Shown piece by piece: positions 1 through 58,042 of a DNA stretch of 58,042 nucleotides. The translations under genes were made by a program, and so were the position numbers. Each line of letters starts with the position of its first letter. The stretch's first letter is position 1. The notes under the pieces were generated by a model. That model did not search any database. It had not been told where the DNA came from and was given only the letters and a program-made list of their open reading frames with translations. Source of the stretch: Terriglobales bacterium (GTDB taxonomy: Bacteria; Acidobacteriota; Terriglobia; Terriglobales; Acidobacteriaceae); contig DASPRM010000060.1 of the NCBI GenBank assembly GCA_035624455.1, forward strand, positions 1-58,042, in the 5' to 3' direction.

Positions 1-2519
1 ATCGTTGCCGTACGATGATCCGACCGCAATTCCTTCAATAGCCCGAATCCATCCAGCTTCGGCATCATTACATCACTGAGGATGAGGTCAGGGGGACGCG
101 AGCGAATCGCCTCCAGCGCCGCTTCACCATCGGGAGCGACTTCCACGTCGAAACTGGAGGAGAGTAACTTTCGGACGTAGTCCCGCATATCGGCATTGTC
201 ATCCGCGAGCAGAATGCGGGAGCGTTTTTTGTCCCCGGTACCTGAGACATGGGCGGGCAAAAGAGCGTCGGTTGACAGAAATTCCTGGGTGTTAGGGACA
301 TCCGAGAGCCAATGTAAAGCTTCTTCAATGTAGGTCTCGCCTCGCAGGGCGGTTGATGCCAGCGAACGCTGCGCGCTGATTCGGTCAGCAGGTAAGTGGT
401 CTTTGCCCAACGGAATAGTTACCGTAAACGTGCTTCCCAGCCCCACCTTGCTCTCGACTCGCACCGAGCCGCCATTGTGCTTGGCGAGCTCCTCCACCAG
501 CGCAAGACCGATACCGCTTCCCTCGAACGAGCGCCCATGGGCATTCTTGACTCGATAGAATCGCTCGAACAGGTGCGGCAGATCGTCGGCGGGAATACCG
601 GTTCCCGTATCTCGAACGGCGAGTTCAACCGCATCGCCCACTTTCCTCACTGAAACTTCAATCTCACCCTCGAAAGTGAACTTCAGAGCGTTCGAAATCA
701 GGTTGAAAACGATCTTTTCCCACATTTCCCGATCGATGTAAACCTGCTCACCAATTTCCTCGCAGTTAATGAGTAGCCGCAGCCCAGCTCGCTCGATCGC
801 CGAGCGGAATACACTGGCAAGCCCAGAAGTCAGTTGCGCTAAGTTGGCTGGCTCGAAGCAAGCCTCAATGCGGCCAGCTTCGATACGCGAAAAATCCAAA
901 AGCGTGTTGACCAACTTGAGCAAGCGCAAGGAATTCCGATGAGCCACTTCGAGATTTCTTCGTTGTTCATCGGCCACCCCAGTCGAGCTGGCAAGGGTGT
1001 CCTCCAAGGGACCGAGCATCAATGTGAGAGGCGTCCTGAATTCGTGGCTGACATTGCTGAAAAAAAGCGTCTTCGCACGATCTATTTCCGCCAACGCGTC
1101 GGCACGTTTCCGTTCCTCTTCGTAGGCGCGAGAATTGGCGATGGCTGTGGCGACGTGTCCTTCTATCAGCTCAAGAAAACTGTGGTAGTCCGCGTCTACA
1201 ATTCGCCGCGGGCTGAAACCCGCTATCAGGAACCCTGCTGGACCGGGCTGGCCAGCAGCAGCGATAGGAAGGATGAGGGCGCTTTCTGGAGATTCCGGCC
1301 ACGGGCCTCCCGGCAAGTGTCCAAAGCGCTGTGTGAGATCGGTTAGGATCTTGGATGACCCACTCTCGAGAACCTCCTTGAAGGGCCAAGCAGTCAGAGG
1401 CGAGTTCGGGTCAATTCCCTCAACGGCGGCTTCACTGTCTCCGATGAAGCCACTCGTTGCAGCAAGGCGCGCATGGTGTCCGTCCTCATCGAGGAGGTAA
1501 AACAGCGCAAACGGAATGTCAGCAGGATTGCCTTCGAGAATCTTCGCAGCTGATCTACATGCCTGTTCCGCTGTTTTGGCGCTCGAGATCGTTCGTCCCA
1601 GGTCACGAAGTGTGCGGAGACGCCGGTCACTGATAACTCGTGCCGTTGTTTCGTAACACGCGCAAAAGATCCCTTCGACTTTTCCCGCATCACCCCAAAT
1701 GGGGCTGTAGGAAAAAGTAAAGTAACCTTCCTCGCGAGGCAAATTTCGATTCAGCACATAGAGGAAGTCTTCGGACCACGTGGCGTCACCGGTGGTGAAA
1801 ACCTTCTCTAGCATCGGGGCCATGGTTCCCCAAATCTCGCTCCAGCACTCTCGTCCCGAGCGGCCCAGAAAAACCGGGTGTTTCTTGCTGCCCAAGAATG
1901 AAATATAGGCATCGTTGTAAAACTGTGATAACTCCGATCTACCCCACCAAAGCACGATGGGATTGCGAGAGCCGACACAGATGCGGACCGCAGTTTTTAG
2001 CGACTCCGGCCAGCGGTCCACTGGACCAAGAACCGTCTTCCTCCAGTCGAATGCGCGGATTCGCTCGCCCATCTCCCCGCCGCCCGGAAGCCAAGCAGAG
2101 ATTTCTTCGCCAGGGCGTCTTGTCAAAGTATCTGCACTACTGTTAGTGGCAGCATCAACGAACAGTTTCTCTATCGAAGGGATAAGCTCTTGTGCCATCG
2201 TATCTTTCCCGACGTAAGCATCAGCCCGCACTTGCGCCGCTTGTCGCCGAACCACGGCGGGATCATTCTGACTGATAATGATGACTTTCGTTCCGGGTAG
2301 TTGTTGGCGTAGTGCGTTCGTTGCCTGCAGCCCGTCCATCTTGGGCATGGAAACATCCATCAGCACCGCGTCAGGACGCAGTTCTTTCGCCCGCGCAACT
2401 GCCTCCACGCCATCCGCTGCCTCGCCGCACACGTGCCAGTCGGGGCGTTTCGCAAGGAGTGAAGTTATTGCACGCCTGACCGGTTCATGATCGTCAACAA
2501 CCAGGATTCGTAATGCCAT
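1..2519 (-). CDS. Hybrid sensor histidine kinase REC-PAS-GAF-HisKA-HATPase-REC (C-terminus cut by window edge)
   Basis: An open frame runs from an ATG at 2519 to the left edge with no stop, giving about 839 residues. Domains in order: an N-terminal receiver (residues 1-125, D9/D10 and phosphoacceptor D55 in VLMDVSMPKMDG), a PAS-like segment (about 145-320, with SQFYNDAYISFLG), a GAF-like segment (about 345-475), HisKA with H492 in FFSNVSHEFRTPL, HATPase_c with DTGTGIPADD and GSGIGLALVEEL, then a second receiver with D816 in LILSDVMMPKLDG. No membrane segment is visible, so it should be a cytoplasmic phosphorelay protein. The input receiver resembles the NarL/FixJ type, which is unusual in front of a kinase. 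No output DNA-binding domain is seen before the edge. The domain calls are firm; the signal is unknown. Confidence 0.9.
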   Translation of the reverse strand, partial: MALRILVVDDHEPVRRAITSLLAKRPDWHVCGEAADGVEAVARAKELRPDAVLMDVSMPKMDGLQATNALRQQLPGTKVIIISQNDPAVVRRQAAQVRADAYVGKDTMAQELIPSIEKLFVDAATNSSADTLTRRPGEEISAWLPGGGEMGERIRAFDWRKTVLGPVDRWPESLKTAVRICVGSRNPIVLWWGRSELSQFYNDAYISFLGSKKHPVFLGRSGRECWSEIWGTMAPMLEKVFTTGDATWSEDFLYVLNRNLPREEGYFTFSYSPIWGDAGKVEGIFCACYETTARVISDRRLRTLRDLGRTISSAKTAEQACRSAAKILEGNPADIPFALFYLLDEDGHHARLAATSGFIGDSEAAVEGIDPNSPLTAWPFKEVLESGSSKILTDLTQRFGHLPGGPWPESPESALILPIAAAGQPGPAGFLIAGFSPRRIVDADYHSFLELIEGHVATAIANSRAYEEERKRADALAEIDRAKTLFFSNVSHEFRTPLTLMLGPLEDTLASSTGVADEQRRNLEVAHRNSLRLLKLVNTLLDFSRIEAGRIEACFEPANLAQLTSGLASVFRSAIERAGLRLLINCEEIGEQVYIDREMWEKIVFNLISNALKFTFEGEIEVSVRKVGDAVELAVRDTGTGIPADDLPHLFERFYRVKNAHGRSFEGSGIGLALVEELAKHNGGSVRVESKVGLGSTFTVTIPLGKDHLPADRISAQRSLASTALRGETYIEEALHWLSDVPNTQEFLSTDALLPAHVSGTGDKKRSRILLADDNADMRDYVRKLLSSSFDVEVAPDGEAALEAIRSRPPDLILSDVMMPKLDGFGLLKELRSDHRTAT

Positions 2520-2956
2520 CTTCCATGCGTCCACAACCGCAGGATTCCACGAAAAGCCACACGACCGATGAGGTGTTCTGGGATAAGGAGACAACTCAGG
2601 GCATCCCGGACCTGCTCTCCCAAAGACATAATGCGGCACAGACAACTGAGCGGCATATACGTTGTTCTCTGTATTGACCAGAAGCCAAATGAGTCTTCTA
2701 AGATTCTGCCGGGCGTCTCACGACATATCCTCAATAGCTCCGGCTGCGGACCTTCCATTACGAATGGGTCAATCAATGCAGAGAGGTCCGCGGATCTTCC
2801 GTTGCGAATCGGTCAATTATTGGAAGGAGGTCCGTCTATTGGGAGCAGGTCCCCCCCCGGATTCGCCCCGGGTCCCCAGCTTGCGCCGGGCGCGAAGGGT
2901 AAAAAGATTCGTCGCATGCAACAGTCAAAATGTTGCCCAAAGACTCTAGGTTTTTA
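2520..2956. other. Intergenic region without a convincing gene
   Basis: This stretch lies upstream of the hybrid kinase (read leftward) and downstream of the selenocysteine tRNA. Short open frames exist on both strands but have no family resemblance and no good ribosome binding site. The only structure seen is the tandem 44-bp repeat listed separately and an eight-C run near 2852. Promoters for the kinase gene probably lie here. Confidence 0.5.
2747..2834. repeat. Tandem pair of 44-bp units with palindromic ends
   Basis: Two adjacent 44-bp units (2747-2790 and 2791-2834) agree at roughly three quarters of positions. Shared blocks include CTTCC, CGAAT, GGTCAAT and a terminal GGAGGTCCG or GAGAGGTCCG. 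Each unit opens with CGGACC or CGGATC and closes with GGTCCG, so each could form a hairpin or an operator half-site array. They lie about 230 bp upstream of the sensor kinase start. Role unknown. Confidence 0.6.
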
Positions 2957-3055
2957 TGGCGGAAGCGTGTGCGAGTCGAACGCACCATTGCCGGGACAAA
3001 CCCGACAATCGCCGGTTTTGAAGACCGGGAGGATCACCGGACCCCATGCGCTTCC
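2957..3055 (-). tRNA. selC: tRNA-Sec (anticodon UCA)
   Basis: The minus strand folds as a selenocysteine tRNA of 99 nt including an encoded CCA. Visible signatures: acceptor arm GGAAGCG pairing with CGCTTCC (the eighth pair is C/A), G discriminator before CCA, a six-pair D stem closed by a CGGT loop, anticodon stem CCGGT/ACCGG around CTTCAAA (anticodon TCA at 3019-3021), a long variable arm with about nine pairs, and a T stem GTGCG/CGCAC around TTCGACT. The extended acceptor-plus-T arms, short D loop and giant variable arm separate it from tRNA-Ser and from UGA suppressors. It delivers selenocysteine at UGA codons with SelA, SelB and SelD, none of which is in the window. Confidence 0.95.
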
Positions 3056-3663
3056 GCGGCCGGCCAGCCGCTTGGAATCGCGCGGCCATCCGATTGTAAA
3101 CGAGGTGCGGCGTTACTCACCCATTCGCTCATCAAGCACATGGATCACGGTGTTCCGGCCTAAACATGGCCACGGATTAGCACCCATCTTCGCGGATTTC
3201 GTTTATTTGAGATTTCAAGCCGTGAGAATCCGCGCAATCGGTGGCTTTCTTACCGGATCCTGGCTTCCGCCCTTAACGATTGCGACTGGTTCGTCACAGT
3301 TACAGCTGTTTCGCCTGTCAGGTAAGTGCTCCTACGGATGCCGCATCCAATCGTCTTGCAAGCCGTGCCGCAACCTTGAAGGTGATCAGCCGGCACTTGC
3401 GAGATGAAGCGGGCAGACCGCCGCCGCCCAACTTCTCCAGCAGGCGTAGTGCGAGATGGCACCAGTGGCAATGGTAAACACCATGAACGCTTCAACAAAG
3501 ATTTATGAGGAGGCGTTATGTCAGGTCACCCTTTGAGCCTTGACCAGCGAATCTCCCGGTGCGATCTTCTTGCGAATGTGATATTCGTGTAAGCGTCTGA
3601 GCGGCTTTCGCCAAACTTTTCTTAGGCGCCCACATCCACGCCGCTGGATACGAGACTGCAGCC
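3056..3663. other. 607-bp region with no supported gene
   Basis: Between the tRNA-Sec gene and the NimA-like gene. Open frames here are short, overlap each other and resemble no family. The tRNA-Sec promoter should lie at the left of this stretch (minus strand) and the promoter of the flavoprotein gene at the right. No repeat or clear terminator was recognised. Confidence 0.4.
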
Positions 3664-4113
3664 ATGATGGTCACCGAAATGTCCGAGAAGGAATGCCGCG
3701 AAGTTCTGATGCGGGCTTCGCTGGGCAGGCTGGCCTGCTCCCTCGATGGTCAGCCCTATATAGTTCCCGTCTATTTTGCTTACGAGGCTGATTACGTCTA
3801 CGTGCTCTCCACCCTTGGACAAAAGATCGAGTGGATGCGGGCGAATCCGAAGGTATGTTTAGAAGTCGAGGAAATCAAGAGCCAGTCTCAGTGGATGACG
3901 CTGGTCGCCACCGGGCTATACCAGGAACTGCCCGAGCCGCAATATGCGGATGAGCGCGAGCATGCCCGCGAGCTGCTGGAGAAACATCATCATTGGTGGC
4001 TGAATGCAATGGCAGAACGGCAGTTGAAGTCAGCTGACCATCTGATTGCCCCTATCTTTTTCCGCATTCACCTTGATTCCATGACCGGCCTACGCGCCCA
4101 ACCCGGAGACTGA
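3664..4113 (+). CDS. Pyridoxamine 5'-phosphate oxidase-related flavin-binding protein (NimA-like)
   Basis: A 149-residue protein with the split-barrel flavin-binding fold of the PNPOx-like superfamily. The N-terminus has EVLMRASLGRLACSLDGQPY followed by VPVYFAYEADYVYVLS, the pattern found in nitroimidazole-resistance (NimA) and related FMN-binding proteins of about 150 residues. Such proteins bind flavin in the cytoplasm and usually reduce small molecules; the substrate here cannot be told. Two adjacent ATG codons (3664, 3667) could each start it. It converges with the peroxiredoxin gene 12 bp downstream. Confidence 0.85.
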   Translation: MMVTEMSEKECREVLMRASLGRLACSLDGQPYIVPVYFAYEADYVYVLSTLGQKIEWMRANPKVCLEVEEIKSQSQWMTLVATGLYQELPEPQYADEREHARELLEKHHHWWLNAMAERQLKSADHLIAPIFFRIHLDSMTGLRAQPGD

Positions 4114-4125
4114 AGTTTGTGAACC

Positions 4126-4788
4126 CTAGAGCGACTTCTTGCTCAAATACCAGTCGGTGATTTGCAGGCCGTTCTTGCCCGCAACCCGAGCCTCGGCCTC
4201 CGCTTGGGTAGCCGGGGCTGCCACCACCACCGGATCTCCCGGTTTCCAGTTCGCCGGAGTCGAGATCCCGTTCTTGTCGGCGACCTGCAACGCATCGATA
4301 ACCCGAATCAGTTCATCCACGTTCCGCCCCAGCGACATCGGGTAATAGAGTATGGCCCGGATCACTCCCTTGGGATCGATCATAAACACCGCCCGGACAG
4401 TTGCTGTGTCGCTCACCGACTCGTGCACCATGCCGTAGGCGCGCGCAACCTTCTGATCCAGATCAGCCAGCACTGGGAAGGGCACCTTCACTCCCGCTTT
4501 TTCTTCGATATTACGCACCCACGCGATGTGCGAGTACACGCTGTCAATCGACAAGCCGAGCAACTGCACGTTGCGCTTTTCGAAATCTGCGCTTCGCTCT
4601 GCGAACGCAATGAACTCGGTGGTGCAGACGGGCGTGAAATCGGCGGGATGGGAGAACAACATCACCCATTTGCCTTGGCGGGTGAAGTCCGTCAACCGGA
4701 CAACGCCATACGTCGACTTGGCCTCGAAGTCCGGAGCCAGTTCATTGATCTTGGGCATGCGCGGCACGGCTGTCGTTTCAATATTCAT
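4126..4788 (-). CDS. Peroxiredoxin, Prx6 (1-Cys) family
   Basis: A 220-residue thiol peroxidase that reduces hydrogen peroxide and organic peroxides. The peroxidatic cysteine lies in SHPADFTPVCTTEFIAF near residue 55, with the Prx6-type C-terminal segment that carries STPANWKPGDPVVV. An AGGAG ribosome site precedes the ATG at 4788. The C-terminal tail after residue 195 (rich in Ala/Glu, ending in WYLSKKSL) is longer and different from the second Prx6 protein at 54648. No resolving-cysteine motif is evident, consistent with a 1-Cys mechanism. Monocistronic on this strand, convergent with the flavoprotein gene. Confidence 0.95.
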   Translation of the reverse strand: MNIETTAVPRMPKINELAPDFEAKSTYGVVRLTDFTRQGKWVMLFSHPADFTPVCTTEFIAFAERSADFEKRNVQLLGLSIDSVYSHIAWVRNIEEKAGVKVPFPVLADLDQKVARAYGMVHESVSDTATVRAVFMIDPKGVIRAILYYPMSLGRNVDELIRVIDALQVADKNGISTPANWKPGDPVVVAAPATQAEAEARVAGKNGLQITDWYLSKKSL

Positions 4789-5137
4789 GATTCTGCTCCT
4801 TCGACCCAGGCCATTCGCTCTGCTTGAGAGGCAGTTAGCGCAACATTCGTCCTTGATCCTGTCACTGCCACTGAATGAGGACCTTGATTATGATCTGCAA
4901 CTTGCGGAACTGATCTGGGGGAGGAGGAGACCGTTCGCACCGCCCACTGCTCATTCCGCCGGCTGGCGCTCTTATGCGCTAACCCCAGCGCTTGGCTACA
5001 ACAACAGGATTAGCCGGAAACTGAAAAGTCTGCGTGTGGCTTTTAGACTACGCCTCCCTGCGGGGGAGGGTCAAAACCAGGCATTGTAGAATTGCTGCAT
5101 CGATTCATCTCTTGTCCGAATCTTACGATTCAAAGTT
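4789..5137. other. Intergenic region between divergent peroxiredoxin and PhzF genes
   Basis: About 350 bp that must hold the two divergent promoters. A short inverted pair CCTCCC/GGGAGG occurs near 5050-5068. No gene, riboswitch or repeat recognised. Confidence 0.4.
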
Positions 5138-6025
5138 ATGCATTCCCTTCCCTTTGTCCAGGTTGATGTCTTCACCGCCAAGCCGCTCGAAGGCAACCAG
5201 TTGGCGGTATTCACGGATGCCCGCAGCCTCACCAGCGAACAAATGCAAGCCATCGCGCGGGAGATGAACTTCTGCGAGACCACTTTTGTAATTCCCAACG
5301 GCGAGGAACCGCCTTCAGGCCTCGGCCACGCCTCCAAGGTGCGCATCTTCACCGTGGCGGAAGAGCTGCCCTTTGCCGGTCACCCCACCTTGGGAACGGC
5401 CGCTGTGCTGCGTGCAACCAGCGGTTCGGATGTGATCTGGCTCGATCTAAGAGTGGGCAAAATTCCCGTCCATTTTGAAACGGATGACGCCGGAACTGTT
5501 TTTGGTGAAATGCAGCAGCGCGATCCCGAGTTTGGTTCCATCCACTCCCGCGAAGACGTCGCCCGCTGCGTGGGTCTTGCGCGCGATGACATTCGTGACG
5601 ATCTGCCCATTCAGACTGTCTCCACTGGCCTGTCCTTCGTGATCGTGCCCCTGCGCTCTCTGAAGGTGATTCAAGACCTCCATATCAACTTCCATCAGGC
5701 GGCTGAGTATCTGCGGCACACCGACGGCAAGTTCTTCTACTTCGTCTCGCGCGAGACCGTTGATCCTCGGACCCATCTCCACGCACGCATGATCTTCTAC
5801 AACGGCGAAGATCCCGCGACTGGCTCCGCCGCCGGTGCCTGCGCCGCATGGATGGTCAAGTATGGTGTGGCCCAACCCGGCGAGCGCGTATTGATCGAAC
5901 AGGGACTGGAGATTAAACGTCCCAGCCGGATTTTTGTGCGTGGTGAGCGAGAGGGTGACCGGGTAATTAACATTCGCGTGGGTGGAAACACGGTCGAGGT
6001 AGCGCGCGGCGAACTGAATTTCTGA
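5138..6025 (+). CDS. PhzF family isomerase-like protein
   Basis: A 295-residue protein of the PhzF/diaminopimelate-epimerase-like fold. Diagnostic stretches are the N-terminal FVQVDVFTAKPLEGNQLAVF, the conserved glutamate in REMNFCETTFV (the catalytic acid of the family), LPFAGHPTLGTAAVL, and DPATGSAAGACAAWM near the C-terminus. The fold has two related halves around one active site. Family members isomerise small metabolites; true PhzF acts in phenazine synthesis, but no other phenazine gene is present here, so the substrate is unknown. The start ATG has no strong ribosome site. Likely cytoplasmic and transcribed alone. Confidence 0.92.
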   Translation: MHSLPFVQVDVFTAKPLEGNQLAVFTDARSLTSEQMQAIAREMNFCETTFVIPNGEEPPSGLGHASKVRIFTVAEELPFAGHPTLGTAAVLRATSGSDVIWLDLRVGKIPVHFETDDAGTVFGEMQQRDPEFGSIHSREDVARCVGLARDDIRDDLPIQTVSTGLSFVIVPLRSLKVIQDLHINFHQAAEYLRHTDGKFFYFVSRETVDPRTHLHARMIFYNGEDPATGSAAGACAAWMVKYGVAQPGERVLIEQGLEIKRPSRIFVRGEREGDRVINIRVGGNTVEVARGELNF

Positions 6026-6267
6026 GCCTCACAGCCACTCGGTCTTCAGATTCGAGTTCCGTTCCTGCACCACAGCAGCAACAAAGAAATTTTCACGTCA
6101 TGTTTGCATGCTTGCCACTTTACAGTTTGCGGTGGTGTCTTTAGGATGCGTGAGCCTGGTTGGATTCGCCACAGAAAAAACAAAACTAAAAAGAAAGATT
6201 GTGGCAGGACGCCCCTGGAACGCTTTCGGTTTTCTTCTCGGAGCCATGAGCCTGCACGCTGGAAAGC

Positions 6268-6696
6268 ATGAAACCCAAAAGAACCATCCTCTGCGTCGAT
6301 GATAATGAGCAGAATCTTTCCATTCGCAAGGTGATGCTGGAGACCCGCGGCTACCGGGTCCTTACCAGTTCCGATGCCGAGCAGGCGCTGGAAATTTTCC
6401 GCCGTGGAGGCATCGATCTTGTGCTCGCCGACCTGGTGCTTCCCGGCCGCGACGGCAACAGCCTGGTCGAAGAAATCAAGAATCTTTCGCCGCAAACTCC
6501 CGCCATTCTGGTCTCCGGACGCATTCGCATGTGGGACCGCGATCTGCGTGCCGATGCCTTCATGTCCAAGGGTTCTTACTCGCCCATGGATCTGTTGGAG
6601 CGCATCCGCTTGCTGCTGGTGAAAAAGCGCGGACCCAAACCCGCTATGCCGGCGGCCGCCGCGATTACCCACAACGAAACGCACGCTTCAGCATAA
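6268..6696 (+). CDS. Single-domain response regulator (receiver)
   Basis: A 142-residue CheY-like receiver without an output domain. It starts KRTILCVDDNEQNLSIRK, with the acidic pair D/D, the phosphoacceptor Asp in VLADLVLPGRDG near residue 53 and a conserved lysine in AFMSKGSY. The C-terminal 25 residues are Ala/Pro-rich and unstructured-looking. It probably passes phosphate or binds a partner rather than DNA. No kinase gene is adjacent; the nearest is the hybrid kinase at the left edge. The 240 bp upstream contain no convincing gene. Confidence 0.9.
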   Translation: MKPKRTILCVDDNEQNLSIRKVMLETRGYRVLTSSDAEQALEIFRRGGIDLVLADLVLPGRDGNSLVEEIKNLSPQTPAILVSGRIRMWDRDLRADAFMSKGSYSPMDLLERIRLLLVKKRGPKPAMPAAAAITHNETHASA

Positions 6697-6927
6697 GGGA
6701 AGCCGCGATTCTCCGCGCTCAGCATGACCGCTGCGGGGAATGAATTTTCCCTCAAGCGCTGAGTTCGCCGAGCTGTCTACCGGCAGGAATTACCGCAACC
6801 ACCTGGCCCTCAACCCCATGACTCAATTGACACTTTTGCTACCTGACCTTTATTCTTAAAACTTGCGTCTTGATGCGTGAGCCCATCTGTGGAAGTGTGT
6901 CCGCTTTGGGACGCGGCGAGTCGAAAG

Positions 6928-7485
6928 ATGTTTATCAGTCTGCAAGAGCTGCAACTCCATCACAACCTGATTGAGTTCGATCAGGAGTGGCAGCCGGAAA
7001 CTATTGATTTGGGGCCAGATGTACGCCAAGCGAGTCCGCTGAAATCAGCCGGACGAGCGATGCTGGTCGAGGAGCATCATAGCCGGCGCGGCAACATAGA
7101 CGATATCCGACTGGTGGGCGGTTTCTCCACTGGAATCGAAATCCTGTGCGCCCGCTGTCTGGAACCGGTAGCGCGGGACGTAAAGAACAATTTCGACCTG
7201 CTGTATCGGCCGCAGGGTTCCGACGCAGGCGACAGCGAGATCTCGCTTTCCAGTCCGGCGGAGGCCGATGTTGGGTACTACCAGCGGGACGGCCTGCTGC
7301 TGGAAGACGTGCTGCGCGAGCAGGTTTTGCTGACGGTGCCCCTGAAAGTGGTTTGCAGCGAGCAATGCAAGGGATTGTGCCCGCAATGTGGGCAGAATCT
7401 GAATACCGGCAGCTGTAAATGTCAGCCGCAGGAAGAGCCGCGTTGGGCGGCGCTGAAAGATATTCGAAACAAACTGCAGAAATAA
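6928..7485 (+). CDS. DUF177 / YceD family protein
   Basis: A 185-residue protein of the YceD (DUF177) family, nearly always found immediately before rpmF. Seen here: LQELQLHHNLIEFDQEWQPE at the N-terminus, the central CARCLEPV pair of cysteines, and a C-terminal CSEQCKGLCPQCG segment followed by a CKC. Those cysteines suggest metal binding. YceD proteins are linked to 23S rRNA metabolism in plants and bacteria; the role here is inferred from family. The frame remains open to a GTG at 6877, but the ATG at 6928 matches usual family N-termini and is preferred. First gene of an operon with rpmF, plsX and fabD. Confidence 0.9.
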   Translation: MFISLQELQLHHNLIEFDQEWQPETIDLGPDVRQASPLKSAGRAMLVEEHHSRRGNIDDIRLVGGFSTGIEILCARCLEPVARDVKNNFDLLYRPQGSDAGDSEISLSSPAEADVGYYQRDGLLLEDVLREQVLLTVPLKVVCSEQCKGLCPQCGQNLNTGSCKCQPQEEPRWAALKDIRNKLQK

Positions 7486-7525
7486 TTCGGCCATTGAGCC
7501 GTAAACAAGATAGAGGTACGTTTTC

Positions 7526-7711
7526 ATGCCAAATCCGAAACGAAGGCACTCCAAGGCACGCACCAGCCGGCGCAGAGCGCACGATCATCTGGCCGCTCCC
7601 TCGGTCTCCGAATGTCCTAACTGTCACGAGAAGAAATTGCCCCATCGCGCTTGCCCGAAGTGCGGCTACTATAAGGGGCGCGAAATCGTGGAAGTGGAGA
7701 AAGCCGGGTAG
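7526..7711 (+). CDS. rpmF: 50S ribosomal protein L32
   Basis: A 61-residue L32 protein. It has the classic MPNPKRRHSKARTSRRRAHD start and two CxxC pairs, CPNCHEKK and CPKCGYY, that bind zinc. It belongs to the large ribosomal subunit. It lies 40 bp after the DUF177 gene, the near-universal arrangement, and 133 bp before plsX. Confidence 0.98.
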   Translation: MPNPKRRHSKARTSRRRAHDHLAAPSVSECPNCHEKKLPHRACPKCGYYKGREIVEVEKAG

Positions 7712-7844
7712 CTGTTTCTGTGCGGCGCGCGCCAGCCCCGCCCGGCGGTTTTTTCACCGGTTCGAGATCGGCGTCGCGACTCAGGCAATGAGCCGGCGCG
7801 GCCCGAAACACCACAACACCACCGAGGTCTAAGAAACCAACTCG

Positions 7845-8861
7845 ATGCCGACAGTCATAGCCGTCGATGCGATGGGTTCGGACCGTGCCCCGAAGCCGGA
7901 AGTCGAAGGCGCCATTCTTGCTGCACGCCAGTGTGACGTGAATGTAGTGCTCGTCGGCAAGGAAGATCTGCTGCGCGCCGAACTGCGGAACCATCCCACC
8001 GCACACTTCCTCAGCAATGACATCAGTATCGTAAATGCCAGGGAAGTGATCGGGATGGACGAGAAGGCGGCGCAGGCAGTGCGCAGCAAGCGGGATTCGT
8101 CGCTTCGCGTCGGTTTGCGTCTGGTGCGCGAAGGCAAGGCGGCAGGTTTCATCACTGCTGGCAACACCGGCGCAGCCATGGCCAGCGCGAAGATGGTCCT
8201 GGGTGCTCTTCCCGGCGTGGACCGGCCAGCGCTGGCGGCGGTTTTTCCCACTGCTAAAGGCACGGCTGCCATCCTGCTGGATGTTGGCGCCAATGTCGAT
8301 TCCAAGCCGCAGAACCTGGAGCAGTTCGCAGTGATGGGCGAAGTCTATTTTCGCAAAATTTTCGGCGTGACGAATCCCCGAGTGGGTGTGCTCTCGATCG
8401 GCGAAGAAGAAGGAAAAGGAAACGACCTCACGAGACACGCCTACCAGCTAATTAAGCATTTGCCATTGAACTTTGCAGGTAATGTCGAAGGCCGCGATCT
8501 TTACAACGGTAATGTCGACGTGATTGTCTGCGACGGCTTTGTAGGCAATGTGGCGCTGAAGATCTCAGAAGGCCTGGCCGAGGTTGTGCGTTACATGCTC
8601 AAAGAATCGCTTAACGCAACCATCAGCCGCCAGGTTGGCTTCTTGCTTTCCCGTCGCGCGTTCGCGGAATTCAAGAAGCGTCTGGACTATTCGGAGTATG
8701 GTGGAGCGCCGCTGTTGGGGGTGAAGGGCGTGTGCATTATCGGCCACGGAAGCTCGAACGCCAACGCCATCAAGAATGCCATTCGCGTGGCTGCTGAGTT
8801 TGCCGAGCGTGGCATCAATCAGCAGATCGCCGAAGAACTGAGCGCGGTACCGCAGACCTAA
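7845..8861 (+). CDS. plsX: Phosphate acyltransferase PlsX
   Basis: A 338-residue enzyme that converts acyl-ACP to acyl-phosphate at the start of membrane phospholipid synthesis. It opens with [20 protein letters not shown] and carries [16 protein letters not shown], the family phosphate-binding region, plus [19 protein letters not shown] later. Length is standard for the family. It is peripheral to the inner membrane in other bacteria. It sits between rpmF and fabD; the usual fabH is absent between plsX and fabD. Confidence 0.97.
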
Positions 8862-8872
8862 GGAAGCTTCTA

Positions 8873-9880
8873 ATGGGCGAAACCTCGCCGGCATCGACCG
8901 CACATCCTCACCATGAAACCGTCGCGGGAACCCGCATTGCATTTCTCTTTCCGGGCCAGGGATCGCAGTCTGTGGGCATGGGCAAGGAACTCGCCGCCCT
9001 CTATCCGCTGGCTCAGGAAACTTTCGACGAGGCTGACGAAGCCCTCTCCTGCAAGCTGTCGCAGATGTGCTTCGAAGGCCCTGAAGAGCGGTTGAAGCTC
9101 ACCGAGGTTACCCAACCCGCAATTCTGACCGTGTCGGTAGCCGCGGCGCGCGTGCTGCAGAGCGTGGGGGTGGTTCCGCGATATGTAGCCGGTCATAGCC
9201 TGGGCGAGTACTCAGCACACGTAGCCTCCGGCACAATTGAGTTTGCCGATGCTGTGCGCACAGTCCGCAATCGCGGCAAGTATATGCAGGAAGCCGTGCC
9301 GGTAGGCGAAGGAGCCATGGCGGCAGTCCTCGGAATGCCGATAGAAGGTCTGCGGCACGTGTGCCAGGAAGCCGCTCAGGGGCTCGTGTGCGAGCCGGCT
9401 AATATCAACTCGCCCGATCAGATCGTAATTTCCGGCAGCACCGCCGCTATTGAACGCGCGGCCGAACTGGCTAAGCATCGTGGGGCGAAGCGAGCCATCA
9501 TTCTTCCCGTAAGCGCTCCTTTCCATTGTTCGCTCATGAAACCAGCGCAGGAACGTCTGGCCGCAGACCTTCACGCGCTTAAGTTTCATGATATGGAGTT
9601 TCCCCTGATCACCAACGTGGATGCAGAGGAGATTTCCGATCCCGCGAAGGCGCGAGATGCCCTCATTCGCCAGGTCACCGGCGCAGTGCAGTGGGAGAAG
9701 TCGATGCGGGTGCTGATCGGACGGGGCGTAACCCACTTCATCGAGGTCGGGCCGGGCAAGGTGCTATCGGGCCTGATGCGCCAGATCGATCGCACTCGGA
9801 CCTGCCTGAATGTAGAAGACGAAACCTCCCTCCAGAAGACGACGAACCATTTCTCACATGCCGTCAAAAGCGGTATCTGA
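8873..9880 (+). CDS. fabD: Malonyl CoA-acyl carrier protein transacylase
   Basis: A 335-residue enzyme that loads malonyl groups onto acyl carrier protein for fatty-acid elongation. The active-site serine S109 lies in GHSLGEYSAH and the catalytic histidine H218 in SAPFHCSLM; IAFLFPGQGSQ is the family N-terminal motif. There is an N-terminal extension of about 20 residues before that motif. AAGGAAGC precedes the ATG, 11 bp after plsX. It ends the operon: the next gene has its own 125-bp leader. Confidence 0.97.
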   Translation: MGETSPASTAHPHHETVAGTRIAFLFPGQGSQSVGMGKELAALYPLAQETFDEADEALSCKLSQMCFEGPEERLKLTEVTQPAILTVSVAAARVLQSVGVVPRYVAGHSLGEYSAHVASGTIEFADAVRTVRNRGKYMQEAVPVGEGAMAAVLGMPIEGLRHVCQEAAQGLVCEPANINSPDQIVISGSTAAIERAAELAKHRGAKRAIILPVSAPFHCSLMKPAQERLAADLHALKFHDMEFPLITNVDAEEISDPAKARDALIRQVTGAVQWEKSMRVLIGRGVTHFIEVGPGKVLSGLMRQIDRTRTCLNVEDETSLQKTTNHFSHAVKSGI

Positions 9881-10005
9881 GCTGAGACGTGGTCCCGCAC
9901 ACATCAGATGCCAGACCCGCTTGTTTGCACTTCGGAGTTTGTTATTCTCTCCATGCGCCATGCGGTTCTGCATTCCGGCGGATTCCTCAATTTGTGGGGT
10001 GAAAG

Positions 10006-11316
10006 TTGACGAAACACAGAGTGTTGGCGGTCGTTTTGTGTCTATTCCTTTTCTCTTGGGCAACTGAGGCGCAGAGCCCGTCTTCCGGCCAGAGCGCGGC
10101 CAAGCAGGTCGCCCTGATTCGCGCCGGCAGGCTGCTCGACGTACGCACAGGCCAGGTGCTCAAGGACCAGATCATCGTGGTTGAAGGCGACCGGATTCAA
10201 CGAATTGGTCCAGCGGCTGCCGGAATGGGCGCACGCGTCATCGATCTGTCCGATGCTTTCGTGCTGCCAGGCCTGATTGATTGTCACGCGCACATTCTGG
10301 GGAATCCTAAGGACCTTTCGCCAACGCGGGATCTGCGAACCTCCTCCGCGGAAGCTACGCTTTGGGGATACCGCAATTTGCAGGTGTGGATGGCACATGG
10401 TTTCACGGCGCTGCGCGACGCGGGAGAATCGGATCTGGACTACGGACAACTGGCGCTGCGCAATGCGATCAATCGCGGGCTGATCCAGGGTCCTCGCATC
10501 GTTTCTGCAGGAAATTTTGTTTCCCTGACCGGCGGTCATGGCGATGCCGATCCCCTGGCGCCAAACCAGGAACTGACACGGCGTCCCAACATCGCCGACA
10601 GCACAGCGGAGGTTGGTCCTGCAGTGCGCCGTGACATCAAGTATGGCGCTGACTGGATCAAGCTGATGGCTACCGGCGGAGTCATGGATCCGCACAGCGA
10701 TTTCAACGTGCAGGAATTGAGCGAAGAGCAGATGGCCAAAGCAGTAGAGATCGCCCACCGCGCCCACAAGAAAGTGATGGCACATGCGGAAGGGACCGAA
10801 GGGATCAAGGCGGCAGCGCGAGCGAGCGTCGATTCCGTCGAACACGGGACAATGCTTGATGAGGAGGGGGCCAGAATAATGCAGCAGAAGGGGACATGGC
10901 TGGTCCCGACGCTCTACACCTTCCAGCGCGGCGCCGAGCTGGGAACTTCTTTGGGACAGGATCCCATCATGGCGCAGAAGGGGAAGGAGATTCTGAAGTA
11001 TCAGCAGGATGCTTTCGCGCTGGCTCTCAAACACAATCTGAAGATTGCCTACGGCGTGGATGATGATCCGGATTTTGTGTCCAAGGAATTTGCTTCACTG
11101 GTGAAGGGCGGAATGAAGCCGCTCCAAGCGATCCAGGCAGCAACGGTGCGCGCTTCTGAGTTGCTGGGGCTGTCAGATCAGGTCGGCACGCTGGAAGCGG
11201 GAAAATACGCGGATATCGTCGCCGTGAGTGGAGATCCGCTCGAGAACATTGGTGCTATAGAAAATGTGGTTTTTGTAATGAAGGGCGGAGAGGTAATCAA
11301 GGGGCCGGGGAGGTAA
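10006..11316 (+). CDS. Secreted amidohydrolase (imidazolonepropionase/prolidase-like)
   Basis: A 436-residue metal-dependent hydrolase with a signal peptide (hydrophobic VLAVVLCLFLFSWA, then EAQS). Metal-binding signatures of the amidohydrolase superfamily are visible: LIDCHAHILG near residue 90, a lysine in YGADWIKLMATGG, MAHAEGTEG, SVEHGTMLD and GVDDDPDF. The C-terminus has the beta-sandwich pattern LEAGKYADIVAVSGDPLEN. It probably acts on peptides or cyclic amides in the periplasm; the exact substrate is unknown. The chosen TTG start at 10006 gives the signal peptide and follows GGGGTGAAAG. It converges with the membrane protein gene at 11498. Confidence 0.9.
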   Translation: MTKHRVLAVVLCLFLFSWATEAQSPSSGQSAAKQVALIRAGRLLDVRTGQVLKDQIIVVEGDRIQRIGPAAAGMGARVIDLSDAFVLPGLIDCHAHILGNPKDLSPTRDLRTSSAEATLWGYRNLQVWMAHGFTALRDAGESDLDYGQLALRNAINRGLIQGPRIVSAGNFVSLTGGHGDADPLAPNQELTRRPNIADSTAEVGPAVRRDIKYGADWIKLMATGGVMDPHSDFNVQELSEEQMAKAVEIAHRAHKKVMAHAEGTEGIKAAARASVDSVEHGTMLDEEGARIMQQKGTWLVPTLYTFQRGAELGTSLGQDPIMAQKGKEILKYQQDAFALALKHNLKIAYGVDDDPDFVSKEFASLVKGGMKPLQAIQAATVRASELLGLSDQVGTLEAGKYADIVAVSGDPLENIGAIENVVFVMKGGEVIKGPGR

Positions 11317-11390
11317 TCGACCTCGGGTGGGCTGGGTACTGCCAAATGTCTTCGAAATGGATGTGATTGAGAGATGTGAACAAAACACCA

Positions 11391-11444
11391 GGTCTTTCGA
11401 CTCGGACGGGGATCATTATTCCCCGTCCTCGCTCAAGATGACAT
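11391..11444. repeat. Palindromic intergenic element, possible bidirectional terminator
   Basis: A perfect nine-pair hairpin (11404-11412 with 11420-11428) is framed by TTTCGACTCG on the left and CTCGCTCAAGATGACA on the right. It lies between convergent genes. The flanks resemble other elements of this window that end in GATGACA, at 12005-12038, 20967-21022 and 38560-38602. Confidence 0.6.
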
Positions 11445-11497
11445 TTCAACATTAGTAGCACGGTAGCCAAAAATTGCGCCCCGGTGTCCTGCGGAGG

Positions 11498-11938
11498 CTA
11501 ATAAGGCGAGAAGGTCATGGACTTGTCTTTCTTCTCCACCCAGATGCGCGCGGGTTCTTTGCGGTCGTTGACAGTTACGACCACCACCACACCGCTGCCG
11601 GCTTTGGGATTGGCCGATCCTTCGATGCGGAAGCTGCGAATCAAGCCCCACTCGCCGCCTGGCCCCCAGTCATTGTAGAAGTCGCCAAACTTGTACTGCG
11701 AATGCTGTTCGGGATGCTGTTTCCAGGCAGGGTCGGCAACCCACAGGCCGTAAGCGGTCTCGTAATCTTTGTTCTGAAGCGCGGTGAAGAATTTGCTCGC
11801 TACGCGTTCTTCCGGCCAGTTGCGATAGATCCAAGCGAGAGCAGCCAGAACGATCACCACCAGGACGGCGGCGGCAATGCGCTGATTCCGGCGCCGGGCG
11901 CGACGCGGATCGTACTGCGGCGCTTCAAAGATCGTCAT
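11498..11938 (-). CDS. Single-pass membrane protein of unknown function
   Basis: 146 residues from the ATG at 11938. A basic N-terminus (QYDPRRARRRNQR) precedes one membrane helix (IAAAVLVVIVLAALAWIYR), then an extracytoplasmic region of about 105 residues containing WPEERVASKFFTALQNKDYE. That last pattern recalls NTF2-like lumazine/DUF4878-type domains in which a short helix-repeat precedes a small beta sheet, but this is only a resemblance. It is third in a minus-strand series after the DksA-like and TPR genes, 119 bp behind the latter. Function unknown. Confidence 0.75.
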   Translation of the reverse strand: MTIFEAPQYDPRRARRRNQRIAAAVLVVIVLAALAWIYRNWPEERVASKFFTALQNKDYETAYGLWVADPAWKQHPEQHSQYKFGDFYNDWGPGGEWGLIRSFRIEGSANPKAGSGVVVVVTVNDRKEPARIWVEKKDKSMTFSPY

Positions 11939-12004
11939 GATCAGAAAAAGAATAGCACTTGGCGCAGAGCGAGGCAGGCATGGGCCAATTCGATTGGAAC
12001 TGCA

Positions 12005-12038
12005 GATCCCTCGGCCGCCGAGGCGGCCTCGTGATGAC
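12005..12038. repeat. Palindromic element ending in GTGATGACA
   Basis: TCCCTCGGCCGCCGAGGCG contains CTCGGC/GCCGAG. It is followed by CCTCGTGATGACA. Its arrangement matches the 38560-38602 element. It lies between the TPR gene and the downstream membrane-protein gene. Confidence 0.5.
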
Positions 12039-12057
12039 AACTTGATTCAGCGGCGAC

Positions 12058-12768
12058 CTACTTGAGCTCCGCCATCTTCGTGGTGGCGATGGACGCTGCA
12101 GCAGAGTTGGGACTGTCGCGCTTGATCTGCTCGTACAATTTGCGAGCTTCGGTGGGATCTTTGGTCGCATACAGCGAGGCCAGCTCCAATTGAGCGGCCG
12201 GTTTCGCCACCGCATCGGTAGGCTTGTCAGCCAGCTCTTTGTAGAGCTGGATGGCCTGCCGATCACGGTTGGTCTGGCGATAGAGCGAGGCCAGAGTCAT
12301 CTTTGCCAGCGAAGCCAGATTCTTGTCGCTCGAATTGGCGACACGCTGGAGCTGCGCCTCTGCTCCAGAATTGTCCCCGGAATCCATCAGGCTGAGGCCC
12401 AGAAAATAACGTGCTAAACGGCCGGAGGGGGTGTGGGAATACTTATCCGCAACCTGACGCAGCTTCGGAATCGCGGCTTTGGCGCGCTCGGCGGCGCTCG
12501 TGTAGGACTCCTGCTCAGGAGTAGGGGGCGAATCAGCCGGACGCAGCGGCGCGTTGTGGGTGCGCAGGGCGCTACCTACGGCGACCGCGGCCTGCTGCTC
12601 CTGAGATTGCATGTAGTACCAGCCTCCCAGGAGGACAACCACGAGCACGGCAGCAATCACTCCGCCGTAGACCAACGGCTTGCGATGCTCGGCTGCCCAT
12701 TGCAGCTGTTCAGTTACAGTGTGAGCGAATTGATCTTCTTTGAGTTGATGGCGTTGCGTACTGCGCAA
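12058..12768 (-). CDS. Membrane-anchored TPR protein, YfgM-like
   Basis: A 236-residue protein with a cytoplasmic N-terminus (HQLKEDQFAHTVTEQ), one membrane helix (VYGGVIAAVLVVVLLGGWYY, residues 33-52) and periplasmic tetratricopeptide-type helical repeats from about residue 95 onward. The arrangement matches the YfgM/TPR_21 family, which works with the Sec translocon and periplasmic chaperones in Proteobacteria; that role is inference here. The start is a TTG at 12768 preceded by AGGAACGA; no ATG fits the conserved N-terminus. Located 70 bp after the DksA-like gene, probably co-transcribed. Confidence 0.85.
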   Translation of the reverse strand: MRSTQRHQLKEDQFAHTVTEQLQWAAEHRKPLVYGGVIAAVLVVVLLGGWYYMQSQEQQAAVAVGSALRTHNAPLRPADSPPTPEQESYTSAAERAKAAIPKLRQVADKYSHTPSGRLARYFLGLSLMDSGDNSGAEAQLQRVANSSDKNLASLAKMTLASLYRQTNRDRQAIQLYKELADKPTDAVAKPAAQLELASLYATKDPTEARKLYEQIKRDSPNSAAASIATTKMAELK

Positions 12769-12838
12769 AGTTCGTTCCTGCTGATCTTGAAGTCGAAGCT
12801 TGAGTTTAACAAATGTCTTGGCTGGTCAATCAGCCGAG

Positions 12839-13207
12839 CTACGGCATAACCTCTTCCAGTTGCCCGCGCTCGAGTTTCTCCTGGCACTCGATGCAGTAAC
12901 GCGTCCAGGGGACAGCATCCAGGCGCTTGGCATTGATTTCTTTGCCGCAGGAGACGCACTCCCCAAAGCTCCCCTCGCGGATGCGGGCCAGCGCGCTCTC
13001 GACCATCGCCAGGAGTTGGCGCTCATTGGTGCTCTGAGTGAAGAGGAATTCCTTGTTGTAGGAACTGGCGGCCTTGTCGGCAATATCCTGGGCTACGTCC
13101 TCGCCCTGATTGCGGCCGTCTGCCTGCCGATTGGAAACCTGTCTGCGCAACTCGAGTTGCCGCTCCTCAAGCCGCTTTTTGAATTGTTCGAGCCGTTTCT
13201 TTTCCAT
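12839..13207 (-). CDS. DksA/TraR-type zinc-finger protein
   Basis: 122 residues from the ATG at 13207. A charged coiled-coil (residues 1-75, with EQFKKRLEERQLELRRQ) is followed by a four-cysteine zinc finger CVSCGKEI...CIEC near residues 88-112. The DxxDxA-like segment at the coil tip reads AQDIADKAA. DksA proteins enter the secondary channel of RNA polymerase and modify initiation, often with ppGpp. Length is shorter than E. coli DksA and typical of the acidobacterial and deltaproteobacterial short forms. First gene of a minus-strand run with the YfgM-like gene. Confidence 0.92.
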   Translation of the reverse strand: MEKKRLEQFKKRLEERQLELRRQVSNRQADGRNQGEDVAQDIADKAASSYNKEFLFTQSTNERQLLAMVESALARIREGSFGECVSCGKEINAKRLDAVPWTRYCIECQEKLERGQLEEVMP

Positions 13208-13437
13208 TGACGATTCAACCCAGCCGAGCCACTGCCGTACGTTTCTTGGTGTCAGGGCAAACAAAAATCATAAGCTTGCCTTCGCGAAGGCGTCAACTCC
13301 GCACGCCATCACGGCACAAAGGTTCGATGGCAAACATGGAACCAACGCATCCTGAGGGGTGAATGGCCGGCGCGGCAGGACTGGGGTCCACAGTGCAGCA
13401 GAACCGCGGACCCCATACATTCTGAGCTTGCATCAAA

Positions 13438-14169
13438 TCACGCGGGACGAGGCTTCTTTCCCGGCATGAAATGATATGGCGGCCAGGGACCGCTCATCAC
13501 CAGCTCGCAATTTTTCAATTGCTTGGTCGCGCTGGCATAGCGGTTGTGATACTTCTCGATGGAGTTGCTCTCGATCAGGTGCGCAATATCGATGAGGAGC
13601 CCTCCCGAGTCGACCTTCTTACAGCTTATTTCTTCTGCCAGAGGAGCGAACAGCTTGTGCACCTGCACGGAAAGCGACTTGGCCTTGCTCTGCCGGTCAC
13701 GTTGCAGGGCAGCACGCTCCCGCAAATGAGCCAGATACGCGCTTCCCACGGCGGCAGGAAGCTCGGTGTCGGCCAGGTCACGCAGGCTGCCGTCGCGCAC
13801 CACCACCTTCAGGTGCATTTCCGACTTGCCGCGGAGCTGTTGCACGCTCTCCAGGAAAGCCTTACGATTGCCGCGAACCGCGCGGCGTAGCGCTTCATCC
13901 GTCTCAAAGACGGTGCCAAAGCGGAAAGGCAGAACTGTAGTTTGACGGAAGCAGTCGGCTACTACACGGGCATGGTCCAGGGCTGCTTGCTGGTCCAGAG
14001 TGCCGGCCGCCAGATAGGGGCTGACCACAACTGCGAATTCCCCACTGGGATAACCTAACACCTGTGAATCGTTGATTCCTCGCAAACCTTCGATGGGAAA
14101 GGGACGCCGGGCGCGTGCTCCGGCAAGGAAAGCCTGCTGTTCTGCGATGCAATATGCGTACCACGCCAT
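13438..14169 (-). CDS. GvpL/GvpF family gas-vesicle-type protein (orphan)
   Basis: A 243-residue protein of the GvpL/GvpF family. Diagnostic parts: the N-terminal YAYCIAEQQ, the central VLPFRFGTVFETDEALRRAV, LKVVVRDGSLRDL and the C-terminal LVMSGPWPPYHF motif shared by all GvpL/F proteins. In gas-vesicle producers it is an accessory protein at the forming shell. No GvpA, GvpN, GvpK or GvpG gene is in the window, so the role here is open. An AGAG-rich ribosome site precedes the ATG. About 320 bp separate it from the upstream protease operon. Confidence 0.9.
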   Translation of the reverse strand: MAWYAYCIAEQQAFLAGARARRPFPIEGLRGINDSQVLGYPSGEFAVVVSPYLAAGTLDQQAALDHARVVADCFRQTTVLPFRFGTVFETDEALRRAVRGNRKAFLESVQQLRGKSEMHLKVVVRDGSLRDLADTELPAAVGSAYLAHLRERAALQRDRQSKAKSLSVQVHKLFAPLAEEISCKKVDSGGLLIDIAHLIESNSIEKYHNRYASATKQLKNCELVMSGPWPPYHFMPGKKPRPA

Positions 14170-14487
14170 GCGGGACTCTCCGAGAGAGAACCGGAGCTTA
14201 TTCGAACTCGCTCCAGCAAATGGGGTACAACGGGCCGACGCGTAAACGGAAGAGACGGCTAGGTACTAACGGTGTTCAGAACGTAAGGCGTACGCCCTAA
14301 AGTCATCCTAGCCCAATCGCGAGGAAATAAGCAACTGGTTCGAGGCAAGTTCCAAAAGAAATATTTTTTTGGTCCGAGCGGAAAATGTATGCCGGCAAGG
14401 ATGAAATGGCACGCTGCATGCCAGCAAAGAAACACCGAAACATATCAGACGCTCGCCATCAACTGGTCACTTTGCGCAGGCCTTGCT
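14170..14487. other. Intergenic region between the protease operon and the GvpL/F gene
   Basis: No gene seen in 318 bp. It holds a CGTAAACGG/CGTAAGGCGTACG stretch near 14240-14295 and an AT-rich tract near 14360. The promoter of the GvpL/F gene and the end of the protease transcript should lie here. Confidence 0.4.
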
Positions 14488-15483
14488 TCAGTGCCAACGA
14501 GTCGTGAAGTTTGTCTGTACCGCCTGCCCATAGGCATCGTGCAAGCCTAGATCTGAATCCTGCACCGGCAAATCTACCGGCTCCGCAGTCACGGTGTAGC
14601 TATCAGCGGGAAGTCCCCGAATCGTGTAGGTGCCTCCTGGGATCGTGTAAGCGCCGATGGGCGTCTTGCGAATGCTGCTGAAATTGCTGAACGGCTGAGA
14701 AGCTGTGGTTGAATCGGCAAAGACATGGGCGCCGAATACTGCGTTCCCGTTTAGGCGCACCGTGCCCGAGATTGAGCTGGTGGGTACATCAGGAGTTGAT
14801 TTCGGATACAGAAACGACGCGCCAGCTACGTCGTCGTAACTGAGAGTAGTGATGTCGCTGGCGGAAACGAACATCACCGAGCGCACAACTGCGGTGTGGT
14901 CCAAGCCAAGAAGGTGTCCGATTTCATGCGTAGCTACCACTTGCAGCGGAATCTGGTTATTGCCGCTCGCGCCATTCGGGCAGCTTCCCCCGTTGATGTC
15001 GGTAAAGCAATCGGCGGGATTAAACAGAATGAAGGCGTTGGTGATTTGAGCAAAGCTGCCGGCACCGGGCTGCGAAGTACTGATGGTGACACCCAGGGTC
15101 TCAGAGTCCCTGGTGAAATCCTGGGCGTCGGCGCACGCAAAGCAGATGAAGTTCAAGTTCTGCGGGTTATTGGTTTCTGAGCAAGTTGAGCAGTCTGCGC
15201 CCTGAGTAAATTGAATAGCGACGTTGGGCGCGCTCGACCAGGTGGCAAAGGCACTCGTCAACACTGCGCGAAAATTGAGCCCGTTGGCGATATTACCCTT
15301 GGAGCTATCCGGATTCAGGTTCCAGTTAACACTGTTGGTAGGCCACTGATCCGGTTGCGGGGAAGCACACGATCCATTCCCAGGACAAGTCAGGCTAGGC
15401 TGGGCTGCAAAGCTGCTCATCGTAGGAAACAGGAGCAGGACGGCAAGAGTGCAGTTTAGGGCTAATCTCATGGTCACTTTCAT
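14488..15483 (-). CDS. Secreted matrixin-like metalloprotease with carboxypeptidase-regulatory-like domain
   Basis: 331 residues with a signal peptide (LNCTLAVLLLFPTMSSFAA). The catalytic zinc site is HEIGHLLGLDH near residue 186, the matrixin/metzincin HExxHxxGxxH pattern, followed by a Met-turn candidate in RSVMF. Six cysteines before the active site suggest disulphides. After residue 235 there is a small beta domain (SSISGTVRLNGNAVFGAHVF), as in carboxypeptidase regulatory-like modules. The protein stops abruptly after TNFTTRWH, so a C-terminal part may be missing. Its start overlaps the preceding stop by 4 bp, so translation is probably coupled. Confidence 0.9.
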   Translation of the reverse strand: MKVTMRLALNCTLAVLLLFPTMSSFAAQPSLTCPGNGSCASPQPDQWPTNSVNWNLNPDSSKGNIANGLNFRAVLTSAFATWSSAPNVAIQFTQGADCSTCSETNNPQNLNFICFACADAQDFTRDSETLGVTISTSQPGAGSFAQITNAFILFNPADCFTDINGGSCPNGASGNNQIPLQVVATHEIGHLLGLDHTAVVRSVMFVSASDITTLSYDDVAGASFLYPKSTPDVPTSSISGTVRLNGNAVFGAHVFADSTTASQPFSNFSSIRKTPIGAYTIPGGTYTIRGLPADSYTVTAEPVDLPVQDSDLGLHDAYGQAVQTNFTTRWH

Positions 15484-16022
15484 TGCGTGAGTGCTCCCCT
15501 AACCACCGATTCCAGGTCCGCTAGTCTCATGGATGCGCCCGCGTAGTGCTCGACCTTGCCCTGTTGCAGGCTGTGAACGCCGCTCACCCCATTGCTGGCG
15601 ATCATCTCGCCAGTTGTGCTGCGCGCGATTCGAAAATTACCCTGCATCAGGCCGACGATCACGTGGGTTCCGTCCCCGGCCTGGCTGGGCCGCAGGAAGA
15701 GCATGGCCTGCTCGCCGATCTGGAATTGCCTTACCCCAGCGACTTTTTGCGTCACATTGCCGACCTTGCCGCCGATCTGCTTCACGGTAATGCTTTGTGA
15801 GGTCCCTTTCAAACTCTGAATCACCTGCATCTGGGTGTAGGTGTAGATCAGAGTGTGTTGCGGGTTCCATGCAGACCACGAATTCAGCACGGTGGCCTCC
15901 ACTACGTCACTCGCGCGACGGGTAAGCTCTTCTACCGAGATGGGCACAATCATGGTTGCGTTCAGGTTGGACCGCAGGATCAGGCAAAGAACACAAGCAG
16001 CAAAAATGCGAACCATCCTCAT
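15480..16022 (-). CDS. Secreted protein of unknown function, partner of the matrixin gene
   Basis: 180 residues with an N-terminal signal sequence (IFAACVLCLILRSNLNA). The mature part begins TMIVPISVEELTRRASDVVE and has an alternating beta pattern with conserved-looking WNPQHTLIYTYTQMQV and GEQAMLFLRPS, typical of small secreted beta-rich domains found next to metalloproteases in acidobacterial genomes. No catalytic motif is recognised. Four-base ATGA overlaps with both neighbours indicate a translationally coupled three-gene unit. A role as inhibitor, chaperone or substrate of the protease is speculation. Confidence 0.8.
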   Translation of the reverse strand: MRMVRIFAACVLCLILRSNLNATMIVPISVEELTRRASDVVEATVLNSWSAWNPQHTLIYTYTQMQVIQSLKGTSQSITVKQIGGKVGNVTQKVAGVRQFQIGEQAMLFLRPSQAGDGTHVIVGLMQGNFRIARSTTGEMIASNGVSGVHSLQQGKVEHYAGASMRLADLESVVRGALTQ

Positions 16023-16546
16023 GGCACCACCTCCAGTCCGCCGCTAAACGTCGTGATGTTGCCGCTCGTATCCTGCAGGCGAACCGTACGCGCTCCCAGG
16101 TCAGCACTGCTGGAAATAGCGGCGGTGAACTGAATGCCAGGAATGGGCGGCCTATCCGTTGATTGAATGCTAACTAGATTGCTGATGGTGATATCGCTGG
16201 GGCCGGAGATAGTCACTTGCATGTTTCCGGAAAGACCCGGCCCAAACAGAATTACCTGCACCGTACTTCCGCGATGAGCGATGTCCCCAGTATTGCTGGC
16301 AATGCCTTGGGTATTCGCGCCCAGGTCCTCGGCGTTAGGTGGGGTGCTGGACGTCGGGGAAGCCACGGTGATATCAATGCCAGTGGTTGGCTGACCCGCG
16401 GCTGCCGTCACGGTTGTGGGCGCCCCCACCGGAAAACTGCTGCCACCATTCCCGCCGCTGCTGTTGGAGTTACCCGAGGAACCGCCACCGCCTCCACAAG
16501 CCGCCAGCAGAACACAGAAAATTAGAACTACGGATATTCGATACAC
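16019..16546 (-). CDS. Lipoprotein with IPT/TIG-like C-terminal domain
   Basis: 175 residues from a GTG at 16546 behind AGAGGA. A lipobox (VLLAACGGGG) gives lipid attachment at Cys17. A Gly/Ser/Asn-rich linker follows to about residue 38, then a beta-rich domain with VQVILFGPGLSGNMQVTISG, the pattern of IPT/TIG immunoglobulin-like folds. It should be anchored in a membrane facing the periplasm or outside. First gene of the unit ending in the matrixin; overlap with the next gene is 4 bp. Confidence 0.85.
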   Translation of the reverse strand: MYRISVVLIFCVLLAACGGGGGSSGNSNSSGGNGGSSFPVGAPTTVTAAAGQPTTGIDITVASPTSSTPPNAEDLGANTQGIASNTGDIAHRGSTVQVILFGPGLSGNMQVTISGPSDITISNLVSIQSTDRPPIPGIQFTAAISSSADLGARTVRLQDTSGNITTFSGGLEVVP

Positions 16547-16703
16547 TCGTGCAATCCTCTGATGTGCAGGATAAAGCAGGACACCTATTAGAAACTCAGG
16601 AATGCATCCCGAGTTGCATCAGAAACTCCTCCCGACGTGCCCGAAGTAGCACCAGGAGATTGCACCTCCGGCCAGCTTGCCCTTAGAATGCCCCGTCGGC
16701 AAG

Positions 16704-17684
16704 ATGGTCCCTCCCCTGCTAGACAACCCTATTGTGCTCCAGCAATTGCGACGAAAATTGCTGCGCTGGTACTACCGCCACCAACGCGATCTCCCCTGGC
16801 GTCGCACCTCGGATCCTTATCGGGTATGGGTTTCCGAAATCATGCTTCAGCAGACGCGAGTGGCTGCGGTGTTGGAACACTATGAACGCTTCTTGAGAAA
16901 ATTTCCGACGCTCGCGAGCCTGGCCTCGGCCAAAGAATCGGCTGTGCTCGCCAGTTGGAGCGGGCTGGGTTACTATCGGCGCGCCCGCAACCTGCACGCG
17001 GCTGCAAAGAAAATGGCCGCTGAATTCGCCGGACAAATCCCGAGGGGGATTACACAACTTCGAGAGCTACCTGGAATCGGGCGGTACACGGCAGCCGCCG
17101 TTGCCAGCATCGCCTTCCAGGAACCTGTGGCAGTGGTGGATGGCAACGTTGAAAGAGTGGTTAAGCGGTTGTTTGCTGATGGCGCTGGCAGCGAAACAAA
17201 AGTTTGGGATGCGGCTGAAAAATTACTAAGCCGCCGTCGTCCCGGGGACTTCAACCAGGCGATGATGGAACTCGGGGCCGAGATCTGTCTGCCACGCGAA
17301 CCTCGATGCCGCCTTTGTCCGCTGTTCGCGTGGTGCCGGGCGCGTGGCACATTGCCGTCGCTGCCGGCAAAAGAAGTGCGCCGCCGGATGGAATTGCGCT
17401 GCGATCTTCACAGTGACTGCGATCGCGTGTATCTGGTGCGGCGCAGGAGCAGCACGAATCTCATGCCGGGGATGTGGGAACTGCCCGTGCACCCCTTTGC
17501 AGGAAACAAGAGCCGTCCCGCCGCGCTGTTCAAACATTCCATTCTGTCTACCGACTATCGAGTCCTTGTATTTCGCTGCAATGGAAATGCCCAAGGCGGA
17601 AGATGGATCAAGCAATCGCAGTTGGCGGAACTTCCCCTGACCGGCCTTGCACGGAAGATCTTGCGGCATTTTCAGCTCATTTAG
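16704..17684 (+). CDS. mutY: A/G-specific adenine DNA glycosylase
   Basis: About 326 residues from the ATG at 16704 (the frame stays open to a TTG at 16677). It removes adenine mispaired with 8-oxoguanine. Visible: RDLPWRRTSDPYRVWVSEIM at the N-terminus, the EIMLQQTRV motif with the catalytic Glu, the helix-hairpin-helix LPGIGRYTAAAVASIAF with the following Asp in VVDGNVERV, and the 4Fe-4S cysteines in CLPREPRCRLCPLFAWC. The C-terminal NUDIX-like domain that recognises 8-oxoguanine is short. Next gene, 26 bp on, is a thioredoxin-fold peroxidase, so the pair may serve oxidative damage defence. Confidence 0.95.
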   Translation: MVPPLLDNPIVLQQLRRKLLRWYYRHQRDLPWRRTSDPYRVWVSEIMLQQTRVAAVLEHYERFLRKFPTLASLASAKESAVLASWSGLGYYRRARNLHAAAKKMAAEFAGQIPRGITQLRELPGIGRYTAAAVASIAFQEPVAVVDGNVERVVKRLFADGAGSETKVWDAAEKLLSRRRPGDFNQAMMELGAEICLPREPRCRLCPLFAWCRARGTLPSLPAKEVRRRMELRCDLHSDCDRVYLVRRRSSTNLMPGMWELPVHPFAGNKSRPAALFKHSILSTDYRVLVFRCNGNAQGGRWIKQSQLAELPLTGLARKILRHFQLI

Positions 17685-17710
17685 AATCAAAGGACGAGGA
17701 GATTTTGGAT

Positions 17711-18208
17711 ATGGCTGCATTAGCAGCTGGAATGACCGCCCCTGAGATCCATTTGCCTACCTTGGAAGGTAAGAAGTTTTCATTGCACGCAGCTCTGAAG
17801 AAGGGCCCGGTGATCGTGGTCTTTTTCAAGATTTCCTGTCCAGTTTGTCAGTTTGCCCTGCCCTACATAGAACGAATCTATCGAGCCCTGAAAGGCAAGA
17901 ACGCAACCGTGATCGGTGTATCGCAGAACACCAAGCAGGACACGGCCGCCTTTATCGAGGAGTACGGCATAACTTTCCCCATCGTGCTCGACGAGCGCCA
18001 GCATTATCCAGTTTCGAACGCCTACGGAATCACCAATGTCCCTACGGCGTTTTACATCACGCCAGGCGGCGAGATTGAAATTTCCAGTGTGGGCTGGTCG
18101 CGTCCTGACCTGGAAGACATGGCGCGAAAATTGGCGGATGATTTAAGTACTCATAAAATCAACGTGATCCGGGCAGGTGAAGATGTGCCCGACTTCCGCA
18201 CAGGTTGA
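17711..18208 (+). CDS. Thioredoxin-fold peroxidase/redoxin (AhpC-TSA/Redoxin family)
   Basis: 165 residues from the ATG at 17711, which follows GAGGAG at good spacing. AGMTAPEIHLPTLEGKKFSL opens the fold; the active site is FFKISCPVCQFALP, a CxxC where peroxiredoxins have one Cys and an ordinary residue, so it may act as a thiol reductase or as an atypical 2-Cys peroxidase (BCP/ResA-like). The cis-proline region reads TNVPTAFYI. No signal peptide, so cytoplasmic. Downstream of mutY by 26 bp, probably one operon. Confidence 0.88.
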   Translation: MAALAAGMTAPEIHLPTLEGKKFSLHAALKKGPVIVVFFKISCPVCQFALPYIERIYRALKGKNATVIGVSQNTKQDTAAFIEEYGITFPIVLDERQHYPVSNAYGITNVPTAFYITPGGEIEISSVGWSRPDLEDMARKLADDLSTHKINVIRAGEDVPDFRTG

Positions 18209-18718
18209 GGATCGTTGAATTGAGCCGCAGGTTGCGGCCCAAAACAAGACAGAGATTCCTTGCCACGATCCGCTTGAGCTATGGCCTCCGCTCTTTCTTG
18301 CATATATCGGGAAGCGACTCAGATTGAGAAAAGCCGGACTGGAAGCCATATTCCGACCAATTCCGAAGTCCAACTGTTTGACTACCAAGAAAAAGTCTTG
18401 CCAAGAATGTATGTTCCTGAATATTATCCACAGCTTGCTGGCAGAAACACGGCCAGCAAATCTGGCCGCAAGGCCAGCGGACTTGGTTGATGTTTCGGTA
18501 TTCTGCAGCGCCACTTGACACAAAGATTCCGGCTCTTCTACTGCTCCGCTGAAATTCCACAGGCGGAGGGTGGGGAGCCCTTTGGTTTTGCGGCAACGTC
18601 CAGACACAGAAACACAGCCTGGTCCTCTCGCATCGGGAACGCTGCCTGACAATAAAGGGAGGCGTTAATGATCGAGAGGAAAAACTGACACCCAGCGCAG
18701 AGGCGAAAGGAGTAAGGT
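18209..18718. other. 510-bp region upstream of the cold-shock gene
   Basis: No convincing gene. A small hairpin (GCCGCAGG/TTGCGGC) lies just after the redoxin stop near 18222-18237 and may end that transcript. The right part is probably the promoter and leader of the cold-shock gene; cold-shock mRNAs often have long structured leaders, but no motif is certain. Confidence 0.4.
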
Positions 18719-18922
18719 GTGAGAGAAAAAGGCACGGTAAAGTGGTTCAATGGAGCCAAGGGTTATGGCTTCATCCAGCGCTCCACAGGAGAAGACGTTT
18801 TCGTCCACTATTCAGCCATCCAGGAATCGGGTTATCGGTCCTTGAATGAGGGTGAGATGGTGGAATTCGATCTGTTGAAAGGCCCCAAGGGCTACCAGGC
18901 AGCCAACGTTAGCCGCGTCTAA
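18719..18922 (+). CDS. Cold-shock protein (CspA family)
   Basis: A 67-residue single cold-shock domain. The RNA-binding motifs KGYGFIQR (RNP1) and VFVHYSAI (RNP2) are present after [11 protein letters not shown]. Such proteins melt RNA secondary structure. It starts at GTG 18719 with a strong AAAGGAG ribosome site. A rho-independent terminator follows 20 bp after the stop. Confidence 0.97.
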
Positions 18923-18941
18923 GGACTTTCCTCTGAAAGTG

Positions 18942-18968
18942 AACCCTCCCGGAAAGGGAGGGTTTTTT
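18942..18968 (+). terminator. Rho-independent terminator of the cold-shock gene
   Basis: Nine-pair stem AACCCTCCC/GGGAGGGTT with a five-base loop, followed by six T. It lies 20 bp past the cold-shock stop codon. Confidence 0.9.
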
Positions 18969-19032
18969 GTTGCTGTAATCTGGATAGCGGCTCGGGTGAC
19001 AATGCAAACTGACCCACAACCTGAGTTTACTG

Positions 19033-20895
19033 CTACTTGACTTCGAGAGAAACGATGTCGCCGTCGCTAGTGCCGCCGGCCTTGTAGTTCACCAGGACAC
19101 TACGGTTGCGCCAATCGCAGGAGAAGGCATCCTCACCTACCAGCAGCATCTTCTTATAGTCGGAAGACCGCATCTTCATGGTCTTGCCGTTGGCGATCAC
19201 GGTTAGCACTGCCGCCGGGGGCGCTGAGCAGTCGCAAGCGATCAACTTGCCGTAGAGGTACTTCACGGGACGAGTATCGGCCACTGGTTGCTCGGCTGGC
19301 TTTTCCTCGTCACTCGAGAGGGGCGCCGTCTTGCGCCATTGCGGAGCCGTGATGTCGTCTCGCGCTCTGGGAGTGCTGCGTGGCTGGTTCTTGGCAACCC
19401 CCAACCCCGGGCCAATGCCCACCGTAGTTTTGCCCTGCTTGGCCAGATCGAGAGTCTTCAACTGCTGCGCGGCCAGTTGCACGATCTTCGGATTGGAGCT
19501 CTTCTGCAGGCGCAGGAGAACCGCCTCTGCCTGGTCCCAGTTCTTATTCTGCAGATACAGATTCCCGAGATTGATGCCATAAAACTCGTTGCTCGGGTTC
19601 AGCTCTATGGCTTTCTTGATCGCCGTGAGAGCGGCGGGGTAATCGCCGGACATGCTGTCAGCATAAGCCAGCAGGTTGTAGGCATCGGCGAGCGTGGGAT
19701 CCAGTTCGATGGCGATCTGAAGCTGGCGTTTCATTTCTGCCACATTATCCGGTGGACGGCCGGCCAGCACGGCGCGGCGATTCATTAGCAGAGCGACCAG
19801 ATAGTGAACCTTGGCATCGCGGATATCTTTCCTGGTTGCTTCCTCGAAGTAGCGCTCAGCCGTGGCAAAGTCACCTTTAGAGAGGTAGCTGTAGCCCATG
19901 CCCCGGTTGGCGATTGGATCTTCCGGGTCCCGTTTGAGAATTTGCTGGAATTCGCCGACCGCCTGGTCTTTGTAGTCCTTGGAATGAGCGTGCAAGTCTG
20001 CCAGTGTGGCCTGAATTGTCACCTCATCCAGACGGCGCACGACGTAGGTACTTTCATCCATCTGAGGTGCAGGTACGCGAAATGACTTGCCTTTGCCGTC
20101 AAAGTAGCCGTGTAACGTCTTGTCCAACTGAGCGGGCTCCATGCCAAAAGCCTGTTGAATCGCCTCGGGAATGGGAACCTTCTCAATCTGTGCCAGTTGG
20201 AGGTATTTCGCGGCTTCCGCCATCTTTTGGTTCGACATCAGCCAATGCATCACCAGCCAGGATTGCGCGTAAAAGATGGTACGCGTATTGCCTTCGTTGT
20301 AGGCGCTGGAATCGTGCTGCACGCCGAAAAGATCGACGACCGTCATCCAGGAAGTATTGGTAAGGATCTGCGGCAGACCCTCCGGCACTTGTCCGTACTG
20401 GACTTCCTTCTTGTCGAACCGCAGGGTGGAAAAATATTCGGCAAAGCCTTCATCGAACCAGGGGGGAACGGGCGGCAGGTTGCCATGCAGCAGCAGATGA
20501 GCGTATTCGTGGAAGGCGGTGGTCCAGCCGGGTTCAACCGAAAGATCGAGCACGATGAAGTTCTCGTCATCAGCTCCCTGGAAGAATCCCGTCAGGGAGA
20601 CGGGCTGCCCCTTCCACAGCGGCGCATAAGGAATCATCTCCTGGGTCGAGCGAAAAGCCACAATCTGCAAAGGCGTGGATAGATTGACGCGTGACCGATT
20701 GAAGATGGTGCCGAACAGGCTGCGCATCTGCTCGAATCGAAGAAGAATCGCGCGCCCGGCTTTATCTCCGCCGTCGGTGACAAGAACGAAGTGCGGCGAA
20801 CGGATCTCAATCCATCCTTGGTCCGCGGCGGGAGCATAGAGTGTCAGCAGAAGGAAGAAAATCAGGGTGAGACGAGATTGCGGATGGCGGCCCAT
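19033..20895 (-). CDS. Secreted peptidase-MA/DUF1570-like protein with TPR repeats
   Basis: A 620-residue exported protein (signal LTLIFFLLLTLYAPAA). Residues 25-270 form a gluzincin-like domain with H129EYAH133 and a downstream glutamate in FDEGFAEYFS near residue 155, the layout of metallopeptidases of the MA clan and DUF1570. Residues 300-470 hold tetratricopeptide repeats (for example ANRGMGYSYLSKGDFATAER and ADAYNLLAYADSMSGDYPAA). The C-terminal 150 residues are partly disordered and end in a small beta domain with DCSAPPAAVLTVIANG. Probably acts in the periplasm on cell-surface protein or peptidoglycan-linked targets; no substrate evidence. Transcribed alone. Confidence 0.87.
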   Translation of the reverse strand: MGRHPQSRLTLIFFLLLTLYAPAADQGWIEIRSPHFVLVTDGGDKAGRAILLRFEQMRSLFGTIFNRSRVNLSTPLQIVAFRSTQEMIPYAPLWKGQPVSLTGFFQGADDENFIVLDLSVEPGWTTAFHEYAHLLLHGNLPPVPPWFDEGFAEYFSTLRFDKKEVQYGQVPEGLPQILTNTSWMTVVDLFGVQHDSSAYNEGNTRTIFYAQSWLVMHWLMSNQKMAEAAKYLQLAQIEKVPIPEAIQQAFGMEPAQLDKTLHGYFDGKGKSFRVPAPQMDESTYVVRRLDEVTIQATLADLHAHSKDYKDQAVGEFQQILKRDPEDPIANRGMGYSYLSKGDFATAERYFEEATRKDIRDAKVHYLVALLMNRRAVLAGRPPDNVAEMKRQLQIAIELDPTLADAYNLLAYADSMSGDYPAALTAIKKAIELNPSNEFYGINLGNLYLQNKNWDQAEAVLLRLQKSSNPKIVQLAAQQLKTLDLAKQGKTTVGIGPGLGVAKNQPRSTPRARDDITAPQWRKTAPLSSDEEKPAEQPVADTRPVKYLYGKLIACDCSAPPAAVLTVIANGKTMKMRSSDYKKMLLVGEDAFSCDWRNRSVLVNYKAGGTSDGDIVSLEVK

Positions 20896-20966
20896 ATTTG
20901 GCCCGTTCCAGAGCGGTCTGAGGAAATGCTAGCACGATCTGCGGAGCTGCGAGAGGTACCGAAACG

Positions 20967-21022
20967 CAAGCTCCTTCGACTCGGGCGCGGATTGCTATAC
21001 CGCGGCCTCGATCGGATGACAA
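20967..21022. repeat. Palindromic intergenic element ending in GATGACA
   Basis: CTCCTTCGACTCGGGC on the left and CCTCGATCGGATGACA on the right frame GCGGATTGCTATACCGC, which can pair GCGG with CCGC. It matches the frame of the 11391-11444 element (TTCGACTCGG ... GATGACA). It lies between the peptidase-MA gene and the zinc-ribbon gene, which are divergent. Confidence 0.5.
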
Positions 21023-21124
21023 CGGAAAGTTGGCCTTAACATACTCCTGTCGATGGCGGCCAAGGTCATTGCGCGCCACCGCCAGAAGTGAGAAGCTACC
21101 ACGTTCCCTCGGAGAGAACTCTTC

Positions 21125-21544
21125 ATGAGCGACAGAAAATACCGCCAGCCGGGATATCAGGATCGCGGCGAGGACAAGTCGCAAAAGCGAGAACCACGTC
21201 CCAAGAAGCAAGAGACTTTCGGTCCCCGCGCACTGCAGATGCCTGGAACACGGACTGTCTCCCGCTGTGCGCAATGCGGTACCATCCTGCAGATGCTGAC
21301 CGAGCCCTTAGAGCAATGTCCTAAATGCGGATTTGCGCTCCACTCCTGCAAGCAGTGCACGTACTTCGATCCCGCGAGCCGTTTTGAGTGCCGGCAGCCG
21401 ATTCCGGAGAGGATTTCACCCAAGGATACACGCAACGATTGCCAGTTCTTCTCTATCAAGACCACTGTGGAACGAGAGACCTCGACCGCTGCCAGCCGGG
21501 TTGACGACGCGCGACGTGCCTTTGAGAACCTTTTTAAGAAGTAG
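21125..21544 (+). CDS. Small zinc-ribbon-like protein of unknown function
   Basis: 139 residues. A charged N-terminal tail (about 45 residues) precedes paired cysteines CAQCG and CPKCG, then a second cluster CKQCTYFD and ECRQP and a final DCQFF. The spacing suggests two zinc sites. The C-terminal ending RRAFENLFKK is typical of acidobacterial proteins of this kind. No family name is certain. It converges with the RsbW-like gene 21 bp downstream and has no membrane segment. Function unknown; a nucleic-acid or protein-binding adaptor is possible. Confidence 0.82.
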   Translation: MSDRKYRQPGYQDRGEDKSQKREPRPKKQETFGPRALQMPGTRTVSRCAQCGTILQMLTEPLEQCPKCGFALHSCKQCTYFDPASRFECRQPIPERISPKDTRNDCQFFSIKTTVERETSTAASRVDDARRAFENLFKK

Positions 21545-21565
21545 GCTTACTACAAGGCAGGATTG

Positions 21566-22063
21566 TTACGAAGCAGGATTCGCCTTCCGCATGTGAACTT
21601 CGGAGCCATTATTCTGGAAATGCACCTCGTCCATGAGCGCACGAATTAGGAAGAGCCCTCGGCCGTGCGTGAGATGAAGGTTTTCTTCGCTGCAAGGATC
21701 GTGCAGGTCATTGGGATCGTATCCATCCCCCGGATCCCGCACGATTATCGTTATACCGCGAAAACGGTCGTAAGCAACCCAGCACTGGATGGATTTGCTT
21801 TCATCGTGCTTGCAACCGTGAAGCACAGCGTTGGCCATCGCCTCCTGCAACGCCAGAGCCACCTCGAGGTGAACGCCTGATTCCTCGCCCATTTCTGCCC
21901 GCGCGAGCTCGGTGACTGCGTCGACGACTGGCGCAATTGCCTTCACTTCCGCTGAAATTTCAAAGTACAGCCGCGCAGGTTGTTGGGAGCACCCTTGACT
22001 GCAATGGGGCATGGCTTGAGGTTGCGGTACGGTTGACGTCATTAGGCGAATTGGCGAACTCAT
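21566..22063 (-). CDS. RsbW-like serine-protein kinase / anti-sigma factor (HATPase)
   Basis: 165 residues with the GHKL ATPase fold of anti-sigma kinases. The N box is LALQEAMANAVLHGCKHD, the G1 box VRDPGDGYDPND and the G2 box THGRGLFLIRALMDEV. Such kinases bind a sigma factor or phosphorylate a STAS anti-anti-sigma protein. A STAS gene exists 26 kb away at 48371 but not beside it. The first 35 residues look disordered, and a later ATG (22042) may be the true start. Divergent from the receiver-PilZ gene, with 126 bp between. Confidence 0.9.
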   Translation of the reverse strand: MSSPIRLMTSTVPQPQAMPHCSQGCSQQPARLYFEISAEVKAIAPVVDAVTELARAEMGEESGVHLEVALALQEAMANAVLHGCKHDESKSIQCWVAYDRFRGITIIVRDPGDGYDPNDLHDPCSEENLHLTHGRGLFLIRALMDEVHFQNNGSEVHMRKANPAS

Positions 22064-22189
22064 CGAGCGAAACTACAGTTTAGATGCACCATCCGGATTT
22101 CGGATACTGAAATTAATACAGACAGCCAGCCTTGCCGGAACCAACCCTGACACTTTTTTGCATCTGGAGTAGCTCTACTATGGGCGGCA

Positions 22190-23179
22190 ATGGCCTCGCA
22201 ATCCCTTGTGTTGTGCAGGGATCCCGAAGTTCTTCGTGTTTTGTGCCCGCTACTGTTCGAAATGAACATGGGCGTAGAGATCTGCCTGGGATTCACCGGA
22301 GCCACCCGCCTGCTGCAAAAGCGCAAGTTCGACACCGTGATTGTCGAGCTGGAATCTTCCGGCAGCGGCCTGGACCTGCTTCAGCAACTGCGCAATGACG
22401 CTACCCATCAGGGCACCATCGCCGTTGGAGTGGTGGATGACTACAAGCTCATGAAGTCGGCTTTCGCCCAGGGAGCGAATTTCGTTCTCAGTAAGCCTGT
22501 ATCGGTTGAAGATGCCATTCGCATCCTGAATGTGACGAAGGGCCTGATTACACGTATGGTCCGCCGCTTTTTGAGGATTGCGGTGGGAAGCATTTCTCAC
22601 GTGAACTTGTCAGATGCTTCTGAGCCCGGTGTGATCATCGACCTCAGCGAAGGCGGAATGATGTTCCAGGCTCTGGACACGCTTGCCCCCGGGGCCATGT
22701 TGCCCTTGACCTTCTTCATTCCTGGGACTAAGACGCGGATTCGGGCACGTGCTCACGTGGTCTGGTCAGACCCGTCGGGGCGCGCAGGGGTCGAGTTTGA
22801 TCAAATCAGCGACAGCGACCGCCGCCGGCTGAAGCAGTGGGTGACTGGCAGCGTTCACGAAGCGGGATCGACGGCAAGCGCCATCGCTGCCGCCTCGACT
22901 GCAGCCCTCCTGCCTGGGCGGGTGCGCCTGCTGGCGCGCTGGATGCGGCCGTTTGCGGTTGCAGTGGATTTTCTGATTGTGGCGCTGGCGGCTGTCTTGT
23001 TTTGGCTGATCGGGGTGTGGTTTGGCCATCCCGCGCACCTGCGGCTTCCGTCAACTTTCTTTATTAGCATCGCGTTGTTCACCGCAGGCCTCTATGCAGT
23101 GCTGTTTCGCATCACAGAGACACGCATGCCTGGTCGGCGTGTGGTGGAGCTGCTGATATCGGTGACAAACAGGGACTAA
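22190..23179 (+). CDS. Degenerate receiver - PilZ - two-helix membrane protein
   Basis: 329 residues. Residues 1-125 have the receiver fold (VIVELESSGSGLDLLQQLR, GANFVLSKPVSVEDAI), but the phosphoacceptor Asp is replaced by E53, so it probably does not take phosphate. Residues 125-225 are a PilZ domain with an arginine-rich RMVRRFLRIAVG and the DLSEGG motif, expected to bind cyclic di-GMP. Two hydrophobic helices follow (about residues 262-285 and 294-314). The likely arrangement is a membrane-tethered second-messenger sensor. No target gene is adjacent. Divergent from the RsbW-like gene. Confidence 0.85.
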   Translation: MASQSLVLCRDPEVLRVLCPLLFEMNMGVEICLGFTGATRLLQKRKFDTVIVELESSGSGLDLLQQLRNDATHQGTIAVGVVDDYKLMKSAFAQGANFVLSKPVSVEDAIRILNVTKGLITRMVRRFLRIAVGSISHVNLSDASEPGVIIDLSEGGMMFQALDTLAPGAMLPLTFFIPGTKTRIRARAHVVWSDPSGRAGVEFDQISDSDRRRLKQWVTGSVHEAGSTASAIAAASTAALLPGRVRLLARWMRPFAVAVDFLIVALAAVLFWLIGVWFGHPAHLRLPSTFFISIALFTAGLYAVLFRITETRMPGRRVVELLISVTNRD

Positions 23180-23379
23180 GACTTGAGTCGATCGGTTTTC
23201 TGGATCCCGGGCACTAAGAAGTCTGCTGGCAGGCAACCGTGGTGGCCCTTCGAGCGGCACAACCGGCGCTCACACATCCTTTACAGAATTTACTGGCAAG
23301 CGCCACACCGGCAGGTTTCCAAGCGCCGGCTGCTCAGGTTTCTGCCGCGAGCGGCCTGCCACTGAATTGCCATCCCTTC

Positions 23380-24168
23380 TTATGGTTGAACTGGGCTGGC
23401 GGCATCCTGCTTGGGCTTGCCTCCGCCACCGGCAGCCATTCCTGCACCGATTGCACCAGCAGCGGCAGCGCCGGCAATAATGTAACGGGCGTTTGAACCC
23501 TTCCCAGCAACCACGCACTTGCCGTTCGTGTGTAGAGTTTTGTTGATGATCAGTGTCGTCCCGGGCTGCACGACCTGTGAGCAGTCTCCTTCCGTCACCC
23601 TCAGTGCTTCTTCATGAGCGGTAATGCGGATTTCGTCTCCCTTGGAAGAAACGTCATATTTGGCAGCCGGAGGTCTGGCAGGAGAGACTGTAATCTCCCG
23701 GATCAATAGCGACAGCCCGGAACTGGTGGTGATCTGCGCCATGCCGAAGGCCAGCTCGGGTTTGGATTTCTGAAAAGTCAGGGCGGTGTCCGCGGATAGT
23801 AAGAGCATGCTCCCCGCGGCTGTAATGCGCGCACTTCCATCCGCATCGGTCTGGACCATCTCACCCGGAAATACCAGCGAAACCTCGCTTACAGGTGTAT
23901 GGTTCACCTGCACTGAGCCGGTCGAGTAGAGGACAGCAGAACCATTTTCCTGGCTGGTTCTCGGGCCAGTCTCTTGGTTTGCGTTTGCCGGACTTTGCGA
24001 AGGAGGAGCCTGCGATGGGAGCGGACTTGGGGACGAAGGCGCGCTCTTGCTAGACGTATCAGTATCCTGCCCGGTAGCTTGCGGCAGGGCAAAGAATGTC
24101 TGCGCGAAGATGAGCAGGCAGGCCGTCCCATGCCTCACGTGTCTTCTCAGGAGAATGCAAAAGCCCAT
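23380..24168 (-). CDS. Secreted FecR-like protein of unknown function
   Basis: 262 residues from the ATG at 24168; the frame continues to a GTG at 24213. A hydrophobic signal segment (ACLLIFAQTFFALPQ) is followed by a Ser/Pro/Gln-rich linker to about residue 75, then a beta-rich domain with GSVQVNHTPVSEVSLVFPGE and DGSARITAAGSMLLLSADTAL, similar to FecR-type domains that bind surface polymers. A glycine/alanine-rich hydrophobic tail (YIIAGAAAAGAIGAGMAAGG) precedes a charged end, so the C-terminus may also insert in a membrane. Convergent with the PilZ protein gene. Function unknown. Confidence 0.8.
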   Translation of the reverse strand: MGFCILLRRHVRHGTACLLIFAQTFFALPQATGQDTDTSSKSAPSSPSPLPSQAPPSQSPANANQETGPRTSQENGSAVLYSTGSVQVNHTPVSEVSLVFPGEMVQTDADGSARITAAGSMLLLSADTALTFQKSKPELAFGMAQITTSSGLSLLIREITVSPARPPAAKYDVSSKGDEIRITAHEEALRVTEGDCSQVVQPGTTLIINKTLHTNGKCVVAGKGSNARYIIAGAAAAGAIGAGMAAGGGGKPKQDAASPVQP

Positions 24169-24327
24169 CTCCCACCAACGTAGGAGATGATCGATGAGGG
24201 CGTCAAACCACACCAGTAATTTCGCTCGTTACGCCAGTATCGCCAATAGTGAACTGTATTCCCGGCCAGTGTCCGCATGGACAAGCTGAACATTCGAAAA
24301 CCCCTCACCATCGGAAGTAAAGCAGAC

Positions 24328-25878
24328 TCAGCCCAGACGGGGTTCACGCTTGTGCCAATCTGTGGCTTGTTCGTAAGCGTGGGCAAGACGGAGAAGCGTC
24401 GCTTCCCCGCCCGCTGAACCGGTGATTTGCATGCCTATCGGCAACCCTGTCTGGGTAAAGCCACAAGGCACAGAGATAGTCGGCAGCCCTAAAAAGTTGA
24501 TCGGCCGCGTATTGTGCAGCATGAGCAATTCCTTAGCCCGCGCGCTGTTTGGATCGCTCTCCAGGTCCGCAATCGCAAAGGGAGGCACCGTAGTGGTGGG
24601 AGTAATCAGAACGTCGACCTGATCGAACACTCGCGAAACGGAACGCCGCATCAGGTCCATCTGACGCCGGGCCTGAATGTAGGTGGAAGTTGTGACATCT
24701 GCCCCGGCCTGAATTCTCCTGAGTGTCGGCGGCTGGTAGAGTTCAGGGCTCTTGGATACATAGTCTTTATGGTAGGCATAAGCTTCCGCCTGGAAGATCG
24801 GGGTGTATGGGCCGGTGATGGAGCCATAGGTACGATCAGTCGCCAGCGGCGTGATGTCGCGCTGCGTGGCAGTGAGCGTCTTCAGAACAGACAGGGCTGA
24901 CTCCATGGATGTCTGAATCTCAGAGTGGAGCCCCTCGTAAAAGAAATCGCGCAGAATCCCAACGCGAAACGAAGAGCTCTTGGTGTCGAGCGCTTCGACG
25001 TAATCCGGAACCGGAGTATCGCTGCTGCCAGGGTCCTGCGGATCGTAACCGGCGATTACCTGGAGCACCAAAGCAGCGTCCAGTGCTGTGCGCGTGATCG
25101 GGCCGACGTGGTCAAGCGACCACGCCAGCGGGATCACTCCGGAAGTGCTGACGCGTCCGTAGGTCGGCTTTAGGCCAACGACACCGCAATATGCCGACGG
25201 CTGCCGGATGGAACCGCCAGTGTCGGAACCGATGGCCGCATAGCACAATCGCGCCGCCACTGCCGCTGCCGAGCCGCCGGAGGATCCGCCCGAGCTGTAC
25301 GCAATGTGCCACGGGTTGCGAACCGGGCCGAAATAGCTGATCGCGGAGCTGCCCCCATAAGCGAACTCGTGCATATTGAGCTTGCCCAGCGTCACGGCTC
25401 CAGCTTGCTTGAGGCGGCGCACAATCTCCGCATCCTGAGTGGGAATGCGATCCTGGAATACGCCACTACCAGCCGTCGTGCGCACGCCCGCTGTATCAAC
25501 CAGGTCCTTCAGGGCTATCGGAATGCCATGCAACGGACCTTTCCAGCTGCCTCGCTGGATTTCTGCTTCTGCCTGACGCGCCGCAGCCAAGGCGGATTCA
25601 TCAGTGACAGTAATAAATGCGTTCAACTTCGGCCCAAGCCGCTCTATCCGCTGCAGACACCCCTGGGTCAGTTCGACGGGTGACACTCTCCTGCTGCGTA
25701 TCAGTTGAGACACTTCGCTGAGGCTCAACTGGCTGAGATTTGTCCCTTGTCGCATTTGGTGGGAAGCGGTATCCGTGTGAGTTGCGTGGATGTCAGGCAT
25801 GAGGGAACCTGCTGCTCCGGCTAAGGCGCTCTTCATGAAAGCTCTGCGAGACTGTGGACTCTCGCTCAGCGCAGTCAT
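24328..25878 (-). CDS. Tat-exported amidase (GatA-type amidase-signature family)
   Basis: 516 residues. The N-terminus SRRAFMKSALAGAAGS is a twin-arginine signal. The amidase-signature core has the catalytic lysine in IALKDLVDTAG, the cis-serine in SSGGSSGGSAAAVAA and the nucleophile serine in AIGSDTGGSIRQPSAYCG. The length is typical of amidases that are not part of the GatCAB transamidase, and no gatB or gatC is present. It should hydrolyse an amide outside the cytoplasm. Divergent from the tryptophanase-like gene. Confidence 0.95.
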   Translation of the reverse strand: MTALSESPQSRRAFMKSALAGAAGSLMPDIHATHTDTASHQMRQGTNLSQLSLSEVSQLIRSRRVSPVELTQGCLQRIERLGPKLNAFITVTDESALAAARQAEAEIQRGSWKGPLHGIPIALKDLVDTAGVRTTAGSGVFQDRIPTQDAEIVRRLKQAGAVTLGKLNMHEFAYGGSSAISYFGPVRNPWHIAYSSGGSSGGSAAAVAARLCYAAIGSDTGGSIRQPSAYCGVVGLKPTYGRVSTSGVIPLAWSLDHVGPITRTALDAALVLQVIAGYDPQDPGSSDTPVPDYVEALDTKSSSFRVGILRDFFYEGLHSEIQTSMESALSVLKTLTATQRDITPLATDRTYGSITGPYTPIFQAEAYAYHKDYVSKSPELYQPPTLRRIQAGADVTTSTYIQARRQMDLMRRSVSRVFDQVDVLITPTTTVPPFAIADLESDPNSARAKELLMLHNTRPINFLGLPTISVPCGFTQTGLPIGMQITGSAGGEATLLRLAHAYEQATDWHKREPRLG

Positions 25879-26143
25879 CGGCGCTGATTATAGACACAGG
25901 TCGGGATGGCAAATCGAAAGCAACCCCTGCGAAGCCAGTCTGGCCGACCCTGCACATCAAACACATCTCATTCCCCCTCAACGGCGGACTCCTTTATTAT
26001 CAGGGCGGTACGAGTCGGCATATCAACTGGAATAGGCCCCGCCACTAACTGCCTGTGGAGCCCGCACCCGCCCCGGTGACGAGCATCACGTCAGCGGCCG
26101 GCCCAAGAGATATGCTGATGCCGATACTCTGGGGAGTACTGCC

Positions 26144-27529
26144 ATGCCCATCACCACCATTATTGAGCCCTTTCGTATCAAAAGCGTTGAACCGATCCGC
26201 TGGACTACCCGCCAGCAGCGGGAAGAATTACTTCGCGCGGCCCACTACAACCTCTTTCTGCTGCCCGCCGACGATGTCCTGATCGATCTGCTCACTGACT
26301 CCGGTACCGGGGCCATGTCCACCGCTCAGTGGGGCGCAATGATGGAAGGTGACGAGAGCTACGCCGGCTCCAAGAGTTTCGATCACTTCCGTGACTCGGT
26401 ACAGAGTATTTTTGGCTACCGTCATGTGATTCCCACCCACCAGGGCAGAGCCGCGGAACGAATTCTGTTCAGCGTCATGTGCAAGAAGGGAGACCTTGTC
26501 CCTAACAACACGCACTTCGATACTACGCGCGCCAATGCAGAGTTCGTCGGCGCAGAGGCGGTGGACCTGCCGATTCCAGAAGGCAAGCAGCCCGCTATCT
26601 ATCATCCCTTCAAGGGAAATATGGATGTCGGCGCTCTGGCCGAGTTGATCTCGCGGGTAGGACGAGAGCGCATTCCGCTGGTGATGCTCACTATCACTAA
26701 TAACTCCGGCGGTGGACAGCCGGTCTCGATGGAAAATGCTCGCGCCCTAAGCGAGCTCTGCCGCAGGCACAAGATCCCACTTTACTTCGACGCCTGCCGG
26801 TTTGCCGAGAACGCATACTTCATCAAGCTGCGTGAGCCTGGGTATGAAAACAAGACGCCGAGGGAGATTGCCTGCGAGATGTTCCGCTTGGGGGACGGCT
26901 GCACCATGTCGGCTAAGAAAGATGGCATGGCCAACATTGGAGGCTTCCTTTGCACCAACGATGACTTGCTGGCAGCGCAAGAGAAGAATCTTCTCATCCT
27001 CACCGAAGGCTATCCCACTTATGGCGGACTCGCCGGGCGGGACTTGGAAGCCATCGCGGTTGGGGTACAGGAGGCGCTCAGCGAGGACTACCTTAAATAT
27101 AGGATCGTTTCGACCGGCTACCTGGGTCATCACATCAGCGAAATGGGTGTTCCGATTGTGCAGCCTCCGGGTGGACACGCGATCTACATCGACGCCCGCG
27201 CCTTCCTGCCGCACGTTCCTCCCGAGCAACTCCCGGCGGTGGCTTTGGCCAACGAGTTGTACCTGGAAGGGGGAATTCGATCGGTGGAAATCGGCACGCT
27301 GATGTTCGCCCACGCCGCCAAAATGGACCTGGTGCGCCTGGCAATTCCGCGCCGGGTCTACACGCAGAGCCACATCGACTATGTAATCGAAGTGATTGGC
27401 GAAGTGTGGAACCGGCGCGAGCAAATCCGCGGTATGCGAGTGGTTTTCGAGGCGCCGTTCCTGCGGCATTTCACTGCTCACATGGAACCGGTAGAGCAGT
27501 CAGTGGCATCTCAGGTCATGGGTTTGTAG
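26144..27529 (+). CDS. Tryptophanase / tyrosine phenol-lyase family enzyme
   Basis: 461 residues, PLP-dependent beta-eliminating lyase. Seen: FDHFRDSVQSIFGYRHVIPT, FDACRFAENAYF with the PLP-ring aspartate, and the Schiff-base lysine K259 in MSAKKDGMANIGG. Family members cleave tryptophan to indole, pyruvate and ammonia, or tyrosine to phenol. The residues that separate the two activities cannot be judged safely by eye, so the gene symbol is left open. GGGGAG lies well placed before ATG 26144. Followed, 82 bp on, by the histone-deacetylase-like gene across a hairpin. Confidence 0.92.
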   Translation: MPITTIIEPFRIKSVEPIRWTTRQQREELLRAAHYNLFLLPADDVLIDLLTDSGTGAMSTAQWGAMMEGDESYAGSKSFDHFRDSVQSIFGYRHVIPTHQGRAAERILFSVMCKKGDLVPNNTHFDTTRANAEFVGAEAVDLPIPEGKQPAIYHPFKGNMDVGALAELISRVGRERIPLVMLTITNNSGGGQPVSMENARALSELCRRHKIPLYFDACRFAENAYFIKLREPGYENKTPREIACEMFRLGDGCTMSAKKDGMANIGGFLCTNDDLLAAQEKNLLILTEGYPTYGGLAGRDLEAIAVGVQEALSEDYLKYRIVSTGYLGHHISEMGVPIVQPPGGHAIYIDARAFLPHVPPEQLPAVALANELYLEGGIRSVEIGTLMFAHAAKMDLVRLAIPRRVYTQSHIDYVIEVIGEVWNRREQIRGMRVVFEAPFLRHFTAHMEPVEQSVASQVMGL

Positions 27530-27566
27530 AGGATTAGAGTAAGACCGCCCGAGGAAAGGCTCGGGG

Positions 27567-27600
27567 CCCCACTCAAGCCTTCTTTTGTGGCTTGAGTGGG
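27567..27600. repeat. Hairpin repeat, copy 1 (CCACTCAAGCC...GGCTTGAGTGG)
   Basis: Stem CCCACTCAAGCC with GGCTTGAGTGGG around a TTCTTTTGT loop. A second, nearly identical copy is at 43184-43215. It lies between the tryptophanase-like and deacetylase-like genes and might act as a transcription attenuator; it has no T-run after the stem. Confidence 0.75.
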
Positions 27601-27611
27601 AGGGTGATCGC

Positions 27612-28610
27612 ATGTTGCCTTTCAAATTGGTGTACAGCGACAAGTACTACCTCCCCATCGGACAGCACGTCTTTCCGGCGGAAAAATACCGCCTTGTCCA
27701 GCGACGCCTGATCGAAACAGGGGTCGCCGAGCCGGCAGACTTCCTCGAACCGCAACCGGCAAACGACAAAGATATTCTGCTGGTCCACACCAGCGAATAT
27801 GTATACAAACTGCAGACCGGCACGCTCTCCGCGCGCGAAGAATTGGAAATGGAGATCCCCTTCTCCGACGAACTGGTAGATGCCTTCTGGCTGGCGGCAG
27901 GAGGTTCTATTCTCGCCGCGCACAAGGCGCTCGAAGATCAGGTTTGCATCAATATCGGCGGCGGATTTCATCACGCCTTTCCAAACCATGGCGAAGGATT
28001 CTGCATGATTCACGATGTCGCCGTAGCTATCCGGCGGCTGCAAAAGGATGGCCGCATCCAGAAAGCGATCGTGGTGGACTGCGACGTCCATCAGGGCAAC
28101 GGCACCGCAGTTATCTTTGCTTCCAGGCACCCAGCGCCGAAGGATCACCTGCCTTCATGGTCAACCAGCAGAGTGGGAAGTAAAGCCACAGTGAATGAAT
28201 CGCCTGCTGGTGACGTGTTTACAATCTCCCTTCATCAGGAGAATAACTATCCTGCGTGGAAGCCGCCCTCCTCGATTGACGTCAACCTGCCCGATGGCTG
28301 CGGCGACGAAGAATACCTGGGCTGGCTCGACAATGCAGTCAGCTCGGGCCTGCGGCAGTTCAAGCCCGACCTACTGTGCTACGTTGCCGGCGCTGATCCT
28401 TATCGTCACGATCAACTCGGCGGGTTGGACCTGAGCATCGAGGGACTCAAGCGCCGCGACGAACTGGTCTTCCGCGTGGCACACACTCGCGGCATTCCGG
28501 TAATGGTCACCTACGCCGGCGGCTATGCTCTCGACGTGCAGGACACCATCACTATTCACGCCAACACTGTGATGGCAGCGCGGGATGTGTACTCGCGAGT
28601 GGAAGTGTGA
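27612..28610 (+). CDS. Histone-deacetylase-like amidohydrolase
   Basis: 332 residues from ATG 27612 behind GGAGGGTGAT. Zinc-dependent deacetylase fold of the arginase superfamily: GGGFHHAFPNHGEGFC with the catalytic His pair, DCDVHQGNG with zinc Asp and His, GADPYRHDQLGGLDLS with the second zinc Asp and YAGGYA with the transition-state Tyr. Bacterial relatives act on acetylated polyamines, acetoin or lysines. An insertion of about 28 residues (RHPAPKDHLPSW ... TVNESPAG, near residues 176-205) lies between the zinc motif and the FTISLHQENNYP strand, where other members are tight. Confidence 0.93.
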   Translation: MLPFKLVYSDKYYLPIGQHVFPAEKYRLVQRRLIETGVAEPADFLEPQPANDKDILLVHTSEYVYKLQTGTLSAREELEMEIPFSDELVDAFWLAAGGSILAAHKALEDQVCINIGGGFHHAFPNHGEGFCMIHDVAVAIRRLQKDGRIQKAIVVDCDVHQGNGTAVIFASRHPAPKDHLPSWSTSRVGSKATVNESPAGDVFTISLHQENNYPAWKPPSSIDVNLPDGCGDEEYLGWLDNAVSSGLRQFKPDLLCYVAGADPYRHDQLGGLDLSIEGLKRRDELVFRVAHTRGIPVMVTYAGGYALDVQDTITIHANTVMAARDVYSRVEV

Positions 28611-28634
28611 GTTATGTGAAACGAAGTTCAACCA

Positions 28635-28690
28635 CCCACCCTAGCCAACGTACGGCTAGAGGGGGGGGACCCTCAAGGTCCTTGGCACAG
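28635..28690. repeat. Hairpin cluster in the leader of purE
   Basis: Two stems follow each other: CCCACCCTAGCC with GGCTAGAGGG (28635-28664) and GGACC/GGTCC around CTCAA (28667-28681). An eight-G run (28661-28668) joins them. The first has the same geometry as the CCACTCAAGCC hairpins elsewhere in the window. No purine-riboswitch core was recognised. Confidence 0.55.
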
Positions 28691-28743
28691 GGACCCGCAG
28701 CGAGTGGTATCTTTCCCCCTTCTTCTTCTGGGAGAATCTATTC

Positions 28744-29250
28744 ATGAGCCTGACCAACTCTCATGATGACAAGCCCCTGGTGGGGATCATCATGGGAAGC
28801 AAAAGCGATTTTGAAACCCTCTCACCCGCCGCCCAGATGCTGCACGAGTTCGGTGTCGCCTACGAGTTGCGCGTGGTTTCCGCTCACCGCACTCCTGACT
28901 GGATGTTCGAGTATGCGCAGAACGCCGAGAATCGTGGGCTGGAGGTGATCATCGCAGGCGCAGGCGGCGCTGCCCACCTCCCTGGCATGGTGGCTGCGAA
29001 ATCCTTACTGCCAGTGCTGGGCGTTCCGGTCCCCGCTACCATGCTGAACGGCATCGATTCCCTGCTCTCGATTGTGCAGATGCCCAAGGGAATTCCCGTA
29101 GCCACCCTCGCCATCGGCAAGCCAGGAGCCAGCAACGCAGCGCTGCTGGCGATTTCCATTCTTGCCAACAAGCGTCCCGAATTGCGCGCCAGGCTCAAAG
29201 CATGGCGGGCAGAGCGCCGCGACGAAGTACTCAAACAGGAGCTCCCGTAG
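28744..29250 (+). CDS. purE: N5-carboxyaminoimidazole ribonucleotide mutase
   Basis: 168 residues, class I PurE of de novo purine synthesis, converting N5-CAIR to [23 protein letters not shown] is the substrate-binding N-terminus; VVSAHRTPD holds the catalytic His; [14 protein letters not shown] is the family signature. GGGAGAA precedes the ATG at 28744. The next gene, purK, begins on the last base of the stop codon, so the two enzymes are coupled. Confidence 0.97.
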
Positions 29251-30401
29251 TGGCCCCCATTCTCCCTGGCGCAACCATCGGTATCTTTGGTGGAGGGCAG
29301 CTCGGACGCATGACCGCCATGGCGGCGCGGTCATTCGGCTATCGCATACAAGTGCTCGATCCTGATCAGGCTTGTCCGGCTGCTTACGTCGCCGACCACT
29401 GCATCGCTGCCAGTTTCGCGGACCTGGACGGCGCGGTACAGCTCGGCAAGCACTCCGATGTTGTCACGATTGAAATCGAGAAGGTCAGCCTCAAGAGCCT
29501 GGAAGCGGCCGCCCAGTTCGCGCCGGTGCGGCCGTCGTCGAAAATTTTGGAAATTATTCAAGATCGCGGTCGGCAGAAGCAATGGCTCGTCGAGCACGGC
29601 TTTCCTGTGGGCGAATACCAAGTAGCCGCGTCTCCTGCTGAATTGCGACAGGCCGCAAAATCGCTGGGCGGGAAGGCCTTCGCTAAGGCTGCTTTTGGTG
29701 GGTACGACGGCCGCGGGCAGTTTGAGATGTCAACTCCAGCGGAAGCCGAAGACGCCTGGGCAGCGCTGCGCGCACAAACGGTGGCAGTCGAAAAAACGCT
29801 GGACCTGGAATGCGAGATCTCCATGATGGTCGCACGCCGGCCCAGCGGTGAAACTGCCGTTTTTCCGCCAGCCATGAATCATCATGAGCACCGCATCCTG
29901 GAGTGGTCGGTAACGCCGGCGCCGGTCTCGCACGAGCTCACTGCTCGCGCCACCGAGCTTGCGCGAGTCATCGCCGAACAGATTCAGATTGAAGGGCTGC
30001 TCGCGGTGGAAATGTTCGTGACACGAGAAAGCCGGCTGCTGGTAAACGAGCTGGCGCCTCGCCCGCACAACAGCTTTCACGCTACGCAGCGCGCGTGCGT
30101 GACCAGCCAGTTCGAGCAACTGGTGCGCTCGGTATGCGATCTGCCGTTAGGCTCGGTGGAGTTGGTTCAGCCGGCGGCCATCAGCAATCTGCTGGGCGAT
30201 CTCTGGCTCGACGGCCGCAGGCCGGATTTCGTCAGCGCCGTGGCCATCCCCGGCGTGCGCTTGCATCTTTATGAAAAGCACACACCGCGCCCGGGCCGCA
30301 AGATGGGACATCTGTCTGCGGTGGGACATACAGTGGAAGAGGCCTTGGAGAGGGTGAAGCTGGCCAAGGAGTGTATGAGCCGCAAGACAGTAAGCGCGTA
30401 G
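29250..30401 (+). CDS. purK: N5-carboxyaminoimidazole ribonucleotide synthase
   Basis: 384 residues, ATP-grasp enzyme that makes N5-CAIR from AIR and bicarbonate for PurE. GATIGIFGGGQLGRMTAMAA is the N-terminal fold, KAAFGGYDGRGQ the ATP-binding loop, and NELAPRPHNSFHATQ the carboxyl-end signature. The start chosen is GTG at 29250, which overlaps the purE TAG by one base and follows AGGAG by eight bases; an earlier in-frame ATG at 29202 lies inside purE and gives a non-conserved extension. Convergent with the glycosyltransferase gene 26 bp beyond. Confidence 0.96.
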   Translation: MAPILPGATIGIFGGGQLGRMTAMAARSFGYRIQVLDPDQACPAAYVADHCIAASFADLDGAVQLGKHSDVVTIEIEKVSLKSLEAAAQFAPVRPSSKILEIIQDRGRQKQWLVEHGFPVGEYQVAASPAELRQAAKSLGGKAFAKAAFGGYDGRGQFEMSTPAEAEDAWAALRAQTVAVEKTLDLECEISMMVARRPSGETAVFPPAMNHHEHRILEWSVTPAPVSHELTARATELARVIAEQIQIEGLLAVEMFVTRESRLLVNELAPRPHNSFHATQRACVTSQFEQLVRSVCDLPLGSVELVQPAAISNLLGDLWLDGRRPDFVSAVAIPGVRLHLYEKHTPRPGRKMGHLSAVGHTVEEALERVKLAKECMSRKTVSA

Positions 30402-30427
30402 CTACTCGAGCGGAACGCGCCGCTATG

Positions 30428-32017
30428 CTAGTCCCAATTTTTCACCCGCGGCCAGATCTCTTGCACATTCGATTTGAAGCCGTGGCACACCAGCACGGGG
30501 CCGTTCTCGAATCTGATGGCATAAGGATGATAGAGCTCCGCCGCTACATCGAGTCGATCACAGCGCTCCTGCCATTCATCGGGGCGCTCGCCAAGCAGAA
30601 TCAGAATCTTTCCCGTGCAGTTGCGCGGGCCCCACAGAAAATAACTCTGATGACCGCTGATGGCATTTGGCAACCCGTATTTCGGTCCAAAGAAGTCGAC
30701 AGCTCCTGCTTCCCCGTAATTGCCCGCGCCAATGCACGCCTCCTTGCGCTCCTCGGGCGTCAGCGCGCCGTACACTCGCGCCACCGCAGCTGTCATCTCC
30801 TCCCACCCAAACTGGTCGGAGTAATACTGCGGCATCGCGGCGCCACGATGACTCTTCTCGCTGACCGGCAGCGCAAAAGGAAGCTTCGTTTCATAGTGCA
30901 GAAATCCTTCGGCTGAAAGGACCGGGATTCCCAGCGGCAGCACCACCACCAATACCGCAAGCATAAGGATCACGATCGCCGGCTTCAGCCATACCCAGTG
31001 CCTGCGCTCGCCAACTCTTTCCATCGCGACGGCTCCGGCGGTCATCAGCATGGGGTATCCCGGAACGATGTAGTAATTCTTGCCCTTCATCGCGATGATG
31101 ACGGCGAGGGACACCACGAATGCCCAGGCTAGGGCACGATAACGCCCTCCGTCCCGGCTGAAGAACAAATGCAAGAGGCCTGTCACGGCTACCAGCAAGG
31201 GAACCGGGGTGACCACGAAAAGCTGCTCAGCCACGTAGCGTAACGGGCTTAGCTCCACATCGCGGCCGCTTTCCCGGATATTGCGCATCAGCTCCACAAA
31301 CGGCCAGTGGTGCTGGATATTCCAGATCAAATTCGGCAAGAAAATCAGTGCGGCGACGACTCCCCCGATCCAGATCCAGCGCTGCGCCAATGCTTTTCGC
31401 TCTGGCGTGAGCAGCAGACCCACTACGATGCCGCAGCCAAAGATTCCCATCGAATACTTGGTTTGGAGTCCGATCCCGGCTATCGCGCCAAACCAGACCC
31501 AAAGCTTCTGGTTTCCAGTATTGATAATGCGCACCAGGATGTACGCGCAACCGGTCCAGAACAGAGGCTCGAAGGCGTTCATGGTGAGCAGGTAGTCCAT
31601 AACAAACGAGACGCCGATGCAGGCCGTCGCCAGCGAGGCAAACCAAATCCCAAATTTTCTCGCTCCCATTTCGCGAGCTAGAAAAGCCGCCAACACGACC
31701 AGAGCCGTTCCGGCAATCGCCGGCAAAAAGCGAAGCACGTGTAGCGACGTTCCTCCAATGTGCAATTCCAGCCAGGTCACCACCGCGATCAAGGGTGGCT
31801 GATCGACATATCCCCAGTCGAGGTGACGGCTGCAAGCGATGTAGTAGAGCTCGTCGCGGAAGTATCCATAACGGCCATCGGTGGCCAGGTGCAGTACGAG
31901 CTTGGTGAGAGCTATCAGGCCCACCAGCACAGCAGTGCTGCGCGGCAACTCGAACTTGTCGGGAAGAGGAGTTGAAGCCGTCATCGTATTCGGATCGCGT
32001 TTGATCGACATTTTCAT
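30428..32017 (-). CDS. Family-39 (PMT/ArnT-like) membrane glycosyltransferase
   Basis: About 529 residues from ATG 32017 (a TTG at 32026 also fits). About ten membrane helices from residue 30 to 370. The first loop carries YGYFRDELYYIACSRHLDWG, the acidic motif of dolichol/undecaprenyl-phosphate-sugar mannosyl- or arabinosyltransferases (PF13231). A C-terminal soluble part of about 150 residues includes CIGAGNYGEAGAVDFFGPKY. It should transfer a sugar from a lipid carrier on the outer face of the inner membrane; acceptor unknown. The next minus-strand gene upstream is a GH125 mannosidase, suggesting that both handle mannose-containing glycans. Confidence 0.88.
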   Translation of the reverse strand: MKMSIKRDPNTMTASTPLPDKFELPRSTAVLVGLIALTKLVLHLATDGRYGYFRDELYYIACSRHLDWGYVDQPPLIAVVTWLELHIGGTSLHVLRFLPAIAGTALVVLAAFLAREMGARKFGIWFASLATACIGVSFVMDYLLTMNAFEPLFWTGCAYILVRIINTGNQKLWVWFGAIAGIGLQTKYSMGIFGCGIVVGLLLTPERKALAQRWIWIGGVVAALIFLPNLIWNIQHHWPFVELMRNIRESGRDVELSPLRYVAEQLFVVTPVPLLVAVTGLLHLFFSRDGGRYRALAWAFVVSLAVIIAMKGKNYYIVPGYPMLMTAGAVAMERVGERRHWVWLKPAIVILMLAVLVVVLPLGIPVLSAEGFLHYETKLPFALPVSEKSHRGAAMPQYYSDQFGWEEMTAAVARVYGALTPEERKEACIGAGNYGEAGAVDFFGPKYGLPNAISGHQSYFLWGPRNCTGKILILLGERPDEWQERCDRLDVAAELYHPYAIRFENGPVLVCHGFKSNVQEIWPRVKNWD

Positions 32018-32141
32018 TCGAATCAAAGGCGACTAACGATCAGCCACCATACACGCATTTGCCGAAATTCCACTTGTCTCGTGGTTGTTCAGATGTGGAA
32101 GCAGCTAGGACGACTGCCTCCCCGGGACTATCCGCTAATGG

Positions 32142-33578
32142 CTAAGTACGCGCTGCCCGTCTCAAAAGTTCTGGATTCTCGCGGTAGATCTTCAGCACCA
32201 ACTCGCCAAATAGTGTATTGGCCCAGGCAAACCAGCTTCGGGTGAACTTCGCCGGGTCATCCTTGTGGAATGACTCGTGCATAAAACCGGTGCCGGCATG
32301 CGTGCGGATCAGTGTTTGTAAGCAAATGGCTATTTCAGCCTCATCGCTCGAGGTCAGCCCGCGCAGGGTGATCGCCAGCGGCCAGATCATGTCAAGGCCC
32401 ACATGCGGTCCGCCGATCCCTTCCGCCGCCGTACCCCGGAAGAAATAGGGATTGTCACCACTCAAGACCAATCGCCGCGTATTGCGATAGATTGGATTCT
32501 CAGCGGAAACGCAGCCGAGGTATGGAAGCGACAGCAGCGACGGAACGTTGGCGTCGTCCATGAAGAGCTGGTTGCCGAAGCCATCCACCTCGTAGGCATA
32601 GACCACGCCATACTTACCATGCTGGGCCGTGCCGTATTTCTCGATCGCGTCCAAAACCTGCTTCGCCAAAGACTGCGCGTCTTGCGCAAGATCATTTGCA
32701 CCCAAGCTGGCCGCAATCTCTGCCAGGCTCTTCAGTGCCGTAACTGCGAACAGATTCGAAGGAATCAGAAATGGATAGATGCAGGCATCGTCCGACGGCC
32801 GAAATCCGGAAGCGATCAGGCCGCATGGCCTGACCGGATTGCCGTAGCCGTTGAGGTTCAGCGTGTCATTAGGCGTCGCGGTATTGCGGCGAAACGAATA
32901 GGGGCCCAGACTGCGGAACCGCTGCTGCTCGCGGAAAGTTTGAATCACCAGGCGCATTGCATCGCGCCACTTCGCATCAAACGGCGCTAGGTCTCCCGTC
33001 GTCTTCCAGTATCCGTGCGCCAGACGAATGGGATAACAAAGGGAATCGATCTCCCACTTGCGCTCGTGCAGTTCAGGCTTCATGTCGGTGAGGTCGTGAG
33101 CGAACTCGCTGCTTTCCCGGTCATAGTTGAAGGCGTTGGCGTAGGGATCGATCAGGATCGAATGCGTCTGGCGATGAATCACTCCCGCCAACAGGCGCCG
33201 GAGTTGCGGGTCTTCCCTGGCGAGCGGTACATAAGGCCAGACCTGGGCGCTCGAATCCCGCAACCACATGGCGGGAATGTCGCCGGTGATCACGAACGTG
33301 TCGGGCTTGCCATCGAGAGTTCCGGCGCGAACCGTGGTGTCGAGCGTGTTGGGAAAACAGTTCTCAAACAGCCAGGCGAGTTCGGTGTCTCCGAGAAAAT
33401 GCTTGAGCTCGGCGATTTTGGCTTCAACCGCGGGACTGGTGAAGTTGCGCTTCGCGGGCTCAGGGCGGCGGGAGAGGAAGGGGCCGGCTGCCTGTGATGA
33501 CAGGAAGGAAGATTTCGCAGCCAGTCCCACCGCGCCCGATATAGCAAGCTTCATGGCTTCACGGCGGTTAAGCTTCAT
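32142..33578 (-). CDS. Glycoside hydrolase family 125 (exo-alpha-1,6-mannosidase-like)
   Basis: 478 residues. An export signal with paired arginines (LNRREAMKLAISGAVGLAA) suggests Tat secretion. The GH125 family (formerly DUF1237) is recognised by MWLRDSSAQVWPYVPLA, HERKWEIDSLCYPIRLAHGY, SDDACIYPFLIPSN, and the C-terminal FMHESFHKDDPAKFTRSWFA. These enzymes release alpha-1,6-linked mannose with inversion. The catalytic acid and base are probably in the DSLCYP and ESFHKDD regions by family knowledge. The start overlaps no other gene; its 124-bp gap to the glycosyltransferase allows one transcript. Confidence 0.93.
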   Translation of the reverse strand: MKLNRREAMKLAISGAVGLAAKSSFLSSQAAGPFLSRRPEPAKRNFTSPAVEAKIAELKHFLGDTELAWLFENCFPNTLDTTVRAGTLDGKPDTFVITGDIPAMWLRDSSAQVWPYVPLAREDPQLRRLLAGVIHRQTHSILIDPYANAFNYDRESSEFAHDLTDMKPELHERKWEIDSLCYPIRLAHGYWKTTGDLAPFDAKWRDAMRLVIQTFREQQRFRSLGPYSFRRNTATPNDTLNLNGYGNPVRPCGLIASGFRPSDDACIYPFLIPSNLFAVTALKSLAEIAASLGANDLAQDAQSLAKQVLDAIEKYGTAQHGKYGVVYAYEVDGFGNQLFMDDANVPSLLSLPYLGCVSAENPIYRNTRRLVLSGDNPYFFRGTAAEGIGGPHVGLDMIWPLAITLRGLTSSDEAEIAICLQTLIRTHAGTGFMHESFHKDDPAKFTRSWFAWANTLFGELVLKIYRENPELLRRAART

Positions 33579-33686
33579 CTGGCGGATCGGAGTGTGGATG
33601 CAAGATTATGCCAGCAAGGGAAGCGGAATTGCGATGACGCCTGACTCTTACCCACACTTACCGTGTTATCGTGACTCTTCCACGGG

Positions 33687-34616
33687 GTGAACATATTGGA
33701 AGAGAAACGTCGCATCATCTTCAAGGGTATTCTAGTCGGAGTTGGCACCGGCACCCTTGTAGGTCTAGCCTGCTTCTTCTTCGTCAGCACCAGAGCGGGC
33801 CAAGGCATGGGGAGCACAGTGTTTCTACTGATCCCTTTCGCCGCTGGGTTCGCGACGGCCCTGGTGACGTCGCCCGCGCACGCCGCTTCAGTTGCCGCTG
33901 TAATTTCGGCGGCAGTGAGCCTTGTCATTCTGGTTGTATTTCGCCTCGAAGGTATTCTGTGTGCCCTACTAGCTTTTCCCTTGCTGCTGGCTGGGCTTTT
34001 GTTTGGAGTACTCTTTGGTTTTCTCTTTCGCAAATACATTCTCGACCGCATGCATCGGCCGTCTGCCGGCGCAGGCCTGATGCTGGCGCTTATCCCGCTC
34101 ACAATCCTGGCCGGCCAGGGTGCGGAACAGAATTCGCTACAACGCCCTCGGTACGAGACCATCTCTAGTAGCATCACGCTTCAGGCTAAACCCGAAGAAG
34201 TCTGGCGCGACATTCTCTCCATCGACAGTATTCACGCCAAGCGGCCATGGATGATGCACGTGGGTCTTCCTATCCCGGTCCGTTGCGCATTCCAGCGGCC
34301 CGGGGGTGTGGGAGCTAAACGTACTTGCTACTTTGAGAATGGATACATCGAAGAAACCGTCGTTGCTTGGGAGCCTCCACGGGAGATGAGGCTACTCATC
34401 GACCGCACGAACATGCCGGGTCGACATTGGCTTGGTTTCGAAAGTGCCGCATATGAGTTGGAAAGAGTAGAGCGTGGAACAGCAATTACTCGCACCACCA
34501 CGATCACTTCTCATCTCTATCCGGTATGGTACTGGCGGTACTTTGAACGACTCGGAGTAGCCACCGAGCACGAATACATCCTCAGCGACCTGGCAGCCCG
34601 CATCTCACACCACTAG
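33687..34616 (+). CDS. Membrane protein with SRPBCC (polyketide-cyclase-like) domain
   Basis: 309 residues from GTG 33687. Four hydrophobic helices (residues 12-130, for example GTGTLVGLACFFFVS and LLAGLLFGVLFGFLF) are followed by a START/SRPBCC-type lipid-binding fold (TISSSITLQAKPEEVWRDIL from about 157). That fold binds hydrophobic ligands. Fusion to a membrane module is unusual for the family. No partner gene is adjacent on the same strand; it sits between GH125 (divergent) and gltD-like (convergent). Ligand unknown. Confidence 0.83.
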   Translation: MNILEEKRRIIFKGILVGVGTGTLVGLACFFFVSTRAGQGMGSTVFLLIPFAAGFATALVTSPAHAASVAAVISAAVSLVILVVFRLEGILCALLAFPLLLAGLLFGVLFGFLFRKYILDRMHRPSAGAGLMLALIPLTILAGQGAEQNSLQRPRYETISSSITLQAKPEEVWRDILSIDSIHAKRPWMMHVGLPIPVRCAFQRPGGVGAKRTCYFENGYIEETVVAWEPPREMRLLIDRTNMPGRHWLGFESAAYELERVERGTAITRTTTITSHLYPVWYWRYFERLGVATEHEYILSDLAARISHH

Positions 34617-34635
34617 GCCGCCTCATTGAAGTGAT

Positions 34636-36102
34636 TCAGCACGCTGCCTGTGCTCGTTCCTGACGCTTCGCTTTCATCGCCATCAGCTTTTTGTCCATAT
34701 CGGCAGCTGCGTTGCGAGCTGCGCCCACGGCCGTCACTACCAGATCGGCGCCGCGCACATTGTCCCCGGCGGCGTAGATGTCCTCGCGCGAAGTGCGGCC
34801 GGTTTCCTCCGATTCCACCAGCACCGTGCCCCATTTTGTGGTCTTCAGGTTATCGGTGGTCTCAGGAATCTCGACTTCCGGGTTGTAACCGATCGCCAGC
34901 GCCACGGTATCGCACTCAACCACGAAGTTCGAGCCCTCGATCGGCACCGGCGAGCGACGCCCCTTCGCGTCTGGCTCTCCCAGTCTCATGCGAATGCACT
35001 CGGCCGCCTTCACAAAGCCATTCTCATCGCCGATGAACTTGACGGGAGCCGTCAGCCATTCAAACTGCACGCCTTCCTCGCGCGCGTGGATGCGTTCTTC
35101 CATGCGGCCAGGCATCTCGGCTTCCGTGCGCCGGTACATGCACATCACGTGAGTATTCGGATCGAGGCGGCGGGCGGTGCGCACGCAATCCATCGCCGTG
35201 TCGCCACCTCCCACGACCACTGTTACCTTGCCGGCGTGCGGCTTGGGATTGTCGGAATCCTGCCAGTATTCGGGAAGCAGCTCGCGTGGCAGGTTGCCGC
35301 GCACCAGGTATTCGGTCGCCTGATAGATATTCTTGAGTTCATCCTCGCCGGGAATTTTCATCACACTGCCCTTGATGGCGCCGTATCCAAGGAACACCAG
35401 ATCGAAGCCCTGCGTCTTGAGCAGATCGTCCACCGGATGGTCTTTGCCTACGCGGTAGTTGCAGACAAACTTGATCCCCAGCCTTTCCAGCGCCTGTATC
35501 TTGGAGAACACGATTTCCTTATTCAGTTTGAAATTCGGAATGCCATAGAGCAGCAGTCCGCCAGGATATGGCCACATATCAAACACCGTTACTGCGTGAC
35601 CCTTGACCGCAAGTTCCTCCGCTACAGCAAGCCCTGCTGGCCCCGCACCCACCACCGCAACCTTCATCCCCGTGGCAGGCGCTGTTTCCCGATGCGGGTA
35701 GCCGAAGTTCTTGCGTACGTAATCGACAACGAAGGCTTCTAATTTCCCGATACAGACGGATGCATCGCGCGCCGCCAAAACACATGCGCCTTCGCACTGT
35801 TTTTCCTGCGGGCAGATGCGGCCGCAGACGTCAGGAAAGTTGGAGTTCTCGATGAACTTGAGTGCAGCGCCGACAAAATCGCCCTGCCCCAGCAGAAACA
35901 TAGCCGCCGGGATGTCGTTGTGCAGAGGGCAGCCTTTCGCACAGGGCGCATGGTCGCAATATAGACAGCGTTGCGCCTGCTGAATCGCCAATTCGGGCGT
36001 ATAGCCCTGGTAGACTTCCTCGAAGTTCGACACCCGCGACTGCGCGTCCTGCTTCGAAGGCTTCTCCTTGTCAATACGATAGCGCTGGCGGCGTTGCAGC
36101 AT
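34636..36102 (-). CDS. gltD: GltD-like NAD(P)H-dependent glutamate synthase small subunit
   Basis: 488 residues. N-terminal ferredoxin-like domain with CLYCDHAPCAKGCPLHNDIP and CGRICPQEKQCEGAC for 4Fe-4S clusters; first dinucleotide fold MKVAVVGAGPAGLAVAEELA; second fold VTVVVGGGDTAMDC; final FAD-binding IYAAGDNVRGADLVVTAVG. In the classic enzyme it feeds electrons to GltB to make glutamate. No gltB is present here, so it may serve another acceptor, as in related NADPH-oxidoreductases. GGGAGG precedes ATG 36102. Confident in family, less in partner. Confidence 0.92.
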   Translation of the reverse strand: MLQRRQRYRIDKEKPSKQDAQSRVSNFEEVYQGYTPELAIQQAQRCLYCDHAPCAKGCPLHNDIPAAMFLLGQGDFVGAALKFIENSNFPDVCGRICPQEKQCEGACVLAARDASVCIGKLEAFVVDYVRKNFGYPHRETAPATGMKVAVVGAGPAGLAVAEELAVKGHAVTVFDMWPYPGGLLLYGIPNFKLNKEIVFSKIQALERLGIKFVCNYRVGKDHPVDDLLKTQGFDLVFLGYGAIKGSVMKIPGEDELKNIYQATEYLVRGNLPRELLPEYWQDSDNPKPHAGKVTVVVGGGDTAMDCVRTARRLDPNTHVMCMYRRTEAEMPGRMEERIHAREEGVQFEWLTAPVKFIGDENGFVKAAECIRMRLGEPDAKGRRSPVPIEGSNFVVECDTVALAIGYNPEVEIPETTDNLKTTKWGTVLVESEETGRTSREDIYAAGDNVRGADLVVTAVGAARNAAADMDKKLMAMKAKRQERAQAAC

Positions 36103-36393
36103 CCTGCGCCTCCCTGTCAGCAGCGGTCTGACGGTTGTAGCCTCGTGCAGCCCACGTGAAACGCAAACCGGGCAGAAGATGAGGATTCCAACCCCGCTAG
36201 GAACAATGCCGTGAGCGCGGCACTGGTGGCTGTGTTCTCGATCACAGGCGCAAGTGATGCTGCACAGGAAGGCTGCATACTGAGCAGTGCCAAGAGGCCT
36301 GGACCATCCACCCGAGCCAAAGGACGGCTAAAAAGTGGGGCAGCCGCGCAGGAGCCCGCTTTCGGCGATAATGAAACTCATCTACCGGGGTGA

Positions 36394-37476
36394 TTGTTGC
36401 CAGCCGTGAGTTCACTTTCGTTCTGGGTCAAGCAAGCCGCAGCCGAGGCCGGGTTCGAAGTGGCGGGCGTGGCCGCAGTGCGGGAATTTACCGAGCTGGA
36501 GTACTTCCCGGAATGGATCGCTGACGGTCACGCCGGCGAGATGCGCTATCTCGAGTCCCGTACCGAGTCTGGCGATCTGAAGCGAGCCTCGCTTCGGCAC
36601 GTAGCGCCTTGGGCACGCTCGGTGATCGTCTGCGCCACCAACTACAACACCGCCGAACCGTACTCCACAACGCAGCACGATCCTACACGCGGCTGGATCT
36701 CCCGTTACGCCTGGTCTCGGCATGATTATCACGGCGCTGTCATGGATCGCCTGCGCAAAATCGAGGAGCAGCTGCGAACCCAGATTTCCGCCCATGCCGA
36801 GATTCGCTGCTACGTCGATACCGGCCCCCTGGTCGAGCGCGTGTACGCCAAGTATGCTGGGGTTGGCTGGATAGGCAAGAACACCTGCGTGATTAACCAA
36901 CGCCTCGGCTCGTGGTTATTTCTGGGAGTTATCTTGATCTCGCTCGAACTCGAGTCCGATCTTCCGGCGCCCGATCGCTGTGGAAGCTGCACTCGCTGCA
37001 TCGACGCCTGCCCCACCGATGCGTTTGTGGCTCCCTACCAGCTTGATGCGGCGCGCTGCATCTCCTACCTCACGATTGAAAAACGTGGCGCCATTCCCGA
37101 AGAACTGCGAAGCGCCATGGGACGTCATGTGTTTGGTTGCGACATCTGCCAGGATGTCTGTCCATGGAATCGCAAAGCGCCAACCACTGAGGCAGCTCAG
37201 TTTCAGCCACGCCCAGAATTGCTCAATCCAGCTCTCGACTGGCTTGCCACGATCAGCGAGGAACAATATCGCAACACCTTTCGCGGCTCACCCGTGAAGC
37301 GCGCCAAACGGAGCGGCCTGCGCCGCAATGCAGTCATCGCCATGGGAAATAGTGGGGATCGGCGATATCTTCCGCTATTGGAAGAGTTGGCAAACGACTC
37401 AGATAAATCTGTGGCGGAGCACGCGACGTGGTCGCTGCAGAGACTCGTGGGAACTGGGGGGAAGACCGAGACGTAG
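36394..37476 (+). CDS. queG: Epoxyqueuosine reductase
   Basis: 360 residues. Iron-sulphur, cobalamin-dependent enzyme of the last step of queuosine synthesis in tRNA. Seen: YVDTGPLVERVYAKYAGVGW, IGKNTCVINQRLGSW, 4Fe-4S motifs CGSCTRCIDACPTDA and CDICQDVCPWN, then a C-terminal helical repeat with GNSGDRRYLPLLEELANDSD. Start codons TTG at 36394/36397 or GTG at 36406 are all possible; GGGGTGA lies right before them. Followed by a bidirectional terminator. Confidence 0.95.
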   Translation: MLPAVSSLSFWVKQAAAEAGFEVAGVAAVREFTELEYFPEWIADGHAGEMRYLESRTESGDLKRASLRHVAPWARSVIVCATNYNTAEPYSTTQHDPTRGWISRYAWSRHDYHGAVMDRLRKIEEQLRTQISAHAEIRCYVDTGPLVERVYAKYAGVGWIGKNTCVINQRLGSWLFLGVILISLELESDLPAPDRCGSCTRCIDACPTDAFVAPYQLDAARCISYLTIEKRGAIPEELRSAMGRHVFGCDICQDVCPWNRKAPTTEAAQFQPRPELLNPALDWLATISEEQYRNTFRGSPVKRAKRSGLRRNAVIAMGNSGDRRYLPLLEELANDSDKSVAEHATWSLQRLVGTGGKTET

Positions 37477-37531
37477 AAGGCGAAGAACGCGAGCGAGAGC
37501 GCCCGCGCCACACCATCATTTTAGAAAAGCG

Positions 37532-37555
37532 AAAAGCCGCCCCGGGGCGGCTTTT
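37532..37555. terminator. Bidirectional rho-independent terminator
   Basis: Perfect 12-pair stem AAAAGCCGCCCC with GGGGCGGCTTTT and almost no loop (37532-37555), T-rich on the right and A-rich on the left. Lies between queG and the PEP-CTERM gene, which converge. Confidence 0.92.
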
Positions 37556-37576
37556 CACTGCTACTTGAGGTGCCGA

Positions 37577-38227
37577 TCAGCGGCCGATTCTCCTGCGGAT
37601 CACACCTACAAGACCGAAGGCACCCGTACCCAGCAGCAGTAAGCTTGCCGGTTCGGGGACTTTGCCGATGTACTCCTGGGGATAATCCTTACAGTTCGGA
37701 TCACCATCAGGTGTGTAAATACGGAATTCAGAGAAGTCGTAGTTCGTCAGGTTCGCATGATCCGCCAGGTAGCGCCATTGGGTGGCTCCGGACGTATAGG
37801 CGTTGGAGTGGTACTCGCTGCCACCGGGAAGTACATTCGCATCAAAGATCCCCCAGATGGCAAAGTTGATGTCGCCTGCCTGACCCGAGTGTGTGGCAAA
37901 TTGGTCGAACAGCCAGGCCGCTTCTTCATAAGCACGCAGTTCACTCAGTCCGTTTGTACCACTGCTGAATTCCACATGCTGCAAGCCGGGAATCGTAGAT
38001 ACCCAGACGTTCCACGATTCCCCAACCGAAACATGATGCGAGTAATCGTCGCAAGCGACGGTGTATTTGGTTCCGTTGACAGTGAGGTAATAGGGATAAA
38101 CGTAGACGCCACCCTGGGTATTCGATCCTACCCCCGACAGAGTGGCAGGCAGGGTACTATCTGCGAACACATTGGCAGCGCAAAAGACAAAGCAGCACAG
38201 CAGAACAATCAACCAGGTTCGATACAT
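37577..38227 (-). CDS. PEP-CTERM sorting-domain protein
   Basis: 216 residues from ATG 38227. Signal peptide (WLIVLLCCFVFCAANVFA), an extracellular domain with LTVNGTKYTVACDDYSHH and a C-terminal PEP-CTERM signal: VPEPASLLLLG, hydrophobic stretch, then RRR. Such proteins are exported, cut at PEP by an exosortase and usually coupled to exopolysaccharide. No exosortase gene is in the window. The central domain is not recognised. Convergent with queG across a terminator. Confidence 0.92.
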   Translation of the reverse strand: MYRTWLIVLLCCFVFCAANVFADSTLPATLSGVGSNTQGGVYVYPYYLTVNGTKYTVACDDYSHHVSVGESWNVWVSTIPGLQHVEFSSGTNGLSELRAYEEAAWLFDQFATHSGQAGDINFAIWGIFDANVLPGGSEYHSNAYTSGATQWRYLADHANLTNYDFSEFRIYTPDGDPNCKDYPQEYIGKVPEPASLLLLGTGAFGLVGVIRRRIGR

Positions 38228-38686
38228 TGGCCAGATTCCTTTGGGTTCGGTAACCAGCCAGACATAGATCACGCCACGGCCCAAAAAGCCCTATCTCGGC
38301 AAGCGATTGTGCGTGCCGACCTTACGGGCAGGAATGCGCGATTCCTTTCACATGTGGTGTGAAAATGTTTGCGGCTTTTGGGCACAGTCATGCCGTGTTG
38401 TTCATGACTCAAGCAATTGAAACGTAATGGCTTAGTAACTACTGGTGGTTACGAAGGAAACATCGGTGCAGGTGAGTGCAAGGAACTTCCTGGCGAAGGG
38501 AGGGATCTGCTCCAAAGCTCGCAGAAATGACGACAGCATAGCGGCAGCAGGATACGTGGCTGGAGAGGTCCCTCGCGGCCTGCGGCCGCTCGTGATGACG
38601 AGAGTGAATTAACTGCAAGCCTCTTGCGCGAGATTGACAATGTCTCTGTGCTAGACGTGGAGATCGATCGAAGGAAGCGGGACGCG
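38228..38686. other. 459-bp region with palindromic elements, no gene
   Basis: No gene seen. Around 38460-38602 are two elements, one with CTCGCAGAAATGACGACAG and one with TCCCTCGCGGCCTGCGGCCGCTCGTGATGACG. The second carries a hairpin GCGGCC/GGCCGC and ends like the 12005-12038 and 20967-21022 elements. Confidence 0.5.
38560..38602. repeat. Palindromic element ending in GTGATGACG
   Basis: TCCCTCGCGGCCTGCGGCCGCTC contains GCGGCC around TGC and GCCGC. The pattern TCCCTCG...palindrome...CTCGTGATGAC is the same as at 12005-12038 (TCCCTCGGCCGCCGAGG...CTCGTGATGACA). Confidence 0.5.
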
Positions 38687-38995
38687 TTACGATTTGATTT
38701 TCTGTTCCTGAATATGCCCTACTCCCACCAGCACTGCTCCCAGCACTGCTTGAATGCCGGTCCACCATAACCACATCGTGGAACCCACCTGCCAGTCGGA
38801 AGGAATAAAGACGATCAGCACGAAGTCGACTACCAGCAGTAGTCCGCCGACAGTGCGCAGTGCGAGGGCCCGTTCGTGGCGATCGAGAAGGGCGTCATCA
38901 GCATGAGGCACGAAAGTTCTCCCAGCAGACTGCGCTTTGATATTCCCAACTGGCGCGTCACTGACAGCGCGTGATTCTATTACAGACGAAACCAT
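38687..38995 (-). CDS. Small membrane protein of unknown function
   Basis: 102 residues with two hydrophobic helices (VGGLLLVVDFVLIVFI and LWWTGIQAVLGAVLVGV) separated by a short loop with SDWQVGS. The N-terminal 45 residues are polar. GAGGCT precedes ATG 38995. No family recognised and no obvious operon partner; the upstream DNA holds no other gene for about 450 bp. Confidence 0.65.
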   Translation of the reverse strand: MVSSVIESRAVSDAPVGNIKAQSAGRTFVPHADDALLDRHERALALRTVGGLLLVVDFVLIVFIPSDWQVGSTMWLWWTGIQAVLGAVLVGVGHIQEQKIKS

Positions 38996-39449
38996 AGCCT
39001 CAAAGGTTGATTTAACGCCGCGACGGACATTCGGCTCTTGCGCATCCCATCATTCGTCCGTGTTCTGTGACTGCGCACAGGATGTCGCCTCTGCCGGATC
39101 ACCGCACTCGTCGTCACCCGCTTCCTCCTGCAGGTTAATCCTTTCGGCTACTGCCAAATACCAGCAAGTGGTTTAGTTTCATCGCCCCAAGACAGCAGTA
39201 GTATCTACGCCAGCATTTCGGCTAAGCAGTGCAGGCGGAGCCCTCCCAGGAGCAGTCGCGCGACGACTCGCATGTCAGACCGGCTGGCTGACTAGTTGCC
39301 GGGAGAACACTCCGCGAATTGGTAAAGGCGCTTCGAAAAAATTTTCAGGTTTGCACGCCCGGCGTCAGGTTTTGCGGCGGTTTTCCGGTAGCGAAAGGTG
39401 GCCCGGCCTCAAACGCTGCCCACAGGCGCGCAACCTTCAGGAGCTCGAC
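38996..39449. other. 454-bp region upstream of the large protease gene
   Basis: No gene supported. The protease frame is open from 39351, but its signal peptide and ribosome site begin at 39438-39450. Divergent promoters for the small membrane protein and the protease must lie here. Confidence 0.4.
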
Positions 39450-42400
39450 ATGCGTGCTCATCGCTTTCTCCTACCCTGGACAGCAATTCTGTCCGTGCTC
39501 GTAGTATTTCTGCTGACGCTGGCCATTTCCGCCAATGCCCAATTGGCCGCCAGTTCACTCCCGAATGCATTTCGTCTGAACCCGCCTGGCGAAGCTGCAA
39601 CTCTGGCGCAGCCGGCGGTTGAAGCCTCTTCAGCCGTCAAAGGCACGCTGGAATTAGTAGAAGAGTTTTCTCACGAGAGTTATCGCACGCGATATTTCGT
39701 GAACACGGGACAGTCGAGCGTCGAATTGCAGTTTGCTTCCGACCCGCCGCTGGCAACGACGGGCGCTGCCGTTCAGGCCCGGGGCACACGTGTCGGCGAC
39801 ATCCTGTTCTTGCAGGCTGGCGGTGGAAATTTTGTTCAGACGCCAGTCGCAGCGCCTTCCATTCCTCTTCCCGGAACCCTTGGCGCCCAATCCACAGTCG
39901 TGATCCTGGTCAACTATCAGGACTTTCCCAACAATCAACCCTACAGCGTGGCCGATGCCACAGCAGCGTTCTTTACCACTCTGAATAATTTCATCAAAGA
40001 AAATTCGCTGAACCAGGCCTCGGTGACCGGTGACGTCTTCGGCTGGTTCACCATTGCTGTCAACAGCACCGCCTGCGACTTCAACCAGATTCAAACGCTC
40101 GCTGATGCCGCCGCAACCAGCCATGGCGCCAATCTCGCCAATTACAAGCACATCATCTACGCCGCCCCGCCGGTTCAGGCGTGCTCGTGGGAAGGTGCTT
40201 CGACCATCGGCGGGAGCCCCAGCCGGGCCTGGGTCAACGTCGATGTGAGAACGAACTTGCTGGCTCTGGCGCACGAATTCGGACACGGCCTGGGCTTGAT
40301 GCACTCCCACGCTGAAAGTTGCAATGGAACGACCATCGGCAACAACTGCACGGTGCAGGATTATGGCGATCTATTCGACGCGATGGGCAACACCAACCCC
40401 ATGCACTACAACGGACCACAGAAGGAGAGGTTGGGCTGGCTGGGTGCATCCCTTACAAAAGCGCAGAGTACCGGCACGTTTACATTAATCCCCTACGCCA
40501 GCGCTCCAGGTACACCGGGGATACGAGTGCTGGAGATTCCTGCCGGCAACGATCCCGCGACGGGCAATCCATCTTTTTATTATGTTTGCTACCGGCAGGG
40601 CGTAGGCTTTGATTCCCCCATCTCCGCCTATCCCAGTGCTGCTAAAGGCGTCCTGATTCATCATTCCGTGCCACTCGATCTGAACAGCACGGACTTGCTG
40701 GACGCCAATCCGGCTACCGCATGGTTCAACGACGCGGCCTTGTTGCCAGGACAAACGTTCACCGATAGCGGCGCCGGCGTCACTATCACCACCAACTCTG
40801 CCGACGGCACGACCGCGTCAGTGAAAGTTACGCTATCCGGCCCGGTTTGCACGCAGCACAATCCAACCGTGGGAATCTCTCCGTCGAATCCTGTGGTGGG
40901 TGCAGGAGCGGCTGTACCTTACAGCGTCACCATCACTGACAACGACAGCGCACCCTGCTCGTCTGCAACCTATGCCCTTTCGGCAAACGTTCAGGCAGGA
41001 TTCAGCGCGAACTTCTCCGGCGGCAACTCAGTAACGCTCTCCCCCGGAGGAAGCACCAGCGTGACGCTGAACGTGACTTCGCCCGGCAATGCTGCCTTGG
41101 GCTCATACAATGTGTCAGCCACGGCAACGAATGGCGGGTTTGCGGGAACCGGGAACGCTACCTACACGGTCGGCAATCCTGGTCTCTCAGTTTCCGCTTC
41201 GCCTTCCACGGTAAATGTGATTCAGGGCAACACGGGCTCGACGACCATCACGGTCACCGGCAGTGGAGGATTCAATGCGGTCGTGACGCTGCAACAAATC
41301 GGTGCGCCGCAAGGGGTCACAGCTACGTTCAGTCCGACTTCGATTGGGGCACCGGGTTCGGGCAATTCCACTCTGTCGTTTGTGGTAGGTGCTAATGCAC
41401 CTACCGGTTCATGGACGGTCCAGGTGGCCGCAGGCGGTGGTGGGCAATCCACCAGCACGAATGTGACCCTGAACATCACCGCGCCCACTCCGCCTCCGCC
41501 GAATGTGAACCCGATTCTGATTCCGCAGAGCGGCTTCAAGGCCACCGCAGACAGCGAGCAAGCGGGTTGCGGAACCAACTCTCCGGCAAGCAACGCAATT
41601 GATGGCAACACAGGGACCGTCTGGGAAGCTTCGTTCTGCCCGAACCTCTCGCCGCTGCCTCATTATATCGACATCGACTTGGGAGGAACCTATAACGTGG
41701 TTGGCCTCCGTTACAGGCCAAGATCGGACGGCAGGACACGAGGCAACATCCTTGCTTTCGAGATCTACACCAGCCCGGATGGGATCCACTACACCATTGC
41801 TGCCAGTGGCGCGTTCCAACACGACAAGTCTGGCAGTCCGCCTCCTCCCGAGGAGGAAATCGACTTCAATCCTGTACAAGCCACGCACGTGCGGTTACGC
41901 GCCCTGAGCGACGTGGGTAGTAGCGGCTACTTCGCCTCGGCAGCCGAAATCAATGTCCTGCAACAGGCGACAGGCGCGTGCGTGCACGTCGGGCCGAGCG
42001 TGGACCTCACTCCACATCAGTCTCAAGGCGTGCAAGCAGGTACTCCGGTTACGTTCACCTTGTCGGTCAAGAACAACGACACCGCAGCCTGCAGTTCCAC
42101 CACGTTTAACCTTTCCGCCAGCGTTCCAGCCGGCTGGTCCGCAGCCTCTCTGGGCACGGGGTCTCTGACGTTGGCTCCGGGAGTGACGGGATCAACCACG
42201 CTGCAGGTCTCGTCACCTGCGAGCGCCACGAACAACTTCTATCCCGTAACCGGGACGGCAACCAGCGCCAGCGACTCCAGCCTGACTGGTTCCGCCAGCG
42301 CGCAGTACACGGTTAGCAACATCAGTCCGGGCGACTTTACCGTGGGAGCGAATCCTGGCAGCGTCACCGTTCTGCAGAATAGCTCCGGCTCGACCACCAT

Positions 42401-43100
42401 CAGCACAAGCTTGAGCGGCGGGTTCAATGCTGCGGTCTCGCTATCCGTGACATCGGCTTTGCCGACAGGTGTTACCGCTAGCTTCAATCCGGGTGCGATT
42501 GCTGCACCGGGCGGTGGAAGCTCAACCCTGACTTTCAACGCCGCGCCGGGTGCGACCACCGGGCCGGTGAATGTGACAGTAAGCGCGAGCGGTGGCGGCA
42601 TCACTCACACCGTAACCGTCTCCCTGACGGTGACGGCATTGCCTCCTGGACCTCCTGGGATCATTCCGCAAACCAACTGGAAGCTGGTCTCCGTTGATAG
42701 CCAGGAGACAAGTTGCGCCAATTCTCCCGCGACCAACGCCTTTGACGGGAAGACTTCTACAATCTGGGAGTCACAATGGTGTGGAACCATCGCCCCCTTG
42801 CCGCACAAGATCACGATCGATATGGGAGCTACTTACAACGTGTCTGGCATGATCTACACGCCGCGCCAGGACTTGATAAAACGCGGCAAGATCGCTGCAT
42901 TCAAGTTGTTCGTGAGCACCGATGGCGTGAACTTTACGCAAGTAACCAGCGGAGTCCTCATTACCGACCCGACCAGCGCTAACCCGGTGAAGGTGACCTT
43001 CACGGCCGCTCCGGGCCGGTTCATCCTGCTGGAAGCGGATAGCGAGGCCAATGGCGGGCCGTTCACCTCGGCTGCCGAAATACAGGTGCTGGGGAACTGA
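39450..43100 (+). CDS. Secreted gametolysin-type (M11) metalloprotease with NEW3 and discoidin domains
   Basis: 1216 residues from ATG 39450 behind AGGAG. Signal peptide (LSVLVVFLLTLAISANA). Residues 130-450 hold a metzincin protease: HEFGHGLGLMHSH starts at residue 275, with the downstream YGDLFDAMGN turn that resembles peptidase M11 (gametolysin). Next come NEW3-like beta domains (PSNPVVGAGAAVPYSVTITD, and again after residue 850), each followed by a discoidin (F5/8 type C) module: about 687-837 (IDGNTGTVWEA) and 1069-1215 (FDGKTSTIWES). The discoidin modules should bind polysaccharide or glycoprotein. It is a large secreted degradative enzyme without a PEP-CTERM or other clear surface anchor. 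Confidence 0.9.
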   Translation: MRAHRFLLPWTAILSVLVVFLLTLAISANAQLAASSLPNAFRLNPPGEAATLAQPAVEASSAVKGTLELVEEFSHESYRTRYFVNTGQSSVELQFASDPPLATTGAAVQARGTRVGDILFLQAGGGNFVQTPVAAPSIPLPGTLGAQSTVVILVNYQDFPNNQPYSVADATAAFFTTLNNFIKENSLNQASVTGDVFGWFTIAVNSTACDFNQIQTLADAAATSHGANLANYKHIIYAAPPVQACSWEGASTIGGSPSRAWVNVDVRTNLLALAHEFGHGLGLMHSHAESCNGTTIGNNCTVQDYGDLFDAMGNTNPMHYNGPQKERLGWLGASLTKAQSTGTFTLIPYASAPGTPGIRVLEIPAGNDPATGNPSFYYVCYRQGVGFDSPISAYPSAAKGVLIHHSVPLDLNSTDLLDANPATAWFNDAALLPGQTFTDSGAGVTITTNSADGTTASVKVTLSGPVCTQHNPTVGISPSNPVVGAGAAVPYSVTITDNDSAPCSSATYALSANVQAGFSANFSGGNSVTLSPGGSTSVTLNVTSPGNAALGSYNVSATATNGGFAGTGNATYTVGNPGLSVSASPSTVNVIQGNTGSTTITVTGSGGFNAVVTLQQIGAPQGVTATFSPTSIGAPGSGNSTLSFVVGANAPTGSWTVQVAAGGGGQSTSTNVTLNITAPTPPPPNVNPILIPQSGFKATADSEQAGCGTNSPASNAIDGNTGTVWEASFCPNLSPLPHYIDIDLGGTYNVVGLRYRPRSDGRTRGNILAFEIYTSPDGIHYTIAASGAFQHDKSGSPPPPEEEIDFNPVQATHVRLRALSDVGSSGYFASAAEINVLQQATGACVHVGPSVDLTPHQSQGVQAGTPVTFTLSVKNNDTAACSSTTFNLSASVPAGWSAASLGTGSLTLAPGVTGSTTLQVSSPASATNNFYPVTGTATSASDSSLTGSASAQYTVSNISPGDFTVGANPGSVTVLQNSSGSTTISTSLSGGFNAAVSLSVTSALPTGVTASFNPGAIAAPGGGSSTLTFNAAPGATTGPVNVTVSASGGGITHTVTVSLTVTALPPGPPGIIPQTNWKLVSVDSQETSCANSPATNAFDGKTSTIWESQWCGTIAPLPHKITIDMGATYNVSGMIYTPRQDLIKRGKIAAFKLFVSTDGVNFTQVTSGVLITDPTSANPVKVTFTAAPGRFILLEADSEANGGPFTSAAEIQVLGN

Positions 43101-43107
43101 ATCAGGC

Positions 43108-43215
43108 GGCACCTGGGCGCTCGCGCCCAGGTGCCAGAACTAAAGCCAGTCGAGGCTTCGCCTCGACATAAACGGTCGGGTGGCCCACTCAAGCCTTCTT
43201 CTGGCTTGAGTAGGG
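43108..43215. repeat. Cluster of three intergenic hairpins
   Basis: Three adjacent inverted repeats after the protease stop: 43108-43135 (12-pair stem GGCACCTGGGCG, CTCG loop), 43149-43167 (GTCGAGGC/GCCTCGAC) and 43184-43215 (CCCACTCAAGCC/GGCTTGAGTAGGG). The third is a copy of the element at 27567-27600. They end the region before the convergent modA gene and may act as terminator-like or mobile small repeats. Confidence 0.75.
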
Positions 43216-43258
43216 TAGTTTGCTGAATGGGAGATCGCCACGCAGTCTCGACCGACTC

Positions 43259-44041
43259 TTACTGTCGATCCACCTCGAACCCATACTCGCGCAAGAGCGC
43301 GATGATCTCCGGACGCTTCAGAAATTCCACGAACGCTCGCGCTGTAGGTTTCTTCGCGCCAAGTTTGAGCGCAACCACTCCCTGCCGGATCGGCGGATAG
43401 TCGGCGCTTGAGATTTCGTAGTACCTGCCGGTTTTTTCCATCGCCGGCGCTTTGACCAGCGAGAGAGCAATGATTCCCACATCAGCATTGCCCGTATTCA
43501 CCAGCTGAAAGGCTTGGGAAATGTTTTCTCCGAATACCAATCTGCTTTTCACCGTGTCGTAGAGATGAGTGCTCTCGAGCGCCGCAACCGCTGCTCGTCC
43601 GTACGGAGCATGCTGCGGGTTGGCAATGGCAATCTTGCGGACGGAAGCGTCCTCGAGCACAGTCAGACCACGCGACAAATCGAGCTTCGATTCATTCCTC
43701 ACCCACAGAACGATCTTTCCGCTCGCGTATTCGTAAAAACTTCCACTCTGAACCAGACCCGCTGCTTCCAGCTTCCTGGGAAAATCAACGTCGGCGGAGA
43801 AGAACACGTCGAACGGAGCACCGCTTTGTATTTGCGCATAGAAATTGCCGGAAGAGCCGAAGGAGATCTTTACCTGATTGCCGGTCTCACGCTCGAATCG
43901 TTCAGCGATTTTCAGCAGTACGAAATTCAGATCGGAGGCGGCGGCAACCAGTATTTCTTCCGCTCGGGCAGATCGGCAGAACAACATACACACCAGTAGT
44001 CCAGCAATCAGCTTCCATCGAGCAGAGCGCGAATGTTTCAT
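43259..44041 (-). CDS. modA: Molybdate-type ABC transporter substrate-binding protein
   Basis: 260 residues with a signal peptide (LIAGLLVCMLFCRSARA). The fold of ModA/sulphate-binding proteins is seen in ILVAAASDLNFVLLKIAERF, VKISFGSSGNFYAQIQSGAPFDVFFSAD, NPQHAPYGRAAVAAL and NADVGIIALSL. It captures an oxyanion (molybdate or tungstate) in the periplasm. No modB or modC follows, so partners must be elsewhere. AGGAAAGCAGG lies before ATG 44041. Divergent from a porin gene with 185 bp between, suggesting common control. Confidence 0.92.
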   Translation of the reverse strand: MKHSRSARWKLIAGLLVCMLFCRSARAEEILVAAASDLNFVLLKIAERFERETGNQVKISFGSSGNFYAQIQSGAPFDVFFSADVDFPRKLEAAGLVQSGSFYEYASGKIVLWVRNESKLDLSRGLTVLEDASVRKIAIANPQHAPYGRAAVAALESTHLYDTVKSRLVFGENISQAFQLVNTGNADVGIIALSLVKAPAMEKTGRYYEISSADYPPIRQGVVALKLGAKKPTARAFVEFLKRPEIIALLREYGFEVDRQ

Positions 44042-44226
44042 CCTGCTTTCCTGAATCGAAATGATGAGACGATGTGAATCGCGGTTCCATTCTGGTCGTT
44101 AACCGCATATTCATGCGACGTTCATATGACTTTAACATTGCTTCTCTAGCATCGCGCCGACCCGAAATCTGTCTGCACCCAAGGGCAGAGTTTAGCCCAG
44201 CAATCTACGTCTATTCAGGAGAGGCA

Positions 44227-46023
44227 ATGAAGCGAGGAATGGTTTGTGTGCTCTCGTTTGCGTTAGTGACCGGAGCATTTGCCATTGGAGATCCGCCTGA
44301 TCCACAAGCAGCTCCGGCGAAGAAACCGGCAAAGAGCATCTCTGCGGAAGTCCAGCAACTCAGAGAAGCGCTCGAAGCCCAACAGCGGCAGATCGAAGAA
44401 TTGCGGCGGGAAGTCCAACGACGCGATCAGGTTCTGCAGCAGGCACAACAGCAGGCCGGCGCGGCGCAGAGCGCGGCCAGTGCTGCTCAGGCAAGTGCGG
44501 AGGCGGCTGCAGCAGCATCGGCTGGGCAAAAGCCGGTCGATCTGACTGCTCTGCAGGCTGATGTGGCTGACCTTAAAGCCAACAGCACCAGCACGGCTTT
44601 GTCGCTGCAGGAGACGCAAAAGACAATTCGCGACATGGAGTCGCCGGCAGCGATTCATTACAAGGGAATCACCATTACCCCGGGCGGCTTCATCGAATTC
44701 GCAACCGTTTACCGGACGCGGAATGAAAATGCCAGCGTCAACAGCGCCTCGGGTGATTTCAACATTCCGCTCGATGGAACCACCAACGCGAACCTGAGCG
44801 AGTTTCGCTTTGACGCTCGCCAGTCGCGCTTGTCGGTTTTGGCTGAAGGGAAGGTCGGAACCACGAAGGCCAGCGGCTACTGGGAAATGGACTTTCTGGG
44901 CGCCGCTCCCACCGCCAATGAGAACCAGAGCAACAGCTTCAACCTGCGCCAGCGTCAGTTGTGGGGACAGGTGGAGTTTGCCAACGGCGTGTCGATCGTT
45001 GGCGGCCAGCAGTGGACCTTATTCACTCTGAACCGCAGAGGCCTGGCTCCCCGTTCCGAATTTCTGCCCATGACCATCAACGCTCAGTACATGATCGGTT
45101 ATGACTGGGCTCGTCAGCCGGGATTCCGCCTGACCAAGAACTTCCACAACAAGACGTGGGCGGCTTTCTCTATTGAGGAACCGCAAACCGTCGTCAACGT
45201 CAATGGAGTTACCATTCCAGGCGTGGGAACAGGAGCCGCCGGCAGTATTCCACCGGTTTTCGGCTTCAATACCAGCCCCAATGCACAGTCGCCGAACGGG
45301 CTGTTTGTTCTCAGCAATACACCGGGCGCCAACGGAGTTTCTACCAACGTTGCTCCCGACGTTATGGGGAAGCTTGTCTTTGAGCCGGGCTGGGGACACT
45401 GGGAAATCAAGGGAATGGCACGCTTCTTCCGCGACCGCTTCAATGGTCACAGCGACACCAATACCGGCGGTGGCCTTGGCGCAGCAGCGATTTTACCCCT
45501 TGTAAAGACGAAGCTTGATTTCATCGCCGAGGGTCTCTTCGGCAATGGCATTGGGCGCTACGGCTCCGGTGGCGGCTTCGACGTAACGTTGCGGCCGGAC
45601 GGCACTGTTCGCCCGGTTCGTGCCTACCATGCCCTGCTCGGACCTGAGGCTCACGTCGGCAAGAAACTCGATATCTACTTCTACGGCGGCTACGAGTATT
45701 ACCAGCGCGTATTCACGACCATTTCGCCGGTGGTAGCGCCGGCCACAACTGCTAACGTTGGATACGGTGCCCCCACGATCAACAACACCGGCTGCGGAGT
45801 GGAGATGACCAGCACTGCCTCACCGGCCTGCGGAAACCAGACCCGCTATGCCTACGAACTCTCCCCAGGGTTCTGGTACCGCTTCTACCGTGGACCGGCG
45901 GGAACCGTGCAGATGGGCGTGCAGTATTCCTACAGCAACCGCTCCCTGTGGCGTGGTGTAGGTGGCGCACCTTCTGGAAGCGAGAACCAGGTCTACACTT
46001 CGCTGCGCTACTACATCCCGTAG
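44227..46023 (+). CDS. Outer-membrane porin with N-terminal coiled coil (DcaP/OprO-like)
   Basis: 598 residues from ATG 44227 behind CAGGAGAGG. Signal peptide (MVCVLSFALVTGAFA), then a long coiled coil (VQQLREALEAQQRQIEELRR to residue 80) and an Ala-rich stretch, then a beta-barrel of alternating strands from about residue 140 (FDARQSRLSVLAEGKVGTTK, GVSIVGGQQWTLF) that ends in an aromatic strand (VYTSLRYYIP), as outer-membrane barrels do. The coiled-coil-plus-barrel form resembles DcaP-type and OprO/P-type trimeric porins. Together with the divergent ModA it suggests oxyanion uptake, but the substrate is not shown. Confidence 0.88.
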   Translation: MKRGMVCVLSFALVTGAFAIGDPPDPQAAPAKKPAKSISAEVQQLREALEAQQRQIEELRREVQRRDQVLQQAQQQAGAAQSAASAAQASAEAAAAASAGQKPVDLTALQADVADLKANSTSTALSLQETQKTIRDMESPAAIHYKGITITPGGFIEFATVYRTRNENASVNSASGDFNIPLDGTTNANLSEFRFDARQSRLSVLAEGKVGTTKASGYWEMDFLGAAPTANENQSNSFNLRQRQLWGQVEFANGVSIVGGQQWTLFTLNRRGLAPRSEFLPMTINAQYMIGYDWARQPGFRLTKNFHNKTWAAFSIEEPQTVVNVNGVTIPGVGTGAAGSIPPVFGFNTSPNAQSPNGLFVLSNTPGANGVSTNVAPDVMGKLVFEPGWGHWEIKGMARFFRDRFNGHSDTNTGGGLGAAAILPLVKTKLDFIAEGLFGNGIGRYGSGGGFDVTLRPDGTVRPVRAYHALLGPEAHVGKKLDIYFYGGYEYYQRVFTTISPVVAPATTANVGYGAPTINNTGCGVEMTSTASPACGNQTRYAYELSPGFWYRFYRGPAGTVQMGVQYSYSNRSLWRGVGGAPSGSENQVYTSLRYYIP

Positions 46024-46055
46024 TAGCTGAGCGAAAAGCGATCAAGACTACTCAA

Positions 46056-46085
46056 AAAGGCCGCTTTCTCAGGAAAGCGGCCTTT
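46056..46085 (+). terminator. Rho-independent terminator of the porin gene
   Basis: Perfect 13-pair stem AAAGGCCGCTTTC/GAAAGCGGCCTTT with a TCAG loop, 33 bp after the porin stop, ending in TTT. Confidence 0.88.
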
Positions 46086-46396
46086 CACTTTCCTGTTCTC
46101 GTCTTCAGCCTGCGGCCCTGGGTTTTCGACGATCTTGACGATTTACAGATTGAAATGCCGGAAGGGGCTTCACCGATCGGAGAAGCTGTGCTGGGAGACT
46201 CTGCGGAATGGTCCCGTTCCCGCTACCAGCGGTTTGCTGCGAGTTGTGAATCCTGTGGCTTTCGGAGACTGCTGCGCTGGAGTTTTACAAAGGTTGAAAA
46301 TAACTGTTGCGCTGGAAGGAAAGGGACAATGTCACGCGTTTGTGTCGCAGAAAAACCTATCCTCTGACCTGTGACGCGGACCGGAGTCCGCGGATT
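46086..46396. other. Region without a convincing gene; one hairpin
   Basis: Several short open frames on the plus strand have no family resemblance. A perfect seven-pair hairpin CGCGGAC/GTCCGCG at 46375-46392 lies directly after the end of the minus-strand helix-turn-helix gene and may be its terminator. Confidence 0.4.
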
Positions 46397-46705
46397 CTAA
46401 GTACGGCTTTCACCCTTAGTCGCGGACTGGGCTTCAAGGGCCGCGCGGTATTCGCTTACGATCTTGCTGATCACCGCTCGGCGCACCCCAAATCTCTGCG
46501 CAACATTCGCCGCCGTGATGCCCATCTCGCGCAAGCTGACGATCTTCTTCATCTGCTCCGGGGTTGGTCGAAATACACGTTTCATATGCACCGTTTTTCG
46601 GGGCTGACAGAAGATCTGTTTCAACCCCATCCTCACTGATGGCGGTGCAATTGCCTTGCCAGCAGCACGACCATCCTCATTGAACCACTTATCCCAGAGT
46701 GCCAC
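46397..46705 (-). CDS. Small helix-turn-helix protein (Hin/resolvase-type HTH)
   Basis: Up to 102 residues from a GTG at 46705, or 62 residues from ATG 46585. The core FRPTPEQMKKIVSLREMG, then ITAANVAQRFGVRRAVISKI, is a clear helix-turn-helix of the kind found at the C-terminus of site-specific recombinases and in transposase-derived proteins. No catalytic domain is present, so it may be a stand-alone regulator or a remnant of a mobile element. It lies alone, between the porin terminator and ilvA. Confidence 0.6.
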   Translation of the reverse strand: MALWDKWFNEDGRAAGKAIAPPSVRMGLKQIFCQPRKTVHMKRVFRPTPEQMKKIVSLREMGITAANVAQRFGVRRAVISKIVSEYRAALEAQSATKGESRT

Positions 46706-46854
46706 TGGGAGAACCTACCGGAATTGGAATTCTTCAGAAGGCACATACAGAGATTTGTAGACGAGTTGATGAAGCGCGTCTCGATTCGTCACGGCTTCCT
46801 GCCTCAAAAGGTAGCCTCGAAATGTGTACATCGCGTCAGAACCCAGATTTAGCT

Positions 46855-46920
46855 TTAGGCTGAGGCATCATGTATGCTCAATCCACGCAGCAGTTTGTAT
46901 TTTGCCTAATCTCAGCCTAA
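46855..46920. promoter_or_regulatory. Long-range inverted repeat upstream of threonine ammonia-lyase
   Basis: TTAGGCTGAG (46855-46864) and CTCAGCCTAA (46911-46920) form a perfect 10-pair inverted repeat with 46 bases between, 42 bp before the ilvA-like start. It could be an operator for a looping regulator or an RNA hairpin. No leader peptide is visible. Confidence 0.5.
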
Positions 46921-46962
46921 GCCTTTGATTATGCAGAGTGATGGCCATATTTGAGGCTTGCG

Positions 46963-48171
46963 ATGATCACCGCGGACGACGTCAGGAGAGCCTGCACGCA
47001 AATTCGAGATTCGGTGTTCGTTTCGCGCTGCGCGCTTTCCGACCCCTTCTCGCAACTTACCGATACCCAGCTCTTTCTGAAATATGAAAATCTGCAGATG
47101 ACCGGCTCCTATAAGGAGCGCGGGGCGCTCAACAAAATCCTGAACCTCACGCCGGAGGAGGTAGGGCGAGGGCTGATCGCTGCTTCTGCGGGCAATCACG
47201 CACAGGCGGTGTCCTATCACGCAACCAAGCGGGGAATCCCGGCGCAGATCTGTATGCCGCTTCCCACCCCCCTAAATAAGGTGATGTCCACCCGGCGCTT
47301 CGGGGCAGAGGTTGTCCTCCATGGGGCAAACTATGACGAGGCTTGCGACGAGGCCCGCCGCCGCTCCGCCGAACTTGGCCTTACCTTCATACATCCGTTC
47401 GATGACGATGCCGTCATCGCCGGCCAGGGAACCATCGGTCTGGAATTGCTGGAGCAGGTTCCTGGTCTCGAAGCGGTCGTGACTTCAGTGGGAGGCGGCG
47501 GTCTGATTGCGGGACTGGCCTGCGTTTTGAAGGAAAGCAATCCTCGAATTCGTGTCATCGGAGTCCAAACCGCAAGGCTTGCATCGATGAAGGCCGCACT
47601 CGCCGAGAGTCGGCCAGTCACGCTGCCGGTTTCTTACACCCTCGCCGATGGCATCGCCGTCCGGCGAGCTGGTGACCGCACTTTTCCTATGGTGCAAAAG
47701 TATGTGGACGAGATCGTCACGGTAGAGGAAGAGGAGATCGCCAATGCGATCCTTTTGCTCCTGGAACGGGAGAAGACCCTCGTGGAAGGTGCTGGCGCTG
47801 CAGCCGTAGCCGCACTGGTCTATCACAAGGCAGCGTGTGCGGGTAAGCGCGTGGCGGCTATCATCTCAGGTGGCAATCTGGATGTCTCCATCCTCTCCCG
47901 CATCATCGAGCGCGGCTTGGTTAAGGATGGCCGCCTGATTCGCTTGCGGATCCATTTGCCCGACTACCCCGGAGCGCTTCATCGCCTCACCGGAGTGTTG
48001 GCGCATCATCGCGCGAATATTGTCGAGACTTCCTACGACCGCGCTTATTTCGGCGTCAATATTGGCGACACCGCCATTGATTTGACCATGGAAACGCGCG
48101 GCGCCGAGCACGTGGAAGAATTGTTGCTGGCGTTGACGGCAGAGAACTACGTTTTCGAGCGCATTCAGTAA
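46963..48171 (+). CDS. ilvA: Threonine ammonia-lyase with ACT domain
   Basis: 402 residues from ATG 46963 (GAGG six bases upstream; an in-frame TTG at 46951 is weaker). It deaminates threonine to 2-oxobutanoate, feeding isoleucine. The PLP lysine K51 lies in [13 protein letters not shown], the phosphate loop is AASAGNHAQ, and [10 protein letters not shown] is the family glycine loop. A C-terminal ACT domain ([20 protein letters not shown]) gives allosteric control. This layout, with one ACT domain, is that of the short biosynthetic/catabolic type, so the split between ilvA and tdcB is a judgement. Alone on its strand. Confidence 0.93.
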
Positions 48172-48370
48172 ATTGCAAGCGGGAAAGTGGTTAACAATAA
48201 AGTTGGAGGCGGCTGAATCGTAATCAGCAAATCTGCGTCGTGCTGAGCCGGCGCGGTCGGGCGAAGCATCTATGTATTTCGCTTTCGTCAGGCGACTTGC
48301 CGTTATTGAGCGACGGCGTGCAAATAAATACCGATTACGCGATTACAATTCACCCGATTATAGTTTTTGC

Positions 48371-48727
48371 TTAGGGCAGCCGGATGCGAAATTCGCCGCA
48401 GGCTTCGAAGACAGCCAGCAGATTCGTAAGTCCCAGCAGTTGCCGCACCTGCTTGTTGAAGTTGATCAGCCGCAGATCGCAGCCGGCCTTTCTCGCAGAG
48501 ACATAAAGCTTCACCACCGTCCCCAGGCCCGAGCTGTCCATGCGACGCACTTCCGTCAGATCGAGCACCAGGCACTTGCCTGGCGCGATCAGTGCTTTGA
48601 TCTCTTCCCGGAAAGAATCAGTGACTTCGGCCGTGAGATTACCCCGACACCTGACAATCGTGGCATCTTCCTGCCTCTGCACCTGCACACCCAGGCGGCG
48701 AGGAGGCAAATTACTGGCTAACGGCAT
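48371..48727 (-). CDS. STAS-domain anti-anti-sigma factor
   Basis: 118 residues from ATG 48727 behind GCAGGAG. The STAS fold is seen in DATIVRCRGNLTAEVTDSF, LVLDLTEVRRMDSSGLGTVV with the phosphorylatable serine in DSSG, and CDLRLINFNKQVRQLL. It should bind an RsbW-type kinase; one lies at 21566-22063, too far to be an operon. A predicted sigma factor is not in the window. Confidence 0.92.
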   Translation of the reverse strand: MPLASNLPPRRLGVQVQRQEDATIVRCRGNLTAEVTDSFREEIKALIAPGKCLVLDLTEVRRMDSSGLGTVVKLYVSARKAGCDLRLINFNKQVRQLLGLTNLLAVFEACGEFRIRLP

Positions 48728-48868
48728 GGCATCTCCTGCAGGGGAGGACAATTTAGATCGAAAAACCTGTGGATTGGCGCCATTCTATCTGGCTATCGAG
48801 CGTGCACCTAAGGAATTCGGCATCCGGGCAGAAGGCTTACAAACTGAACCCGAACGCAGCGGGACAAC

Positions 48869-49216
48869 TCACTTCTTTTTGGAGAAAGGTTCTGAAGGCT
48901 CGTCTGACTCTTCTGACTTCGGGCGCTTCTTGATTGCAGCCTGATCAGCCGCAATGGTCACGTCAACCGGCGCCCCTTGCTTCAGGCCAACCTTTTTGCC
49001 CTGAGAGTCTTTCAGAATGTTGTCGACGCGAATTTCGCGATATAGGTGATCGGCGCCTTCCACAGTAATCTGTGCTTTCTCAGTTTCCTTCGGGCTCAGC
49101 GGCGGAATGATTTTTTCCACCACCCCGGGAAGGGTGACTGCGGCTTTTTTCTCAGCAGTGGTTTGATTCTCTTTCTCTAGTGTGTCTTTCTCTTGCGTGT
49201 CTTTGTCTTGCTCCAT
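48869..49216 (-). CDS. Conserved-looking small charged protein of unknown function
   Basis: 115 residues from ATG 49216, which follows AAGG at good spacing; ATG 49222 and 49264 are also in frame. The N-terminal 35 residues are Glu/Lys-rich and likely coiled or disordered. The centre reads VEKIIPPLSPKETEKAQITV, then EGADHLYREIRVDNIL, then LKQGAPVDVTIAADQ, a beta-strand alternation. The end is Lys/Glu/Ser-rich. Similar small proteins occur in acidobacterial genomes as I recall them, but no function is known. Not linked to a neighbour. Confidence 0.65.
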   Translation of the reverse strand: MEQDKDTQEKDTLEKENQTTAEKKAAVTLPGVVEKIIPPLSPKETEKAQITVEGADHLYREIRVDNILKDSQGKKVGLKQGAPVDVTIAADQAAIKKRPKSEESDEPSEPFSKKK

Positions 49217-49403
49217 AGCCATCCTTACGGGCGTTCTAGCCTTCTTGTGCCGAGGTCCGATCAAAATCTCCGGCGAACTGAAATTTGCGTTCGTGATTAT
49301 GCGCGCTGGGCAGATGCTCCTATGGTGAATGTTGACGAAGGGTGTGCTTAGGCCAGAGTTTCGATGGTTTGCAATATCAGCCCCGGCACAACAACCGGAG
49401 CCA

Positions 49404-49664
49404 CTATTCTGAGGATTCGTGGTACTTGATTATAAACCCAAGCTTCTTCAGCCATCGGGCACACTGGTGAGAGTTGGAGTCCATCGGGGTGACCAGCGGA
49501 GCCGTCGATTGCACCAGGTTCGCTGCAGCGATCATTAGCGGACGTACCGCATATTCCTGCTGATTCACTCTGACTCCCCACTTACGGACGTTTCCCGACG
49601 CCACCATTTTGGCGGCATTCCGGACATGAGCACTGGTAACGGACGCAAATCGCGGATTTTCCAT
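49404..49664 (-). CDS. Small protein of unknown function
   Basis: 86 residues from ATG 49664; the frame remains open to 49835. It reads ENPRFASVTSAHVRNAAKMV, then VNQQEYAVRPLMIAAANLVQ and a C-terminal WLKKLGFIIKYHESSE. No motif known. AGGGTG lies before the ATG. The upstream DNA is AT-rich with T and C runs. Evidence is limited to the open frame and codon pattern. Confidence 0.45.
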   Translation of the reverse strand: MENPRFASVTSAHVRNAAKMVASGNVRKWGVRVNQQEYAVRPLMIAAANLVQSTAPLVTPMDSNSHQCARWLKKLGFIIKYHESSE

Positions 49665-49800
49665 AGGAAGCACCCTAGCTAGGAACTTAGGGAGAATACT
49701 TCTTATACTCCGTACAATACTATACCCGACGCTGTTTTTTTTGGGCTCCCCCCCCCGATTTTTTGAGTTATAAAAGAACCTTGATCTGTGGAGTGCTTCA

Positions 49801-50058
49801 ATGATTGGCGTCGGAAGCGAGAACATCCCATCCAAGCCCGAGTGGCGGAGACTCTTTGAAGCGGCGGTTTTGGAGATCGACCAAACGCAGCTGGCGCAAA
49901 AAATCGAGGCTGCCCGAGCGGCAATTGACGCGCGCGTCAGGGAACTGACTCAAAATGGGCTTGGGGGAACCGAAGAGTACGCATTACGCGACGCGCTGCT
50001 GGCTCTGAACGATCTTCAGGCCATCACTCTACGGAAGGTGCCAGGCAATTCGCATTGA
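49801..50058 (+). CDS. Small helical protein of unknown function
   Basis: 85 residues from ATG 49801. Predicted as mostly helical (LFEAAVLEIDQTQLAQKIEA and LRDALLALNDLQAITLRK). GTGGAG is present 8 bases upstream. It converges with the CheB-CheR kinase gene, whose stop is 54 bp away. No family recognised; length and helical pattern resemble small sensor or response-coupling proteins in this phylum, but that is weak. Confidence 0.55.
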   Translation: MIGVGSENIPSKPEWRRLFEAAVLEIDQTQLAQKIEAARAAIDARVRELTQNGLGGTEEYALRDALLALNDLQAITLRKVPGNSH

Positions 50059-50112
50059 GTTTTTCGGCATCCCAAGGCGCAGCATTCGGCTTCCCCAGCC
50101 GCAGCGCCTCCG

Positions 50113-53100
50113 CTAGGACTTTTCGGAAATTGGAACGAAAGCTTTGACTGTCGTTCCCTTCTTGCTCGAGGATATTTCCAGGGTTCCTCCCAATTGCGCC
50201 AGGCGTTCCCTCATGCCGAGAATTCCCACTCCCACGCGGGGGTTGGCTCCCGGTGCGGACAGCATTTCCGGAGGAAGCCCCTTTCCAGTGTCGCTGATCT
50301 CCAGCCACACTCCCTGCCCCTTGGAAGCGATTTGCACTCGTGCTGTCTTGGCGCCGGAGTGGCGGCGAATGTTGTTTAACGCTTCTTGAACGGTTCTGAA
50401 CAAGGCGATCTCGATGTCCTCGGGCAGGCGATCAAGCTTGGCAGGGGTCACCAGTTCCACTTCCAATCCCGAGCGTTTGGAAAATCCATCCACCAGCCAG
50501 CGCGTAGCCGAAACCAGTCCCGCCTCGTCCAGCAACGGCGGGTGTAGCAAGTGGGCCACGGTGCGAAGCTCCTGCAGGGCTTCGTCCACCAGGTTGGTGG
50601 AGGATTGCAGAGCGGTTTTCCGCTCAGGCTTGGGAGAATCTTTCAGCAGCGTGTCCAGGCTCATTTTGGCAGCCGCCAGCTTCTGCCCAGCGGAATCATG
50701 CAGGTCGCGGGCGATTCGCCGCCGCTCCTCATCCTGCAGACGAATGAGACGGGCGGAGAGCTGGCGGAGGCTGTCTTCGGAACGGCGGCGGAGCGTAATG
50801 TCGGTGTTGATCTCTAAAATCTCGTGTCCATCGCTGGCGCCGAGAATTGCCCAACGGCTATCTACCGTTCTGTGTTCGCCATCACGGCGGGTGTGAATGA
50901 GTTCGCCTTCCCAGTGTCCGGTGCGCAGCAACTCGGTTTGAATCTCTTCGAATGGCCTGGGGAACCTGGTCTGCAGGATTTCATGAGTTTTCTTTCCCAG
51001 CACCTCCATCTTTTTCCAGCCATAAAGTTCTTCGGCGCCGCTATTCCAGAAGCGGATTTTGCCCTCCAAATCGCGTCGCAGGATCGCCTCGCGAGCCATT
51101 TCCAGCAAAGCGGCCTGTCTCTTTAGGTCATCCAGCTGTCTCCGCTGCTCGGTGATGTCTTGAATGGAGAGAAGGATGCGATCCCGTTGCGGCTGGGGCT
51201 CGATGCTGCGCGCATTCAACAGCATTACTCGATACCCCAGAGTTGGAAACTCGTGGCTCACTTCGAAGTCTTGTACCTGCTCCTCCGATTGCAACATGTT
51301 CACCAGCAATTCCCGGAGCTTCGGAATATTCCACTGGCCATTTCCTAGCTCGTAGATCAGACGTCCCTCGGTCTCTTCCGGCGAGACCTGGAAGGTATGA
51401 TAAAAGGAGGGGTTGGCAACAGTGACTCTTAAGCTGGCGTCCATCAGCAGCACCGATTCCCGGGCATTCTCAATCAGGTTCTGAGCAAGACTGCGGGTTT
51501 GATCGAGCGTGCGCTTCAACGCGTCAATATCCTGGAAGCTGATCACCGCGCCATCGATCTTACTGTCCCAGGTTTTGTAAGGACGCACACGCATGGCATA
51601 CCAGATCCCCTGCTTGTCGCGAATCTCACTCTCACGCAATATGGCGCGATCCATGGTGTCGCGGACAACCTCTTCCAGATTCTCCAGTTGAACATTCGGT
51701 TTGATCTCATCCAACCGCCGTCCAATGTCGGCGGGAATCAGGTTCATCAGTTTTTCTGCTGGAGGGGTAATGCGGCGAATGCGCAGATCATTGCCCACCA
51801 TCACCACAGCGATGTTTACGTTCGCCAGCAGATTGAGCAGATCGTTGTTGGCCAGGCTAAGCTCCACGTTGCGGTTCTGCAGTTCTTCATTGAGAGTGGT
51901 GAGCTCTTCGTTGCTCGATTGCAGCTCTTCTTTGGCGGTTTCCAGTTCCTCATTAGTGCTCTGCAATTCCTCATTGGCTGACAGCACCTCCTCGTTGGCC
52001 GCCTTGAACTCTTCCGTCGTGGTCTCGTGCTCCTCGATCAGCGCCTGCAGCTGTTCCCGAAGCTGGTTTATCTCCCGCTGCAATCTCTCGTTCTGCTGTA
52101 CTACACCGCTTTTTTTGCGCGCCTCCTTTTCCGAGATTCTTTTTTCGACTGGCTTGCGAACCTCGCGGGCAACATCCTGGAAGACCACGGCAAACATGCG
52201 CTCTCCGGATTCGCGCCCTTGAATGGGTACGATTTCCAGGTTCACCTCTGTAGTGCCGCCGTTCGATCTGACGTGAACACCCTCCTTACGGACAACCGTG
52301 TTCTCCTTCTTTGCCTTGCTCAGCGCCGTACGCAGATCCACCAGTAATCCTTCGCGCGCCATCTTGGAGAGGCTGAAGGTGGGATGACCGGCAGCAGGCT
52401 CCAGATAAGCCCCGGTTCGCCCCCGAAACTGAATAATCTCCAAGTCTTCGTTGACCACGATACTAGGGGGGATGTAGCGGCTCGCCAGCGTTCGCTCCAC
52501 CTCTTTGTCGATACTTATTGCGGTGCCGTTACTTTTAGGCGGTCGGTATTCCTCAAGCCGGCGCGGGGAATAATCCGCAGCCGTGAAGTAAGTCACCAGG
52601 CGGCTGGAAGTCATCTTTTTCTTGTAGATCTTGTACTTCTTATCCGTGAGGCTGAAGTGTTCGGTGAAACCACCCAGGCTCTCCGACCCGCCCAGCATCA
52701 GATAGCCACCCGCCTTGAGCGCATAATGGAGCGCCGGAATCACGCGCTTCTGCAGAACCGGTCCCAGGTAAATCAGCAGGTTGCGGCAACTGATCAAGTC
52801 CAGGTTGGAAAAAGGCGGATCCCTCACCAGGTTCTGCTTGGCGAAGATGCACATATCGCGGACCGCCTTGTTGATCTGGTAGCCTCCGTCTAAGCGCACA
52901 AAAAAGCGCTTCAGCCGTTCGGGAGAAATTTCCGCCACGCCGGCATCCGTGTAGAGGCCGGCGCGTGCGCGGTCCAGGGCAGTGTCGCTGATGTCGGTGG
53001 CGAAGATCTGCACCGATTTCGCGCTGGCGCTGGCCAATGGAATAGTGCGCCCCTGCTCCCACATGTACTCCAGCAGAATCATGGCGATCGAATAGACTTC

Positions 53101-54156
53101 TTCGCCGGTGGAACAGCCGGGCACCCAGATTCGGATCGGCAAAGGATCGTGCTTGCGTTCCTTGAAGAGGTCCGGAAAAACGTGCTTGCGCAGCGCTTCA
53201 AAGGCTCCTTCGTCGCGGAAGAAGCCGGTGACGTGGATGAGGATCTCGCGGTAAAGTTCATCCAGTTCGGCCGGGTTTTCTCTAACGTACCGTACGTATT
53301 GTTTGAGACTCTCCAACTGGTGCAGCACCATGCGTCGCTTGATGCGCCGCTGCAGCGTGGTTTGTTTGTAGTAGGCGAAATCCACGCCGGTGGCTTCGCG
53401 AATCATGGCAAACAGGGTTTCCAGATGTGTGCTGGCGGCAATTTGGGCGGAATCTTCCTCGGATAACGGAACTCGTGCCACGTAAGGGTGACGGCCAATC
53501 CGTGCCAGCTCCTGCGCAATTCCTTTCGGGGGAAGCACGAAATCGATGCAGCCCGCGTGAATAGCGCTTTTGGGCATGCTGTCATACTTGGCGGACTTTT
53601 CATCCTGGGCGAAGGTGATTCCCCCAGCCGCCTTGATAGCGGTGCAGCCTTCGGTGCCGTCTGAGGCCGTACCCGACAGGATCACACCGATGGCCTGATC
53701 GCCCCGATCATCCGCCAACGAGTGGAAGAAATGATCGATGGGCATATGCTGCCCACGGGTCAGACGGCGCACCGCAAGATGCAGCACTCCGTTCGTGGTC
53801 GCCATGTCCGTGTTAGCAGGAATGACATAAATATGATCCGGCTCGACGGCAACTCCGTCGGCGACCTCAGTAACCGGAATCTTGGTGGTGCGGGCGAGAA
53901 TTTCCTGCAGAACGCTTCCGTGAGTAGGATCCAGGTGCTGCACCAGCACAAATGCCATCCCGGTTTTCTCCGGCAGGTGGCGCAGCAACTCTGAGAAGGC
54001 TTCCAATCCTCCGGCGGACGCGCCAATCCCCACAATCGGAAACTGGCGCGGTTTGGTTGCAGAATCGGGAGCAACTTCCTTTCCGGCAGTCGCAACAACA
54101 GATCTCTGCTTAGCGGATTTCTTCTTGGCGGGGTCGCTTTGGGCAGGTTTCTTCAT
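50113..54156 (-). CDS. CheB-CheR-PAS-histidine kinase fusion protein
   Basis: 1347 residues. Domains in order: CheB methylesterase (about 40-225; IVGIGASAGGLEAFSELLRH and FVLVQHLDPTHGSVLQEILA), CheR methyltransferase (about 240-500; IRIWVPGCSTGEEVYSIAMI and FATDISDTALDRARAGLY), a coiled coil (about 680-770; AANEEVLSANEELQSTNEEL), two or three PAS segments, then a NarL-type kinase core: RIARDLHDSAGQKLAAAKMS with the phosphorylatable His near 1151 and a HATPase ending near 1345. CheB and CheR normally remove and add methyl groups on chemoreceptors; no chemotaxis gene is nearby. A ribosome site GAGG precedes ATG 54156. Known as a fused class in other bacteria; the input and output here are unknown. 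Confidence 0.95.
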   Translation of the reverse strand: MKKPAQSDPAKKKSAKQRSVVATAGKEVAPDSATKPRQFPIVGIGASAGGLEAFSELLRHLPEKTGMAFVLVQHLDPTHGSVLQEILARTTKIPVTEVADGVAVEPDHIYVIPANTDMATTNGVLHLAVRRLTRGQHMPIDHFFHSLADDRGDQAIGVILSGTASDGTEGCTAIKAAGGITFAQDEKSAKYDSMPKSAIHAGCIDFVLPPKGIAQELARIGRHPYVARVPLSEEDSAQIAASTHLETLFAMIREATGVDFAYYKQTTLQRRIKRRMVLHQLESLKQYVRYVRENPAELDELYREILIHVTGFFRDEGAFEALRKHVFPDLFKERKHDPLPIRIWVPGCSTGEEVYSIAMILLEYMWEQGRTIPLASASAKSVQIFATDISDTALDRARAGLYTDAGVAEISPERLKRFFVRLDGGYQINKAVRDMCIFAKQNLVRDPPFSNLDLISCRNLLIYLGPVLQKRVIPALHYALKAGGYLMLGGSESLGGFTEHFSLTDKKYKIYKKKMTSSRLVTYFTAADYSPRRLEEYRPPKSNGTAISIDKEVERTLASRYIPPSIVVNEDLEIIQFRGRTGAYLEPAAGHPTFSLSKMAREGLLVDLRTALSKAKKENTVVRKEGVHVRSNGGTTEVNLEIVPIQGRESGERMFAVVFQDVAREVRKPVEKRISEKEARKKSGVVQQNERLQREINQLREQLQALIEEHETTTEEFKAANEEVLSANEELQSTNEELETAKEELQSSNEELTTLNEELQNRNVELSLANNDLLNLLANVNIAVVMVGNDLRIRRITPPAEKLMNLIPADIGRRLDEIKPNVQLENLEEVVRDTMDRAILRESEIRDKQGIWYAMRVRPYKTWDSKIDGAVISFQDIDALKRTLDQTRSLAQNLIENARESVLLMDASLRVTVANPSFYHTFQVSPEETEGRLIYELGNGQWNIPKLRELLVNMLQSEEQVQDFEVSHEFPTLGYRVMLLNARSIEPQPQRDRILLSIQDITEQRRQLDDLKRQAALLEMAREAILRRDLEGKIRFWNSGAEELYGWKKMEVLGKKTHEILQTRFPRPFEEIQTELLRTGHWEGELIHTRRDGEHRTVDSRWAILGASDGHEILEINTDITLRRRSEDSLRQLSARLIRLQDEERRRIARDLHDSAGQKLAAAKMSLDTLLKDSPKPERKTALQSSTNLVDEALQELRTVAHLLHPPLLDEAGLVSATRWLVDGFSKRSGLEVELVTPAKLDRLPEDIEIALFRTVQEALNNIRRHSGAKTARVQIASKGQGVWLEISDTGKGLPPEMLSAPGANPRVGVGILGMRERLAQLGGTLEISSSKKGTTVKAFVPISEKS

Positions 54157-54647
54157 GAGAAGGGCCTCGGCTGAATACCGAGTCCGGCGCGAACTCGAAG
54201 CGTGGCTGACCCCTTATTAATCGCACCCGGGCTGGCGCCCTAATACTAGTATTGTGCATCGGCAGCGTCAAACCAGCCACCAGGGCACGCTTCTTTGCGT
54301 TTCGAGCCGCGGAGCCGCTCCTTCGGTTGCCATCCCGACGAAACGATGCGATCGCTCGATGCGATCCCATCGTGTGTGGAGGGACCCTGCTTTTTCAGCC
54401 ATCTCGCCCTGCGCCCCCCCTGAAAAGAAAAGTAGTAGTGCCCCAGCCTTCTGCCTTCTTTTGCGGAGGATGGGACTATTTCAACTGCCCGTTGCGCCGG
54501 GTCGCTAACCTCACACGAGCTACAGTTGACAGTTGCCTTGCCTGCTGGCACGCTTACAAAAGTGACGCCCGGCGCGGGTGGGCCGGGTCTCCCCGTCATC
54601 TTCCGATATTCCCAGCTTATCCACTCTCAGTGGAGGAGGAGATTTGG
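54157..54647. other. 491-bp divergent promoter region
   Basis: Between the CheB-CheR kinase and the peroxiredoxin gene. It contains a perfect 12-bp palindrome AATACTAGTATT at 54242-54253 with TAATAC beside it, a possible operator or -10 region. The peroxiredoxin frame is open here, but no conserved N-terminus appears before 54648. Confidence 0.45.
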
Positions 54648-55310
54648 ATGTCTCTCAAGATTGGCGATGTTGCTCCCGATTTCGAAGCTGAAACTACAGA
54701 AGGCCACATTCGTTTCCACGACTGGATCGGCGATTCATGGGCGGTTTTGTTCTCGCATCCCAAAGACTTTACCCCGGTGTGCACGACCGAGCTCGGCTAT
54801 ATGGCAAAAATGAAGCCAGAGTTCGACAAACGCAAGGCTAAGATCATCGGCCTGAGCGTCGATCCGGTGGACAACCATAAGAAGTGGTCCAATGACATCA
54901 AAGAGACCCAAGGATTCGCGCCCAACTACCCAATGATCGGGGATACCGATCTGAAGATCTCGAAGCTCTATGGCATGCTGCCCGCGGCGCTTGAGGGAAC
55001 TTGTGAAGGCAGAACTTCCGCCGATAACCAGACCGTGCGCAATGTCTTCGTGGTGGGCCCTGACAAGAAGATCAAGCTCATCATCGTCTATCCCATGACC
55101 ACCGGCCGTAACTTCGATGAGGTCTTGCGCGTCATCGACTCGCTGCAGCTCACAGCGAAGCACAAGGTGGCAACCCCGGTCAATTGGCAGCAAGGCGACG
55201 ACGTGATTATTGCCGGCTCGGTCTCGGACGAAGAGGCGAAGAGGTCTTACCCGCAGGGATGGAAGGCCCCGAGGCCGTATCTGCGCATCGTGCCCCAACC
55301 CAAGGGGTAG
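54648..55310 (+). CDS. Peroxiredoxin, Prx6 (1-Cys) family
   Basis: 220 residues from ATG 54648 behind a strong GGAGGAGGAGA. KIGDVAPDFEAETTEGHIRF opens the fold; the peroxidatic Cys lies in SHPKDFTPVCTTELGYMAK; VATPVNWQQGDDVIIAGSVS is the Prx6 C-terminal pattern. It reduces peroxides. It is more typical of the family than the paralogue at 4126 and ends in PYLRIVPQPKG. It lies 342 bp before the encapsulated DyP peroxidase, with a terminator between, so the two defences are neighbours but not one transcript. Confidence 0.95.
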   Translation: MSLKIGDVAPDFEAETTEGHIRFHDWIGDSWAVLFSHPKDFTPVCTTELGYMAKMKPEFDKRKAKIIGLSVDPVDNHKKWSNDIKETQGFAPNYPMIGDTDLKISKLYGMLPAALEGTCEGRTSADNQTVRNVFVVGPDKKIKLIIVYPMTTGRNFDEVLRVIDSLQLTAKHKVATPVNWQQGDDVIIAGSVSDEEAKRSYPQGWKAPRPYLRIVPQPKG

Positions 55311-55339
55311 ATCGAGACTCAGGAGTGCTTCAAAGTGTG

Positions 55340-55378
55340 ATCCCACCCGGCTTTCTTTTCGGCCGCGGTGGGATTTTT
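55340..55378 (+). terminator. Rho-independent terminator of the peroxiredoxin gene
   Basis: Eight-pair stem ATCCCACC/GGTGGGAT, with the loop region also partly paired (GGC/GCC), and five T at the end. Confidence 0.85.
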
Positions 55379-55652
55379 GGATTGCGCGCAATCGATCTGA
55401 TTGTGTGCTGGCCTGTGCCGCGACGATGCCGCTCAGCTTGCTGTAATTCCTGCTAGAGACCTTGTACGTGCGCGCGAGAAGTATGCATTCGACCAGGAGG
55501 GCTCCTTTTTCTTCCGCTTTTTTGCCAGCGCTCCGTCAGATGTGGACGTTCATCGGAAGGCAATGGTAAGGTGGCTCACGCATTGCTGACATTCAGGACC
55601 GTACCAACATCTGGCGATCGGAACACCGGCCAAGGTTACAAGATAAATTCCG

Positions 55653-56744
55653 ATGGCGACCAATCCAATCGGCGGTCCACAACTGGCGGACGGCAGGCGC
55701 GCCGTCGCGCAAGCTGTCATTACTCCGCTCACTCGCGCTGCCATCTTTCTGGTCGTGACGCTACAGCCGGACTCCGGCAAGCGAAAAGTCATTCGCTCCT
55801 TCTGCGCTGATCTGGCAGCCATATTTCGGGCGGTTGAATTCCGCGACATTGAAGCCGGGCTCTCCTGCGTCATGGGGATTGGGTCCGACGCCTGGGACCA
55901 GCTTTTCGGCGCGCCGCGTCCGGCGGAGCTGCATCCGTTTCGAGAGATTCGCGCTGGAGGACGCCATGCCGTCTCGACCCCGGGCGATTTGCTGTTCCAC
56001 ATCCGCGCGAAGCGGATGGATTTATGTTTTGAGATGACGACACAGATCATGGCGCGGATCGGTGAGGCGGTCTCGACAGCCGACGAGGTACATGGATTCC
56101 GCTACTTCGATGACCGTGATCTCATAGGCTTTGTTGATGGAACTGAGAATCCCAGGGGCGATGACGCGGCGGAGGCCGCCCTAATCGGGGACGAAGATAC
56201 AACCTTCGCCGGCGGAAGCTATGTGATCGTGCAGAAGTACCTGCACGATCTCGCCGGATGGAACACTTTGTCCACTGAGGCACAGGAACGAATCATCGGG
56301 CGCACAAAACTGTCCGACATAGAATTGGATGATTCGGTTAAGCCCACGTCAGCCCACAACGCACTTACGACCATCGTTGAGAATGGCAAGGAGATCAAAA
56401 TCCTGCGCGATAACATGCCGTTCGGGCGTCCCGGCTCTGCTGAATTTGGGACCTATTTCATTGGCTACAGCCGTTCGCCCCGCACCATTGAGCAGATGCT
56501 TGAAAACATGTTTGTCGGGCGGCCGCCTGGCAACTATGACCGCCTGCTCGACTTCAGCCGCGCCGTCAGCGGGAATCTTTTCTTCGTGCCGACGGCGACA
56601 TTTCTGGACGACATAACCGAAGAGGGAGATGCAGTCGCGGTTCCACCTGCCGTGTCGCCGGCGGAGCCCGCGCCGGCCAAGGGGCATGAGAGCAATGGGT
56701 CGTTGCGTGTCGGTTCCCTGAAGGGAGAGGTCGAACATGAATAA
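55653..56744 (+). CDS. DyP-type heme peroxidase with encapsulin cargo peptide
   Basis: 363 residues. Heme peroxidase fold with the GxxDG motif in IGFVDGTENPRGDDAA, the proximal His in SVKPTSAHNALTTI, and the conserved Arg in KILRDNMPFGRPGSAEFGTY. After residue 325 a Pro/Ala/Glu-rich linker leads to NGSLRVGSLKGE, the classic encapsulin-targeting peptide. The protein is expected to sit inside the shell made by the next gene, with which it overlaps by 8 bp. DyP enzymes oxidise dyes, phenols and perhaps lignin-like compounds with peroxide. No signal peptide. Confidence 0.97.
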   Translation: MATNPIGGPQLADGRRAVAQAVITPLTRAAIFLVVTLQPDSGKRKVIRSFCADLAAIFRAVEFRDIEAGLSCVMGIGSDAWDQLFGAPRPAELHPFREIRAGGRHAVSTPGDLLFHIRAKRMDLCFEMTTQIMARIGEAVSTADEVHGFRYFDDRDLIGFVDGTENPRGDDAAEAALIGDEDTTFAGGSYVIVQKYLHDLAGWNTLSTEAQERIIGRTKLSDIELDDSVKPTSAHNALTTIVENGKEIKILRDNMPFGRPGSAEFGTYFIGYSRSPRTIEQMLENMFVGRPPGNYDRLLDFSRAVSGNLFFVPTATFLDDITEEGDAVAVPPAVSPAEPAPAKGHESNGSLRVGSLKGEVEHE

Positions 56745-57537
56745 CCTGCATCGTGAGCTTGCGCCGATTTCCGACGCCGCCTGGGCCCAGATTGAAGAGG
56801 AAATGACACGTACGTTCAAGCGCCACCTCGGAGGGCGGCGGGCGATTGATGTGCGTGGGCCGGCGGGTACGGGCCTCTCCGCTGTCGGCACCGGCCACCT
56901 ACAGGCAATCCAGACGCCGGGGGACGGAATCCTGGCTCGCCAACGGGAGGTGAAGGCCCTGGTCGAGCTGCGGATTCCATTCGAGCTGCAGCGGCAGACG
57001 ATCGACGACGTTGATCGTGGCGCAAACGATGCCGACTGGGGACCAGCCAAGATCGCGGCGCGCCGGCTAGCCTTTGCTGAGGACGGTGCCATATTTTCGG
57101 GCTATAGCGCTGCCGGGATCGTGGGCATCTTCCAGGGAACGAGCAACCCGAAAAGAACGCTGCCCGGCGACGTACGTGCATATCCGGAGGCCATTGCCCA
57201 AGCGCTGAGCCAGTTACGGCTTGTCGGCGTCAACGGGCCCTATACCGTGCTGCTTGGCGCCGATGCTTATACTGCATTGGCCGAGACCAGTGATCACGGG
57301 TATCCGGTTCTGGAGCACGTCAAGCGATTGGTCGAAGACAAGATCATCTGGGCGCCTGCGATCCCCGGCGCGGTCGTTATGACCACCCGCGGCGGCGATT
57401 TCGAACTTCACATTGGCCAGGATGCTTCTATCGGCTATCTCAACCACACCGATAGCGTGGTCCAGCTCTACTTGCAGGAGACTTTTACTTTTTTGCTGCT
57501 TACTACCGAGGCAGCCGTAGCTCTGTCTCCAGGATAG
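56737..57537 (+). CDS. Encapsulin shell protein (family 1)
   Basis: 266 residues with the HK97-like shell fold: LHRELAPISDAAWAQIEEEM, RRAIDVRGPAGTGLSAVGTG, AARRLAFAEDGAIFSGYSAA and the final FTFLLLTTEAAVAL. Such proteins form roughly 24-nm 60-subunit cages; size is inferred from the family length. AGGGAGAGG precedes ATG 56737, inside the end of the DyP gene, so cargo and shell are coupled at the level of translation. Only DyP here carries the cargo peptide. Confidence 0.97.
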   Translation: MNNLHRELAPISDAAWAQIEEEMTRTFKRHLGGRRAIDVRGPAGTGLSAVGTGHLQAIQTPGDGILARQREVKALVELRIPFELQRQTIDDVDRGANDADWGPAKIAARRLAFAEDGAIFSGYSAAGIVGIFQGTSNPKRTLPGDVRAYPEAIAQALSQLRLVGVNGPYTVLLGADAYTALAETSDHGYPVLEHVKRLVEDKIIWAPAIPGAVVMTTRGGDFELHIGQDASIGYLNHTDSVVQLYLQETFTFLLLTTEAAVALSPG

Positions 57538-57726
57538 CCGGACACGCGAGTGCCTCTGGAGCCTTACTCGCTAATGGATCCCGACCTACAGGCGAGACGG
57601 TCGCAGTAGTCATCCTCGTCGTCCCCACGGTTGCCCGCAACAGAAGTGCGAAGCTGAATAAGCAAAACGCGCGGCCGACCAAACCTGTCACGTGAGAACT
57701 AGGAGCGATCGCTGACCGCTTTCGCT

Positions 57727-58042
57727 TCACTCGATGGCTCCATACTTTCTCAGTATCTGGATGGTTTTATCCAATGGCAGTGCCTCGACCGTGTGCCCGT
57801 GTCCGGTCATGGTCGTTGCCTGAAACAGCGAGTTGTACACAGCCTCTTCAGTGGCCTCGATGACCGCCAGGAACAGCGGAGACATGGCATCGTTCGATAA
57901 CACCGGAATACGCCGGGGCGAGGCATCCTCGGGCCGGATCCGCAGCTCAGGAGCAGTGGAGAAGGCGATCACATAATCGCCGCTGCCGTTCAAGCCCGCA
58001 GAGCCGGTGCGTCCAAGCCCGAGCATCGCCCGCGCTGCCAGG
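57727..58042 (-). CDS. P1-family peptidase (DmpA-like), N-terminus beyond the window
   Basis: The last 105 residues of a protein that continues past the right edge. LAARAMLGLGRTGSAGLNGS and DYVIAFSTAPELRIR with the C-terminal VYNSLFQATTMTGHGHTVEA match the P1/DmpA (S58) family of self-cleaving aminopeptidases, in which the small catalytic segment precedes this region. The catalytic Ser is outside the window. Convergent with encapsulin; probably independent. Confidence 0.88.
   Translation of the reverse strand, partial: LAARAMLGLGRTGSAGLNGSGDYVIAFSTAPELRIRPEDASPRRIPVLSNDAMSPLFLAVIEATEEAVYNSLFQATTMTGHGHTVEALPLDKTIQILRKYGAIE

Follow-up and report, generated by a model that had tools for sequence, protein, structure and literature searches.

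A secreted protein family encoded ahead of, or fused to, matrixin-type proteases in Acidobacteriota, with a possible role in protease control

The window, which is the whole stretch of 58,042 nucleotides analysed here, carries a locus of three overlapping genes for a lipoprotein, a small secreted protein (termed the middle protein) and a matrixin protease. By its sequence the middle protein defines a new secreted family, and the linkage of this family to metzincin proteases, as neighbouring genes or as domains of a single polypeptide, is strongly supported across the phylum Acidobacteriota. In gene order and, in the fusions, in the polypeptide, the middle protein occupies the position of the propeptide of animal matrix metalloproteinases. 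We favour the reading that the three genes specify a matrixin tethered at the cell surface and a secreted regulator dedicated to it, and assign this reading a probability of roughly 0.45.

Table 1. Coordinates of the three-gene locus, its junctions and its divergent neighbour in the window.
Feature	Position	Strand	Description and basis
Lipoprotein gene	16019..16546	(-)	175 aa, GTG start, first of the trio; ORF and sequence
Middle gene	15480..16022	(-)	Secreted 180-aa matrixin-partner protein; ORF and sequence
Matrixin gene	14488..15483	(-)	331 aa; ORF; PF00413, E 8.9e-14
ATGA overlap, lipoprotein stop/middle start	16019..16022	(-)	Sequence; start codon at same position in 9/10 orthologous loci
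ATGA overlap, middle stop/matrixin start	15480..15483	(-)	Sequence; start codon at same position in 9/10 orthologous loci
Zinc-binding motif HEIGHLLGLDH, matrixin residues 186-196	14896..14928	(-)	Translation
mutY-like gene, divergent neighbour of the trio	16677..17684	(+)	PF00730, E 1.1e-22

The three open reading frames and the ATGA at both junctions were borne out in coordinates, strand and sequence (Table 1). The original prediction had also held that the three proteins are made as one coupled unit. The four-base overlaps make translational coupling likely, but it is not exclusive, because the start of each trio gene is also preceded by a purine-rich Shine-Dalgarno-like stretch. Directly downstream of the trio, at 13438-14169 on the minus strand, lies a gene for a GvpL/GvpF gas-vesicle family protein (PF06386, E 7.6e-49).

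The protease was compared with the Pfam collection and passed the peptidase M10 model PF00413 with 52.1 bits, against a curated cut-off of 24. The M10 catalytic domain covers residues 47-226, and the Met-turn methionine, Met204, is located downstream of the zinc motif; with these features the protein can be accepted as a real matrixin, as had been proposed. A hydrophobic, signal-peptide-like stretch could be read from the sequence at the N terminus, and behind the catalytic domain residues 237-302 resembled a CarboxypepD_reg-like domain, with a match to PF13620 (E 1.4e-5) that fell below the cut-off of that model. The closest NCBIfam model was NF041905, which covers the MXAN_2677/MXAN_2678 metalloproteases of myxobacteria (E 7.1e-16). 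The window matrixin is not a member of that family, since it scored 58.1 bits against a cut-off of 250, and whereas NF041905 is described as myxosortase-dependent, no C-terminal sorting tail was seen in the window protein. No match to the window matrixin was found in phages.

The middle protein likewise has a hydrophobic, signal-peptide-like start, and the mature form probably begins at Thr23 (T-x-x-x-P), which corresponds to window position 15956. The protein gave no match in Pfam, NCBIfam or PHROGs, so that its description as a protein without a family held, and the idea that it might be an ordinary enzyme was rejected in the absence of any family match at all. Relatives were detected by plain protein search in 85 of the 297 sampled genomes of the phylum, and a profile built from 31 sequences extended the family to 129 of those 297. 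A weak match to the NCBIfam model NF047549, a Leptospira exoprotein, was given by three of the 31 family members (best E 3.9e-4), and no such match was seen among eight other members picked for a repeat; on these weak matches, the family may extend beyond the phylum. No relative was found in five scans of viral contigs, nor in plasmid records for four middle-protein family queries. A survey of the open-access literature on bacterial and acidobacterial matrixins, metzincins, TIMP-like proteins and NTR domains found no publication on the family.

The conservation of the three-gene arrangement was examined in close relatives of the window. A scan of species genomes identified a Terriglobia MAG (L002) in which all three genes are present and overlap in the same manner; this MAG is labelled Acidobacteriota, and the phylum was taken from that label. 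Among 100 genomes of the GTDB family to which the window belongs, 13 matched the middle protein at E ≤1e-5 and 87 did not, so the distribution of the trio is patchy. The match was strong (E <1e-50) in ten of the 13, the window's own genome included, and only weak in the remaining three (G317, G330 and G343). One of these ten, the locus L123, proved to be the same as L002, with an identical lipoprotein and two other proteins that read the same, and merging the two gave ten distinct trio loci. In all ten the order was lipoprotein, middle protein, matrixin, and in all ten a mutY sequence motif was found on the opposite strand just upstream. A start codon lay at the position of the four-base overlap in nine of the ten loci at each junction, the exceptions being L129 and L125. 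The ten middle proteins formed one well-supported clade (100/99) in the middle-protein tree. The recurrence of the trio, the mutY motif and the overlaps in ten distinct genomes is more than chance, and the synteny check found the three genes linked in all ten loci. By the mutY neighbour, recognized in the relatives through its sequence motif, the ten loci can be identified as one and the same site on the chromosome.

Linkage was then followed in the wider family. Among the matches listed, 85 of 150 family matches were followed, within 2.5 kb and on the same strand, by a match to PF00413. When pairs no more than 4 kb apart were counted among the same matches, 89 had the partner first, four had the reverse order and none lay on opposite strands; gene order itself was measured only by this count of listed family and PF00413 matches. 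Loci were also fetched for a non-random set of 101 distinct family members, made up of the best matches, the matches lacking PF00413 downstream and the orthologues from the GTDB family, after removal of duplicates. A metzincin was sought within 1.8 kb downstream or behind the middle-protein domain in the same reading frame. In this set 49 members had a separate metzincin directly downstream, 39 were fused to one, five had none and eight were scored as lying at a contig or locus edge, so that a metzincin partner was present for 88 of the 101. One member, L085, was scored as a locus end in this count; it has a metzincin motif in frame and was treated as fused in the tree. A four-base overlap joined 34 of the 49 separate pairs, and in the fused proteins the middle-protein domain precedes the metzincin.

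The 65 listed matches without PF00413 downstream were resolved by looking up 62 loci, with four loci merged with duplicates and one match at a contig end (G201:C10) left out. The resulting 61 members comprised 33 fusions, 15 separate pairs, five members without a metzincin and eight at a locus edge. The metzincins recovered in this way had been missed by the Pfam model at the threshold used, or lay outside the matches listed.

Partner and metzincin are linked in this way in many GTDB families of the phylum. On a tree of 87 pairs the fused or separate label needed three changes, of which at least two were forced by well-supported branches, and fusion or fission has therefore occurred more than once. 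The fusions in turn indicate that partner and protease act together. The core proposal, a protease delivered with a dedicated secreted partner and a membrane-anchored protein, withstands its refutation check, as the homologues are linked rather than unlinked and the middle protein matches no enzyme family; with 39 of 101 members fused to a metzincin, the linkage is also wider than the original prediction had seen. In the five family members that have no metzincin beside them (L065, L067, L068, L071 and L103), the C terminus is a hydrophobic, helix-like stretch that ends in basic residues. Such an ending is as in a tail anchor or a sorting signal.

The zymogens of matrix metalloproteinases have a propeptide with a cysteine switch, a motif of the PRCGxPD type. 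A motif search detected no cysteine switch, either in the window matrixin or among 131 metzincin ORF entries (88 of them distinct), and because this motif is missing the usual propeptide control is absent from these metzincins. The exact zinc motif was missing from 11 of the 88 metzincin partners. Sequence reading showed that the three histidines are kept in four of these (L013, L106, L108 and L138), and that one or more zinc ligands are lost in the other seven (L077, L078, L084, L090, L096, L104 and L117), all of which have kept the family member; in L084, for example, REFGKFLGLAS replaces HExxHxxGxxH. Five of the seven (L077, L084, L090, L096 and L117) form one well-supported clade in the tree. 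These five look like secreted pseudoproteases.

A possible relationship between the middle-protein family and the tissue inhibitors of metalloproteinases (TIMPs) was studied by profile-profile alignment. When a 100-sequence family alignment was compared with four TIMP sequences by hhalign, the score was 21.9 (P 0.0043, probability 8%), a value to be read beside the 21.0 that the TIMP profile alone can reach with an unrelated window ORF. None of 400 column-shuffled TIMP alignments scored as high against the family, and nor did any of 54 control ORFs (best 19.1), which were mechanically called window ORFs of at least 150 residues, some of which need not be genes. Mature residue 2 was aligned to TIMP residue 2 in ten of ten random halves of the family, and the fused subset (33 sequences, score 18.2) and the separate subset (30 sequences, score 19.3) matched along the same diagonal. 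With single TIMPs, the scores were 19.7 for TIMP-1, 19.4 for TIMP-2 and 14.7 for TIMP-3 (P 0.07). The ten direct orthologues alone gave no signal against TIMP (score 10.4, P 0.61).

Other searches gave no support for the resemblance. The TIMP (PF00965) and NTR models of Pfam matched none of 31 family members at E ≤1, and no TIMP was among the matches of the family profile in the PDB. The mature middle protein contains no cysteines, and the N-terminal and disulfide cysteines of TIMP are accordingly absent. AlphaFold2, applied to the whole and the mature middle protein with two input sequences, returned pLDDT values of 40 and 36. The mature N terminus itself is regular across the family: Thr, Ala or Ser occupies position 1 in 84 of 100 sequences, and in 98 of 100 the first conserved core strand lies 18 residues from this terminus. 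This constant spacing suggests that the N terminus has a fixed position. Given a weak profile match, a TIMP-like fold and an inhibitory function of the middle protein are putative, and the evidence for them is suggestive rather than conclusive.

The lipoprotein was characterized in the same manner. Its sequence contains a lipobox (LLAAC, with Cys17), followed by a low-complexity Gly/Ser linker and a domain of ~120 residues, and the lipobox cysteine is invariant in all ten aligned orthologues. The orthologues in the nine other genomes are 43-53% identical to the window protein. A BLAST search of the 297 genomes of the phylum found the window alone, and the clear relatives of the lipoprotein are those of the trio clade. 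The domain had originally been described as IPT/TIG-like, a name that reflects resemblance only. Pfam assigned no family to the ten orthologues, with IPT/TIG (PF01833) detected in none of the ten at E ≤1, and the assignment was set aside as unproven.

A profile of the lipoprotein, searched with the HMMER filters off, matched larger matrixins in a region that follows their catalytic domain. Lipoproteins aside, all matches at E <0.1 were metzincin ORFs, representing seven distinct genes. Near-full-length matches were given by L133 (E 7.8e-6) and by L032/L139 (E ~3e-4 to 4e-4), and the other five were partial and weaker (E 0.007 to 0.086); the best match to reversed control sequences had an E of 0.81. 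With the default filters fewer matrixins matched, namely L032 in one search and L136 alone in another. On these profile matches, the domain of the lipoprotein resembles a matrixin module that has become a separate, anchored protein. The lipobox, the linkage and the domain fusions make the lipoprotein a candidate tether.

Taken together, these features can be arranged in a working model. The middle protein would be made first and exported, and would then bind the catalytic domain and keep the matrixin folded and quiet in a TIMP-like manner, with its mature N terminus near the zinc cleft. A substrate or a release event would free the matrixin from the middle protein. The acylated cysteine of the lipoprotein would anchor the complex to the membrane, and its C-terminal domain, a module that some relatives appear to carry on the protease itself, would hold the enzyme. 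In its most specific form, the model supposes that a large family of partners, TIMP-like but free of cysteines, awaits description in Acidobacteriota and controls matrixins from the front, as an upstream gene or as a fused domain, with the mature N terminus at the zinc site and the complex kept at the surface by a lipoprotein. We regard this extended version as tentative and, on balance, unlikely.

Simple inhibition at the active site cannot by itself account for these data, because zinc ligands are lost in seven of the 88 metzincin partners and no metzincin accompanies five of the family members. The retention of the partner beside proteases without zinc ligands suggests that it has a structural or chaperone role as well. 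It could be, then, that the middle protein is no inhibitor and instead helps metzincin-fold proteins, as a factor dedicated to them, to fold or to be secreted, in the manner of a steric chaperone acting in trans. A helper would be expected to be encoded first, as the partner is, often with a four-base overlap (34 of 49 separate pairs), and to precede the catalytic domain when fused to it (39 of 101); it would also have reason to stay with the seven proteins in which there is nothing to inhibit. The constant mature N terminus (18 residues in 98 of 100 sequences) and its alignment in the TIMP register have no obvious reason under such a role, however, and the five members without a metzincin would be helpers lacking a client. 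We consider this explanation less probable than the preferred reading.

Those five members, with their C-terminal hydrophobic helix, speak for another explanation, in which the middle protein serves a multidomain surface protease as its module for substrate binding or adhesion and happens to have been split off in some lineages. Fusions such as L014, in which the middle-protein domain is no more than the N-terminal part of a chain that continues with M10 and accessory domains (fn3-like and PKD among them), speak for it as well. A free-standing binding module need not, however, be encoded upstream and be translationally coupled, as is seen in most of the separate pairs, nor should it come first as nearly always as the partner does (89 against four nearby pairs among the matches listed), and we think a binding role somewhat less probable still. 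Finally, the locus might encode three ordinary secreted proteins on one transcript that form no physical complex, their linkage being a matter of chromosomal inheritance. All ten distinct trios do lie at one site beside mutY, as vertical descent alone would give, but the linkage recurs in many GTDB families, includes fusions and has changed its fused state at least twice on the tree, which leaves this last explanation very little room. Our preferred reading is a tethered matrixin with its own secreted regulator.

The animal matrix metalloproteinases and TIMPs (PF00413 and PF00965) share with the window matrixin the same protease domain and its HExxHxxGxxH motif, and the N-domains of TIMPs are what the window partner family weakly matches by profile, in register from mature residue 1. 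The two systems differ in that the animal proteins have the cysteine switch and the TIMP cysteines, whereas the window matrixin lacks the switch and its partner has neither cysteines nor a TIMP Pfam match. The alkaline protease of Pseudomonas and its inhibitor are a further case of a bacterial metzincin with a dedicated endogenous inhibitor. That enzyme belongs to a protease subfamily other than that of the window matrixin, and neither fusions nor a lipoprotein partner are known for this pair. The inhibitor is described as structurally unlike TIMP (PMC8235301).

The closest published case found in the open-access literature is the Mtz-Tim pair of Listeria monocytogenes, a metzincin and a TIMP-like lipoprotein (Boichis et al. 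2021, PMC8235301). According to the description given there, the pair is conserved across species, the similarity of Tim to TIMP is structural and not one of sequence, the genes have links with phages and with mobile elements, and cleavage of Tim by Mtz is reported (PMC8235301). By that description, the Listeria pair resembles the window locus in that the gene of a secreted metzincin lies beside that of an exported protein for which a TIMP-like nature is proposed, a likeness that is weak in the window family. In the published account the protease gene comes first, whereas in the window family the partner comes first or is fused, and the TIMP-like protein of Listeria is itself the lipoprotein, whereas the window encodes a separate one.

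The wider relevance of the family lies in the control of bacterial matrixins. PF00413 was detected in 120 of the 297 sampled genomes of the phylum; matrixins are thus common there, yet those examined lack the cysteine switch, which raises the question of how their activity is restrained. A family of partners that occurs with matrixins throughout the phylum, as neighbouring genes or as fused domains, offers a direct and inexpensive way into that question. Should control from the front by TIMP-like partners prove true, bacteria would have an equivalent of the MMP-TIMP system in which the regulator plays the part of the missing propeptide, and should the TIMP resemblance hold, it would bear on the origin of the animal MMP-TIMP pairing. 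Even without that resemblance, a secreted family that has no Pfam or NCBIfam name gains a testable function.

Two further genes of the window were noted. A TPR protein encoded at 19033-20895 on the minus strand has an N-terminal HEYAH motif and is possibly a second metallopeptidase-like protein of the window. In addition, a reading frame at 50113-54156, also on the minus strand, encodes a single-chain hybrid of 1347 residues that combines CheB, CheR, several PAS domains and a histidine kinase.
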